A stretch of DNA of 64,000 nucleotides from contig CACFTX010000001.1 of the NCBI GenBank assembly GCA_902569405.1, positions 248,001-312,000 of the forward strand. The letters are read 5' to 3'. The translations under genes were made by a program, and so were the position numbers. Origin of the DNA: an uncultured Pelagibacteraceae bacterium (GTDB taxonomy: Bacteria > Pseudomonadota > Alphaproteobacteria > Pelagibacterales > Pelagibacteraceae). Below the pieces are notes generated by a model. The model saw only the letters and a program-made list of their open reading frames with translations. It was not told the origin of the DNA and did no database searches. This document shows positions 1-64,000 of the stretch, in pieces (positions within the stretch are counted from its first letter, which is position 1; every line of letters begins with the position of its first letter).

Positions 1-1976
1 TGGAATTGACTTATTAATTGGCTTGGTTTTTTTATTTTAATGCCTTTTCTGCCTTTGATGCACATTTTTGCAACAGCAATAATAATTCCACCTAACGAAA
101 CATCATGTGCAGATTTAACAAATTTTTTTTTAATCAAACTTAAAAGTGTTTCTCCATTATTTTTTTCATTAAATAGATTTACTTCAGGAGGAGGTCCGTT
201 TTTAATATTTAAAATATCTCTAGAAAAAATACTTTGATCTAAATGACCTTCAGTCTTACCAATAACCAACACAACATTATCATTTTCTTTAAAATCCATT
301 GTTATCATATCTTTATAATTTTTAATTAAACCAATACCTCCGATTGAAGGAGTTGGTTTAATACCTTTATCTTTTGTTTGATTATAGAAAGACACATTTC
401 CAGAAACCACAGGGAAGTTTAAATATTTACTCGCTTCGCCAAGTCCTTTGACACACTCAACAAATTCACCCATATTTTCTTCCTTTTCAGGGTTTCCAAA
501 ATTTAAACAATTTGTTATTGCAATAGGTTCGGCTCCAACTGAAATTAAATTCCTCCAACTTTCACAAACTACTTGTTTGCCTCCAGTCAATGGGTGTGCA
601 TAACAATATGCAGCTGAAGCATCAACCGTTGCTGCTACTGCTTTATTGGTTCCATGAACTCTAACAATACCGGCATCATTTCCAGGCTTTTGAATTGTAT
701 CTCCCATTACCGTGTGATCATATTGTTGCCAAATCCATTCTTTGCTACAGATATTTGGATTTGATAATAATTTATTTAAAACATTTAAAATTTTTAAATT
801 TTTAAAACTATCTTTGTTAATTTTATTTTTTTTTGGTAATTTAGTTTTTTTCCATTTTCTGTCATACATGGGTGAGTTTTCCACTAAAGTATTTACAGGA
901 ATATCAGCAACTTTTTTTTCATCATAAAAAAGCTCAATTTTTTTACTATCGGTTGTTTTTCCAATTATTGAAAAATCTAAATTCCATTTGTCGAATATTT
1001 TTTTAGCATCTTCTTCTTTGCCTTTTTCTAGCACTATGAGCATTCTTTCTTGACTTTCTGATAACATTATTTCGTATGGTGTCATGTTTAGTTCTCTACA
1101 AGGAACTTTGTTTAAATTAAGCTCTATCCCCAATTTTCCTTTCGATGCCATTTCTATACTTGATGAAGTTAGACCAGCAGCTCCCATATCTTGAATTGCT
1201 ATTATTGAGTCTCCAGCCATTAATTCTAAGCAAGCTTCAAGTAAAAGTTTTTCTGTAAAAGGATCTCCAACTTGAACAGTCGGTTTTTTTTCTTCTATTT
1301 TTTCATCAAAAATTGCTGATGCCATGCTAGCTCCATGAATTCCATCTCTTCCAGTTTTTGATCCGACATAAATAACTGGTTTATTAATTCCGGCTGCTTT
1401 TGAATAAAATATTTTATTTTTTTTCACTAGACCTAAGGTCATAGCGTTCACAAGTATATTGCCATTATAAGACTCATCAAAGCATGTTTGACCTCCAATT
1501 GTAGGTACACCTATACAGTTACCATATCCGCCAATTCCACGAACAACTCCTCTTAGCAAACTTTTAGTTTTTTTGTGTTGAGTAGAACCAAAATGTATTG
1601 AGTTTAGGTTTGCTATTGGTCGAGCACCCATTGTAAAAACATCTCTCATTATACCACCAACACCGGTAGCTGCTCCTTGATAAGGTTCTATAAATGAGGG
1701 GTGGTTGTGACTTTCTATTTTAAAGACAATTGCATCATCGTCTCCTATATCAACCACACCTGCATTTTCACCAGGACCCTGAATAACTTTTTTTCCTTTT
1801 GTAGGTAAATTTTTCAAGTGCAATCTTGATGATTTATAAGAGCAGTGTTCATTCCACATTGCAGAGAAAATTCCAAGTTCTGTAATATTTGGTACTCTAT
1901 TCAACAAATCACAAATCTTTTTATATTCATTTTTGTTTAATCCGTGTTCTATAGCTAATGACTCGTTTACTTCCAT
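1..1976 (-). CDS. purL: phosphoribosylformylglycinamidine synthase subunit PurL, partial (3' end beyond window start)
   Basis: Manual minus-strand translation from the ATG at 1976 gives [51 protein letters not shown]...[27 protein letters not shown], PurL signature; open to the window edge; adjacent to purQ. Confidence 0.95.
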
Positions 1977-2659
1977 TATTTTAAATTAGTTATTAAATTT
2001 TGAAAAAATATAGATCCATCATCACCCGATAAATAAGTATCTATCATTCTTTCAGGATGAGGCATCATACCAAGAATATTTTTTTGTTTATTAAATAAGC
2101 CGGCTATATTATTGAATGCACCATTTGGATTTGAGTTATCATTAATTTTTCCATCTTTATCACAGTAAAATACAGCAATTTGATTATTGTCATTAATATT
2201 TTTCATTTGATCGGAAGAACAAAAAAAATTACCTTCGTTATGAGCGATATGTAATTCTAAAATATTTTTTTTAATATTTTTAAAATAATTATTTTCGGTA
2301 TTATTTATTTTAATAAATACGTTTTTACATATAAATTCTGAATGCTTGTTTCTTAGAAGAGCGCCAGGAAGCAATTCTGTTTCAGTTAAAATTTGAAAAC
2401 CATTGCAAATACCTAGTAATAAACCTCCAGATTTGGCAAAATTAATTACAGATTCAATAATCTTTGATTTAGATGCCATACTTCCACATCTTAAATAATC
2501 ACCATAAGAAAAACCTCCAGGCAAAACTACTAAATCACTTTTAGGTAATTCAGTATCGTTATGCCAGATCATTTTATTTTTAAAACCAAATTTTTTAAGA
2601 GCAACATCCATGTCTCTATCACAATTTGATCCTGGAAAAATAATTACTGATGAATTCAT
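1976..2659 (-). CDS. purQ: phosphoribosylformylglycinamidine synthase subunit PurQ (glutaminase)
   Basis: ORF 227 aa; [27 protein letters not shown] and GMMPHPER motifs. Confidence 0.96.
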
Positions 2660-2665
2660 TATTTA

Positions 2666-2908
2666 TTATTGCGATCCAATAATTTTATAATCTTCAATTA
2701 CAAGGTTAGCCAAAAGTTTTTTACACATATCTTCAGCTTTTTCTTCTGCTTTTTTTTTATCGCTTTCATCAATATCAATTTCAAAATATTTTCCCTGTCT
2801 AACTTCTTTAACATTGTTAAAACCCATTCCATTTAGAGCTTGATGAACTACTTTTCCTTGTGGATCTAGAACATCTTTTTTAAGAGTAACTATTGCAGAA
2901 ATTTTCAT
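2666..2908 (-). CDS. purS: phosphoribosylformylglycinamidine synthase subunit PurS
   Basis: 80 aa; [24 protein letters not shown]; located between purC and purQ. Confidence 0.95.
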
Positions 2909-3693
2909 TTTTTAATTTTTTTTTTAAATGCACTTAAGTTAGTAACATTAGAAGAATTTACATTTGACTGCTCATGCAAAATACCTAATCTCTTTGCAAC
3001 TTCTGTATAGGCCGGTATTAATCCTCCAAGATTTTTTCTAAACCTATCTTTATCTAACTTTTTTTCAGTTAAAGCATCCCACAATCTACATGTGTCAGGA
3101 CTTATTTCATCAGCTAGAATAATATCTTTTTTATTACTTGATTTAATTCGACCAAATTCTAATTTAAAATCTACAAGCTTAATTCCAATTCCTCTAAACA
3201 TTCCAATCATGAAATCGTTAATTCTTAAGATAATTTTTTTAATCTTTTCAATTTCCTTCTTTGTTGCCCAGCCAAATGTTAGAATATGTTCTTCAGCTAT
3301 TAGTGGATCTCCTAGTTTGTCGTCCTTAAGACAGTATTCAATTAAAGGATTTTTTAATACAGTACCATCTTCAATGCCAAGTCTTTTTGTAATTGAACCA
3401 GAGGCTATATTTCTTACTATAAATTCAATAGGAATGATTTCTGCAAGTTTAATTACCTGTTCTCTCATATTAAGTCTTTTAACTAAATGAGTTTTGATTC
3501 CTATTTGGTTCAAATTTTCTAGAATATGTTCAGATATTCTGTTGTTTAAAACACCTTTGCCATCAATTTTAGATTTTTTTTGGTTATTAAATGCTGTTGC
3601 ATCATCTTTGAAGTATTGTATGGCTAAACTTTTGTTATTTGTAGAATAAATAATTTTTGCTTTACCTTCATATAATTTTTTGCCTTTTTTCAT
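2905..3693 (-). CDS. purC: phosphoribosylaminoimidazole-succinocarboxamide synthase
   Basis: [22 protein letters not shown] and [12 protein letters not shown] motifs. Confidence 0.97.
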
Positions 3694-4985
3694 TAATTAA
3701 ATACTCTTCTAAATATTAAGTTGATATTTTTATAATGTGAAGAATAGTTAAAAATAGATTTTAATTTTTTTAATGAGATTTTTGATGTTATAAACTTATC
3801 TTTTGACAACATGTTGAACAAATCTAAGTTTTCATCAAAACATCTTTTTGCGTATCTTTGAACAATTTTATATGATTTTTCTCTACTTAATCCAGATTTT
3901 GTCAGTTCAAGCATTATTTCTTGTGAAAATATTACTCCTTTTGTTAGGTTTAAATTTTCAATCATCTTTTTTGGATACACAATCATTTTATCAAGTATAT
4001 TTTTTAGACGCACTAGAGCAAAATCTAAAGTAATATTTGCATCGGGACCTATATTTCTTTCAACGCTAGAGTGTGAAATATCTCTTTCGTGCCAAAGTGC
4101 AATGTTTTCTAAAGCTGGCACAACTGCACTTCTAACAATTCTAGAAAGACCAGTTAAATTTTCACTTAATATGGGATTTTTTTTGTGAGGCATTGCAGAA
4201 GATCCTTTTTGGCTTTTTGAGAAAAATTCTTGTAATTCATAAACTTCTGTTCTCTGCAAGTGTCTAATTTCAATAGCAACTCTTTCAATCGAACCAGCGA
4301 TAATTCCTAAAATAGAGAAATAAAAAGCATGTCTGTCACGAGGCACTATTTGAGTTGAAATAGGCTCAACTTTTAAACCGAGTTTTTTCGCAACATGTTT
4401 TTCCACTTTTGGGTTTACATTTGCAAAAGTTCCAACGGCACCAGAAATTGCACAAGTTGATATTTCGTCAATTGCATTTAAAAGTCTTTTTTTATTTCTT
4501 TTAAATTCTTCATAAAATGAAGCCAACTTTAGTCCAAATGTGATAGGCTCCGCATGTATGCCATGGCTTCTTCCTATACAAGGTGTGTATTTATATTTTT
4601 TTGCTTGTCTTTTTAAAACTTTTAAAATTTGATCAATATCCTTTATTAATATTTTTCCTGATTGAACCAATTGAATGTTTAGACTTGTATCCAAGACATC
4701 AGATGAAGTCATTCCTTGATGTAGGTATCTAGCTTTTATTCCAGCTTTTTCAGTAACAGAGGTAAGAAAAGCTATAACATCGTGCTTAACTTTAGACTCT
4801 ATTTGATGAATTCTTTTAACATTAATTTTAGCTTTCCTTCTAACAACTGATGAGACTCCTTTTGGGATTTGGCCCAGTTTTTCCATAGCCTGAGCGGCAG
4901 CTATTTCTACATCAAGCCAGATTTTATATTTATTTTCTTCAGACCAAATATCTGTAAGTTCTTTTCTAGAGTATCTTTCAATCAT
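3693..4985 (-). CDS. purB: adenylosuccinate lyase
   Basis: [20 protein letters not shown]; fumarase/lyase signature [11 protein letters not shown]. Confidence 0.97.
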
Positions 4986-4988
4986 TAA

Positions 4989-5762
4989 TTATAAGTAAGG
5001 AGGCTTATGGTAACCTTTAACAGATTCTGTAAAGATTTCATAACCATTTTCATTAATTCCTATTGTATGTTCAAATTGTGCTGATAAAGATTTATCTTTT
5101 GTAACAGCTGTCCATCCATCTGCAAGAAGTTTCGTTTCATATTTTCCAATATTAATCATTGGTTCAATTGTAAAAGTCATACCAGGTGACAATTTAATAC
5201 CGGTACCTTTTTTTCCGTAATGAAGAATGTTAGGTGGCTCATGAAATTTAGTACTAACTCCATGACCGCAAAAATCTCTCACTACAGAAAAACCCTTTTC
5301 TTCTACATGAGATTGAATTTCATATCCAATATCACCAAGTTTTATATTTGGTTTTGAAATTTTAATCGCTTTCATCATTGCCTCATACGTTGCATCTATT
5401 AAATTGTTGGCTTTAACTGAAGTTTTTCCAATACAAAACATTCTACTCGTGTCACCATGATGATCATCAATTATAGCTGTTACATCAATATTCACAATGT
5501 CACCTTCGTTTAAAATTCTATCTGAAGGTATACCGTGACAAACAACATGATTTAAAGATGTGCAAAGAGATTTTTTATAACCACGATAAAATAATGGAGC
5601 TGAAAATCCTCCGTTGTCTCTAATAAATTCATATCCAAGCTTATCAATATCATCAGTTGAAATTCCTGGTTTAACATTTTCAGTTAACATGTCGAGAGTT
5701 CTTGCCGCAAGGTTACCAGCGGATCTCATTTTTTCAAACTTCTCTTTATAACTATTCATCAA
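4989..5762 (-). CDS. map: type I methionine aminopeptidase
   Basis: NHVVCHGIPS, GDIVNIDVTAIIDDHHGDTSRMF, FCGHGVSTKFHEPPNILHY. Confidence 0.96.
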   Translation of the reverse strand: MMNSYKEKFEKMRSAGNLAARTLDMLTENVKPGISTDDIDKLGYEFIRDNGGFSAPLFYRGYKKSLCTSLNHVVCHGIPSDRILNEGDIVNIDVTAIIDDHHGDTSRMFCIGKTSVKANNLIDATYEAMMKAIKISKPNIKLGDIGYEIQSHVEEKGFSVVRDFCGHGVSTKFHEPPNILHYGKKGTGIKLSPGMTFTIEPMINIGKYETKLLADGWTAVTKDKSLSAQFEHTIGINENGYEIFTESVKGYHKPPYL

Positions 5763-6438
5763 TAATGTTTATTTTTTTTTCTATTTTAATTTCTTTAGAA
5801 TTCAAAGTGCATCTATAAGCAAGAAATTTTACCCCAGCTTTTTTTGCAATCAAATAATTTTGATAATAATTATTATCAATATCTTTTGCTATTCTAAAAT
5901 TATTTATACCTTGAATTTGAGTTAAAAATAAGACGTAGGGTTTATAATTTTTTTTAATAGAATCAACAAGTTTTGCCAAGTGTTTGGTACCTCTAGATGT
6001 AATTGCATCTGGAAATTCAGCTAAATCATCACTTCTCAATAATGTAACATTTTTAACCTCAATTATATTTTTGTCACACAAAAAATCAAACCTTGTATCG
6101 TTAGAATACTTAAATTCAGGAATTATTTTTTTAATTAATTTAAATTCTTTAAAAAGTTTTTTTTTCAAACCATGTTCAACTATTCTATTGGCTCTATGTG
6201 TATTAACACCTACAAGTTTTTTATTAACTTTAATCAATTCCAAAGTAAATTTTAATTTACGATTTGGATTATCATTTTTAGTTACCCAAACACTGTTTCC
6301 TTCATCAAGCAATCCCATCATCGATCCTGTATTTGGGCAATGAGCTGTTAAGATTGAATTATTTACTTTTATATCAACAAAAAATCTTTTATATCGTTTG
6401 ATTAGTTTGCCTTTAATTAAAGTACTGGTAAATTTCAT
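5752..6438 (-). CDS. sfsA: SfsA family sugar fermentation stimulation protein / DNA-binding nuclease-like
   Basis: LTAHCPNTGSMMGL, NRIVEHGL, FLCDKNIIEVKNVTL, FPDAITSRGTKHL. Confidence 0.92.
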   Translation of the reverse strand: MKFTSTLIKGKLIKRYKRFFVDIKVNNSILTAHCPNTGSMMGLLDEGNSVWVTKNDNPNRKLKFTLELIKVNKKLVGVNTHRANRIVEHGLKKKLFKEFKLIKKIIPEFKYSNDTRFDFLCDKNIIEVKNVTLLRSDDLAEFPDAITSRGTKHLAKLVDSIKKNYKPYVLFLTQIQGINNFRIAKDIDNNYYQNYLIAKKAGVKFLAYRCTLNSKEIKIEKKINIIDE

Positions 6439-6460
6439 TATAATTTATTTATATTTGTAA

Positions 6461-7213
6461 ATGACAAATAAAAAAGAAATATTTGCTGGAATAATTATAA
6501 TAGGTAATGAAATATTATCAGGAAGAACCCAAGATACAAATACAAGCACTATTTCAATTTGGTTAAACTCTTTAGGAGTTAAAGTTAAAGAAGTAAGGAC
6601 TATTCCTGATATTGAAAAAATTATTATTAGCACCGTTAACGAATTAAAAAAAAAATATGATTATATTTTTACTTCAGGGGGAATAGGGCCAACACATGAT
6701 GATATCACCGCATCATCAATTTCTAAAGCATTTAACTTAAAGTATGGACCACATAAAGAAGCAATGGCTATTTTGGAAAAATACTATAAGCCAGGAGAAT
6801 TTAATGAAGGCAGGCAAAAAATGGCATGGATGCCTACTGAAGCAAATTTGATACTTAACCCAACAAGTGGTGCCCCAGGATTTAATGTTGAAAATGTTTT
6901 TTGTCTTCCAGGCGTTCCATCAATTTTAAAATCTATGCTCGGAGGAATTACAAATAAATTAATTGGCGGAGATCCAATTCTAAGCCATACAATTAATTTA
7001 AGAACTGTTGAAAGTGAAATAGCAAAATCTTTAGACAATGTTCAGGTAAACAATAAAGATGTAGAGATTGGTAGTTATCCTTTTTTTAGAGCAGGAAAAT
7101 TGGGTGTAGCAATTGTGTTAAGAAGTTCTCAAAAAAGCAAAATCGACAAATGTAATTCAGAGATACTGAAATTTGTAAAAGAAAAGAATATTGAAATTGT
7201 AGAAAGAGACTAA
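6461..7213 (+). CDS. molybdopterin-binding domain protein (CinA N-terminal/MoaB-Mog-like)
   Basis: GIIIIGNEILSGRTQDTNT, FTSGGIGPTHDDITA, FCLPGVPSILKSM. Confidence 0.88.
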   Translation: MTNKKEIFAGIIIIGNEILSGRTQDTNTSTISIWLNSLGVKVKEVRTIPDIEKIIISTVNELKKKYDYIFTSGGIGPTHDDITASSISKAFNLKYGPHKEAMAILEKYYKPGEFNEGRQKMAWMPTEANLILNPTSGAPGFNVENVFCLPGVPSILKSMLGGITNKLIGGDPILSHTINLRTVESEIAKSLDNVQVNNKDVEIGSYPFFRAGKLGVAIVLRSSQKSKIDKCNSEILKFVKEKNIEIVERD

Positions 7214-7656
7214 TGTTATATTTTGCTTACGGTAGTAATTTAAATCATAACCAGATGAAAAATAGATGTAGTGGCGCAAAGTATGTTAAAAAACATATTT
7301 TAAGAGGTCGTAAATTATGTTTTAGCCATAAAACAAATCACTCTATTTATGGTCATGCCAATATAGTTAAAGATAAAAAATCTGAGGTTCAAGGAGCACT
7401 TTGGAATATTACAAGAAATGACGAAAATGAATTAGATGTATATGAAGGTGTTGATTATAATTATTATCAAAAAGAATATTTTACTTTAAATGGTAAGAAA
7501 GTTTTAGTGTATATACAAAAAAAATACCATCTACAGAAACCTAATTCTTCTTATTTACATACTATCATTGAAGGCTATAAAAATTGCTTTTTAGATATAA
7601 AAAAATTAAAAAAAATAATATCTGGTTACGAAATAAATTATAAAATCAATTGGTGA
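7213..7656 (+). CDS. gamma-glutamylcyclotransferase-like (AIG2/GGCT) protein
   Basis: N-terminal LYFAYGSNLNHNQM motif; GALWNITRNDENELDVYEGV. Confidence 0.82.
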   Translation: MLYFAYGSNLNHNQMKNRCSGAKYVKKHILRGRKLCFSHKTNHSIYGHANIVKDKKSEVQGALWNITRNDENELDVYEGVDYNYYQKEYFTLNGKKVLVYIQKKYHLQKPNSSYLHTIIEGYKNCFLDIKKLKKIISGYEINYKINW

Positions 7657-7666
7657 AATTGTTTGA

Positions 7667-8551
7667 TTAATTTTTATTTAAAATATCTTTACTAACTGAA
7701 GATTTAATTCCAATTACAGAAGAAAATAATCCAAAGAATCTAAATTTGTTTTTCCTAAATTTTTCTTTAGAAAAAAAATACAAAGCAAGAAAACTAATAA
7801 AAAAACGTATCAACTTTGATAAATGAATAAATAACGAATAAAGAAAGCCATAATGTTTTTTATGGTAATAAAATCTAGACCAGTAATAGTTCCAATGTCT
7901 AAAATCAGAGTAATTTTGAGCAATTTTTGGATCTACACCCTTGCCACCTTCATGAAATATTTTTATTTTATTAAAAACAAAAATATTTTCATTTATATTT
8001 TTTATTCTTTTGCATAAGTCAATTTCCTCAAAAAAGAAAAAAAAATTTTCATCAAATATATATTTGTCTTTAAATTTATTAAAATTAACGATTAAGGAAC
8101 AACCTTTTATAAGATCAATTTTTGTTTTACTTTCATTTGTACTGATATTTATTTTTTTACTTTTAAAATGTTTGTCAAAATTATTGCTATTATTGAAATC
8201 TATAAGATCGTCATGTAAAGGTGTAGCTAAAGCAAATTCTTCATTGCAATTATCAATTTCATTTTGAATTTTTATCAATTGACTTTCATCTATTTTTACA
8301 TCAGTGCTTAGCAATAGTGCATATTTTGTATTGATTTTTTGAAATCCGATATTAGCTGCCTTTCCAAAGCCGAGATTCTCATTATTAATTATTACTTTTG
8401 CTTTATAATATTTTTTTTCGATTAATTCTTTGAATTGAAAATTATTTGAATTTTCTACTATAATTTTTTCTATATTTTTTCCCAATCCTGAAAGGCAATT
8501 TTCTAGCTTTTCCAAAGATTTATAAGAAATGATTACAATTGATAAATTCAT
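7667..8551 (-). CDS. family 2 glycosyltransferase (rhamnosyltransferase-like)
   Basis: MNLSIVIISYKSLEKLENCLSGL; NNENLGFGKAANIGF; FFFFFEEIDLCKRI; hydrophobic C-terminal region. Confidence 0.85.
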   Translation of the reverse strand: MNLSIVIISYKSLEKLENCLSGLGKNIEKIIVENSNNFQFKELIEKKYYKAKVIINNENLGFGKAANIGFQKINTKYALLLSTDVKIDESQLIKIQNEIDNCNEEFALATPLHDDLIDFNNSNNFDKHFKSKKINISTNESKTKIDLIKGCSLIVNFNKFKDKYIFDENFFFFFEEIDLCKRIKNINENIFVFNKIKIFHEGGKGVDPKIAQNYSDFRHWNYYWSRFYYHKKHYGFLYSLFIHLSKLIRFFISFLALYFFSKEKFRKNKFRFFGLFSSVIGIKSSVSKDILNKN

Positions 8552-8629
8552 TTAAATTTAAAATAATATATATTATTTTTTTAATAAGTTTAGTTATAAA
8601 TTTATGCCTATTATGATACTTATTAAACC

Positions 8630-10630
8630 GTGATAAAAAAATTTATTAGATATATATTTTATTTTTTAATTCTAATAATCATTTTTATATTATACGAATT
8701 AATCATAATTGATTCTAGTTATGTTAATAAAGGAACTTTTAATATAGACGTAAACAACGTAAGAAACCCTCAGGTTAAAAAGATTGTTAGAAAATTAGAT
8801 AATTTGTTTGGTCAAATGTACTTTTCTGCAAGTGCAGCTAAACAGCAAGAATTTTACGAAGTAGATTTAAATTATTACAATAATTTACCAAACGAAATAG
8901 CTGTGCCACCAAAGTTAAACAACTTAACTATATCAAATAATAAAAATTTTAATAACAATAAAGACTGGACAAGAAGCCATGGAAATCATTCATCAAATAA
9001 ATTTTCAAATTTAAAATTAATAAACAAAGATAATGTTAACGCTCTAGAAGTTGCGTGGACTCACACCTTTGAAAAAAAGGGCGATATACCAGGCAATCCT
9101 ATTTTTTATGACGGAACAATTTATTTATCGTCTAATAATAAATCAATTGTTGCTTTAAACGCTTCTAACGGTGAAAAAAAGTGGGAATTTAAAACCGAAG
9201 GTATGCCCGCAAGGAGAGGTATGTTAATTCATGGCGAACATGATTTAAGATTATATTTTTGTGATCAAAAAAATTTAAATGCAATTTATGCAAAAAGTGG
9301 AAAACCCGATAAAAATTTTGGAAATAATGGCAAGATTAAATTAAAAAAAAATTGTCAAATCACTCCAGTAATTATTGATAATAAAATTATAATTGGAACG
9401 TTTGAACCATCAATTGAAGTTTATGATTTATCTAAAGGCAAATTGCTCTGGAGATTTTACTTAAAAGAAAAAAATAATAAATATTTTAGATATGGCGGAA
9501 AAAGATTTGATCATTCAGGAGGCAATCCTTGGGGAGGGATATCAGCTGATGTAGATAGAAAAATTTTATATGTAACAACTGGTAATGCTGGAAGATTTTA
9601 TGAAGGAATAAATAGACCGGGTCCAAATAAATATTCAAACTCAATAGTTGCAATTGATATTGAGAAAAAAAAATTACTCTGGGAGTTCCAGGAAGTCGAA
9701 CACGATATTTGGAATTTTGATATAGCTTCACCTCCAATATTAACATCTATAAAGATTAATAATAAAAAAATAGACGTTGTTGTTGCTCCAACAAAGTTTG
9801 GAAACACAATAGTACTTGACCGTCTTACAGGAGACAATATTTTTGAATACAAGAAAATTAAAGTTTCTTTATCAAATGTTCCTGGTGAAAAAACTTCTTA
9901 TTATCAGAAACTTTTTTCACTACCAGAACCTTTTTCAAATCAGTTTTTTGAGGAAAATCATATAACAAATATTTCTAAAGAGAGTAATGATTTTGTTAAA
10001 GATAAAATTCAAGATGCAAGTTATGGATTTTTTGTACCAAATTCAATTGATAAAAAAAATATAATTTATAAAGGTGGCGCACAGTGGATGGGTGCTAGTA
10101 TTGATCATAAAAAATCAATAATGTATTTGACTTCAAATGATATTCCATTTCTTATTTGGTTAGAAAAAACTAACCCTAAAGACTATTATGTTTACTCAAT
10201 GAAATCGGAGTTCTTAGTTGATCATTTAGGCTACCCAGGTTCCAAACCTCCTTGGGGAAGACTGACGTCAATTGATCTTAATACAGGAAAAAAAATTTGG
10301 GAGGTTCCATTTGGAGAGTATAATGAGCTTACAAAAAAGGGAATTCCTATTACTGGAACTTATAATTTTGGTGGTGTAACTGGTACCGCTGGCGACTTAC
10401 TATTTGCAACTGGAACTTTGGATAATAAGATTAGGGCAATAGACTCTATTAATGGAAATGAATTATGGAGCTATAAATTACCTTTTTCTGGATCAAGTCC
10501 TCCAACAATTTTTGAACATTTAGGTGAGCAATATATAATTGTTGTATCAACTGGAAGTTCTTCTATGATGCAAGCATATCCAAACAAAAGTCAATACGGA
10601 AATAAAGTATATGCTTTTAAATTAATGTAA
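8630..10630 (+). CDS. PQQ-dependent (quinoprotein) glucose-dehydrogenase-type enzyme with N-terminal membrane anchor
   Basis: GTG start; DWTRSHGNHSSNKFSNLKLIN, repeated beta-propeller motifs (IVALNASNGEKKWEF, AIDSINGNELWSYKLPF), GGAQWMGASID, YIIVVSTGSSS. Confidence 0.88.
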   Translation: MIKKFIRYIFYFLILIIIFILYELIIIDSSYVNKGTFNIDVNNVRNPQVKKIVRKLDNLFGQMYFSASAAKQQEFYEVDLNYYNNLPNEIAVPPKLNNLTISNNKNFNNNKDWTRSHGNHSSNKFSNLKLINKDNVNALEVAWTHTFEKKGDIPGNPIFYDGTIYLSSNNKSIVALNASNGEKKWEFKTEGMPARRGMLIHGEHDLRLYFCDQKNLNAIYAKSGKPDKNFGNNGKIKLKKNCQITPVIIDNKIIIGTFEPSIEVYDLSKGKLLWRFYLKEKNNKYFRYGGKRFDHSGGNPWGGISADVDRKILYVTTGNAGRFYEGINRPGPNKYSNSIVAIDIEKKKLLWEFQEVEHDIWNFDIASPPILTSIKINNKKIDVVVAPTKFGNTIVLDRLTGDNIFEYKKIKVSLSNVPGEKTSYYQKLFSLPEPFSNQFFEENHITNISKESNDFVKDKIQDASYGFFVPNSIDKKNIIYKGGAQWMGASIDHKKSIMYLTSNDIPFLIWLEKTNPKDYYVYSMKSEFLVDHLGYPGSKPPWGRLTSIDLNTGKKIWEVPFGEYNELTKKGIPITGTYNFGGVTGTAGDLLFATGTLDNKIRAIDSINGNELWSYKLPFSGSSPPTIFEHLGEQYIIVVSTGSSSMMQAYPNKSQYGNKVYAFKLM

Positions 10631-10757
10631 AAACTAAAAAATATTACTAATAAGTCTTTTTAAATTGATAAGAAATATGATATATTTTTTTAATTATGGC
10701 AAGTGTGGTTGTGCCCACTTATAAAAAAAGGACAACAGTACAAATAAGAGCACGACT

Positions 10758-12146
10758 ATGAAAAAAATAATTATAATTTTATTACTTTTTCTTTTTAACA
10801 CTAATGTAGCAAAAGCAGCTGATATTTCAGCAGGTTTCGAAGACAATACAGATTTTAAGAATAAAGAAGATGAATTTAACTTGTGGCTAAGGGACAATGG
10901 TCATGATCAGTATTTAAATTTTGAACCTAGAAGAATCTGTAAAGAGGAAGCGAAAGGAAGTAATGTTTGGTATTTAAACAAATGTAATGAATTTGAGGGA
11001 TCAAATAATTTAAAAATAAAATTTTATAAAGACAGATGGCAAGTTCGCCCCAATGCTGAACCTAACAGAGATACATTAATTTATTATTTATGGAAAACTA
11101 TTAATCATCCATATACAGGTCAATTTCACAAATATGATATAAAACCTTCAAAAAATCCTGTTAAATTTGAAAAAGATTTGAGAGTAGATGAGTCTGTAAA
11201 AGAGGAATTGAAAGAATCGGCAATACTTAGCTACTTACGGTTTGAAGGAGACAAAATTGTAATAGATGAAATGTCGCCTAAAGAAAGATTAGGAAAATTT
11301 ATTGATAACACTACTAAGTTTCGTTCCAATTCAGTAAACAAAAGCATGATAGGATTGCTAGCAGGTCATGCAATTTGTGCTGGATACATTGATAGTATAG
11401 ACGCAAGATTAAATGATTGGCCCATGATTCAAAACACCCTCTATCATGATCAAAAATTAATAGATCTTTTAAACATGAATGCAGGAGATCATAAATACGT
11501 TACAGATGTTGCAATGTGGAATGGCGAAAGTAATGACGATGAAAATCTAGCTTATTACATGGTAATGATTAAAGATAAAAAAAGATCTAAACCTAAATAC
11601 AATTATCATGGGTTATTGCCAAATGTAGTCTTTAATTACATTAAATACAAAACTGGCGATCAATTTGAAAAGTTTTTAGCGGATGTTTTCCAAAAACATA
11701 TTAAAATTAAAAATAGTGTTCTTTTTTTTAAACATAGAGATATGCCTGATGAAGGAAGAGCGAATTCCATGTTTTATGCAGATAGATATGATTATTTAAG
11801 AATTGCAAAAAGTATTATGGATGATTATCAAAATGATACATGTGTAGGTAAATATTTTAAGGATATACACGAAAGAAGAATAAAGAAAAAAACTACAGCA
11901 GAATTTAAAGATCCTCCTTACAATCCATCAAAAGCTTATGGAGGTTATTTTCATATGGAATATAAAGGGATAGAAGATAAAATTGTATTTGGAATGAGTG
12001 GTTATGGAGGAGTTTCTATATTGATTGCTCCAGAATCATCTACGATAACTCTTATCAATTCTTTACACTATAGTTCTAAAAAGAAATCTAAATTTAGGTA
12101 TAATGAGAAACTACTTTCTATAAATCCTATTAAAAATAGAAATTAA
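10758..12146 (+). CDS. secreted serine hydrolase, beta-lactamase/penicillin-binding (class C-like SxxK) family, divergent
   Basis: Signal peptide MKKIIIILLLFLFNTNVAKAA; SVNKSMIGLLAGHAICAGYIDSID (SxxK context), LIDLLNMNAGDH, YNYHGLLPNVVFNYI, C-terminal GYGGVSILIAPESSTITLINS. Confidence 0.65.
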   Translation: MKKIIIILLLFLFNTNVAKAADISAGFEDNTDFKNKEDEFNLWLRDNGHDQYLNFEPRRICKEEAKGSNVWYLNKCNEFEGSNNLKIKFYKDRWQVRPNAEPNRDTLIYYLWKTINHPYTGQFHKYDIKPSKNPVKFEKDLRVDESVKEELKESAILSYLRFEGDKIVIDEMSPKERLGKFIDNTTKFRSNSVNKSMIGLLAGHAICAGYIDSIDARLNDWPMIQNTLYHDQKLIDLLNMNAGDHKYVTDVAMWNGESNDDENLAYYMVMIKDKKRSKPKYNYHGLLPNVVFNYIKYKTGDQFEKFLADVFQKHIKIKNSVLFFKHRDMPDEGRANSMFYADRYDYLRIAKSIMDDYQNDTCVGKYFKDIHERRIKKKTTAEFKDPPYNPSKAYGGYFHMEYKGIEDKIVFGMSGYGGVSILIAPESSTITLINSLHYSSKKKSKFRYNEKLLSINPIKNRN

Positions 12147-12202
12147 ATTTTTATTTACTTTATAATTTTAAAAAAATAATTATTTATGATATTTTGATTA
12201 TT

Positions 12203-12829
12203 ATGACCGCAAAATACGCAACTGGATCTTGTTATTATTGTCATGTAAAAAAAATTAAACCAGAAATGTTTCAGACCAATATTGAAATCAAAACTGGGAG
12301 AAGTAGTGGTAGCTGGGGACTTGGAAGATCGCAATACGGAAAAAAAAGAAGAAAAGCAACTCATTTAAGATATAACGCAGGCAGAACATATTATAAAAAT
12401 AAAAAGATATGGTGTTGTCGAGAATGTTATGCAGACAATCATCCAAGTGAGGCTGGATTTAAGTCTCAAAGACAAATAAGAAATGAAAGAGTCAAAAGGG
12501 AAGAACAAAAAAAATATAATTTAAAATCTAGTGGAGAAAAAGCTATTAAACTTATAAAACTTGTTAAGAAGTATACGAATAACAACCCTAAAGTGTTTAA
12601 TCAAAAAAATCTAAGTGAAATAAACACATCATTAAACAATATAACTAAGGCAATAGAAAATACTAATGATTATGAAAAAATTGATGAAGCAATATCTAAT
12701 TGTAAAGAAATTTTTTACTTAAATTGTCCAAATTTAAAAATTAAACTTTTATTTAGATTTTGGAATAGCCCTATTTTTTACTCAATTATAATTATTTGGT
12801 TATTAATTTTTTCTATAAAAAATTTTTAG
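12203..12829 (+). CDS. hypothetical protein with two CxxC pairs (putative zinc ribbon) and C-terminal transmembrane segment
   Basis: CYYCHVKK...WCCRECYAD; C-terminal FYSIIIIWLLIFSIKNF; start taken as the ATG at 12203 rather than the TTG at 12194. Confidence 0.7.
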   Translation: MTAKYATGSCYYCHVKKIKPEMFQTNIEIKTGRSSGSWGLGRSQYGKKRRKATHLRYNAGRTYYKNKKIWCCRECYADNHPSEAGFKSQRQIRNERVKREEQKKYNLKSSGEKAIKLIKLVKKYTNNNPKVFNQKNLSEINTSLNNITKAIENTNDYEKIDEAISNCKEIFYLNCPNLKIKLLFRFWNSPIFYSIIIIWLLIFSIKNF

Positions 12830-13595
12830 ATTTTATTTTCATAAGGTAATTTTTAAGACCTTTTATTGAATTGAAAATTTGTTTTTGAAAGTTTTTATCA
12901 AAATAGTCCCAATCAAGTACTTTATAAATACGCTTTCTTTTTTGCCTAGGCATAGAATTTTTTAGTTTAATTTTATTTCCAAAATCAGGATTTTTAAAAA
13001 TATAAATTTTGGAAATTACTTCTTTATAATTTTGTTCATTTTCATATTTAAATTGAACAAAAATTGTATATTTAAATTTTTTAATATAGCTTTCTCTACC
13101 TGGTATATTGTCTGGATGTGTATTCCAACCAGTTAAGCTTATAGGTCCTCTGGAAACAACACGTGTAGCTTTATTTATTTTTAGATTCGATAAAATATCT
13201 TTTATTGAGTCTAAAATTATTTTTCTGTCTTCCTTTTCTATACGTTTTTCAGGCGACTTTCTTTTCCATTTACTCAACATTTCTTTTGTATCAAAAACAA
13301 TATTCTCGTACTTTTCTAATGGAGATCCTTTATCAGGGTATATTTTGGTATAAGTATCGTTAATATAAACATAGTCATAAAAAGCATCTTTTCTTGATCT
13401 CTTCCCATTATAACGTTTGTTGTTTGAAATTGATGATTTTACATCAATATAAATTTCTTTATTATTAATATTCAAAGTGAAATCTATTTCTCTATAATTA
13501 GTCTTGATTGCGTTAATTTTTTTTGATCTTACAAAATAAAGATATACAAATTCAGCATACTCACCTCTTTTTTGAGCTGACATACTATTAATCAT
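12813..13595 (-). CDS. hypothetical protein, putative PD-(D/E)XK nuclease-fold (restriction-like)
   Basis: N-terminal KRGEYAEFVYLYF ... REIDFTLNINNKEIYIDVKSS fits the E...D-x(n)-(D/E)xK pattern. Confidence 0.6.
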   Translation of the reverse strand: MINSMSAQKRGEYAEFVYLYFVRSKKINAIKTNYREIDFTLNINNKEIYIDVKSSISNNKRYNGKRSRKDAFYDYVYINDTYTKIYPDKGSPLEKYENIVFDTKEMLSKWKRKSPEKRIEKEDRKIILDSIKDILSNLKINKATRVVSRGPISLTGWNTHPDNIPGRESYIKKFKYTIFVQFKYENEQNYKEVISKIYIFKNPDFGNKIKLKNSMPRQKRKRIYKVLDWDYFDKNFQKQIFNSIKGLKNYLMKIKSKNFL

Positions 13596-13695
13596 AAAAT
13601 ATTATAACCTTAACTATAAGAATAATAAAAAAAATTTACTTATTAAACTTGTTCAATTATAAATATTAGCATAAACACTCATGAAAATAACTCAT

Positions 13696-13781
13696 GCCCT
13701 CGTGGTGAAATTGGTAGACACAAAGGACTTAAAATCCTTGCCCTTTTGGGAGTGCCAGTTCGAGTCTGGCCGAGGGCACCA
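13696..13781 (+). tRNA. tRNA-Leu (anticodon UAA), CCA encoded
   Basis: Acceptor GCCCTCG/CGAGGGC, anticodon stem aagga-CTTAAAA-tcctt (TAA), long variable arm, T-arm GTTCGAGTC, terminal ACCA. Confidence 0.97.
13726..13781 (+). repeat. 56-bp direct repeat copy 1 (3' portion of tRNA-Leu; att-like)
   Basis: Exact match to 14099-14154: gacttaaaatccttgcccttttgggagtgccagttcgagtctggccgagggcacca. Confidence 0.97.
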
Positions 13782-13784
13782 CAA

Positions 13785-14006
13785 ATGATTATGAAAAAAG
13801 TTTTTATTTTATTTACATTATTTTTTCTTATTTCATGTTCAGAAAGTGCTAAAGAAGAAAGATACTTTGCAAATTGTGTTAAAGATGCAATGAAAACAAA
13901 TAAATGGTCTGAAAAAGAATCTGTTAGTTATTGTGAGCTCAGAAAGAGTATGAGACCAGATGAATTTAGTTATTACAAAGGAAAAATTTATAGTAAGAAA
14001 AGATAA
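13785..14006 (+). CDS. small putative lipoprotein (about 73 aa)
   Basis: MIMKKVFILFTLFFLISCSESAKEE: signal peptide plus lipobox LISC. The ORF-track start at 13746 lies inside the tRNA, so it was trimmed. Confidence 0.65.
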   Translation: MIMKKVFILFTLFFLISCSESAKEERYFANCVKDAMKTNKWSEKESVSYCELRKSMRPDEFSYYKGKIYSKKR

Positions 14007-14098
14007 TAGTTTATGTGCAAATTATGTGTAAGTGGTGCACAAAGTGCAAATTGGATATGAATAAATATTTGAATATTAATAATAATAGAAGGGAAGGA

Positions 14099-14154
14099 GA
14101 CTTAAAATCCTTGCCCTTTTGGGAGTGCCAGTTCGAGTCTGGCCGAGGGCACCA
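14099..14154 (+). repeat. 56-bp direct repeat copy 2 (orphan tRNA-Leu 3' fragment; att-like)
   Basis: Exact copy of 13726-13781 without any tRNA 5' half upstream. Confidence 0.97.
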
Positions 14155-14174
14155 AAAAGTATTTTTTTTCGAAA

Positions 14175-15425
14175 ATGATTAAAAAAAATTCTATAGATAA
14201 TTATTTTTTGCTTTTACTATCACTTATTCCATTTTCAATAATATTAGGTTCATCAATTTCTTTGATCAATGTTCTTTTTATTTCGATAGGTTCTGCTTTT
14301 CTCATTATATATAAAAAATATTTTTTTCTGTTTAAAAATAAAATTTCCATCTATCTTTTTCTGATTTATTTTTATTTATTGTTTAATTCTTTAATTTCTT
14401 TAGATTTTGAAGTTGGTTTTTCTAGAAATATCGGTTTTTTAAGATTTATCCTACTGTTTTTTGCTCTTAATTATATTTTTTTTAGTTTAAAAAATATTGG
14501 TCTTGTTTTTAAAATATGGATTTTAATAATTCTAGTTCTTTTAGCAGATGGTTTTTATGAAATTATTTTTGGACAAAATATTTTAGGATACAAAAGTTCT
14601 ACTGCAGTCGGAACTTCTTCAGGACGTATAGTTAGTTTTTTTAAAGACGAGAGCGTTGTAGTATCTTTTTTGAATGGTTTTATTTTTTTAATTATTGGTT
14701 ATTTATATTCTAATTATGTTAACAAAAAATTTAATAAAAATTTTTTAATATTTTTAATTTTATTAATTTTTTTAGTTTTTATACTTTTGTCAGGTGAAAG
14801 ATCTAATACTATCAAGGCAATTATAGGTTTGTTTATTTTTTTTCTTCTTAATCATCATATTAAATTAAGAACCAAAATTTTAGGAATTTTATTTTTTGCA
14901 ATTGTAGTTTTAATAAGTTTTAATCAATCACATTGGATTAAGTATAGATATGGTGACGATTTATTATTTCAGATAGTTAATAAAGACAAACGAGAAAAGT
15001 TTGTTAAAGATAATATATATTTCCAAATATACAGGTCAGGATTAGAAGTATTTAAACAACATCCATATTTTGGTGTGGGAAATAAAAACTATAGGGTTGC
15101 AAGTTGTGTTGTAGACAGTCCACTCGAATGTAACACGCATCCTCATCAAATATACATTGAACTTTTAGCTGAACATGGATTGTTTGGATTTATATTATTA
15201 TTATCAATTTTATTTTATTTAATTTTTAAAAACCTTAAGATAATTCTTTTATCAAAAAATATGCTTCAAATAGGTGCCTTTTCCTACCTTTTAATAAATT
15301 TTATTCCTTTGCTTCCAGGAGGTTCGTTTTTTAGTGATTTTAATGCAACTCTTTTTTGGTTAAACTTTTCTATTTTTTATGCTTCAAATCCTAAAACTAA
15401 TATTTTTAATAAAATGATCAAATGA
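14175..15425 (+). CDS. O-antigen ligase/polymerase family polytopic membrane protein (Wzy/WaaL-like)
   Basis: Many hydrophobic segments; FLLSGERSNTIKAIIGLFIFF; HPYFGVGNKNYRVASC; THPHQIYIELLAEHGLFGFILLLSIL. Confidence 0.85.
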   Translation: MIKKNSIDNYFLLLLSLIPFSIILGSSISLINVLFISIGSAFLIIYKKYFFLFKNKISIYLFLIYFYLLFNSLISLDFEVGFSRNIGFLRFILLFFALNYIFFSLKNIGLVFKIWILIILVLLADGFYEIIFGQNILGYKSSTAVGTSSGRIVSFFKDESVVVSFLNGFIFLIIGYLYSNYVNKKFNKNFLIFLILLIFLVFILLSGERSNTIKAIIGLFIFFLLNHHIKLRTKILGILFFAIVVLISFNQSHWIKYRYGDDLLFQIVNKDKREKFVKDNIYFQIYRSGLEVFKQHPYFGVGNKNYRVASCVVDSPLECNTHPHQIYIELLAEHGLFGFILLLSILFYLIFKNLKIILLSKNMLQIGAFSYLLINFIPLLPGGSFFSDFNATLFWLNFSIFYASNPKTNIFNKMIK

Positions 15426-16192
15426 TAAAAGCTTCAATAATTTTCGATAAAAATAATATTTCTAAAAATATTAAAAAATCTTTAGAAAATAAAATAAAAA
15501 ATTACAGTCTAAGAAAATCTAATTTAATAATTGTTATTGGAGGTGATGGCTTTATGCTGCAGACCTTGAAAAAATATCACAAATACAAAAAACCTTTTTA
15601 TGGAATTAATTCGGGTAATTATGGTTTTTTGATGAACAAGTATTCATTTAAAAATATTACTAAAAATCTTTCTAAAGCAAAAAAAATAGTTATTTCTCCA
15701 TTAGAAATGTCAGTTTTAAATAAATTTAATTTAACAAAAAAAGCTATCGCAATAAATGAAGTTTCTATTTTAAGACAAAGTAGACAGGCTGCATCGATTT
15801 CAATAAAAATAGGTAAAAAACAAATTATTAAAAAATTAATGTCAGATGGAGTTTTAGTATCAACTCCTGCTGGAAGTACAGCTTATAATTTATCAGTTCA
15901 TGGGCCAATTTTAAGTTTAAATTCAAAAAAAATATCTATTGCTCCAATAAGCCCATTTCGTCCGAGACGATGGAAAGGCAAAATAGTAAGCGATAAATCT
16001 AAAATAAATATCAAAAATTTAAATCCTTTTAAAAGACCAATTAGTGCCGTAGCTGATAATATTGAAGTAAGAAATGCTAAAAATATTATTATTAAAACAA
16101 ACAAAAAAATTACCTTTACTCTACTTTATGATAAAAACAGAAGTTTACAAAAAAAAATAAAAATTGAACAGATAAGAAAAGAATTTAATTAA
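15422..16192 (+). CDS. nadK: NAD kinase
   Basis: LIIVIGGDGFMLQTL, YGINSGNYGFLMN, SDGVLVSTPAGSTAYNLSVHGPIL. Confidence 0.93.
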   Translation: MIKASIIFDKNNISKNIKKSLENKIKNYSLRKSNLIIVIGGDGFMLQTLKKYHKYKKPFYGINSGNYGFLMNKYSFKNITKNLSKAKKIVISPLEMSVLNKFNLTKKAIAINEVSILRQSRQAASISIKIGKKQIIKKLMSDGVLVSTPAGSTAYNLSVHGPILSLNSKKISIAPISPFRPRRWKGKIVSDKSKINIKNLNPFKRPISAVADNIEVRNAKNIIIKTNKKITFTLLYDKNRSLQKKIKIEQIRKEFN

Positions 16193-16195
16193 TAT

Positions 16196-16900
16196 TTACT
16201 TTAACCAAACTTTCCAGGCTCTTTTTTTACTTTTCCAAATTTTATTTAATTCTTTTTTTTCTCTTAGTGTGTCCATACAGCCCCAAAAACCATGATGTCT
16301 AAACGCTATTAGTTGATTTGTTTTAGTTAATTTTGGAAGACAATCTTGTTCAAATATTGATTGATCATTTTTTAGATATTTAAAAACTTTCCTTGATAAA
16401 ACAAAAAAACCTCCATTAATATACTCGGTAGGTTTTTCTTTAATTGCTTTTACACTTGAAGTTTTTGTAATTTCTAAAACTCCTTTAGGATTTTTATATT
16501 TAACAGCAGTTAAAGTTACTGTTTTATTATTTTTGATGTGAAAATTTATCAATTTTTTTATATTTACGTCAGATAATCCGTCACCATAAGATAAACAAAA
16601 ATTATCTTCATTTTTTAAAAATTTCTTAACTCTTCTAATTCTCCCACCAGTCATTGTTTTAAGACCAGTATTTACATATGATATATTCCATTTTTCTTTA
16701 ACTTTATTTAATTCATTCCTAAGTAGATTACCTTTGTAGCCTAAACAAACTATAAAATCATTAATTCCATAATAAGAATATATTTTCATAAGATGCCAAA
16801 TTATGGGCTTATCACCAATTTTTACTAAAGGCTTTGGCTTTAACCTTGTCTCCTCAGATAGCCTAGTACCATATCCACCTGCTAGTATAATTAATTTCAT
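16196..16900 (-). CDS. rfbF: glucose-1-phosphate cytidylyltransferase
   Basis: MKLIILAGGYGTRLSEETRLKPKPLVKIGDKPIIWHLMKIYS; NTGLKTMTGGRIRRVK; FRHHGFWGCMDTLREK. Confidence 0.92.
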   Translation of the reverse strand: MKLIILAGGYGTRLSEETRLKPKPLVKIGDKPIIWHLMKIYSYYGINDFIVCLGYKGNLLRNELNKVKEKWNISYVNTGLKTMTGGRIRRVKKFLKNEDNFCLSYGDGLSDVNIKKLINFHIKNNKTVTLTAVKYKNPKGVLEITKTSSVKAIKEKPTEYINGGFFVLSRKVFKYLKNDQSIFEQDCLPKLTKTNQLIAFRHHGFWGCMDTLREKKELNKIWKSKKRAWKVWLK

Positions 16901-16957
16901 TTTATTTTTTTTATTAATGTATAGACTTTAGTTTAAATTAAATTAATTGTAAATTTT

Positions 16958-17782
16958 ATGTCAATTATTCACAACTTTTGCATTACAACAAAATATTTTC
17001 AATTTCTTAATAATTTAGATATTAACATTATTTTAGGCGGATCTGATATTAAAAACTCAAACGATTGCCCAAATAACTGGATTAAAGACAATATTGGATT
17101 GAATATTTCAAAAAAAAATAAAAATTTTGGATCATTAACCTCACATTATTGGATTTGGAAAAATAAGTTTAAAGATTATTCAAATGATGATTGGATCGGA
17201 ATTAACCATTATAGAAGATTTTGGATAAAAGATAAAAATGCAAAAGTAGATATATCAAATTTACATGAAAATATATTAAGGGAAATACCACAAAATGCTA
17301 ACTTTGATGTCTTATTACCAGAAAAAATAGTTATGGAAAATTTAAAATTATCCAAATTAATTAAAAAAGGTTTCCAAAATTATTTAAGAAAGCCATCATT
17401 ACTTTTTAATAGAAAAAAAATGAGCATTGGACTTCATTTTGATTTATTTCATGGCTACAAATATCTTTCAGAATCAGCAAAGTTATTGAATAATAATGAA
17501 AGAATGGATTTTGAGAATTATATAAATAATCAAAATTCCTTTCATCAATTTCAAATCTTTATCTCAAAAAAAAAAATTATTGAACGTTTATATGAAAATG
17601 TTTTTGAATGGATTTTTAAATGTGAAAAAAGGTTCTCACATTTAAATTTAACTGGATATGGAAAAGAAAGATTATACGATTTTTTTGCAGAGAGGTATTT
17701 TTCTTTTTATTTTGAAAAATATACAAGAACAAAAATTTGGCCCTATATAGAACTTCATGCACTCGGAAGAACATGGAAATAA
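16958..17782 (+). CDS. DUF4422-like putative glycosyltransferase
   Basis: SLTSHYWIWKNKF...DDWIGINHYRRFW; matches my memory of the DUF4422 core (xLTxxYWxWKN, xGxxHYRR). Confidence 0.7.
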   Translation: MSIIHNFCITTKYFQFLNNLDINIILGGSDIKNSNDCPNNWIKDNIGLNISKKNKNFGSLTSHYWIWKNKFKDYSNDDWIGINHYRRFWIKDKNAKVDISNLHENILREIPQNANFDVLLPEKIVMENLKLSKLIKKGFQNYLRKPSLLFNRKKMSIGLHFDLFHGYKYLSESAKLLNNNERMDFENYINNQNSFHQFQIFISKKKIIERLYENVFEWIFKCEKRFSHLNLTGYGKERLYDFFAERYFSFYFEKYTRTKIWPYIELHALGRTWK

Positions 17783-17791
17783 TTAATTTAA

Positions 17792-19009
17792 ATGTATAAA
17801 ATAGTTAAAAAGTGTCAAATATGCAATTCTAGCTTAATAAATTTTTTAGATTTAGGCAAACAACCTCTTTGTGATGATTTAAGAAGTAAACCGAATACTA
17901 ATAAATTTTATAAATTACAGATTAAATTTTGCAAAAAATGTCTTACTGCTTTTCAAAAATTTAATATCAATAAAAAAATTTTATTTCCAAAAAATTATCA
18001 TTACAGGTCTGCTAATACTAAAGATGTTTTAAATGGTATGAAAGATTTAGTTAATCAAATTTTAAAATTAAAAAAAAATTTAAAAGGAAAAAATGTATTA
18101 GATGTTGGTTGTAACGATGGAAGTTTATTAGATTTTTTTAAAAAAAAAGGGAGCTTTACATATGGTTTAGAGCCTACAGGCGCCTATGTTGAAGCCAAGA
18201 AAAAAAAACATGTTATTTTAAATGATTATATAAATAGTAAAACTTCAAGTTTTTTTAAAAAAAAAATTAAAAAATTTGATGTTATTACATTTACAAATGT
18301 TTTTGCGCACATCGAGAATTTTAAAGAGTTAATTAATTCTTTAAAAAAGCTAATTTCAAAAGATACGCTTATTGTTATAGAGAATCATTATTTAGTTGAA
18401 GTTATTAAAAAAAATCAATTTGATACTTTTTATCACGAACATCCAAGAACATATTCTTTAAATTCTTTTTTTATGATTTCGAAATTATTAGATTTAAATA
18501 TTGTAAAGTATAATTTTGTAAAAAGATATAATGGTAATATAAGAGTTTTTCTTCAAAAAAAAAAAAAATTTAAACTTAATAATAAATTTTATAACGACCT
18601 TAAAAATGAAAAAAAAATAATTAAAAATGTAAAAAATTTTCAAAAAAAGATTACATTATGGAAACAGAAGAAAAAAAAATTTTTCAATTTATTTAATAAA
18701 ATAAATGGACCTATTCCTGCCAAAGCATTTCCAGGACGAGCTTCAATATTAATTAATCTTCTGAAATTAAATAAAAATAATATTTCAAAAGTTTATGAAA
18801 AAGACATCTCCTTAAAAGTAAATAAATATGTACCAGGTACCGATATTAAAATTGTTAAGGAGTCATTATTTCACAAAAAAGACAGAGAAAAAAAAATGAT
18901 AATCAATCTAGCTTGGCATATTTCTAATGAAATTAAGTTATATTTAAAGCAAAAAATGAAATATTCTGGAAAAATGATAAATATAATATCAAAAAACGAT
19001 TTTAAATAA
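17792..19009 (+). CDS. SAM-dependent C-methyltransferase of NDP-sugar biosynthesis type (N-terminal zinc-binding plus C-terminal C-methyltransferase domains)
   Basis: CQICNSSLINFLDLGKQPLCDDLR, CKKC, VLDVGCNDGSLLDFFKKKG, FYHEHPRTYSLNSFFMI. Confidence 0.82.
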   Translation: MYKIVKKCQICNSSLINFLDLGKQPLCDDLRSKPNTNKFYKLQIKFCKKCLTAFQKFNINKKILFPKNYHYRSANTKDVLNGMKDLVNQILKLKKNLKGKNVLDVGCNDGSLLDFFKKKGSFTYGLEPTGAYVEAKKKKHVILNDYINSKTSSFFKKKIKKFDVITFTNVFAHIENFKELINSLKKLISKDTLIVIENHYLVEVIKKNQFDTFYHEHPRTYSLNSFFMISKLLDLNIVKYNFVKRYNGNIRVFLQKKKKFKLNNKFYNDLKNEKKIIKNVKNFQKKITLWKQKKKKFFNLFNKINGPIPAKAFPGRASILINLLKLNKNNISKVYEKDISLKVNKYVPGTDIKIVKESLFHKKDREKKMIINLAWHISNEIKLYLKQKMKYSGKMINIISKNDFK

Positions 19010-19015
19010 AAGATA

Positions 19016-19546
19016 ATGAAATTTTATTCAACTAAATTTAAAGATTTAAAAATCATAAAATTAAAAAGATTTAATGACTTTAGGGGTGATAATATAAAAA
19101 TTTTTAACAAGAAATATAAAAAATTTAACTTCAATTTTTTTGAGTCCTACGTCAGTATATCCAAAAAAGGATCTGTTAGAGGGCTGCATGGACAATTAGG
19201 AAAATTTTCTCAATCAAAACTAATTTATTGTATTAAAGGTAAAGTATTAGATATTGCAATAGATCTAAGAAAAAATTCTAAAACTTATGGCAATATATTT
19301 AAAAAAAAAATTAGCTCAAAAAATATGACTGCTATTTTAATTCCAGGAGGTTTTGTACATGGATTAGTTGCTTTAGAAAATAATACAATTTTAGTGAATT
19401 TTAACTCTAAAGATTATAATCCAAAAAAGGAGTTTGGTATTAATATTAAATCAATAAATTTAAAGCTTCCTAAAGTTAAATTGCACATTTCAAAAAAGGA
19501 TAAAAAACTAATGGGACTTACAGATTATATAAGCAACCAAAAATGA
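19016..19546 (+). CDS. rfbC: dTDP-4-dehydrorhamnose 3,5-epimerase-like (cupin) protein
   Basis: RFNDFRGDNIKIF, SISKKGSVRGLHGQLG, KLIYCIKGKVLDIAIDLRKNSKTYG, ILIPGGFVHGL. Confidence 0.88.
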   Translation: MKFYSTKFKDLKIIKLKRFNDFRGDNIKIFNKKYKKFNFNFFESYVSISKKGSVRGLHGQLGKFSQSKLIYCIKGKVLDIAIDLRKNSKTYGNIFKKKISSKNMTAILIPGGFVHGLVALENNTILVNFNSKDYNPKKEFGINIKSINLKLPKVKLHISKKDKKLMGLTDYISNQK

Positions 19547-20391
19547 AAATAGCAATAATAGGATCATCAGGTTTTATTGGAAAAAATTTAAGTTTTTTTT
19601 TAAAAAAAAATAACCCTAACAAAGTTTTTTTACTATCATCGTACACTCTTAATAAAAACAATTGGATAGAAAAAATAATCAGAGAAATTCGGAAAATTCA
19701 ACCAAACATTATTATCAATTGTGCTGCAAATCAAAATTTAAATAACTCTAAAAAGAATTTAATTGATTTAATTAATTCTAATTTATATTCAAATGTTATG
19801 TTTCTTAATGAAGCTATAAGAAATAAAAAATTTATGGGTTATATTACTTTTGGTACTAAATGGGAACTTGGTGATAGTAAATTATCAAAACCCCTAAATT
19901 TTTATGCCGCAACAAAGCAAGCTAATGATAGTTTCTTTAAATACTTTTCAAATAAAAAAATTTCAATTATATCACTCAAAATTTTTGACACATACGGACC
20001 CAATGATAAAAGGAAAAAATTCTTAAATGACTTGTTGAAAAGTTACAAAAATAACAAACTTCTAAAAATTACACAAGGAAAACAGTTCTTAGACTATGTT
20101 CATGTAAATGATATTTGTTTCTTAGTAAATAAAATTATAAATGATATTAAATCAAAAAAATTAAAAGGTTATAATTCATTTACTGTAAGTTCAATGAAAC
20201 CAATTAGACTAATTAATTTGGTTAAAAAATTAAATAAAATACTAAATAAAAATTTAAAAATTGCAGTTGGAAAAAAAAAGTACCGTCAGAATCAATCTAA
20301 AAATAAAGTAAATAGAATATTTAATTATCCTAAATGGAAACCAAAGCATAAACTATTTAAGGAATTAAAAATAATTTTTGATAAAGGATGA
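19543..20391 (+). CDS. NAD-dependent epimerase/dehydratase (NDP-sugar reductase-like)
   Basis: IAIIGSSGFIGKNL Rossmann motif; YAATKQAN (YxxxK); KIFDTYGPND; LDYVHVNDI. Confidence 0.85.
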   Translation: MKIAIIGSSGFIGKNLSFFLKKNNPNKVFLLSSYTLNKNNWIEKIIREIRKIQPNIIINCAANQNLNNSKKNLIDLINSNLYSNVMFLNEAIRNKKFMGYITFGTKWELGDSKLSKPLNFYAATKQANDSFFKYFSNKKISIISLKIFDTYGPNDKRKKFLNDLLKSYKNNKLLKITQGKQFLDYVHVNDICFLVNKIINDIKSKKLKGYNSFTVSSMKPIRLINLVKKLNKILNKNLKIAVGKKKYRQNQSKNKVNRIFNYPKWKPKHKLFKELKIIFDKG

Positions 20392-21458
20392 ACATGGATT
20401 TTAGTAATTATTCTAAATTTTTTAAAAATAAAAAAATATTAATAACTGGTAATACTGGTTTTGTAGGATCGTATTTGTCTTTAACACTTAATTTGATGAA
20501 TGCTAAAGTGTTAGGGTATTCGTTAAAAAAAAAAAATACTGATTACATCTCAAATACAAAAGATTATAAAAAAAAAATCAAAACTATTTATGATGATATA
20601 AAAAATATTGAAAATCATGAGAAAAAAATAAAAATGTTTAAGCCTGAAATGGTTATACATTTGGCCTCTCAGCCATTGGTTTCAGAGTCATATTTGAATA
20701 CAAAAAAAACTTATGAAACTAATTTAATGGGAACAGTAAAATTACTTGAACTTGCAAAAAAAATTAAATCAATAAAAAATATTTTAATATTCACCTCAGA
20801 TAAAGTTTATAAAAATTTCGAAAAGAATAATTTAAACGAAAATTCACCATTGGGTGGTGAAGATCCATATAGCTCTAGTAAATCAGCGCAAGATATAATT
20901 TCAAATAGTTATAAATTTTCATTCTTAGAAAAGAAGAAAAATATTTTTATTGTAAGAGCTGGAAATATAATTGGTGGAGGTGATTGGGAGAAAACAAGAC
21001 TAATACCTGATTTATTTATATCTAATCACAAAAAAAAAAATATTTTATTAAGAAACCCTAATGCAACGCGACCGTGGCAACACATATTAGATGTCACAGA
21101 AGGAATTTTAAAATTAATTCTAGTTAAAGGAAAAAAAATTTCCAGAAAAACTCTCATATATAATATTGGTCCAAGAAAAAATAAAAATTTAAATGTAAAA
21201 AATTTAATTAAAAAATTTATTAGTAAATCTGAAATATTAAAGATTTCTTATAATTCAAAAAAAATCGGCTTTCGCGAAAGTAAATTTTTAAATCTATCTA
21301 GTGATTTGATTATGAAAGATATTAAATGGTCACCCAAATTAACTTTAAACGACGCAATAAAATTAACTTCTGATTGGTATTCATATTTCTTTACTAAAAG
21401 GAAAGAAATACTTAATTTCACAGAAAAACAAATTAAATTTTTTTTTAAAAAAAATTAA
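20388..21458 (+). CDS. rfbG: CDP-glucose 4,6-dehydratase
   Basis: KKILITGNTGFVGSYLSL, PEMVIHLASQPLVSESY, DPYSSSKSAQD, AGNIIGGGDWEKTRLIPD, RPWQHILDVTEGI. Confidence 0.93.
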   Translation: MNMDFSNYSKFFKNKKILITGNTGFVGSYLSLTLNLMNAKVLGYSLKKKNTDYISNTKDYKKKIKTIYDDIKNIENHEKKIKMFKPEMVIHLASQPLVSESYLNTKKTYETNLMGTVKLLELAKKIKSIKNILIFTSDKVYKNFEKNNLNENSPLGGEDPYSSSKSAQDIISNSYKFSFLEKKKNIFIVRAGNIIGGGDWEKTRLIPDLFISNHKKKNILLRNPNATRPWQHILDVTEGILKLILVKGKKISRKTLIYNIGPRKNKNLNVKNLIKKFISKSEILKISYNSKKIGFRESKFLNLSSDLIMKDIKWSPKLTLNDAIKLTSDWYSYFFTKRKEILNFTEKQIKFFFKKN

Positions 21459-21476
21459 CATTGATTTTATTAATGA

Positions 21477-21552
21477 TGGTGCCCCCGCACGGATTCGAAC
21501 CGCGGACCTATTGATTACAAATCAATTGCTCTACCAACTGAGCTACAAGGGC
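21477..21552 (-). tRNA. tRNA-Thr (anticodon UGU), CCA encoded
   Basis: Reverse complement gcccttgtagctcagttggtagagcaattgatttgtaatcaataggtccgcggttcgaatccgtgcgggggcacca; anticodon TGT. Confidence 0.95.
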
Positions 21553-21585
21553 ATAATTAGGTTTTATAAATTATTTAATTACTAA

Positions 21586-22326
21586 TCAAGTTTTTTTTAA
21601 AACATTTAAATGATGAAATGCTATAGCCGCACTATTTGATATATTTAGACTTTCAACGTTGCTATTTATATTTATCTTAACAAAAAAGTCTGCATATTTT
21701 GCTGTATGATGTCTCATTCCAAAACCTTCAGAACCAAAAAGAAGTATATTATTTCCCTTCCATTGTATTTCTGTAAAATCTTTTTTTGCATTTGAATCAA
21801 ATGCATAAACCCAAAAGTTTTTTTCTTTTAAATTTTTTAAAGTAGAATTTATATTTGAAACTTGAAATATATTTAAATGTTCAATACATCCACTTGCCGA
21901 TTTGTACATTAATTTGCTTTTGCTTGGAAAATGTCTATCTTTTACTATCAAACCATCTATTTTAAATGATGCGGCGCTTCTAATGAGAGAACCAATATTT
22001 CTAGGATCGGTAACTTCATCAAGACACACTAATGTAATATTATTTTTATTTTTTACAAATTCTTTTAGTAGTGGTTGATCCAACTCTTCGATTTCAGCAA
22101 CATAACCTTGATGAGATATTTGATCTTTTGTTGTATAATTATCTAGTTCTTTTTTAGTCTTAAAATAAACTTTTACATTTTGTAGAATGTTTTTTTTTTG
22201 ATTTTTTCTATGGATATTTTTTTTACTTTCTTCTGTTAAAAATACTCTTAAAACTTTTCTGTAAGGGTTTCTAAGAGCTTCTATTACTGCATGCTGACCA
22301 ACAATATAAAATGGTGTTTTATTCAT
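21586..22326 (-). CDS. rlmB: TrmH-family 23S rRNA 2'-O-methyltransferase (RlmB-like)
   Basis: YIVGQHAVIEALRNP, VCLDEVTDPRNIGSLIRSAASF, ILLFGSEGFGMRHHT, SLNISNSAAIAFHHL. Confidence 0.92.
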   Translation of the reverse strand: MNKTPFYIVGQHAVIEALRNPYRKVLRVFLTEESKKNIHRKNQKKNILQNVKVYFKTKKELDNYTTKDQISHQGYVAEIEELDQPLLKEFVKNKNNITLVCLDEVTDPRNIGSLIRSAASFKIDGLIVKDRHFPSKSKLMYKSASGCIEHLNIFQVSNINSTLKNLKEKNFWVYAFDSNAKKDFTEIQWKGNNILLFGSEGFGMRHHTAKYADFFVKININSNVESLNISNSAAIAFHHLNVLKKT

Positions 22327-22379
22327 AGTTATTATGAGTTTTATACGTATTTTCTCGTATTTTCCCAGTAAATCTCATA

Positions 22380-22407
22380 TTGCAATTGCACAATAAAAAT
22401 ATATAAA
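22380..22407 (+). promoter_or_regulatory. candidate sigma70-type promoter for tRNA-Tyr/tRNA-Gly/tuf
   Basis: TTGCAA (22380-22385), 16-bp spacer, TATAAA (22402-22407), about 50 bp before tRNA-Tyr. Confidence 0.5.
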
Positions 22408-22459
22408 ACGCTTGTTGTTTGAAGCTTTATTGAACTAGGGGACACTTCCCCAAAAAGGA

Positions 22460-22545
22460 GGAGGGGTTCCAGAGCGGTCAAATGGGGCGGGCTGTAAACC
22501 CGTTGACTTCGGTCTTCGAAAGTTCGAATCTTTCCCCCTCCACCA
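22460..22545 (+). tRNA. tRNA-Tyr (anticodon GUA), CCA encoded
   Basis: Acceptor GGAGGGG/CCCCTCC, loop CTGTAAA (GTA), long variable arm, T-arm GTTCGAATC. Confidence 0.95.
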
Positions 22546-22591
22546 TTTCGATAATTTTTTTAATGACAATGGAGTGAAACTCTTGGGTGTT

Positions 22592-22665
22592 GCGGGTGTA
22601 GTTCAATGGTAGAACGCTAGCCTTCCAAGCTGGATGTAAGGGTTCGATTCCCTTTACCCGCTCCA
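22592..22665 (+). tRNA. tRNA-Gly (anticodon UCC), CCA encoded
   Basis: GCGGGTGTAGTTCAATGGTAGAACGCTAGCCTTCCAAGCTGGATGTAAGGGTTCGATTCCCTTTACCCGCTCCA. Confidence 0.95.
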
Positions 22666-22718
22666 AGAAGCAAGAATGAGATTATTAATAAAAAACAAAA
22701 AACTGAGGTAAAAAAGTA

Positions 22719-23909
22719 ATGTCGAAGGAAAAATTTGTAAGAAATAAACCGCATTGTAACATTGGTACAATCGGCCACGTAGATCATGGAAAAACAACTT
22801 TAACTGCAGCTATAACAAAAGTTCTAGCTGAAGCAGGAGGTGCAAAGTTTGTTGCTTATGATCAAATAGATAAAGCTCCAGAAGAAAAGGAGAGAGGAAT
22901 TACTATATCAACTGCACACGTTGAGTATGAAACAGAAAAAAGACACTATGCCCACGTAGATTGTCCTGGTCACGCTGATTATGTTAAAAACATGATTACA
23001 GGAGCAGCACAAATGGATGGAGCGATCCTTGTGGTTAATGCAGCTGATGGACCTATGCCACAAACTAGAGAGCATATTCTATTAGCTAGACAAGTTGGTG
23101 TGCCTGCTATTGTAGTTTTTTTAAATAAAGTAGATCAAGTTAAAGACAAAGAATTGATAGACTTGGTTGAAGAAGAAATAAGAGAACTATTAACTTCATA
23201 TAAATTTCCTGGCGATAAAACTCCGATAGTTAAAGGTTCAGCTTTAGCTGCTGTAGAAGGGAAAGATGAAGCTTTAGGAAAAAATGCAATTATGGAATTG
23301 ATGAAAGCTGTTGACGAGCATATTCCTCAACCAGACAGACCTAAAGACAAACCTTTCTTGATGCCAGTTGAAGATGTTTTTTCAATTTCAGGAAGAGGTA
23401 CCGTTGTTACAGGTAGAGTAGAGTCGGGTGTAATTAAAACTGGTGAAGAGATTGAAATAGTAGGTATTAGAGATACAAAAAAATCTGTTTGTACAGGTGT
23501 TGAAATGTTTAGAAAGCTTCTAGACACTGGAGAAGCCGGCGATAATATCGGTGCATTATTAAGAGGTGTAGAAAGAACAGATGTTGAAAGAGGACAAGTT
23601 CTTTGTAAGCCTGGATCAGTAACACCACACACTAAGTTTGAAGCTCAAGCGTATGTTTTAAAAAAAGAAGAGGGTGGACGACACACTCCTTTCTTTACTA
23701 AATATAGACCACAGTTTTACTTCAGAACAACAGATGTTACTGGAGAGGTTGAGTTACCTTCAGGAACTGAAATGGTAATGCCTGGAGATGATGCTAAATT
23801 TACTGTAAAATTAATTACACCAATTGCTATGAGTGAAAAATTAAATTTTGCAATTCGTGAAGGTGGTAGAACGGTAGGAGCTGGCGTAGTAACAAAAATT
23901 ATAGAGTAA
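22719..23909 (+). CDS. tuf: translation elongation factor Tu
   Basis: [24 protein letters not shown]; full-length 396 aa EF-Tu. Confidence 0.99.
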
Positions 23910-23917
23910 ACTTCTAT

Positions 23918-23993
23918 AGGAGTGTAGCTCAATTGGTAGAGCGCCGGTCTCCAAAACCGGAGGCTGAGGGTTCGAGTCCCTCCGCTCCTGCCA
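23918..23993 (+). tRNA. tRNA-Trp (anticodon CCA), 3' CCA encoded
   Basis: AGGAGTGTAGCTCAATTGGTAGAGCGCCGGTCTCCAAAACCGGAGGCTGAGGGTTCGAGTCCCTCCGCTCCTGCCA. Confidence 0.95.
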
Positions 23994-24008
23994 ATAAATA
24001 AAAATATT

Positions 24009-24200
24009 ATGAAAAACCCTTTTAAATTTATTCAAGAAGTAAAACAGGAAGCTTTTAAAGTAGCATGGCCTACTGGCAAAGAAACATTACAAGGAACTTT
24101 AATGGTTGTTGTTATGGCAATTATAGCTGCATTGTTTTTTTTACTTTTAGATCAAATCTTAAAATTTTTTTTAGAATTATTGTTAAAAGTGAGTTTTTAA
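24009..24200 (+). CDS. secE: preprotein translocase subunit SecE
   Basis: 63 aa; FIQEVKQEAFKVAWPTGKETLQGTLMVVVM plus one TM; precedes nusG. Confidence 0.95.
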   Translation: MKNPFKFIQEVKQEAFKVAWPTGKETLQGTLMVVVMAIIAALFFLLLDQILKFFLELLLKVSF

Positions 24201-24730
24201 TGAAAAATTGGTATATTGTTCAGTCTCATTCAAGTTTCGAAAATAAAGTTGCTAGTCTAATCAAAGAAGAGGCAAATAAAGCTAAAATTTCAGATAAAAT
24301 TGAAGAAATTATAGTTCCCACACATGATGTAACCGAAGTTAAAAGAGGAAAACGAGTACAAAGAAAAAAAAAATATTTCCCAGGGTATATCTTAATTAAA
24401 AGCGAAATGGATAATGGTATTTATCACATGATAAAAAATATTAAAAGAGTAAGTGGTTTTTTGGGATCAAAAGGTATACCAGTTCCAGTTTCTGATAAAG
24501 AGATTGAGAAAATTTTGGGTCAAATTAAAGATGGTGTTGCTCAACCAAAATCTGGTATAGAATATAGTGTAGGAGAAAAAGTCCAAGTTATAGATGGACC
24601 ATTTGCATCTTTTAGTGGATTAGTAGAAGGTGTTGATGAAGAAAAATCTAGACTAAAGGTTTCGGTTTCTATCTTTGGTAGACCAACACCAGTAGATTTA
24701 GAATTTAACCAAGTGGAGAAAGTAAGTTAA
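24200..24730 (+). CDS. nusG: transcription termination/antitermination factor NusG
   Basis: [61 protein letters not shown]; start taken at 24200. Confidence 0.97.
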
Positions 24731-25158
24731 TGGCAAAAAAAGAAATATCAGGATTTGTAAAATTACAAATTAAAGGTGGACAAGCTAATCCAGCCCCTCC
24801 CGTGGGACCTGCTCTTGGACAAAGAGGAATAAATATAATGGAATTTTGTAAAGCATTTAATGAAAAAACTAAAAATTTTATGGGCAAACCAGTACCTGTG
24901 ATTATTACAGTTTATAAAGACAAAAAATTTGATTTTATTATAAAATCACCGCCTGCTTCTCACTTTATAAAAGAAGCTGCTAAATTAAAAGGGGGATCAC
25001 AAGAACCCGGAAGACAAATAGTTGCATCAATAACAAAAAAACAAGCAGAAGAAATAGCTAAAAAAAAAATGGCTGATTTGAATGCTCATGATTTGGAAGA
25101 AGCAGTTAAGATTATTGCCGGATCAGCAAGATCAATGGGTATAGAGGTTAAAGAATAA
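24730..25158 (+). CDS. rplK: 50S ribosomal protein L11
   Basis: [34 protein letters not shown]. Confidence 0.98.
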
Positions 25159-25847
25159 TGTCATCAAAAAGATTTAAAAAACTACCAACTAACACTTCTA
25201 ATTTACAACCGAGCTTATTAGAAAAAATTTTACCAGAAATTAAAAAAAATTGTACTACAAAGTTTGATGAGTCTATTGATTTAAACTTTCAAATAAATCA
25301 CAAGCAAAAAAAAAATGAAATTAATTTAAGAACTGTCGTGAATTTACCATCAGGAAGTGGAAAAAAAATAAAAGTTGCTGTAGTTTGTGAAGAAGTAAAA
25401 TCTAAAGATGCTAAAGATGCGGGCGCAGATATTGTTGGAGCCGATGATTTTATAGAAAAAATAAAAGGTGGAGATTTAAACTTTGATAAGTTAATTTGCA
25501 CACCTTCAATGATGTTAAAACTTTCAAAACTTGGTAAAATTTTAGGCCCAAAAGGATTAATGCCCAATCCAAAGTTAGGCTCAGTTACAGAAAATATTAA
25601 AAAAGCTGTAACAGAAGCTAAAACTGGACAAGTCGAAATTAAAAATGATAAAGACGGAAATATAGGTTTAAGTATAGGAAAAAAATCTTTCGCTGATGAC
25701 AAGCTTATTAAAAATTATAATGCAGTTATTGATGTTTTGGAAAAAGAAAAATCAAACAATACTGTTAAGGGTGACTTAATCAAAAATATTTTTATTACAT
25801 CTTCCATGGGTGTTTCATATAAAATTAAATTATCAAAAAATATTTAA
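25158..25847 (+). CDS. rplA: 50S ribosomal protein L1
   Basis: LGKILGPKGLMPNPKLGSVT. Confidence 0.98.
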   Translation: MSSKRFKKLPTNTSNLQPSLLEKILPEIKKNCTTKFDESIDLNFQINHKQKKNEINLRTVVNLPSGSGKKIKVAVVCEEVKSKDAKDAGADIVGADDFIEKIKGGDLNFDKLICTPSMMLKLSKLGKILGPKGLMPNPKLGSVTENIKKAVTEAKTGQVEIKNDKDGNIGLSIGKKSFADDKLIKNYNAVIDVLEKEKSNNTVKGDLIKNIFITSSMGVSYKIKLSKNI

Positions 25848-25849
25848 CT

Positions 25850-26359
25850 ATGATGAACAAAGAACAAAAACAAAATTATATAAAAGAGATGACAGCACAG
25901 TTCGAAAATAGTGAGGCTGTTCTTGTTACGCATTATCAAGGCTTAACTGTTAAACAGTTAGATGATTTAAGAAAAAAAATGCGAGAACATGGAATTAAAT
26001 TTAAAATTACAAAAAATAGAATTACAAAACTAGCACTGAAAAATTCTAAATGTAAAGATCTAACAGATTTATTTACAGGACCAACAGCGGTAGCTTTATC
26101 TGAGGACGCAATTACATCTGCTAAAATCTTAACTAAGTTTTCAAAAGAGAACGAGAATCTGAAAATTTTAGGTGGAATCATGGGAGAAGAAGTTTTAGAT
26201 GTAGCCGGAGTTGCAAATGTCGCAACTTTGCCTAGTCTAGATGAAGCAAGGGCCAAAATAGTAGGAATTTTACGTTCTCCTGCACAAAAAATTACAAGTA
26301 TTTTACTTGCACCAGCTTCAAAAATCGCTATTTTAGCGCTCGAAAAAAGTAAAAAATAA
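25850..26359 (+). CDS. rplJ: 50S ribosomal protein L10
   Basis: [35 protein letters not shown]. Confidence 0.97.
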
Positions 26360-26382
26360 ACCCTACAAATACACAAAATATT

Positions 26383-26754
26383 ATGGCAGACTTAAATAAA
26401 ATTATAGATGACTTATCAAGTTTAACTGTTGTAGAAGCAGCTGAACTATCAAAACAACTTGAAGAAAAATGGGGCGTTACAGCAGCAGCAGCTGTTGCGG
26501 CAGCACCTGCAGCTGGTGCTGGAGCAGCTCCAGCAGAAGAGAAAAGTGAGTTTACAATTATGCTTACTTCTTCAGGAGATAAAAAAATTAACGTAATAAA
26601 AGAAATTAGAGCGGTAACAGCTTTAGGATTAAAAGAAGCTAAAGATTTAGTAGAAGGTGCTCCTAAAGAAGTTAAATCTGGTGTGAATAAAAAAGAGGCA
26701 GAAGAAATTAAAGCCAAATTAGAAGCAGCAGGCGCAAAAGTAGAACTTAAGTAA
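26383..26754 (+). CDS. rplL: 50S ribosomal protein L7/L12
   Basis: Ala-rich hinge; [31 protein letters not shown]. Confidence 0.98.
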
Positions 26755-26772
26755 ATTTAAAGAAAGAATTAG

Positions 26773-26797
26773 TTGCTGATTTTTTTTTAATCAGCAA
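26773..26797 (+). promoter_or_regulatory. perfect 9-bp hairpin in the rplL-rpoB gap (candidate attenuator/RNA-processing element)
   Basis: TTGCTGATT (26773-26781) / loop TTTTTTT / AATCAGCAA (26789-26797). Confidence 0.6.
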
Positions 26798-26807
26798 GAT
26801 TGTATAG

Positions 26808-29800
26808 ATGCAACTATCTTTTACTGGTAAAAAAAACATTAGAAAAAACTTTGGCAAACTTAAAGAAAGTTTGTCTATACCTAACTTGATCGAAGTTCAA
26901 AAAAATTCATACAATCAGCTAACATCTTATAAAGCAAACTCTCCTGATCAATTAACAAAAGGTTTTGATAGAGTTTTTAAAAGTATATTTCCAATAGAAG
27001 ACTTAAATGATAAAGCTACTTTGGAGTACTTATCTTATAGACTTGAAAAACCAAAATTTGATACTGAAGAATGTATTCAAAGAGGATTAACATACTCATC
27101 CGCATTAAAATGCACCTTAAGACTTGTTGTTTATGATATAAACCAAGAAACAAATACTAAAGATATATTGTCAGCAAAGGAACAAGAAGTTTATATGGGA
27201 GAAGTTCCAATGATGACTAATAGTGGTACCTTTATAACTAATGGAGTTCAAAGAGTAGTAGTAAATCAAATGCATAGAAGTCCTGGTGTATTTTTTGATC
27301 ATGATAAAGGTAAATCTCATGCGAGTGGAAAATTACTTTTTAATTGCAGAGTAATTCCAAACAGAGGTTCATGGATAGACTTTGAATACGATGTTAAAGA
27401 TTTTTTATATTTTAGAATTGATAGAAAAAAGAAAATTTTAGCATCAACATTGTTATTAGCATTAGGTTATTCTAAAAATGATATAGTAAATGAATTTTAT
27501 GATAAAGAAACTTTCATATTTGATGAAAAATTAAATAAATGGAAAACAAAATTTAATCCAGAAAATTACAAAACCAAAAATTTTTCTGAAGAAGTTGTTG
27601 ATGCTAAAACAGGAAAGACAATAATTAAACTTGGCGAAAAAGTAAATTTTTTATCTGCAAAAAAACTTTCAAATGATGGATTGAAAGAGATATTTGTTTC
27701 AAATCAATCTCTTTATGGAAAATTTCTTCATAAAAATATTAAAACTGGTGAAGAAAATTTTGGCATTGGTACTGAAATTAATGAAACTATTTTATCTAAA
27801 ATTATAGAGGCAAAAATTTTTTCAATAGAAATATCTACTACTAACTCAATAAACAAAGGATCCTATTTATTACAAACTATTTTTAATGATAAAAATGAAA
27901 CTAAAAATGATGCTATAACTGAAATTTATAAAGTTTTAAGACCTGGGGAACCGCCAACAATTGAAATTGCAACTCAGATATTTAATAATCTTTTTTTTAG
28001 CTCCGATAGGTATGACCTTTCTGATGTTGGAAGAGTAAAAATGAATTCCAGATTAAATTTGCAATGTTCAGATAAAATTACAATTCTAAGAAATGATGAT
28101 TTGATCGCTATTATCAAAAAAATGCTTGATATACGTGATGGCAAAGATGAAGTAGACGATATTGATCACTTAGGTAATAGAAGAGTTAGGTCTGTTGGTG
28201 AGTTGGTAGAAAACCAAGCACGCATTGGCGTTTATAGAATGGAAAGAGCTATCAAAGAAAAAATGACCACTTTAGATGTAGAATCGTCAATGCCACAAGA
28301 TTTAATTAATGCAAAACCTTTAACAATTTCTTTAAAAGATTTTTTTGCAACCTCTCAACTTTCTCAATTTATGGATCAAACTAACCCTTTATCTGAAATT
28401 ACTCATAAACGAAGAGTTTCAGCATTAGGACCTGGTGGTTTAACAAGAGAAAGAGCTGGCTTTGAGGTGCGTGACGTTCATCCAACTCACTACGGTAGAA
28501 TCTGTCCTATTGAAACACCCGAAGGTCCAAATATTGGTTTAATTAATAGTCTTTCTACATACGCGAAAATTAACAAGTACGGTTTTATTGAGAGTCCATA
28601 TAAAAGAGTACAGAAAGGTATTGTAGAAGATAAAATAGAATATCTATCAGCAATGGAAGAGACCAAATATACAATTGCTCAAGCTAATTCAAAAGTTGAT
28701 AAAAACGGCAAAATAACCGAAGATCTTGTTTCTTGCAGAAAAAATTTAAATTTTGTTTTATCAAAACCTGAAAACATTGACTACATAGACGTATCACCTA
28801 AACAACTTGTTTCAGTTGCTGCTTCTTTAATACCATTTCTTGAAAATGATGATGCGAATAGAGCTCTTATGGGATCTAACATGATGAGGCAAGCGGTTCC
28901 TTTACTAAAACCTGAATCACCACTAGTTGGAACTGGCATCGAAAGTGATGTTGCTTTAGATTCTGGAGTAACAATAGTTGCAAAAAGGGATGGAGTTGTT
29001 GATAAAATTGACGGAAAAAGAATAGTTATTAAGGCAACAAGCGAGTCTGATTTTACAAAATCAGGTGTAGACATTTACAATTTACAGAAATTCAAAAGGT
29101 CAAATCAAAATACATGTATAAACCAAAAACCTTTAGTTAGAGTTGGTGACAAAGTAAATTCTGGCGACATAATAGCAGATGGACCATCAACTAAATTAGG
29201 CGAATTAGGATTAGGAAAAAATGTTACCGTAGCATTTATGCCATGGCAAGGTTATAATTTTGAAGATTCTATTTTAATATCTGAAAGATGCGTAACTGAT
29301 GATGTTTTTACTTCGATTCACATAGAGGAATACGAAGTAATGGCTCGAGATACTAAACTTGGTGAAGAAGATATCACGCGCGATATACCAAATGTTAATG
29401 AAGAGTCACTGAAAAATTTAGATGAGTCAGGAATCGTTTATATAGGAGCAGAGGTTAAAGCTGGTGATATATTAGTTGGAAAAGTAACACCAAAAGGTGA
29501 CACTGCATCAGGACCTGAAGAGAAATTGCTTCGGTCAATTTTTGGTGAAAAAGCCATAGATGTTACTGACACATCATTAAAGATGCCGAGCGGAAGCAGT
29601 GGAATAATTGTTGATGTTAGAGTATTTAACAGACATGGTATAGAAAAAGATGAAAGATCTATAACTATAGAAAGAGCCGAAATTGAAGTGGTTCAACAAG
29701 ACAAAATTGTTGAAGAAGAAATTTTAGAAAGAAGTATTAAGCAAAGAGCAAGCCAAATTTTGTCAGGTTCCACTATTAGTAAAAAAATAAAAAATATCGA

Positions 29801-30890
29801 TGCCGGAGAAAAAATAAATCCTGAAAAAATTGAAAATTTAAATATTAATGAAATATTTAAGATTTTAGTAAGTGATAATAAAAAAATTGAGGCTCTTACA
29901 CAGCTAAAAGATCAGTATAATAAAGCAAATTTAGATATACAAGAAAGATTTGAAGATAAGGTTTTAAAAATTAGACAGGGAGATGATTTACTTCCAAGTG
30001 TTATGAAAATGGTCAAAGTTTTTGTTGCAATTAAAAGAAGATTGAGACCTGGTGACAAAATGTCAGGAAGACATGGCAACAAAGGTGTTGTGAGTAAAAT
30101 TGTTCCTGTTGAAGATATGCCGTATAGAGAAAATGGAACCCCGGTAGACATAGTATTAAATCCCCTTGGCGTTCCAAGTCGAATGAATGTTGGTCAGATA
30201 TTAGAAACACATTTGGGATGGGCGTGCAAAGAATTTGGTGAAAATATGAAAAAATTAATTCAAGAAAATCAAAAAAAAATAGAAAAAACTGAAAAAATTT
30301 CTAATTTTCTTAAATCAGTATACGGAAAGGAAATTTTTGAAGAAAATTTAGACAAACTAAATAAAACTGAATTTAAAGATCTATGTGAAAATCTCCAAAA
30401 TGGCATACCAATTGCAACACCAGTGTTTGATGGGGCTAAAGAAAAAGATGTAACTGATATGCTTAAACTTGGAAATTTACCAGCCACTGGACAAACTTAT
30501 TTGTGGGATGGAAGAACAGGTGAAAAATTTGATAGACCGGTAACTGTAGGAATAATCTATATGTTAAAATTACATCACTTAGTAGAGGATAAAATTCATG
30601 CTAGATCAACCGGTCCATATAGTTTGGTGACACAGCAGCCATTGGGCGGCAAGGCACAACTCGGAGGTCAAAGATTTGGTGAAATGGAAGTATGGGCTTT
30701 AGAAGCTTATGGTGCTTCATATTCATTGCAAGAAATATTAACAGTTAAATCGGATGATGTTGCTGGAAGAGTAAAAGTTTATGAAACTATAGTTAAGGGT
30801 GAGGAAAATTTTGAATCAGGAATACCAGAATCATTTAACGTTTTAGTTAAAGAAATAAAATCACTAGCACTAAATGTTGAGCTAAACTAA
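26808..30890 (+). CDS. rpoB: DNA-directed RNA polymerase subunit beta
   Basis: 1360 aa; [60 protein letters not shown]. Confidence 0.99.
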
Positions 30891-30892
30891 TT

Positions 30893-33800
30893 ATGAAAAA
30901 AGAATTAACAGATTTATTTAAGAATAGTGAAATTTCAGATGCACAAAATTTCAATAGCATAAAGATAACTCTAGCGAGCCCTGAGAAAATTAAATCTTGG
31001 ACTTATGGAGAAATTAAAAAACCCGAAACAATAAACTATAGAACATTTAGACCAGAAAAAGATGGTTTATTTTGTGCAAGAATATTTGGTCCAATTAAAG
31101 ATTATGAATGTTTGTGTGGAAAATATAAAAGAATGAAATTTAGAGGAATCATTTGTGAAAAATGTGGAGTTGAAATTACAAAATCAAATGTAAGAAGAGA
31201 AAGAATGGGACACATTAATTTAGCAACACCCGTGGCTCATATTTGGTTTTTAAAATCATTGCCAAGTAGAATTTCGTTAGCAATAGACATGAAGCTAAAA
31301 GAAGTAGAAAGAGTTTTATATTTTGAGAACTTTATTGTAATTGAACCTGGTTTAACTGGTCTAAAAAAGAACCAACTTTTAAGTGAAGATGAGTTAAATA
31401 AATACCAGGAAGATTATGGAGAAGAATCATTTACAGCAGGTATTGGCGCTGAAGCTATCTTGGAAATTTTAAAATCTTTAGACCTAGAATCTGAAAGAGC
31501 ATCTTTAATCAAAAATATAAATGAAACTAAATCTAAGGTTTCGGAAGAAAGATCTGTTAAAAGATTAAAATTAATAGAATCATTTATGGAAACAGGTCAA
31601 AAACCTGAATGGATGATATTGACAATTGTTCCTGTTATTCCTCCAGAATTAAGACCTCTTGTTCCACTGGATGGAGGAAGATTTGCTACGTCTGATTTAA
31701 ATGATCTTTATAGAAGAGTAATAAATCGAAATAATCGTTTAAAGAGATTAATGGATTTAAAGGCTCCAGACATAATAATTAGAAATGAGAAAAGAATGCT
31801 CCAAGAATCTGTTGATGCTTTATTTGATAATGGAAGAAGAGGAAGAGTAATAACTGGTACTGGAAAAAGACCTCTTAAATCTTTAGCCGAAATGTTAAAA
31901 GGTAAACAGGGAAGGTTTAGACAAAACTTATTAGGGAAAAGAGTTGATTATTCAGGTAGATCAGTCATTGTAGTTGGTCCAGACTTAAAATTACATGAAT
32001 GTGGTTTGCCAAAAAAAATGGCATTAGAATTATTTAAACCTTTTTTATATGCACGTTTAAATAAACTTGGATTGGCGTCAACAATTAAACAAGCAAAAAA
32101 ATTAGTTGAAAAAGAAACAAATGCTGTGTGGGATGCATTAGAATTAATTGTTAGAGAACATCCTGTTATATTAAATAGAGCGCCAACTCTTCATAGATTA
32201 GGTGTTCAAGCATTTGAACCAAAATTAATTGAAGGAAATGCAATAGAATTACACCCATTAACCTGTGCAGCATTTAATGCAGATTTTGATGGAGACCAAA
32301 TGGCGGTTCATATTCCTTTAAGTTTGGAAGCGCAGTTAGAAGCTAGAGTTTTAATGATGTCCACCAACAATATTTTAAGCCCTTCTAACGGAAAACCTAT
32401 AATTGTGCCTAGTCAAGATATGATATTAGGAATTTATTATTTATCACAGTCGCCATATGAAAAAGCTAAAATTGAAGGATATTTTGTTAATAATTCAGAA
32501 ATTGAACATGCGTTAGAAACAGGACAAATCAAAGTACATTCAAAAATTATATCTAGATTTGAAACAGTAGATGAAAATGGCAATAAAAAAATTGAAAAAT
32601 ATACTACTACCGTAGGAAGATTTTTATTAGCCAATTTATTACCGAAAGATAATAATATTAAATTTTCTTTAATAGACAGACTGTTACCTAAAAAAATTGT
32701 TTCTGAAGTTATAGATATTGTCTTTCGATTTTGTGGACAAAAGAAAACAGTTATTTTTTGTGATAAACTAAAAGATTTAGGTTTTAAACATGCATTTAGA
32801 GCAGGTATATCTTTTGGAAAGGATGATTTAGTAATACCAGTTAATAAAGACAAATTAATTAACGAAACAAAAAAACTTATTGCAGATTACGAAAATCAGT
32901 ATTCCGAAGGCTTAATAACTAGAGGAGAAAAATATAATAAAGTAGTCGATGCATGGTCAAAATGTACAGATAAAGTTGCTGGTGAAATGATGAAGGGAAT
33001 TTCAGCTACTGAAACAACTGAAGAAGGATTGAAAATCAACTCAGTATTTATGATGGCTGATAGTGGAGCCAGAGGTTCTGCGGCTCAAATGAAACAATTA
33101 GCAGGAATGAGAGGTTTAATTGCAAAACCATCTGGGGAAATTATAGAGACTCCAATTACTTCAAATTTTAAAGAAGGATTAACTGCTTTAGAGTATTTTA
33201 ATTCTACACACGGTGCTAGAAAAGGTTTAGCTGACACAGCTTTAAAAACTGCAAATTCTGGTTATTTAACAAGGAGACTTTGTGATGTTGCACAAGATTT
33301 AACTATTACTAAAGAAAACTGTGACAACCCAGGAAATATCAAACTTTCTGAAATTATAGAAGGTGGTAATGTAATTGTGAGCTTATCCGAAAGAGCCTTA
33401 GGAAGAATATCAGCAAAAGATATTAAAAATCCAGTAACCGGCGATATAATAATAAAGAAAAATGAAATGATTGATGAGGCTGCATGTGAAAATATTGATA
33501 CTGCTGGAGTTAAAATAATCAATGTATATTCTGTAATGACATGTGGTTTAAAAGAAGGTGTTTGTGCAAGATGTTATGGCAGAGACTTATCAAGAGGTAA
33601 AATTGTACACGTTGGTGAAGCTATTGGAATGATATCAGCTCAATCAATTGGTGAACCAGGTACACAACTTACAATGAGAACTTTTCACATTGGAGGAACC
33701 GCATCTATTAAGCAAGATTCACAAATCATTACCAAAACAGATGGAATACTAAAAATAATAAATACAAATCTTATTGAAGACTCAAAAAAGAATCTAGTTG

Positions 33801-35056
33801 TAATGGGAAGAAACACTCAACTTTCAATAGAAGATGACAAAGGAATGCAAGTAGCAATTTATAAAGTTCCATATGGTTCAAAATTATTCTATCAAAACGA
33901 AGATAAAGTTAAAAAAAATTCAAAAATTTGTGAATGGGACCCATACACTACTCCAGTTATTGCTGAAAAAAGCGGTATAGCTGGTTATGTGGATTTAATT
34001 GATGGTGTGTCATTACAAGAAACAGTAGATGATGCAACTGGCATCTCATCTAAGTCCGTTATAGATTGGAGATCACAATCTAAAAATTCTGATTTAAAAC
34101 CTAGAATAACATTAAGAGATGAAAAGGGTAATGTTATTAAAAAAGCTGATGACAATGAAGCAAGATATTATTTAGTTCCTGATTCAATTTTATCAGTTAA
34201 AGATGGTCAAAAAATATTCGCAGGTGATGTTATTGCAAGACTTCCAAAAGAAACTTCAAAAACTAAAGATATAACTGGAGGATTACCTAGAGTAGCAGAA
34301 TTATTTGAAGCAAGAAAAGCTAAAGATAGTGCAATCATCGCAGAAAATGATGGAAAAGTTTTATTTGGAAAAGAAGTTAGAGGCAAACAAAGAGTATCAA
34401 TAGAGTCTGAAAATGGAGAATCTTCAAATTATTTAATACCAAAAGGAAAACATATAAATTTTAACCAAGGTGAAAAAATAAAAAAAGGAGAATATTTATT
34501 AGATGGCCAACCATTGCCCCATGACATTTTAAGAATATTAGGCATTGAGGAGTTAACTGAATATTTTGTAAATCAAGTTCAAGAGGTTTACCGACTACAA
34601 GGAGTTGTGATTAATGATAAACATATAGAAACTATTTTAAGACAAATGTTGAAAAAAATTGAAGTTAAGGAAACAGGAGACTCATCTTTATTACCAGGTG
34701 AAATAATTGATAAAAACAAATTTGAAGCAATGAACGAAAAATTAAAATCTGAAAAGAAAAAGCTAGCAACTGGCGAAAGAGTGCTAATGGGAATAACAAA
34801 AGCTTCTCTTCAAACCGAGTCATTTATATCTGCAGCTTCATTCCAAGAAACCACCAGAGTATTAACTGATGCTGCTATAAAAGGAAAAGTTGATAATCTT
34901 CATGGTTTAAAAGAAAATGTTATTGTTGGAAGACTTGTACCCGCAGGTACAGGTTCTATAAAGAGTGATTGGAACAAAAAAGCTTTAGATGATGATAAAA
35001 AATTCCTTGAAGACCAAGAAAAAATAGAACCATTGGAAAACCAAGTAAATCAATAA
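30893..35056 (+). CDS. rpoC: DNA-directed RNA polymerase subunit beta'
   Basis: 1387 aa; [20 protein letters not shown]; zinc site [22 protein letters not shown]. Confidence 0.99.
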
Positions 35057-35085
35057 AAAAAAGCCCTTTAGACTTGTATTTTAAT

Positions 35086-35113
35086 TTGACAAAGTGAAAT
35101 TGTGTAGTATTTT
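35086..35113 (+). promoter_or_regulatory. candidate sigma70-type promoter for rpsL-rpsG-fusA and downstream ribosomal genes
   Basis: Consensus TTGACA (35086-35091), 16-bp spacer, TATTTT (35108-35113) in the longest gap of the cluster. Confidence 0.6.
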
Positions 35114-35135
35114 GGCGATATTTTTGGTTGGAATG

Positions 35136-35151
35136 TAGCACTTTAGTGCTA
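35136..35151. promoter_or_regulatory. inverted repeat TAGCACT-TT-AGTGCTA
   Basis: Perfect 7-bp arms, 2-nt spacer, about 22 bp downstream of the -10-like element. Confidence 0.6.
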
Positions 35152-35213
35152 AACGCTGCCATACATGATCATACAGCTATTTTCATCAAAAATATAATTA
35201 ATTTATAAAAATT

Positions 35214-35585
35214 ATGCCAACGATAAACCAATTGTTAAGAAAAAAAAGAATTAAAGTTAAGTCTAGAGATAAAGTTCCGGCTTTAGAAAAATCACCTCAA
35301 AAAAGAGGCGTGTGTGTTAAAGTATATACAACAACTCCAAAAAAACCAAATTCAGCTTTAAGGAAAGTTGCTAGAGTAAGACTATCTAACGGACATGAAG
35401 TTACTTCATATATACCAGGAGAAGGTCACAATCTACAAGAACATTCAGTTGTTTTAATAAGAGGTGGTCGTGTAAAAGACTTACCTGGAGTAAGGTATCA
35501 TATTTTAAGGGGTAATTTAGATACACAAGGAGTTACAGCAAGAAAACAGCAACGTTCTAAATATGGTGCAAAAAAAGGTAAATAA
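35214..35585 (+). CDS. rpsL: 30S ribosomal protein S12
   Basis: [48 protein letters not shown]. Confidence 0.99.
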
Positions 35586-35587
35586 AA

Positions 35588-36058
35588 ATGTCTAGAAAAA
35601 AAAAAGCTCCTAAAAAAATTCAAATAATTGATCCATTATACAAGTCAGCGATTATTCCCAAATTAATTAATTCAATAATGTATGATGGAAAAAAAACAAT
35701 AGCTGAAAAAATTATATACGATGCAATTGGTAAAATAAAATCTAAGGTTAAAGAAGAACCTATAAATGTATTTAATGAAGCTATAAATAATATTAAGCCA
35801 ACTGTAGAAGTTAGGTCAAGACGTGTTGGTGGAGCAACATATCAGGTACCAGTAGAAGTTAAAGCTAAAAGATCCCAAGCTCTAGCATTAAGATGGTTAA
35901 TTGATGCCTCAAGAAAAAGAAAAGACAAGAAAATGGCTGACAAAATATTTAATGAAATTTTTGATGCCTATCAAAACAAAGGTTCGGCTATTAAAAAAAA
36001 GGAAGATACACATAAAATGGCAGACTCTAACAAAGCTTTTGCACATTTTAGATGGTAA
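35588..36058 (+). CDS. rpsG: 30S ribosomal protein S7
   Basis: PTVEVRSRRVGGATYQVPVEV; ALRWLIDASRKR. Confidence 0.98.
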   Translation: MSRKKKAPKKIQIIDPLYKSAIIPKLINSIMYDGKKTIAEKIIYDAIGKIKSKVKEEPINVFNEAINNIKPTVEVRSRRVGGATYQVPVEVKAKRSQALALRWLIDASRKRKDKKMADKIFNEIFDAYQNKGSAIKKKEDTHKMADSNKAFAHFRW

Positions 36059-36064
36059 AAAATT

Positions 36065-38140
36065 ATGCCTAGAACTCATACATTAGATAAATACAGAAAT
36101 ATTGGCATTATGGCACATATAGATGCAGGAAAAACTACAACAACTGAAAGAATTTTATACTACACAGGTAAAAGCCATAAAATTGGTGAGGTGCATGATG
36201 GTGCTGCAACCATGGATTGGATGGAACAAGAGCAAGAAAGAGGAATTACAATAACATCTGCTGCAACAACATGTTTTTGGCGTGAGCATCGAATTAATAT
36301 TATAGACACGCCTGGACACGTTGACTTTACAATTGAAGTTGAAAGATCTTTAAAAGTTTTGGATGGAGCAGTAGCTGTCTTCGATGGTGTAGCTGGCGTT
36401 GAACCTCAATCAGAAACTGTTTGGAGACAGGCAGACAAATATAAGGTTCCAAGAATATGTTTTGTGAATAAATTGGACAGAACTGGCGCAGATTTCTTTA
36501 GATGTGTTGATATGATTAAGGAAAGATTGGGTGCAAAACCTTTAGTTATGCAAATTCCAATTGGCATTGAATCTTCTCTTCAAGGAGTGGTTGATTTAAT
36601 AAAAATGAAAGCAATTGTTTGGAAGAATGAAGATCTTGGTGCTGCTTGGGAAGAAAAAAATATTCCAGATGATTTAAAAAAAATTTGTGAAAAATATCGA
36701 CAAGAATTAGTTGAAACTGCAGTTGAACAAGATGAAAAACTTATGGAAGCTTATCTAAATGGAGATCAAATTAAAAATGAAGATTTAATAAAATGTGTAA
36801 GAAAAGGCTGTTTGAATTTTGATTTTGTGCCAGTTTTAACTGGTTCGGCATTTAAAAATAAAGGGGTACAACCTTTATTAGATGCTGTTGTTGATTATCT
36901 ACCTAGTCCAAAAGACATTAACTCCATAAAAGGAACTAAGCCAGGATCAGATGAGGTAGTTGAAATGAAATTTGACGACGGAGCGCCTTTTTCAGCATTA
37001 GCATTTAAGGTAGCGAACGATCCATTTGTAGGATCTTTAACATTTATTAGAATTTATTCAGGAACAGTTAAATCTGGAACTGGAATTTACAATACATCAA
37101 GAGACAAAGAAGAAAGAGTTGGAAGAATGTTGTTAATGCACGCTAACTCAAGAGAAGACATAAAAGAAGCTAACACTGGTGATATAGTCGCTTTAGCTGG
37201 TTTAAAATATACTGTAACAGGACATACATTAGCAAATGAAGAAACACCAGTTTTACTTGAGCCAATGGAATTCCCTGATCCTGTAATTGAAATTGCAGTA
37301 GAGCCAAAAACAAAAGGTGATCAAGAAAAAATGGGAGAAGCTTTAGGAAGGTTAGCAAAAGAGGATCCGTCATTTAGAGTTACTTCAGATGAAGAGTCTG
37401 GACAAACAATTATTAAAGGCATGGGTGAACTTCATTTAGATATAATTGTTGATAGAATGAAAAGAGAATTTAAAGTAGAAGCAAATGTTGGCGCACCACA
37501 AGTTGCTTACCGCGAAACAATATTAAATTCAGCTGAATTTGACTATACACACAAAAAACAAAGTGGAGGCGCTGGTCAATTTGCTAGAGTAAAATTATCT
37601 GTTGAACCATTGGAGCCCGGTAAAGGTAGAGAAGTTGAAAGTAAAATTAAGGGAGGTGCTATACCAAAAGAATTTATTCCAGGTGTAGAAAAAGGTATCG
37701 AAACAATTTCAGACGGTGGTATATTAGCCGGTTTTCCTATTATAGACTATAAAGTAACAATCCTTGATGGTCTTCATCACGATGTAGATTCAAGTGTTTT
37801 AGCATTTGAATTAGCTTCGAGACAATGTTTTAAAGAAGCATGCACAAAAGGAACTTTAAAGCTTCTAGAGCCAATTATGAGAGTTGAAGTAGTAACACCA
37901 GAAGATTACATGGGTGATGTAATAGGTGACCTAAATAGTAGAAGAGGGCAGATTAATACTCAAGAACAAAGAGGTAACGCAACAGTAATAACAGCAATGG
38001 TTCCATTAGCTAACATGTTCGGATATATAAATAACTTAAGATCTATGTCACAAGGTAGAGCACAATACTCAATGTTTTTTGATCATTATGATAAAGTTCC
38101 ACAAAATGTTCAAGATGAAGTAACAAAAAAGACAGGTTAA
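36065..38140 (+). CDS. fusA: translation elongation factor G
   Basis: [24 protein letters not shown]; 691 aa. Confidence 0.99.
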
Positions 38141-38449
38141 ATGGAAAAGCAAAATATAAGAATTAAATTAAGAGCGTATGACAATAAAATTCTAGATCAG
38201 TCGACAGAAGAAATTGTTAATACTGTTAAAAGAACAGGTGCAAATATAAAAGGGCCAATACCTCTACCTACAAGAATTGAAAAATATACAGTTTTGAGAT
38301 CGCCACATATAGACAAAAAGAGTAGAGAACAGTTTGAAACTAGAACACATAAAAGATTAATAGATATAATTGAACCAACACCACAAACAGTCGAAGCTTT
38401 AATGAAATTGGATTTAGCATCAGGGGTGGATGTGGAAATTAAAATATAA
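38141..38449 (+). CDS. rpsJ: 30S ribosomal protein S10
   Basis: [21 protein letters not shown]. Confidence 0.98.
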
Positions 38450-38451
38450 CT

Positions 38452-39162
38452 ATGACAGAAATAGCATTAATAGGTAAAAAAATTGGAATGACACGTGAAT
38501 TCTACAAATCGGGTCAATCAATACCTGTAACTGTAGTTAAAATGGAAAAAGCTAGAGTGATTCAAGTAATTCAAAAAGAAAAAAGAGGCTATGATGCGGT
38601 ACAATTAGGATATGGAAAAGTAAAAAATTCAAAATTAACAAAATCAATGAAAGGTTTTTATTCAAAAAAAAACACAGAACCAAAAAAAGCACTAAAGGAA
38701 TTTAGAGTAAAAAATACAGAAAATTATAAAGAAGGTAACGAATTTGGTTTAGAAATATTTAAAGAAGTAAAGTTTGTAGATATTAAGTCAAAAACAATCG
38801 GTAAGGGATTTGCAGGAGCCATGAAAAGACATAATTTTAGCGGTCTTAGAGCTACACATGGTGTTTCGGTATCACATAGATCACATGGATCAACCGGACA
38901 AAGACAAGATCCGGGTAAGGTTTTTAAAGGAAAAAAAATGGCAGGGCATATGGGTGACAAACTTAGAACCATGCAAAATATTGAAATTGTTAAATCTGAT
39001 ATTGAAAACAGTTTATTATATTTAAAAGGTTCAATACCAGGATCCAAAAATTCAGAAGTTTTAGTAAAAAAAGCTGTTAAAAACCTTAAAAAACTTACAA
39101 TTTTAGAAAAAATCGCAGCTGCTGAAAAAGCAAAAAAAATTCCAGAAAAAAAGAAAAAATAA
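38452..39162 (+). CDS. rplC: 50S ribosomal protein L3
   Basis: [57 protein letters not shown]; Lys-rich C-terminal tail. Confidence 0.98.
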
Positions 39163-39163
39163 T

Positions 39164-39787
39164 ATGAAAATAGAAAAACTAAATTTAAATGGCAAAAAAG
39201 ATTCAATTGAAGTAATGGATAGAATTTTTTCAGGCAAAATTAATAAAATCTTAGTTAGCAAAGTATTATACAAAACAAATGTAAACTACAAAAAGAGACG
39301 TGCTAAAACCAAACAACAGAATGAAATAAAGGGATCAACTTCAAAAATTTATGCTCAAAAAGGAACTGGTAATGCTAGACATGCTAGTAGAAAAGCTCCA
39401 ATATTTGTTGGTGGTGGTATTGCCCATGGACCCAAAGGAACACTTGCTTACAAAAAAATAAAATTAAACAAAAGCGAAAAAAAGTTGAGCATAGCTTCAT
39501 TAATAACAGAAAAGAATAAATTAAAGAATTTACTAATATTCAGTGATTTCACAGATGAAATAAAAAAAACAAAAGAAATGAACAAAATAATCAATAAGTT
39601 TGAAATTGCTAATTCACTAATTGTTTTAGATAAAAAATCAAAAGATAAAATATTTAAATCAGCAAGAAATATTCCAAATATAAAAGTTACAGATGTAAAT
39701 CATTTTAGTGCTTTTGATATTGTTAAATTTGAAAAAGTTGTGTTTACAGAAAGTTCAGTTAAAGAGTTAGAAAAGAGATATTCATAG
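39164..39787 (+). CDS. rplD: 50S ribosomal protein L4
   Basis: KIYAQKGTGNARHASRKAPIFVGGGIAHGPK. Confidence 0.97.
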   Translation: MKIEKLNLNGKKDSIEVMDRIFSGKINKILVSKVLYKTNVNYKKRRAKTKQQNEIKGSTSKIYAQKGTGNARHASRKAPIFVGGGIAHGPKGTLAYKKIKLNKSEKKLSIASLITEKNKLKNLLIFSDFTDEIKKTKEMNKIINKFEIANSLIVLDKKSKDKIFKSARNIPNIKVTDVNHFSAFDIVKFEKVVFTESSVKELEKRYS

Positions 39788-39789
39788 AT

Positions 39790-40083
39790 ATGACTAAAAT
39801 TCATTTATACGACAAAATTTTTTCACCAATTATTACAGAAAAATCAACTAATTTATCTGAACAAGGAAAAATAGTTTTCAAAGTCCCAAATAAAGCAAAT
39901 AAAAAAAATCTTAAAAAAAATATTGAAAAAATATTTAAAGTAAACGTAACTAAAATTAATATTATTAACAAACAAAGCAGAAAAAAATTAACTAGAGGTC
40001 GAAAAGTTAACGTTCAAGGTTACAAAAAGGCAATTATAACATTAAAAAAAGGTCAAAGTATTGACTTAACAACAGGCATTTAA
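39790..40083 (+). CDS. rplW: 50S ribosomal protein L23
   Basis: IITEKSTNLSEQGKIVFKVPNKANKKNLKKNIEKIFKVNV. Confidence 0.97.
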   Translation: MTKIHLYDKIFSPIITEKSTNLSEQGKIVFKVPNKANKKNLKKNIEKIFKVNVTKINIINKQSRKKLTRGRKVNVQGYKKAIITLKKGQSIDLTTGI

Positions 40084-40085
40084 AA

Positions 40086-40919
40086 ATGGCACTAAAAACA
40101 TTTAAACCTTATACAAAATCTACAAGAGGAACAATTTTAATTGATAGAGCGGGCTTGTGGAAAGGAAAACCTTTTAAATCTCTTGTTTCACCTAAGAATC
40201 CACGAAAAGGTAGAAATAATTACGGTCGCATCACCTCAAGAAATAGAGCAGGGGGTCATAAGAAAATGTATAGAGAAATTGACTTTTATAGAAAAAAATT
40301 TGATGTAGAGGCAACTGTTGAAAGAATTGAGTATGATCCAAATAGATCTTGTTACATAATGTTGGTTAAATTTGAGGATGGTGAACACAGGTATTATTTA
40401 GCTCCACAAAAAATTAAAACAGGGGATAAGATTATTAATGGTAATAATAAAGAAATAAAAGTAGGCAACTGTATGCCTTTACAGGATATACCAGTGGGAA
40501 TTAATATTCATAATGTTGAGTTGCAACCAGGATCAGGTGGTAAAATTGCTAGATCTGCTGGAACTTCGGTTACAATATCAGGAATTGATGGAAATTATTC
40601 ATTAATTAAAATGACTTCTGGCGAAGTTAGAAAAATAGATTCAAGATCATTAGCGACAATAGGTGTGCTATCAAACCCAGATCAAAAAAACATTAAAATA
40701 GGAAAAGCAGGAAGATCAAGGTGGCTTGGAAGAAGACCTCATACAAGAGGTGTTGTTATGAACCCTGTTGACCATCCGCACGGTGGTGGTGAAGGTAAGA
40801 GTGCTGGTGGAAGACATCCAGTATCAAGAACTGGTCAGTCTGCAAAAGGTTTAAAAACAAGAGATAACAAGAGAACAGACAAATATATAATAAGAAGAAG
40901 AAAGAAGAAGAAAGATTAA
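40086..40919 (+). CDS. rplB: 50S ribosomal protein L2
   Basis: [41 protein letters not shown]. Confidence 0.98.
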
Positions 40920-40929
40920 GGTAAACGTT

Positions 40930-41244
40930 ATGGCAAGATCAGTATGGAAAGGACCATTTGTTGAGGAAAGTTTAATGAAAAAGGTAGACTTACAGAAGAA
41001 AGACACAAACAGAAAGCCCATTAAAACTTGGTCTAGAAAATCAACAATAATCCCTGATTTTGTTGGGTGTAGTTTTTTAATTTACAATGGAAAAAAATTT
41101 ATTCCACTTACAATTTCTGAAGATATGGTTGGTCATAAACTAGGAGAGTTTGCTCCAACTAGAACTTTTGTTGGTCATACACCAGCTGATAAAAAAGCTG
41201 CTAAAGAAGAAGCATCACCAGCACCAAAAGATGAGAAAAAATAA
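40930..41244 (+). CDS. rpsS: 30S ribosomal protein S19
   Basis: [36 protein letters not shown]. Confidence 0.98.
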
Positions 41245-41642
41245 TGAGTAATAAAAAAAAAAACAAAGAAATAAAAGAGAAAGTGGTGCGATCAGTGAAT
41301 AAGAATGTTAGATCAAGCGTCAGAAAACTAAACCCAATTTTAAAGGCTATTGTGGGTAAAAAAGTTGATATTGCTTTAAGAGATTTAACTTTCTCAGATA
41401 AGAGAATTTCAAAAGATATTAAAAAAACTATTTCATCAGCAATTGCAAACGCTGAAAATAATTATCAATACGATATTGATAATTTGATTGTAAAGGAAGC
41501 TTTTTGTGGAAAACAAATAGTTATGAAAAGATTTAGAGCAAGAGCAAAAGGTCGAGCGGCACCTATACTAAAACCTTATTCAAATGTAACAATAATTTTA
41601 TCAGAACCAAGAAAAATGGAGCGTCATGGGACAAAAAGTTAA
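41244..41642 (+). CDS. rplV: 50S ribosomal protein L22
   Basis: Position and C-terminal [24 protein letters not shown]. Confidence 0.95.
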
Positions 41643-42285
41643 TCCAGTAGGTTTAAGATTAGGAATTAACAGAGGGTGGGACTCTGTGTGGTATGCGAAG
41701 AAAAAAGATTTTGGTAACTACTTAATTGAAGATTTTAAAATTAGAGAATATATAAAAAAAAACGTTATTAACTCAGGAGTTTCTAAAGTTATGATTGAAA
41801 GAACTGCAAAAAATTGTTTTGTAACAATTTATACATCAAGACCTGGATTTGTAATTGGAAAAAAGGGAAGTGATATAGAAAAAATTAAATCTAAATTATC
41901 AAAAATTACATCAAACGAAGTAACATTAAACATAAAAGAAGTTAAAAAACCCGAAACGAACAGTTTTTTGGTTGCCGAAAATATTGCTCAACAATTAGTT
42001 AAAAGAATATCTTATAGAAGAGCAATGAAAAGAGCGATGCAATCAGCGTTACGATTAGGAGCAAAAGGAATAAAAGTTTCTATAAGTGGTAGATTAGGAG
42101 GCAATGAAATAGCTAGAACCGAATGGCTTAGAGATGGAAGCATACCATCTCATACTTTGAGGGCGGATATTGATTATGCAGAGTCCGAAGCTTTAACCAC
42201 TTATGGAATAATTGGAATTAAAGTTTGGATTTATAAAGGGGAAATTTTTAGCAAGGAGTTTAGTCAAGAGACTAATAAAAAATAA
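41626..42285 (+). CDS. rpsC: 30S ribosomal protein S3
   Basis: [26 protein letters not shown] domain [17 protein letters not shown]. Confidence 0.98.
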
Positions 42286-42287
42286 TT

Positions 42288-42698
42288 ATGTTGCAACCAA
42301 CTAGATCAAAATTTAGAAAAGCTCATAAAGGTAGAATACATGGGACCGCATCTAGAGCAAATTATATTAATTATGGTTCTTACGCATTAAAAGCAATGTC
42401 ACCCGATAGAGTTATTGGCAAGCAAATTGAAGCAGCAAGAGTTGCTTTAACAAGACATATGAAAAGACAAGGAAGAGTTTGGACTAGAATATTTCCAAAC
42501 ATACCTGTTTCAAAAAAACCTGTAGAAGTAAGAATGGGCAAAGGAAAAGGTTCGCCGGAATTTTGGGCATGTAGAGTAAAACCTGGAAGAATTCTTTTTG
42601 AAATAGATGGTGTATCCGAGCAAATTGCTAGAGAATCACTTTATAAGGCTTCAGCTAAATTACCGATTAAAACAAAATTTATAAAAAGAATATCATAA
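42288..42698 (+). CDS. rplP: 50S ribosomal protein L16
   Basis: [46 protein letters not shown]. Confidence 0.98.
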
Positions 42699-42889
42699 TG
42701 AAAAAAAAAGAAATAAAGAAACTAACAAAAGCTCAAGCGATTAAGAATATTGATCAAATGAAAAAAGACTTATTTAATTTAAGATTTCAAAAAATAAATT
42801 CACAGATAACTAATCCTGCTAAAATAAAACAAACAAAAAAATCAATAGCTAGATTAAAAACTCTTTTAAGAGGAAAATTAAATGCCTAA
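42698..42889 (+). CDS. rpmC: 50S ribosomal protein L29
   Basis: 63 aa; [35 protein letters not shown]. Confidence 0.95.
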
Positions 42890-43118
42890 AAAAATATTAT
42901 CAGGAATAGTGGTAAGCGACAAACCTAACAAGACAATAACAGTGCTTGTTGAAAGAAAGTATCAGCATCCAATTTTAAAAAAAATTGTAAAAGTTAGAAA
43001 AAAATATAATGCACATGACGAAAATAATAAATTTAAAAATGGAGATAAAGTTTCAATTATTGAAAGTAAACCATTTTCAAAAAATAAAAGATTTCAAGTT
43101 ATGGAGGATCAAAAGTGA
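42882..43118 (+). CDS. rpsQ: 30S ribosomal protein S17
   Basis: [29 protein letters not shown]. Confidence 0.97.
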
Positions 43119-43483
43119 TACAAGTACAAACAGAATTATTAGTTGCTGACAATACTGGAGCCAAGAGAATAGAATGTATTAAAGTTCTTGGTGGATCAAA
43201 GCGAAGATATGCTAGTATTGGCGATACAATTGTCATTGCTGTAAAAGAAGCTATACCAAAAGGAAAAGTCAAAAAGGGATCTGTACACAAAGCAGTTGTG
43301 GTTAGAGTAAAAAAAGGAATTCACAGAGACGACGGTTCAAAAGTTAAATTTGATAATAATGCTGCAGTATTAGTCGACGAAAAAGGTGAACCTGTTGGAA
43401 CTAGAATTTTTGGTCCAGTAACAAGAGAACTTAGAAATAGAGGGCAAATGAAAATTATTTCCCTAGCTCCGGAGGTTTTATAA
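43115..43483 (+). CDS. rplN: 50S ribosomal protein L14
   Basis: GTG start; [37 protein letters not shown]. Confidence 0.98.
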
Positions 43484-43485
43484 AA

Positions 43486-43734
43486 ATGATTAAAAAAGGA
43501 AATAAAGTTAAAATCATTGCTGGAAAAGATAAGAGAAAAGAAGGAGAAGTAATTGAAATTAATAGATCTAAAAATAGAGCAAAAGTAAAAGGAGTAAATC
43601 TAGTGAAGAAACATGTTAAAACAACTAAAGAAAAAAAAGGCGGAATTGTCTCAAAAGAAAACTTTCTAGATATGTCAAACTTAGCATTAATAATGAATAC
43701 AGAAAAAATTAAAAAAAAAGAGGTTAAAAAATAA
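43486..43734 (+). CDS. rplX: 50S ribosomal protein L24
   Basis: [37 protein letters not shown]. Confidence 0.97.
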
Positions 43735-43736
43735 AA

Positions 43737-44291
43737 ATGTCACCAAGACTAAAAGATCTTTATATTAAAGAAATCCAACCTACCTTAAAGGAAAAATTTG
43801 GTTTAAAGAATTTATATATGGCACCAAATTTGAAAAAGGTAGTAGTAAATATGGGTCTAGGTTTAGATGGCAATGACTCAAAAATTATTAAATCGAGTGA
43901 ACAAGATTTAGCTAACATTGTTGGTCAAAAACCAGTTTTGACTAAATTTAAAAAATCAATATCAAACTTTAAAACAAGAAAAGGAACGAACGCTGGTCTG
44001 AAAGTTACATTGAGAAAAGATCGTATGTATGAATTTATTGACAGATTAGTAAATATTGCACTACCAAGAATTAAAGACTTTAGAGGCCTGTCAACAAATG
44101 GATTTGATAATTTTGGCAACTATACTTTTGGCGTTAAAGAACATATAATTTTTCCAGAAGTTAATTTTGACAAAGTAGAAAAAATTAGAGGGTTGGATAT
44201 TACAATTGTCATAGATTCTAAATCAAAAGAATATAGCCTTGAGTTACTTAAAAAATTAAATTTTCCATTTAAAAAAAAAGGAGATAATTAG
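43737..44291 (+). CDS. rplE: 50S ribosomal protein L5
   Basis: NLKKVVVNMGLG; GQKPVLTKFKKSISNFKTRKG. Confidence 0.98.
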   Translation: MSPRLKDLYIKEIQPTLKEKFGLKNLYMAPNLKKVVVNMGLGLDGNDSKIIKSSEQDLANIVGQKPVLTKFKKSISNFKTRKGTNAGLKVTLRKDRMYEFIDRLVNIALPRIKDFRGLSTNGFDNFGNYTFGVKEHIIFPEVNFDKVEKIRGLDITIVIDSKSKEYSLELLKKLNFPFKKKGDN

Positions 44292-44292
44292 T

Positions 44293-44598
44293 ATGGCAAA
44301 ACTTAGTTCTATAAACAAAAACAATATGAGAATAAGGCTTTCAAATAAATTCATGAAAAAAAGAAAGGAATTAAAAAAAATAATTATGAATAAAAAAATT
44401 TCTTTAGAAGAAAGATTTAAGGCGCAACAAAAACTTTCGAAATTACCACGTAATTCTTCAAAAACTCGAGTAATGAACAGATGTCAAATTACAGGCAGAC
44501 CACATGGTGTATATAGAAAATTAAAAATATCAAGAATAGCTTTAAGACAACTTGGTCTTCAAGGAAAAATCCCAGGAATGGTAAAATCGAGCTGGTAG
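44293..44598 (+). CDS. rpsN: 30S ribosomal protein S14
   Basis: LSKLPRNSSKTRVMNRCQITGRPHGVYRKLKISRIALRQL. Confidence 0.97.
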   Translation: MAKLSSINKNNMRIRLSNKFMKKRKELKKIIMNKKISLEERFKAQQKLSKLPRNSSKTRVMNRCQITGRPHGVYRKLKISRIALRQLGLQGKIPGMVKSSW

Positions 44599-44608
44599 AA
44601 AGGAAATT

Positions 44609-45004
44609 ATGAGTTTAAGTGATCCAATTGGTGATATGATAGCAAGAATAAAAAACGCACAAGTACGAAATCATAAATTAGTAGAATTACCTTCATCTAA
44701 TTTTAAAATCAAAATATCTGAAATTTTAAAAAGCGAAGGTTATATTATTGATTACAAGGTTAATGACGATATTAAAAAACCCACTTTATCAATAAATTTA
44801 AAATATCATTCAGGAAATCCAGTTATTAGCACAATTGAAAGAATATCAAAACCTGGAAGAAGAATTTTTTCTAGCGCTGAAAGCTTACCTAAAATAAATA
44901 ATGGATTGGGGATAGCAATAATTTCTACACCAAAAGGTGTAATGACTGATTTAGATGCTAGAAAAAATAAAGTTGGTGGCGAAATTATTTGTAAGGTGTT
45001 TTAA
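44609..45004 (+). CDS. rpsH: 30S ribosomal protein S8
   Basis: MSLSDPIGDMIARIKNAQ. Confidence 0.98.
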   Translation: MSLSDPIGDMIARIKNAQVRNHKLVELPSSNFKIKISEILKSEGYIIDYKVNDDIKKPTLSINLKYHSGNPVISTIERISKPGRRIFSSAESLPKINNGLGIAIISTPKGVMTDLDARKNKVGGEIICKVF

Positions 45005-45543
45005 TGTCAAAAATTGGAAAAATTAATATCTCTATACCTGAAAAAGTTAATGTTGCTTTGAATGGAACTATTTTAAATATGGAAGGACCATTAGGAAAAA
45101 AATCTCTTAATATAGATTTGGATGTATTTGAATTAAAAATAAATGATGGAAAAGATATTTCAATTAAACCAAAAAAAATCGACCAAAACACAAAAAGATT
45201 ATGGGGAATGAATAGGAGTTTAGTTAATAATGCCATAATAGGTATTAGCAAAGGTTATGAAAAAACATTGGAACTTGTGGGTGTTGGATTTAGAGCAACA
45301 CTAAAGGGTAAACAGTTAAGTATGCAACTAGGGTTTAGTCATGATGTTAACTTCGATATACCCGATGGAATAAAAATTAATGTAGAAAAACAAACAACTT
45401 TGAAGATAAGTGGTTATGATAAACAACTTCTTGGTGAAGTTGTTTCAAAAATTAAATCAATTCGACCCCCCGAGCCATATAAAGGGAAGGGTATCAAAGA
45501 AAAAGATCAATATATACTTAGAAAAGAAGGTAAGAAAAAATAA
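45004..45543 (+). CDS. rplF: 50S ribosomal protein L6
   Basis: [38 protein letters not shown]. Confidence 0.98.
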
Positions 45544-45899
45544 TGAAATTAAGCACTTCCGATAGAAAAAAATTTAGAATAAAGAATAAAATAAAAAAAG
45601 TCTCTAATTCTGATAGATTCAGACTTTGTATTTTCAGATCTACAAAAAATATATCAGCACAAGTAATTGATGACAAAAACAATAAAACTTTATTTTCAGC
45701 TTCATCTATAGAAAAAGATATTAAAAACTTGAAAATGAAAAACAAAACTGAGCTATCAAAAGTAGTAGCTGAAAGACTTGCAAAAATAGCTCAAGAAAAA
45801 AAAGTAACAAAAATTTACTTTGATAGAGGAATTTATAAATATCATGGTAGAGTTAAAATTTTTGCTGAAACATTAAGAAAAAATGGAATGGATTTTTAA
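45543..45899 (+). CDS. rplR: 50S ribosomal protein L18
   Basis: [45 protein letters not shown]. Confidence 0.97.
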
Positions 45900-45902
45900 G
45901 TT

Positions 45903-46406
45903 ATGGAAAAAAATAAAGACGATATATTAGAAAAATTAGTTCATATAAATAGAATTACCAAGGTGGTTAAAGGTGGTAGAAGGTTTGGTTTTTCCGCTTT
46001 AGTTGTGGTTGGCAACCAAAACGGAAAAATTGGAATTGCTCACGCTAAAGCCAAACAAGTACCAGATGCAATTAAAAAAGCTAATGATATGGCCAGAAGA
46101 AAATTAATACACATAGCCTTGAGAGAAGGAAGAACTATTCATCATGACACTTACGGTAAAGATGGTGCAGGTAAAATTAAACTCAGAGCCGCACCCAAAG
46201 GTACTGGTATAATTGCAGGTGGACCTGTCAGAGCAGTTTGTGAAGTATTAGGTATTAGAGATATTGTAGCAAAATCAATGGGTACAGCTAACCCTCATAA
46301 CGTTATAAGAGCTACAATAAAAGCACTTACAACGCAAAGCTCTCCAAAGCATATATCAACAATAAGAAATAAGAAAATTTCTGAAATTATAGAAAAAAGA
46401 GGATAA
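45903..46406 (+). CDS. rpsE: 30S ribosomal protein S5
   Basis: VHINRITKVVKGGRRFGFSALVVVGNQNGKIG. Confidence 0.98.
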   Translation: MEKNKDDILEKLVHINRITKVVKGGRRFGFSALVVVGNQNGKIGIAHAKAKQVPDAIKKANDMARRKLIHIALREGRTIHHDTYGKDGAGKIKLRAAPKGTGIIAGGPVRAVCEVLGIRDIVAKSMGTANPHNVIRATIKALTTQSSPKHISTIRNKKISEIIEKRG

Positions 46407-46861
46407 TGACTTTATTAAATACAACTGAAAAAGTGACAACAAAAAAAATAAGAGTTGGACGAGGCATTGGATCAGGAAAAGGAAAAACTTCTGGCAGAGG
46501 TGTAAAAGGACAGAAATCTAGATCTGGTGTTGCGATAAAAAGCTTTGAAGGTGGACAAATGCCTTTATATAGAAGATTACCAAAAAGAGGATTCAATTCA
46601 TTTAAGAACTTAAAAATTGCAAAAATAAATCTTGATAAAATTCAAATGTTTATAAATAAAAAAACACTCAAATTAAATGAAACTATAAATGTGGAAATTT
46701 TAAAAAAATTAAAAATAATTAATAAAAATGCTAAGCAATTAAAAATTTTAGGAAAAGGTGAAATTAAAGATAAAATTAATATTCAAGCTGATTTAATATC
46801 AAAATCTGCTGAAGAAAAGCTCAAAAAAATTGGTGGCTCAATACAAATTAATAAAAAATAA
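46406..46861 (+). CDS. rplO: 50S ribosomal protein L15
   Basis: VGRGIGSGKGKTSGRGVKGQKSRSG; FEGGQMPLYRRLPKRGF. Confidence 0.97.
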   Translation: MTLLNTTEKVTTKKIRVGRGIGSGKGKTSGRGVKGQKSRSGVAIKSFEGGQMPLYRRLPKRGFNSFKNLKIAKINLDKIQMFINKKTLKLNETINVEILKKLKIINKNAKQLKILGKGEIKDKINIQADLISKSAEEKLKKIGGSIQINKK

Positions 46862-46873
46862 TATTAAAAATTT

Positions 46874-48154
46874 ATGAGCGCAAGCGCACAATCAAGCGAT
46901 CTTAAAAATAGAATAATATTTACTATTTTTATACTATCAATATATAGATTTGGTACATTTGTTCCTTTGCCTGGTATTGATCCTGATCAGTTACAAGTTT
47001 TAATGGAAGGTAATCAAAAAGGTCTTTTGGGAATGTTCAATGTTTTTGCTGGCGGAGCTATTAGTCGTATGGCAATTTTTGCACTTGGTATTATGCCATA
47101 TATATCATCATCTATTATAGTTCAACTATTAACAGGTGTTAGTGATTATTTTAAAAATTTAAAAAGCCAAGGTGAAATTGGAAGAAAAAAAATATCTCAA
47201 ATTACCAGATATGGTACTGTGCTACTAGCTATGGTTCAAGGTTATGGACTATCTATAGGCTTAGAGTCTTCAGCTAATTTAGTTATCAATCCAGGAGTAT
47301 TTTTTAAAATTTCAACTGTTACAACTATAGTTGCGGGAACAATTTTTTTAATGTGGCTAGGTGAACAAATCACTCAAAGAGGAATTGGAAATGGTATATC
47401 ATTAATAATTTTTTCAGGAATAGTTGCAGAAATTCCTAGAGCACTTGTAACGACTTTTGAACTAGGTAGAACAGGAGCCATTTCTACAATAATGATAATT
47501 TTGATATTTTTGTTATTAATTGCAACCATAATGTTTATAGTTTTTATGGAAAGAGCCCAAAGAAAAATTTTAATAAATTATCCAAAAAGACAAATGGGAA
47601 ACAAAATGTATGGCGGTGAATCATCACATCTTCCATTAAAAATTAACCAAGCTGGAGTAATACCAGCAATATTTGCATCTGCATTACTATTGTTACCAGT
47701 TACATTTTCAAATTTTAATTTAAATGAAAGTGAAACTTTTCTTAATATTTCGTCATTTTTTACACAGGGACAACCTCTTTATATGATCTTGTATGCATCT
47801 GGAATAATCTTTTTTACTTTTTTTTATACATCAATAACTTTTAACCCAAATGAAACAGCTGAAAATTTAAGAAAACATGGTGGTTTCATTCCAGGTATAA
47901 GACCAGGTGAGAGTACAGCATTATATATTGACGATATATTAACAAAATTAACAACTATCGGAGCTTTATATTTAACTTTAGTGTGTTTAATGCCAGAATT
48001 TTTAATAGCAAACTATCCTATACCTTTTTATTTAGGTGGTACTTCAATTCTTATTGTTGTAGTAGTAGCAATTGATACAGTTACTCAGATTCAAACCAGA
48101 CTAATGAGCGCACAATACGAACAACTAATTAAAAAAACAAAATTTGGAAAATAA
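46874..48154 (+). CDS. secY: preprotein translocase subunit SecY
   Basis: YRFGTFVPLPGIDPDQL; GGAISRMAIFALGIMPYISSSIIVQLL. Confidence 0.98.
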   Translation: MSASAQSSDLKNRIIFTIFILSIYRFGTFVPLPGIDPDQLQVLMEGNQKGLLGMFNVFAGGAISRMAIFALGIMPYISSSIIVQLLTGVSDYFKNLKSQGEIGRKKISQITRYGTVLLAMVQGYGLSIGLESSANLVINPGVFFKISTVTTIVAGTIFLMWLGEQITQRGIGNGISLIIFSGIVAEIPRALVTTFELGRTGAISTIMIILIFLLLIATIMFIVFMERAQRKILINYPKRQMGNKMYGGESSHLPLKINQAGVIPAIFASALLLLPVTFSNFNLNESETFLNISSFFTQGQPLYMILYASGIIFFTFFYTSITFNPNETAENLRKHGGFIPGIRPGESTALYIDDILTKLTTIGALYLTLVCLMPEFLIANYPIPFYLGGTSILIVVVVAIDTVTQIQTRLMSAQYEQLIKKTKFGK

Positions 48155-48156
48155 AA

Positions 48157-48798
48157 GTGAATATAATTTTGTTTGGTCCACCTGGTGCTGGTAAAGGAAC
48201 TCAAGCCCATTTTTTAGTTAAAAAATTTAATTATTTTCAATTATCAACAGGTGATTTATTAAGAAATGAAATTGAAAATAAAACTATCATAGGAAATCAA
48301 ATTTCCGAACTAATCGGAAGAGGTGAAATGGTTACTGATGATATAGTTGATAATTTAATTTTAAACGTTGTTAAGGATGAAAAATATAAAAATAAAATTA
48401 TCTTTGATGGATATCCAAGAAATATTTATCAAGCAAAAAATTTAAACAAAATACTAGATGAAAATCAACAAGAAATAAATCTTATAGTATTTTTAAACCT
48501 CAAAAGAGATGATGTGATTAAAAGAATAGAAAATAGAGTAACTTGTACCAAATGTAATAAAACATTTAATAAAGTTATGGATAATGAAGAAATATCAAAA
48601 AGTTCTTGTTGCTCAAAAAATTTAATCAAACGTACAGATGATAAATCAGAAACTATTATTAAGCGTTATGATACATACATGCATATAACTAAACCTATGC
48701 TGGATTATTACTCATCTAACTCAAATTTTAAAGAAGTTGATGGATCTTTGAAAATCAGTCAAATATCTAGTAAAATTGAAGATTTTATAAGGTCTTAA
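48157..48798 (+). CDS. adk: adenylate kinase
   Basis: GTG start; IILFGPPGAGKGTQAHFLV; FDGYPRNIYQA; Cys-type LID (CTKCNKTF...CC). Confidence 0.97.
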   Translation: MNIILFGPPGAGKGTQAHFLVKKFNYFQLSTGDLLRNEIENKTIIGNQISELIGRGEMVTDDIVDNLILNVVKDEKYKNKIIFDGYPRNIYQAKNLNKILDENQQEINLIVFLNLKRDDVIKRIENRVTCTKCNKTFNKVMDNEEISKSSCCSKNLIKRTDDKSETIIKRYDTYMHITKPMLDYYSSNSNFKEVDGSLKISQISSKIEDFIRS

Positions 48799-48802
48799 TG
48801 CG

Positions 48803-48830
48803 TTGACTTTAAAAGAACTTCTTATATAAA
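48803..48830 (+). promoter_or_regulatory. candidate sigma70-type promoter for rpsM-rpsK-rpoA-rplQ
   Basis: TTGACT (48803-48808), 16-bp spacer, TATAAA (48825-48830) in the adk-rpsM gap. Confidence 0.55.
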
Positions 48831-48854
48831 AGGCTAAATTTATTCTCAGAAAAT

Positions 48855-49238
48855 ATGGCTCGTATCGCAGGCGTAAATATACCACAAAACAAACTTGTTC
48901 AGATCGGACTTACATATATTTATGGTATAGGTGATAAATTTTCTAAACAAATATGTATAGATTTAGAAATTCCAAAATCAAAAAGAGTTAATGAATTAAC
49001 TGATGATCAAATATTAAAAATTAGAGAATATATAGATAAAAATTTTAAAGTAGAGGGAGATTTAAGAAGAGAGTATTCTTTAAATATTAAAAGATTAATA
49101 GATTTAGCATCATATAGAGGTTCAAGACATAGAAAAAAACTTCCTGTAAGAGGCCAAAGAACAAGATGCAATGCAAGAACAAGAAAAGGAAAAGCAATTG
49201 CAATTGCGGGTAAAAAATTAACACCACTTAAAAAATAA
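48855..49238 (+). CDS. rpsM: 30S ribosomal protein S13
   Basis: [50 protein letters not shown]. Confidence 0.98.
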
Positions 49239-49240
49239 TA

Positions 49241-49690
49241 ATGCCTAAAGAAGAAAAAAAAAATAAACAGGAACAAGAACAGGATAAAATCGTTAAAACT
49301 GCAAAAAAAAGTTCTTATTCAAAAAAAAAAAAAATTAAAAAAAATATATTAAATGGTATTGCGTATGTGCAGTCGACGTTCAATAATACAATTATATCTA
49401 TAGCAGACACAGATGGAAATGTAGTGTCTTGGGCATCTTCAGGTCAAAAAGGTTTTAAAGGTTCTAGAAAATCAACTCCTTATGCAGCACAAGTTGCCGC
49501 TGATGCAGCTGCAAGTAAAGCTTTAGAGTTTGGCATGAAAGTTTTGTCCGTTGAAATTAAAGGTCCAGGCTCAGGAAGAGAAACTGCCTTAAGAGCCTTG
49601 CAAGCAAGAGGTTTTAAAATTATTTCGATTAAAGATACAACACCAATGCCACATAATGGAACCAGACCACCAAAAAGAAGGAGAGTATAA
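49241..49690 (+). CDS. rpsK: 30S ribosomal protein S11 with lysine-rich N-terminal extension
   Basis: [46 protein letters not shown]. Confidence 0.98.
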
Positions 49691-50719
49691 ATGGAAACAA
49701 GCGATGTAAATGTTAAAAATTGGAAATCACTAATTAAACCTGGAAAATTAGATCTTCAACTTAGTGATGATAAAAGTTATGCAAAAATTATAGCCGAACC
49801 TTTAGAAAAAGGATATGGATTAACTTTAGGCAATTCATTAAGAAGAATCCTGTTATCTTCAATAAGAGGTGCAGCAGTTACTTCAATTCAAATTGATGGA
49901 GTTTTGCACGAATTTACATCAATTAAAGGTATTAGAGAAGATGTAACTGATATTGTTTTAAATGTAAAATCATTAGCACTTAAAAGTTCTTTTGAAGGTG
50001 TAAAAAAATTAATTCTTGATGCAAAGGGACCAGGTGAAATTAAAGCTTCAGACATTCAGCCAGTTGCTGATATAGAAATTTTAAATCCTGATCTTGTTAT
50101 TTGTAATTTAGACGAAAAAACTAATTTTCACATGGAAATGTCAGTTGGCACAGGAAAAGGTTACGTTCCAGCATCAATGAATAAACCTGAAGAACCTCCA
50201 TTAGGACTTATTCCTATTGATTCATTGTTCAGTCCAGTTAAAAAAGTTTCTTATTCTGTGAGTACAGCAAGAGAAGGTAAAGCTTTAGACTATGATAAAC
50301 TTACTATGGAAATAGAAACAAATGGGTCTATTTCGGCAGAAGATGCAGTTGCATATTCTGCAAAAATATTTCAAGACCAACTTAATATGTTTGTTAATTT
50401 TGATGAACCCCAAGAAGTTATGGTTCAGGAAAAACCTTCAGAACCAGAATTTAATAAGAATTTATTAAGAAAAGTTGATGAACTAGAACTTTCTGTTAGA
50501 TCTATGAACTGTTTGAAAAATGACAACATTATATATATTGGAGATTTAGTCCAAAAATCTGAGGGTGAAATGTTAAGAACTCCTAATTTTGGTAGAAAAT
50601 CATTGAATGAAATTAAGGAAGTTTTAAATGGAATGTCATTATATTTAGGCATGGAGATACCAAACTGGCCTCCTGATAATATTGCCGAAATGTCGAAGAA
50701 ACTTGAAGAAACCATATAA
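49691..50719 (+). CDS. rpoA: DNA-directed RNA polymerase subunit alpha
   Basis: [32 protein letters not shown]; alpha-[21 protein letters not shown]. Confidence 0.99.
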
Positions 50720-50724
50720 CCAAT

Positions 50725-51162
50725 ATGAGACACGGTTTAGTAAATAAAAAATTAAATAGAACTTCTGAACATAGAAAAGCTCTATTAAAAAATATGCTTA
50801 ATTCGCTTATAAAATATGAGCAAATTACAACTACTTTACCTAAAGCTAAATTTTTAAAACCACAAGCAGATAAGATAATTACACTGGGAAAAAAGGAAAA
50901 TTTACATACAACAAAATTGTTAATGTCCAAATTACAAAATATTCAATCTGCAAATAAAGTTAGAAAAACTCTTTCAAAAAGATATGAAAAAAGAAATGGC
51001 GGATATACAAGGATAGTTAAAACCGGTTTCAGACATGGTGACAAAGCACCAATGGCAGTTATTGAATTTGTGGATAGAGATAAAGAAGCAAAAAAAATTG
51101 ACAGAAAGAAAAAAGATATCACCAAAGATAAAAAAGAAGAAAAAAAATTAGCAACAGCCTAA
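50725..51162 (+). CDS. rplQ: 50S ribosomal protein L17
   Basis: MRHGLVNKKLNRTSEHRKALLKNMLNSLIKYEQITTT. Confidence 0.98.
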   Translation: MRHGLVNKKLNRTSEHRKALLKNMLNSLIKYEQITTTLPKAKFLKPQADKIITLGKKENLHTTKLLMSKLQNIQSANKVRKTLSKRYEKRNGGYTRIVKTGFRHGDKAPMAVIEFVDRDKEAKKIDRKKKDITKDKKEEKKLATA

Positions 51163-51182
51163 TTTTAAAATAATATAAATTA

Positions 51183-52097
51183 ATGAAAAAGATCTACAGT
51201 GTAGACAAATCGTTTGATAATATGCGTATTGATCGATGGGTTAGAAAAAAATTAGGTAAATTACCACAAGGGTTTATAGAAAAAAAATTAAGAAATGGTC
51301 AAATAAAAGTAAATAATAAAAAAATTAAAAGCTCATATAAAATAAAAACTAATGAACAGATTGAAATATTTAGTTTTGATTTTAAAATAATGAAAAAACA
51401 AGAACAAAAGAAATTCAATCCAAATAAACATGTAATTAAATCAAATGAAGATTTGATTATTGACAATAATGATAATTTTGTAGTTATTAACAAAAAATCA
51501 GGAATATCTGTTCAAGGCGGAACTAAGTCTAAAAAGAATTTAATTGATATATTTTCTAAGAGTGAAATATTTGAAAATTCAAAACCATTTTCTGTACACA
51601 GGTTGGATAAAGATACTTCTGGTGTTTTTGTTATTGCAAAAAATAGAGAAACAGCGCAACTTCTTACTACTTTATTTAGATTAAGAAAAGTCTACAAAAC
51701 TTACTTAGGTATCTGCCACGGTGAAATTTCTAAAAATTCTGGTGAATGGAACTCTGATTTAATTAGGTATGAAAACAATAAGCAAATAACTGAAAGTGCA
51801 AAAACTCTTTATAAAGTTTTAGATAAAAATTCTATATGTAGCCTTATTGAGATGAAACCTATTACTGGTCGTAAACATCAGTTAAGGAAGCAATTATATT
51901 CAATTGGACATCCTCTTTATGGAGATCAGAAATATAATCTTGGCATAAAAAATAAAGGAATAAATAAAAATTTAATGCTCCATGCTTATCAAATTAAATT
52001 TATGATTAATGATAAAAAATTTACTTATAAAGCTTTACTACCTGAGTATTTTAAGAAATTATTAAAAATTAAAAAGCTTAACTTTTTAGATTCTTAA
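51183..52097 (+). CDS. rluC: RluC/RluD-family 23S rRNA pseudouridine synthase with S4 domain
   Basis: [20 protein letters not shown]-terminal S4-like region; [24 protein letters not shown]. Confidence 0.88.
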
Positions 52098-52698
52098 GAA
52101 AATTCTTTATTAATTCACTTGATAAGTTGCTGTAATTTTGTTTTTTAATTGAACAAAGATTAATTAAATTTTTGTGATTAATTCCACAAGGAGTTATTTT
52201 CTCATATTTTTTTAAATCAGTTTTAATATTTATTGAAAATCCATGATAAGCTATCCATCTCTTAACTCTAATTCCTATTGCTGCAACTTTTTTAGTTTTT
52301 TTATTTTGTCTGACCCAAATACCTATTTTTTTTCTGTCAGATAATGACTTAATTTTATATTTTTTAAGCGTTTCTATTATTGTTATTTCAATAATATTTA
52401 TTAATTTTCTTATATCTTTATTTCTATTATTTAAATCTAAAACAAAATAGCAAATTAATTGACCTGGTCCATGGTATGTAATTTTTCCTCCACGATTAGT
52501 TTTAAGTATGTCTATAGACTTATCTAAAATTTCATTTTCTTTGTAACTGGTACCTGCGGTGTAGATTGAAGGATGTTCCAATATCCACATTAGTTCTCTT
52601 CCTTTTTTTTTAAGCATTTTATCAATTCGTTCTTCAAGGAAGTTTATAGCTTTAACGTATTCTATGGGTTTTTTGCTTTTTTTGATCTCTATACTCAT
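52078..52698 (-). CDS. lipB: lipoyl(octanoyl) transferase
   Basis: [45 protein letters not shown]. Confidence 0.95.
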
Positions 52699-52759
52699 TA
52701 AAAAATTGTATTATACGTATTATGTATTAATAGTGCGTAATAAAAATATAGGTAAATTT

Positions 52760-54139
52760 ATGACTTTAATTAAAAAAGTAAAAGATAAAAAAGTCAATTT
52801 TGAATTTAATAAAGAATACATTAAAGTTGTAACAGACAAAATAGCTAATAATGATGCATTATTTATTAATAATTCATTTAAAGAAGTGCATCCAGCAGAT
52901 GCAGCTGATATTATAGAACATTTAAGTGAAAGTGATAGAGAAAGTTTAATTAAATTAAATAATTTTAAGATAGATCCTGAGATTTTTGTTGAACTGAATG
53001 AATCAATTCAAAAGGAAATAATTAAATACCTATCATCAGAATCTATAGTATCGATTTTAAAAAACTTAGATTCAGATGATTCAATTCAGATATTAGAAAA
53101 TATAGATGAAAAAAATAAAAATAGCATATTAAGTTCACTACCTCCAAAAGATCGTTTTGCTTTACTAGAAAGCTTAAGTTATCCAGAAGATTCTGCTGCT
53201 AGAATAATGCAGAGACAATTTACTGCCATTCCTAGTAATTGGTCTGTTGGGCAAACAATAGATTATTTGAGAGAAAACAAAGATCTACCAGAAGAATTTT
53301 TAGAAATTTTTATAGTTGATAACGAATTTAAACCAATTGGTACTGTACCTTCTTCAAAAGTTTTAAGAACTTCAAGAGAATCTAAAATGATTTCTATAAT
53401 GAACGAAAGTCAATTATCTATACCTGTGGAAATGGATAGGGAAGAAGTTGGACACTTGTTTGAAAACTATAACCTTAATTCGGCTTGCGTAGTGGACAAA
53501 AATAATAAATTAGTTGGAATGATTACAAGTGATGACGTATTGACAGTATTAAAAGAGGAAGCAGAAGAAGACGCTTTGAGATTAGCTGGTGTTGGAGATG
53601 AAGAGATTACCGATGGAATTTTTAAAAAAACTAAAAGAAGATTCAATTGGCTTTTATTAAATTTGTTTACTGCTTTCTTGGCCACATGGGTAATAAGTAT
53701 ATTCGGTGCTACAATTGAGCAGATGGTTGCTTTGGCCTTTCTAATGCCCATAGTAGCTTCAATGGGTGGTAATGCAGGAATGCAAACATTAGCAGTAACT
53801 ATTAGAACAATTGCAACTAATGAACTTACAAAAAATAATTTTAACCAAAATATTTTAAAAGAATTTTCAATTGGTGTTTTAAATGGAATTATATTTGCAA
53901 TGATAAGTGCATTTATTGTGCAAATATGGTTTCAGGATATTAAGCTATCATTTATAATTTCAATTTCTATGATTTTAAATATGATAGTAGCGGGTTTATT
54001 TGGTATACTTGTTCCCATAACGTTAAAAAAATTTAATATAGATCCAGCAATAGCATCAAGTGTTTTTGTAACAACTATAACTGATGTAATTGGCTTTTTA
54101 TCTTTTTTAGGAATTGGGGCTTATTTTTTTTATACGTAA
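52760..54139 (+). CDS. mgtE: magnesium transporter MgtE (N domain, CBS domains, TM domain)
   Basis: VHPADAADIIEHLSE; SYPEDSAARIMQRQFTAIPSNWSVGQTI; MPIVASMGGNAGMQTLAVTIR; ATG at 52760 preferred over 52664 (the longer ORF overlaps lipB). Confidence 0.93.
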   Translation: MTLIKKVKDKKVNFEFNKEYIKVVTDKIANNDALFINNSFKEVHPADAADIIEHLSESDRESLIKLNNFKIDPEIFVELNESIQKEIIKYLSSESIVSILKNLDSDDSIQILENIDEKNKNSILSSLPPKDRFALLESLSYPEDSAARIMQRQFTAIPSNWSVGQTIDYLRENKDLPEEFLEIFIVDNEFKPIGTVPSSKVLRTSRESKMISIMNESQLSIPVEMDREEVGHLFENYNLNSACVVDKNNKLVGMITSDDVLTVLKEEAEEDALRLAGVGDEEITDGIFKKTKRRFNWLLLNLFTAFLATWVISIFGATIEQMVALAFLMPIVASMGGNAGMQTLAVTIRTIATNELTKNNFNQNILKEFSIGVLNGIIFAMISAFIVQIWFQDIKLSFIISISMILNMIVAGLFGILVPITLKKFNIDPAIASSVFVTTITDVIGFLSFLGIGAYFFYT

Positions 54140-54949
54140 TTAGAAATTATCAATTAATCGTATATTATTAATGTAAAAGGAAATAAATATTTTAAAATTA
54201 TATTTATTAATATTTTTTGAAAAATCTATTTTATTTCTTGCTTCTATATATTCAATTTTTATTTTTTTAGATTCAATTTTTTTTTTTAAATCATTAGTTT
54301 TTTTAATATTTTTAAAATTTCTATTACATAATAAGTAAAATTTTTTAATAATTTTTGTTATCAAAGATGCTTTTTTAATTGCCTTTCTTGAAAGTAGAAA
54401 ATTTCTTGATGAATATGGTAAAGTGTTTTTTAATCTAATAGTTTTGCAAGTTATGATTTTAGTATTAAATTTATTATTAATAAATTTTTTAATAAGGTAA
54501 ATTTGCTGATAATCCTTTTCTCCCAAAAACATATATTTTGGCTTAATGTTTGTTAAAAACTGTTTAATAACGCCTAAAACTCCTTCAAAATGACCCGGTC
54601 TATATTTTGCGCATAATATTTTATCTTTTTTGTGTATTTTGATTTTCATATTTTTTTTATTTTTATAAATTTCGCTTATTTTAGGAATTAATAAATAATC
54701 AACTTTTAATTTTTTAAGAATCTTAATATCATTACTCAATTTTCTAGGATATTTTTTATAATCATTTGACTTATTAAATTGTGATGGATTAACAAAAATA
54801 CTTACTAGAGTTTTTTTACATTTTAACTTGCACGATTTAATCAATGAAATATGACCCTTATGAAGGGCGCCCATAGTAGGAACAAACCCTATATTTGCCT
54901 TAAAATTAACTTCTTTATTTAATTTATTAATACTTTTAAAAATTATCAT
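54140..54949 (-). CDS. panC: pantoate--beta-alanine ligase
   Basis: IGFVPTMGALHKGHISLIKSC; SIFVNPSQFNKSNDYKKYPR; PGHFEGVLGVIKQF; FLGEKDYQQIYLI. Confidence 0.94.
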   Translation of the reverse strand: MIIFKSINKLNKEVNFKANIGFVPTMGALHKGHISLIKSCKLKCKKTLVSIFVNPSQFNKSNDYKKYPRKLSNDIKILKKLKVDYLLIPKISEIYKNKKNMKIKIHKKDKILCAKYRPGHFEGVLGVIKQFLTNIKPKYMFLGEKDYQQIYLIKKFINNKFNTKIITCKTIRLKNTLPYSSRNFLLSRKAIKKASLITKIIKKFYLLCNRNFKNIKKTNDLKKKIESKKIKIEYIEARNKIDFSKNINKYNFKIFISFYINNIRLIDNF

Positions 54950-54980
54950 TTATGGTACTTCACATAGTTAATACATATTA

Positions 54981-55796
54981 ATGATCAGACAAGCAATAAT
55001 ACCATTAGCCGGATTAGGCACAAGACTTTTACCAATTACAAGTGTATTTCCCAAGGAGCTTTTACCAATCAACGGAAAGCCAGGTATTGAATATATTATA
55101 GAGGAATGTATTGAAGCGGGTATTAAAGAAATCATATTTATAATATCAAAAAAAAAGGAATTAATTAAAAGATATTTTTACAATGATCAATTTTATAAAA
55201 AAATTATAAGGAAGAAGAGAGACAAAAGAATATTGAATGAGTATAAAAAAATACAAAAATATAGAAAAATGATTAAGTTTGTGTACCAAAATAAACCAAA
55301 AGGCACAGGTGATGCGGTGTTAAAAACAAGAAATATTATCAAGGATAATTTTTTTTTAATGTTGTTGCCAGATGATTTGATTATCCAAAAAAACTGCTCG
55401 AAAGACATGATTCTATTACATAAAAAAAAAAAATGCTCAATAATGGCGAGTATGTTAGTAAATAAAAAAACTGTTAATAGATGGGGAATATATTCAAAAA
55501 AATCCAAAATAAATAAAAATAATTTTTATATTAAAGATGTAGTTGAAAAACCAAGTATAAAGTTAGCTCCTTCTAACAATGCTGTAATTGGAAGATATAT
55601 TTTACCTAAAAAAATATTTTTAAAACTAACAAAACAAAAAAAAGGAAAAAGTGGTGAAATTCATATCACCGACGCTATAAGAAAACTAATCAATGAAGGT
55701 GAATTATTTATTGCCCATACATTTAAAGGTAAATATTTGGACTGTGGTACAATGAGTGGTTATATTAAATCATCACTTGAGGTATCTAAAATATGA
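54981..55796 (+). CDS. galU: UTP--glucose-1-phosphate uridylyltransferase
   Basis: QAIIPLAGLGTRLLPITSVFPKELLPINGKPGIEYIIEE; ITDAIRKLI; KYLDCGTMSGYIKSSLE. Confidence 0.94.
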   Translation: MIRQAIIPLAGLGTRLLPITSVFPKELLPINGKPGIEYIIEECIEAGIKEIIFIISKKKELIKRYFYNDQFYKKIIRKKRDKRILNEYKKIQKYRKMIKFVYQNKPKGTGDAVLKTRNIIKDNFFLMLLPDDLIIQKNCSKDMILLHKKKKCSIMASMLVNKKTVNRWGIYSKKSKINKNNFYIKDVVEKPSIKLAPSNNAVIGRYILPKKIFLKLTKQKKGKSGEIHITDAIRKLINEGELFIAHTFKGKYLDCGTMSGYIKSSLEVSKI

Positions 55797-57091
55797 AATT
55801 ATGTATGATAGGCACAGGTTATGTTGGGTTAGTAAGTGGCGTATGTTTTTCTGACTTAGGTAATGAAGTCATATGTGTAGATAATGATGTAAATAAAATT
55901 GATTTGTTGCGGAAGGGAAAAGTTCCAATATATGAACCAGGATTATCAGAGCTTGTAGTTAAAAATTATAAAAATAAAAGATTAACTTTTTCTACTGATT
56001 TAAAAAAGTCAGTTAAATCTTCTGATATAATCTTTATTTGTGTAGGTACGCCTACAAAAAAAAATAGTAATTCTGCCGATTTAAAACAAATTTATAATGT
56101 TGCTAGAGAAATAAAATCATCAATAAATAGCTTTAAAATAATTATTACCAAATCAACAGTTCCGGTTACAACTGGAGATGAAATTGAAAAAATTTTATCT
56201 AAAAAAAATAATAAAAGCAAATTTTCTGTAGTATCAAATCCTGAATTTTTAAGAGAAGGTGAAGCCATTAGAGACTTTACATATCCCGATAGAATTGTAG
56301 TTGGTTCAAATGACATAAGATCAAATCGTGTTTTAAGAAATTTATATGCACCTTTGATTTCAAAAGGAGCCCAATATGTTTACACATCAAGAAGAGCTGC
56401 AGAATTAATAAAGTATGCATCAAATGCATTTCTTGCTACAAAAATTACTTTCATTAATGAAATAGCTAATTTATGTGAAAAAACAGGTATAAATGTTGAA
56501 GATATATCTATCGGTATGGGTTTAGATAAGAGAATAGGGAGCAGATTTCTAAGAGCTGGACCTGCTTATGGTGGATCTTGTTTTCCAAAAGATACAAAAG
56601 CTATTATTTCAACTGGAGATAAGTTTAAAACAAATTTATCAGTTATTAAGTCAGTAATTAAATCCAATAAAAATAGATCAAATTTCCTTCTCAATAGAGT
56701 ATATGAAATTTTGAATAAAAAAATTAAAAATAAAAAAATAACTTTTTTAGGTGTTACTTTTAAAGCTAACACAGACGATATGAGAGACTCATCTAGTCTT
56801 ACCATGATACCTTTATTGTCAAAAAAAGGTGCAATAATTAAATATTTTGATCCAACTGGATATAAAAAGGAATTTTCAAAAGTTAAAAACGTATCTAGTG
56901 CAAATACAATTAAAGAATCTGTAGTGGGTTCTGATCTTGTAATTATTCATACAGAGTGGAATGATTTTAAATCAATAAACTTTAAAAGTTTAATAAAAGG
57001 TAAAAAATTTATTATTTATGATATGAGAAATATATATTCTCCAAAAAAAATAAGAGCACAAGGTTTCAAATATTATAGTGTTGGGAGATAA
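55793..57091 (+). CDS. ugd: UDP-glucose 6-dehydrogenase
   Basis: MKLCMIGTGYVGLVSGVCFSDLGNEVICVD; GPAYGGSCFPKDTKAI; FKANTDDMRDSSSL. Confidence 0.95.
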   Translation: MKLCMIGTGYVGLVSGVCFSDLGNEVICVDNDVNKIDLLRKGKVPIYEPGLSELVVKNYKNKRLTFSTDLKKSVKSSDIIFICVGTPTKKNSNSADLKQIYNVAREIKSSINSFKIIITKSTVPVTTGDEIEKILSKKNNKSKFSVVSNPEFLREGEAIRDFTYPDRIVVGSNDIRSNRVLRNLYAPLISKGAQYVYTSRRAAELIKYASNAFLATKITFINEIANLCEKTGINVEDISIGMGLDKRIGSRFLRAGPAYGGSCFPKDTKAIISTGDKFKTNLSVIKSVIKSNKNRSNFLLNRVYEILNKKIKNKKITFLGVTFKANTDDMRDSSSLTMIPLLSKKGAIIKYFDPTGYKKEFSKVKNVSSANTIKESVVGSDLVIIHTEWNDFKSINFKSLIKGKKFIIYDMRNIYSPKKIRAQGFKYYSVGR

Positions 57092-57094
57092 ATT

Positions 57095-57556
57095 TTAGTT
57101 TAATTCAAAAATTGCATCAACTTCAACTGAAACTCCCAATGGTAGACTATTTGTACTTACAGCAGCTCTTGTGTGCATACCTATATCTCCAAATATAGAA
57201 GCTATTAAATCAGATGCACCATTAATTACTTTAGGTTGTTCTGTAAAATTTTCAGTTGAATTTACAAATCCAGTTAATTTAATGCAAGATTTAACTTTAG
57301 ATAAATCATTATCACAGGCTTTTTTAACTTGGGCAATGATGCTTAATGCGCATCTTTTTGCTGCATTGTAACCTGCTTCTGTATCTAAATCTTTTCCTAC
57401 TTTTCCTTTTATTAGTTGACCACTTTCATCAATTGAAATCTGCCCTGATATAAATAACATTTTACCTAAAATTTTTGTAGCTACATAATTTCCAACAGGT
57501 GCTTTTGCCTCAGGAAGTTTTATGTTAAGTTTTTTTAATTTATCTTCATAAGTCAT
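57095..57556 (-). CDS. RidA/YjgF-YER057c family protein
   Basis: KMLFISGQISIDESGQLIKGKVG; HTRAAVSTNSLPLGVSVEVDAIFEL. Confidence 0.9.
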   Translation of the reverse strand: MTYEDKLKKLNIKLPEAKAPVGNYVATKILGKMLFISGQISIDESGQLIKGKVGKDLDTEAGYNAAKRCALSIIAQVKKACDNDLSKVKSCIKLTGFVNSTENFTEQPKVINGASDLIASIFGDIGMHTRAAVSTNSLPLGVSVEVDAIFELN

Positions 57557-60138
57557 TTTGATTTCCTTTTTTTTGATTTTTTAATTTTATCGTATTCTTT
57601 TCTTTTCTCAATTAATATTAATGCTTCTTCCATTGTAAGTTCTGTAGGATCTTTTTCTTCAGGTATAGTTGCATTAAGTGATTTGTATTTAATGTAAGGA
57701 CCATATTGACCTTTCATAACCCTTACTGGTTTTTTGTCTTCAGGGTGTTCACCTAAATCTTTTATCACAGAAGAAGACATTCTCCCTGGTTTTGCTTCAG
57801 CTATCAAACTCACAGCTCTATTAAGACCTATTGAAAAAATTTCCTCAATATTTTCAATTCTTGCAGATTTATTTTCACATTTTAAATATGGACCAAATCT
57901 ACCAGTATTTAATGTAATTTCTTTTTGGTTATCAGGATTTATTCCTAGAGATTTTGGTAGTGAACATAAAAATTGCGCTTTTTCTAAATCAATACTTTCT
58001 AATTCCAGTCCCTTAGGTATAGAAACATTTTTAAAAAGTTCATTAACATCTGACTTTTGTTTTTTAATTTTCTTTTTTTTCTTAGTAGATTTTTCAACTT
58101 CCATATCATCCAAAATTTTTTCATATTGAAGATAAGGGCCAAATCTTCCATTTTTCAGGTATATATCTTTTCCATTTTCATGTTTTCCAATAAATTTTGG
58201 CTCAGCTAATCGAGCTTGAGCAGCAGCTTTTGCTTTAGATAATGGTCGCGTAAATTTACATTCTGGATAATTTGAGCAACCAATAAAAGCTCCACCTCTA
58301 AAACTATTTTTTAGACTTAGTGTACCGGAATTACATAATTGGCATTTTCTAACTATATTTCCATCATTATCTTTATCAAAAACTAAGTCTCCCAAACTAT
58401 CATTTAATAAATCCAAGACTTCTCTGGTTCTTTTTTCTTTTACCTCGGACACATTGTTATTAAAATCCTTCCAAAAAAGCTCCAAAACTCTAATCCAACT
58501 TTCCTTTCCGGTGGTGATTTCATCAAGCTGATCTTCTAAACTTGCTGTGAAATTATAATCTACATATTTTGAAAATAGCTTTTCTAAAAAAGCTGAAATT
58601 AATTTACCTCTATCTGTAGGGAAAAATCTTTTATTTAATATTTCTGCATATCCTCTATTAGCTATTGTGGAAATAATACTTGCATAAGTAGATGGCCTTC
58701 CAATACCTAGCTCTTCAAGTTTTTTAACTAAACTAGCTTCAGAATATCTGGGTGGTGGTTGCGTAAAATGCTGTTCGTCTAATAAAGATTCAATATTAAC
58801 AAGACCTTTGGACATTTCTGGCAATATACTTTCATCATCGTCTTTACTAGGATTATTATATATTTTTAAAAAACCATCAAATTTAAGAACAGAACCGCTA
58901 GCCTTGCAAATTGTGTCGTTGTTGTTTGACGATATTGTAATTGTATTTCTATCAAATTTAGCTGACTCCATTTGAGAAGATAGGGCTCTACTCCAAATTA
59001 AATCGTAAAGTTTATTTTGATCTGAGCTCAAATATTTTTTAACACTTTTTGGGGTTCTAACAATGTCAGTAGGCCTTATTGCTTCATGAGCTTCTTGAGC
59101 ATTTTTTGCTTTTTTTCCAGAATAATTTAAAGCATTTTCAGGTAAATATTCATTACCAATTTCTTTTTTTATATAATCTCTAAAAGTCGAGACCACATCT
59201 TCAGATAAATTGGTTCCATCAGTTCTCATGTAGGTTATTAATCCTATTGTTTCACCTTCTATATCGATGCCTTGATAAAGTTTTTGGGCAATTTGCATTG
59301 TTCGTGATGCACCAAAACCTAATCTGCTAGAAGCTGTTTGTTGAAGTGTGGATGTTGTGAATGGACCAGAAGGATTACGATTTACTACTTTGGTTGAGAT
59401 ATCAGTAATATTAAATTTTTTTTTATTAATACTTGATATAGCTTTATTTATTTCATCTTTATTTCTAAATGAAAATTTTTCAATTTTATTATTATCCAAC
59501 AGACTGATACCAGCAGTAATATTTTTATTTTTATTATCTGTAAATTTAACACTTAAGGTCCAAAATTCTTCTGGTTTAAATGACTCTATTTCATGTTCTC
59601 TTTCAGTGATTAACTTTAAAGCAACTGATTGAACTCTTCCTGCAGATTTAGATCCCGGTAATTTTGTCCAAAGTATTGGCGAAATGTTAAATCCAACTAA
59701 ATAATCCAATGCTCTTCTAGCCATATAAGCATGGACTAACAGTGGTTCGATTTGTCTTGGATTTTCAATACCATGAATTACAGCTTTTTTAGTTATTTCA
59801 TTAAAGACAACGCGTTCAATTTCTTTGTCCTTTAAAAGTTTTTTTTCATTTAAAAATTCTTTAACATGCCAAGCAATTGCTTCACCTTCTCTGTCTGGGT
59901 CTGTAGCAAGAATTATTTTTTTAGAATCTTTTGCAGCATCTGTAATTTCTTTTAAATATTTTTTTGAAAAACTATCTACTTCCCATATCATTTTAAATTT
60001 ATTTTCAGGATCAACAGAACCATTTTTTGAAGGAAGGTCTCTTATATGTCCATAACTAGCTAAAACTGTAAAATTGCTACCTAAGTATTTGTTAATTGTT
60101 TTGGCTTTAGCAGGGCTTTCTACTATGACGAGGTTCAT
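57553..60138 (-). CDS. topA: DNA topoisomerase I
   Basis: MNLVIVESPAKAKTINKYLG; ATDPDREGEAIAWHV; GLITYMRTDGTNLSEDVV; C-terminal zinc finger CQLCNSGTL...GCSNYPEC. Confidence 0.98.
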   Translation of the reverse strand: MNLVIVESPAKAKTINKYLGSNFTVLASYGHIRDLPSKNGSVDPENKFKMIWEVDSFSKKYLKEITDAAKDSKKIILATDPDREGEAIAWHVKEFLNEKKLLKDKEIERVVFNEITKKAVIHGIENPRQIEPLLVHAYMARRALDYLVGFNISPILWTKLPGSKSAGRVQSVALKLITEREHEIESFKPEEFWTLSVKFTDNKNKNITAGISLLDNNKIEKFSFRNKDEINKAISSINKKKFNITDISTKVVNRNPSGPFTTSTLQQTASSRLGFGASRTMQIAQKLYQGIDIEGETIGLITYMRTDGTNLSEDVVSTFRDYIKKEIGNEYLPENALNYSGKKAKNAQEAHEAIRPTDIVRTPKSVKKYLSSDQNKLYDLIWSRALSSQMESAKFDRNTITISSNNNDTICKASGSVLKFDGFLKIYNNPSKDDDESILPEMSKGLVNIESLLDEQHFTQPPPRYSEASLVKKLEELGIGRPSTYASIISTIANRGYAEILNKRFFPTDRGKLISAFLEKLFSKYVDYNFTASLEDQLDEITTGKESWIRVLELFWKDFNNNVSEVKEKRTREVLDLLNDSLGDLVFDKDNDGNIVRKCQLCNSGTLSLKNSFRGGAFIGCSNYPECKFTRPLSKAKAAAQARLAEPKFIGKHENGKDIYLKNGRFGPYLQYEKILDDMEVEKSTKKKKKIKKQKSDVNELFKNVSIPKGLELESIDLEKAQFLCSLPKSLGINPDNQKEITLNTGRFGPYLKCENKSARIENIEEIFSIGLNRAVSLIAEAKPGRMSSSVIKDLGEHPEDKKPVRVMKGQYGPYIKYKSLNATIPEEKDPTELTMEEALILIEKRKEYDKIKKSKKRKSK

Positions 60139-60175
60139 TTAATGAGAACCTACATAAAAGAATTAGATAGTCAAA

Positions 60176-60754
60176 TTAATAAATTTTAGTCTTTGATTCA
60201 GTATTATTTTTTAAGCGTTTTATATTTTCTTTATGTGTATAAAAAATTAGAATGAACATTATTATAAAAAAATAATACTTTTCACTATCAATGAAAAAAT
60301 AATGATAAACTGGTATTAATAAAGATGCCAGTAGTGATGATAAAGATGAATATTTTGAAATTAAAAATACAACAGCCCAAGTTATTATAAAACAAAGTCC
60401 CAAAATATAATTGATACAAAAAAGAATTCCAACATATGTTGCAACTCCTTTTCCACCGTTAAATTTTAACCATATTGGAAAAACATGACCCAAAAAAACT
60501 GATAACGATGAAATAAATATAAATTCAGTAAAATATATCTTAACAATAAGAATTGGAATTACAGCTTTTAAAATATCTAAAATTAAAGTGCTATAACCTA
60601 TTACTTTATTACCCGTTCTCAATACATTTGTTGCACCAATATTACCAGAACCAATTTTTCTAATATCTTTTTTTATAAATATTTTTGTTAATAAAAAACC
60701 AAATGGAATTGAACCCAATAAATAAGATATTATTGCAATTAAACCTATTTCCAT
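60176..60754 (-). CDS. plsY: acyl-phosphate glycerol-3-phosphate acyltransferase PlsY
   Basis: YLLGSIPFGFLLTK; KIGSGNIGATNVLRTGNK; FNGGKGVATYVG. Confidence 0.95.
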   Translation of the reverse strand: MEIGLIAIISYLLGSIPFGFLLTKIFIKKDIRKIGSGNIGATNVLRTGNKVIGYSTLILDILKAVIPILIVKIYFTEFIFISSLSVFLGHVFPIWLKFNGGKGVATYVGILFCINYILGLCFIITWAVVFLISKYSSLSSLLASLLIPVYHYFFIDSEKYYFFIIMFILIFYTHKENIKRLKNNTESKTKIY

Positions 60755-60756
60755 AT

Positions 60757-62043
60757 TTAGATTTTAAACATCTCTTCACCTTTTACAAAAGTATTTATGA
60801 CTTGACCTTGTAGTTTTTTATCATCAATACAGGTATTTTTTGATTTTGAGACAATTTTTTCTTTTTTGACAATCCATGGTTTGTAAACATCAACAATACA
60901 GAAGTCCGCATTATTACCAATTGATAAATTTCCTTTATTAATTTTTAAAATTTTTGCAGGGTTGCTTGTTAATAGTTCAACTATTTTGAATAATTTTACT
61001 GAACCATTGTGAAAAAGTTCTAAAGATAGGGATAAAAGAGTTTCTATTCCAGAAGCTCCAGTTGCAGCTTGTGAAAAAGTCAATCTTTTTGATTCTTCAT
61101 CTTCAGGTTTATGATCTGAAACAATAACATCAATCAAGTCTTTATTAATTGCTTTTATAAGTGAAACTCTATCGTCTTCAGTTCTTAAAGGTGGAGATAA
61201 TTTTAAAAATGTCCTAAAGTCACCCACGTCATTTTCATTTAATGATAAGTTGTTAATGGACACACCTGTTGTAAAATCTACCAGATCTTTTTTTTGGTCA
61301 ATTATATCAACTGATTTAGAAGCTGAGATTTGAGAAACATGGTATCTACAATTGAAATCTTCTAATAAAGTTAAATCTCTTTCAATAATAATTTTTTCAG
61401 CTAGGTCGGGAATTCCTTGCAGTCCTAATTTTGTAGCAATGATTCCATCATTAACCATTCCATTTTTTGATAATTCAAAATCTTCAGCATGCTGCATAAC
61501 TAAACAATCTAAATCATAGGCTGACCTCATTATTCTAGACATAAGTCTTGTATTTTGAATTGTTTTTGTTCCATCTGTAAATCCAATAATTCCTTTTTTT
61601 TTTAATAAACCAAATTCTGTCATATTTGTACCTTCAAGATTTTTTGTTAAAGATGCTGCGGGGAAAATATTGATTTTTGCTTTATCTCTTCCTCTTCTTT
61701 TTAAAAAATCAACTATTGATACGTTGTCAATTACTGGACTGGTATTTGGCATTGTAACGACTGAAGTAACACCACCAGCAATAGCTGCGTTGCTTAATGT
61801 TTTAAAGTTTTCTTTATATTCATAACCTGGTTCACCAACAAAAACTCTCATATCAACTAAGCCTGGAAAAATATATTTTTCTTTAAGATCTATAAATTTT
61901 TCTCTTGAAGGGATGTTGTTTTTATTTACTTTTTTTCCTATTGCTTCAATTTTACCTTCTTCATTAATTATCAATCCACCAATTTCCTCAATGGAATTAT
62001 GAGGATCTATTATGTTTGCATTAAGAAAATATTTTTTTTTCAT
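60757..62043 (-). CDS. pyrC: dihydroorotase (multifunctional-complex/PyrC class)
   Basis: IFPGLVDMRVFVGEPGYEYKEN; AAIAGGVTSVVTMPNTSPVID; VSDHKPEDEESKRLTFSQAATGASGIET; start placed at 62043 ([14 protein letters not shown]). Confidence 0.9.
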   Translation of the reverse strand: MKKKYFLNANIIDPHNSIEEIGGLIINEEGKIEAIGKKVNKNNIPSREKFIDLKEKYIFPGLVDMRVFVGEPGYEYKENFKTLSNAAIAGGVTSVVTMPNTSPVIDNVSIVDFLKRRGRDKAKINIFPAASLTKNLEGTNMTEFGLLKKKGIIGFTDGTKTIQNTRLMSRIMRSAYDLDCLVMQHAEDFELSKNGMVNDGIIATKLGLQGIPDLAEKIIIERDLTLLEDFNCRYHVSQISASKSVDIIDQKKDLVDFTTGVSINNLSLNENDVGDFRTFLKLSPPLRTEDDRVSLIKAINKDLIDVIVSDHKPEDEESKRLTFSQAATGASGIETLLSLSLELFHNGSVKLFKIVELLTSNPAKILKINKGNLSIGNNADFCIVDVYKPWIVKKEKIVSKSKNTCIDDKKLQGQVINTFVKGEEMFKI

Positions 62044-62984
62044 TATTGACAAAAAATTTTTAAACAAGCCATTCTAACTGCTACTCCTAATTCAACCTGT
62101 TCTTTTATTACACTTTTATTGATATCATCAGCTAATTTTGTGTCTATTTCTATTCCACGATTCATTGGTCCGGGATGCATAATTAAAGCATCATTTTTTG
62201 CTTCGTTTAATTTATCAGGCGTTAGTCCATAATATTCATAGTATTCTCTGTTAGAAGATAAGAATGAACTTGTCATTCTTTCATTTTGTAATCTAAGCAT
62301 CATAACAATATCACAATCCTTTAATCCCTTTTTCATATCGGAAAAAGTATTAACTCCTAGTTTGTTAATGTCTTTTGGAAGCAAATTAGATGGACCTATT
62401 ATATTTACTTCAGCACCTAACATGTTTAACAAATAAATATTTGATCTCGCTACTCTTGAATGAAGTATGTCTCCACATATTGCAATTCTTAAACCTTGTA
62501 TTTTATTTTTTCTATCAATAATAGTTAAAGCGTCCAACAAAGCTTGTGTAGGGTGTTCTCTTCTGCCATCACCTGCATTAAGCACGGCACAATTAACTTT
62601 TTGAGATAAGAGATTACATGCACCAGAGTCTTGATGTCTAATTACAATTATATCAGGGTGCATGGCATTTAAAGTCATTGCAGTATCAATTAACGTTTCA
62701 CCTTTTTTTATTGCTGAGTTTGTAATATTCATCGACATTACATCTGCACCAAGTCTTTTACCAGCCAACTCAAAGGAACTTTGTGTTCTTGTAGAAGGCT
62801 CAAAAAATAAATTGATTTGAGTTTTTCCTTTTAGAATATCAATTTTTTTGTTTTTGCTTTTATTTAACGAAATAAATTTTTTTGCTTCAAATAGAATTAA
62901 GTTAACATCTGAAATTGAAAGATCCTGAATACCTAGAAGATGTTTTTTTGATATTTTAATAGCTTTATTTGAATTTATTGCCAT
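62043..62984 (-). CDS. pyrB: aspartate carbamoyltransferase catalytic subunit
   Basis: [57 protein letters not shown]. Confidence 0.97.
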
Positions 62985-63026
62985 TAAAATTAACTCTATA
63001 GCTATTAAGAGGTATTATTGCAAGTA

Positions 63027-63482
63027 TTAATTATTTAAATAGTCTATTGCACCCTGTAGTATAAAAGCAGCAGCATTTTCATCAATTTTTTTTAATTTTT
63101 TAGAAATATTTACATCAAGTTGTTTAGATAAATTAAAAGCCCCAACTGTTGATAGTCTTTCATCCCATAGACAAATCGGCAAATCGATAGATTTAGATAT
63201 ATTAATTGAAATGTCTTTAACTGATTGCGCGGATGAGCCAGATGAACCATCCATATTTATTGGGTTTCCTATCACTATTCCCTTAATATTATTTTCTTTA
63301 ATAATTTCTTTTAGTTCAGCTATAAGATGAGCTGTGTTAATTCTGTCGATTGTTTTAAAAGGTGTAGCTATGGACTGTCTTTCATCACATATTGACACAC
63401 CGATTCTTTTAGAACCCAAATCTAATCCAATTAATCTTGTTTTAAAGGTTTGTTTTTTTTTAAATTCTTCAATTGTGATCAT
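63027..63482 (-). CDS. ruvX: YqgF/RuvX family putative pre-16S rRNA nuclease / Holliday junction resolvase
   Basis: RLIGLDLGSKRIGVSICD; VIGNPINMDGSSGSSAQSV; LWDERLSTVGA. Confidence 0.93.
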   Translation of the reverse strand: MITIEEFKKKQTFKTRLIGLDLGSKRIGVSICDERQSIATPFKTIDRINTAHLIAELKEIIKENNIKGIVIGNPINMDGSSGSSAQSVKDISINISKSIDLPICLWDERLSTVGAFNLSKQLDVNISKKLKKIDENAAAFILQGAIDYLNN

Positions 63483-63531
63483 ATTGTATATTTTATAGTT
63501 AAGTGGTACTTTGCAATAATTTAAATATCAT

Positions 63532-63819
63532 ATGACAATTGATCTTAAAACAGTAAAAAAAATTTCAAAATTAGCAAGAATTTCAGTTGATGATAAAAAA
63601 GCTAAAAAATTAGAGAGTGATTTAAACTCAATATTTGAGTTTATTGAAAAATTAAATCAATTGGACACGTCGAAATCTGAACCTTTAACCTCAGTTGTTG
63701 ATGCTAAACTTCAACTAAGAAAAGACGAAATAAAATCTCAAAATATAAGAGATCAAATTTTAAAAAACTCACCAGATGACAATAAGGACTTTTTTGTAGT
63801 ACCTAAGGTGATTGAATAA
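63532..63819 (+). CDS. gatC: aspartyl/glutamyl-tRNA amidotransferase subunit C
   Basis: VKKISKLARISVDDKKAKKLESDLNSIFEFIEKLNQLDT. Confidence 0.94.
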   Translation: MTIDLKTVKKISKLARISVDDKKAKKLESDLNSIFEFIEKLNQLDTSKSEPLTSVVDAKLQLRKDEIKSQNIRDQILKNSPDDNKDFFVVPKVIE

Positions 63820-64000
63820 TGTCAAATATTACAGATTTAACATTGGTAGATTTGGTAGAAAAGATTAAAAAAAAAGATTTATCTTCTAAAGAAATTACCA
63901 AAGCTTACGTTGAAAGAGCCGAGAAATCAAAAAAGTTAAACACTTACATCACTGAAGACTTTAATAATGCATTAAAAAAAGCTGATAATTTTGATAACAG
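63819..64000 (+). CDS. gatA: aspartyl/glutamyl-tRNA amidotransferase subunit A, partial (runs past window end)
   Basis: Overlaps the gatC stop; MSNITDLTLVDLVEKIKKKDLSSKEITKAYVERAEKSKKLNTYITEDFNNALKKADNFDN. Confidence 0.93.
   Translation, partial: MSNITDLTLVDLVEKIKKKDLSSKEITKAYVERAEKSKKLNTYITEDFNNALKKADNFDN

Follow-up and report, generated by a model that had tools for sequence, protein, structure and literature searches.

How did the 3' half of a tRNA-Leu(UAA) gene come to stand a second time behind the intact gene in a SAR11 genome? SAR11 bacteria are among the most abundant marine bacteria and have streamlined genomes. The stretch of DNA analysed here (the window) comprises 64,000 nucleotides from an uncultured member of the Pelagibacteraceae; by its gene content and its relatives, the genome is SAR11/Pelagibacter-like. 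An earlier note on it had described a perfect recurrence of the terminal 56 bp of the tRNA gene and had taken it as the mark of site-specific integration. The recurrence was borne out: nucleotides (nt) 31-86 of the tRNA are repeated over 56 nt with 0 mismatches at an offset of 373 nt (Table 1), and a 5' tRNA half, sought upstream of the copy, is absent as described. Genome-wide, the sequence is found in exactly two places, once within the complete tRNA (nt 1-86) and once as nt 31-86, with no third copy. A perfect repeat of 56 nt is far beyond chance; its identity alone does not date the event. The earlier note was right that the 3' end of the tRNA had been copied, but the copy starts two bases before the anticodon loop, at nt 31, and not within the loop. 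This start at nt 31 therefore places the crossover zone in the anticodon stem-loop. The 317 bp between the tRNA end and the 3'-half copy hold, again as described, one small lipoprotein gene of 71 codons plus 92 bp of noncoding DNA.

Table 1. Features of the tRNA-Leu(UAA) locus, in window coordinates
Feature	Position	Strand	Basis or remark
Conserved upstream (promoter) stretch of tRNA-Leu, native version	13651..13695	+	Near-identical 45 nt in most relatives; L082, L125 and L132 differ
Intact tRNA-Leu(UAA), attachment site	13696..13781	+	ARAGORN; Rfam RF00005
Crossover zone GACTTAAAATCC, anticodon stem-loop	13726..13737	+	Stretch shared by the 3'-half copies of relatives, which start at nt 31, and their 5'-half copies, which end at nt 39-42
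Cargo ORF, 71-aa predicted lipoprotein, lipobox LISC	13791..14006	+	Begins 9 nt past the tRNA end
GTGCA-type repeats, putative integrase arm-type sites	14013..14054	+	Densest GTGCA/TGCAC cluster in 64 kb; like clusters in five sister arms
Remainder of element arm, terminal GGAAGGA abutting the core	14055..14098	+	GGAAGGA-GACTTAAAATCC common to prophage L131
Displaced 3' half of tRNA-Leu (attR), nt 31-86	14099..14154	+	100% identity to 13726-13781

Most relatives lack such an insert. The 3' site is empty in 61 of 70 related SAR11 loci, where nadK starts at most 60 nt past the tRNA end. In the closest relative examined (G207; EF-Tu 99%, PurB 95%), nadK follows the tRNA directly. In five of the 70 loci nadK lies 0.8-2.6 kb from the tRNA with no tRNA fragment detected between them, and in four there is no nadK within the stretch read. 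Only 4 of 398 congeneric genomes contain the 3'-half pattern twice (G000, G180, G247 and G344, i.e., three besides the window genome). The extra 3' half of G180 and G344 begins at tRNA nt 31 as in the window and is followed directly by nadK; that of G247 is on a different contig and resembles a relic. A search of the 398 genomes with the window arm pattern matched the window's own genome only. At this tRNA, relatives have empty alleles, 3'-half inserts whose cargo differs, and integrase-encoding prophages or larger elements (see below), as the earlier note had expected of site-specific integration at a tRNA 3' end; it had allowed for an old local duplication if every relative shared one tandem arrangement, and the alleles differ. 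This allele diversity speaks strongly against an old tandem duplication, and, judging from sequence comparison, the window insert is a site-specific event.

The surroundings of the locus differ as well. An O-antigen ligase gene (PF04932, window 14175-15425) lies between the displaced 3' half and nadK and is absent there in the relatives read. Upstream of the tRNA, window positions 7667-13595 vary among relatives and encode a glycosyltransferase, a PQQ-dehydrogenase-like and a serine-hydrolase-like protein and two unknown ORFs; no 5'-half copy was found within this stretch. A perfect 18-nt AT-rich inverted repeat (13459-13476 and 14068-14085), whose second copy is inside the element arm beside the 3' half, may be a chance product of AT-rich DNA.

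The boundary between arm and tRNA core recurs in other SAR11 genomes and in a prophage. A junction pattern derived from the window, G180 and G344, GGNAGNA followed directly by GACTTAAAATCC, matched six contigs among 84,980 species genomes, all of them Pelagibacteraceae single-cell genomes and G180 and G344 among them. In viral contigs it had one match, prophage L131; this in-register pattern was used in place of a first version, which had no match there. All single-cell-genome and prophage matches share the start at tRNA nt 31. The window and L131 carry GGAAGGA before the core, the sisters GGGAGTA or GGAAGTA. Within the window arm, four GTGCA/TGCAC words occur at 14015-14048, and the next, unrelated cluster in the 64 kb has two. 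Five sister SAR11 arms have three to six such words about 55-96 nt before the core with similar spacing, and the L131 arm has a diverged GTGC version of the repeats. The motif was picked after viewing three arms, and its rarity is descriptive rather than the outcome of a pre-planned test. In pairwise comparison, the similarity of the window arm reached significance with L079 (2 of 1000 shuffles); with phage KT997847 it was marginal (23 of 1000), and with L131 (293 of 1000), L125 and L133 it fell short of significance. Since these similarities are mostly weak, the proposed kinship of the arms rests on motif, position and junction and not on alignment. A strict A-arm pattern had no match in viral contigs, and 11 viral matches to a triple ATGTGCA repeat, with no tRNA-Leu core nearby, were set aside as unrelated.

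Integrases adjoin this junction in phages. The viral contig L131 encodes a terminase as well as an integrase of 361 aa (PF00589, 1.4e-13), the gene for which ends about 150 nt before the core. In the uncultured marine podovirus KT997847, the integrase shares 54% identity with its L131 counterpart, and the integrase gene is followed by an arm-GACTTAAAATC-arm arrangement, an attP that matches the tRNA-Leu core, with GACTTAAAATC being an 11-nt version of the crossover core GACTTAAAATCC. About 8 kb away, the phage has its own tRNA-Leu(UAA). Pelagiphages HTVC200P and HTVC119P (L076 and L077) both have an unannotated complete tRNA-Leu-like sequence adjoining the integrase gene. The window insert itself encodes no integrase among its ORFs, in agreement with the earlier note, and the window genome (98.6% complete) has a single PF00589 protein, about 94 kb from the locus. 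That protein is conserved in all 6 relatives checked, is closest to Xer models although it scores below their cut-offs, and is thus unlikely to be the integrase of the element. It scores far below the integron integrase cut-off, and the repeat at the locus begins at the tRNA core. As the sole PF00589 protein is conserved and Xer-like, the integrase that made the junction therefore acted in trans or was lost.

Sister elements at tRNA-Leu supply the parts that are missing from the window. Both ends are present in L079, L082 and L132, in the order 5' half and arm, tRNA-Leu, cargo, GTGCA arm and 3' half. In L082, L125 and L132 the sequence upstream of tRNA-Leu is non-native, from which it follows that the tRNA probably arrived with the element; these three combine a short core, a split host tRNA and an element-carried tRNA of the same isotype, and their tRNA-Leu is probably an element-borne rescue tRNA. 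L132 (minus strand 6040-6221; SAR11 single-cell genome AG-895-K10) has a group I intron (RF00028, 2.9e-12) in the anticodon loop of tRNA-Leu(UAA), exactly at the core. Such an intron would presumably also break the attachment site and might shield the rescue tRNA against renewed integration. L133 resembles the window in having only a right end and the native tRNA promoter, with different cargo, and L134 combines a right end like that of L133 with an upstream 5'-half copy with another arm. Both follow the compact plan of tRNA, one cargo ORF, arm and 3' half, plus a small ORF over the arm. L125 is larger; upstream of its tRNA lie genes for a tyrosine recombinase, a Rep-like protein and a serine resolvase. 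The L125 integrase had no match in viral contigs and one clear homologue in the genus, in G122 beside tRNA-Leu(CAA). The locus in question (L151; G122:C1:103500-123000) encodes a tyrosine recombinase of 423 aa together with a serine resolvase and an L125-like gene set, with tRNA-Leu(CAA) just after the integrase gene.

Many relatives have the opposite type of insert, with 5'-half copies upstream of the tRNA, other arms, at a distance of 0.27-4.3 kb and sometimes in tandem. These 5'-half mini-inserts (L033, L055 and about 15 other relatives) each have one of several arm types and cargo mostly on the same strand; no integrase was recognised in them by reading their ORFs or by tblastn with five element integrases. 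L091 (IMGVR_UViG_3300025897_001356; 7799 bp) is a satellite-like element of 7.7 kb. It has direct terminal repeats and a tRNA-Leu 5'-half attachment site and encodes a primase and a tyrosine recombinase of 545 aa; a search with its integrase found no match in named phages. There are also podoviruses in which the integrase gene stops just short of a 5'-half site. As 3'-type and 5'-type inserts and integrase-bearing elements meet at one site, tRNA-Leu(UAA) is therefore a general hotspot with a single crossover zone.

The window lipoprotein belongs to no Pfam, PHROG or PADLOC family, and its only NCBIfam match is a sub-threshold signal-peptide model. It has no close homologue in the 398 genomes (sole match 32%) and no match in phage records. 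As for cargo elsewhere, L125 carries a candidate-defence nuclease (PDC-S02), the upstream 5'-type insert of L134 holds Type IIG restriction genes, and the 5'-type L033 has an HEC-05 protein with a Cas4-like nuclease. Any action of the window lipoprotein against phage at the cell surface is speculative.

Three site-specific readings together almost certainly account for the locus. We consider it probable that 13696-14154 represents the right-hand portion (attR) of a small integrative element that has no integrase of its own and has lost its left end. A pelagiphage-type tyrosine integrase, encoded outside the window genome, would have recombined an element carrying a GTGCA-repeat arm and GACTTAAAATC with the host tRNA-Leu at its anticodon loop, and the host 3' half would thereby have been moved to its present position as attR. 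A functional tRNA-Leu, either reconstituted or supplied by the element, would have been kept, with the lipoprotein gene as cargo immediately after it. Recombination between attL and the internal tRNA would then delete the left end and leave a right-end-only structure. The sequence evidence behind this proposal consists of the junction, the empty sites, the sister elements, the arm motif and the integrases beside the same junction. A search upstream of the tRNA in the window turned up neither a left end (5' half and arm) nor a degenerate 5' half, which counts against the proposal, so that we infer the composite origin of this locus from its sisters; likewise, we infer supply of the integrase in trans, co-transcription of the lipoprotein gene with the tRNA and any current mobility. 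Further points against the proposal are the O-antigen ligase gene, which stands between the 3' half and nadK whereas in G180 and G344 the two are adjacent, and the arm comparison, in which only L079 is clearly similar, KT997847 being marginal and L131, L125 and L133 not significant.

An L131-like prophage or L125-like element might instead have integrated and been deleted almost entirely, leaving the arm, the 3' half and one gene. The shared junction of L131, with the same GGAAGGA ending at the core, and the existence of L125 as a larger element with tyrosine recombinase, serine resolvase and Rep-like protein fit such a scar, yet the insert has no phage genes, its lipoprotein matches no phage record or PHROG, and the compact plan recurs in sisters with different cargo, which would not be expected from independent deletions; we regard it as rather unlikely. 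Somewhat less likely still is a true 3'-only mini-element, in which the 3' half, the lipoprotein gene and the arm entered together as a 373-bp circle and a left half was never present. The 373-bp unit fits together consistently when read as an integrated circle, and L133 is likewise a right-end-only locus with the native tRNA promoter and other cargo, but L079, L082 and L132, of the same arm family, do have a left end, from which the right-end-only form is derivable. Slippage or misassembly can create repeats near tRNAs, but an old local duplication or assembly artefact made with no recombinase is very improbable, given the nt 31 breakpoint in independent genomes, the shared arm motif with unrelated cargo, the prophage junction of the same form, the empty sites of most relatives and the position of the locus well within a 521-kb contig.

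Beyond the integrative element with a lost left end, a broader proposal is tentative and on balance doubtful: SAR11 tRNA-Leu(UAA) could be a cassette dock, in which integrases of pelagiphages or satellites act in trans to move one-gene cassettes that have a phage-type arm and in some cases a rescue tRNA; the cassettes would import defence and surface genes transcribed from the tRNA promoter. The window would be one of the smallest (373-bp unit), and its lipoprotein might alter phage susceptibility. If true, SAR11 would exchange phage-related genes by a cheap and concrete route, a tRNA dock for one-gene inserts that have phage-type arms and in some cases defence genes and a rescue tRNA, and one-gene inserts would become linked to identifiable, testable pelagiphage integrases.

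Several known systems resemble parts of this picture. tRNA-dependent lysogeny is known in actinobacteriophages (PMC10865867). The layout of phage KT997847 is consistent with it and elements L082, L125 and L132 resemble it, whereas the window has no integrase or left junction and its tRNA may be host- or element-derived. As a SAR11 precedent, Pelagiphage/Fonsiphage (HTVC019Pvirus group III) integrates in tRNA-Leu(TAG), where a phage tRNA-Leu replaces the host gene (PMC6811365); podovirus integrase, tRNA-Leu target and phage tRNA-Leu are alike, but the isoacceptor there is TAG and the prophage 40 kb, compared with UAA and a 317-bp one-gene insert here. Islands in tRNA genes as catalogued by Islander have a regenerated tRNA at one end and a displaced fragment at the other (PMC4383910). 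The window shares these tRNA and fragment ends and has empty sites in relatives, but its insert contains no integrase and only 317 bp lie between the marks. In an additive flexible island of Methylophilaceae, variable genes likewise lie beside a tRNA and the tRNA-Lys end recurs as direct repeats (PMC10872708). The tycheposon described there carries xerD and belongs to a class of 4-200 kb; the tRNA border is common to the window, which differs in having no recombinase and only 317 bp.
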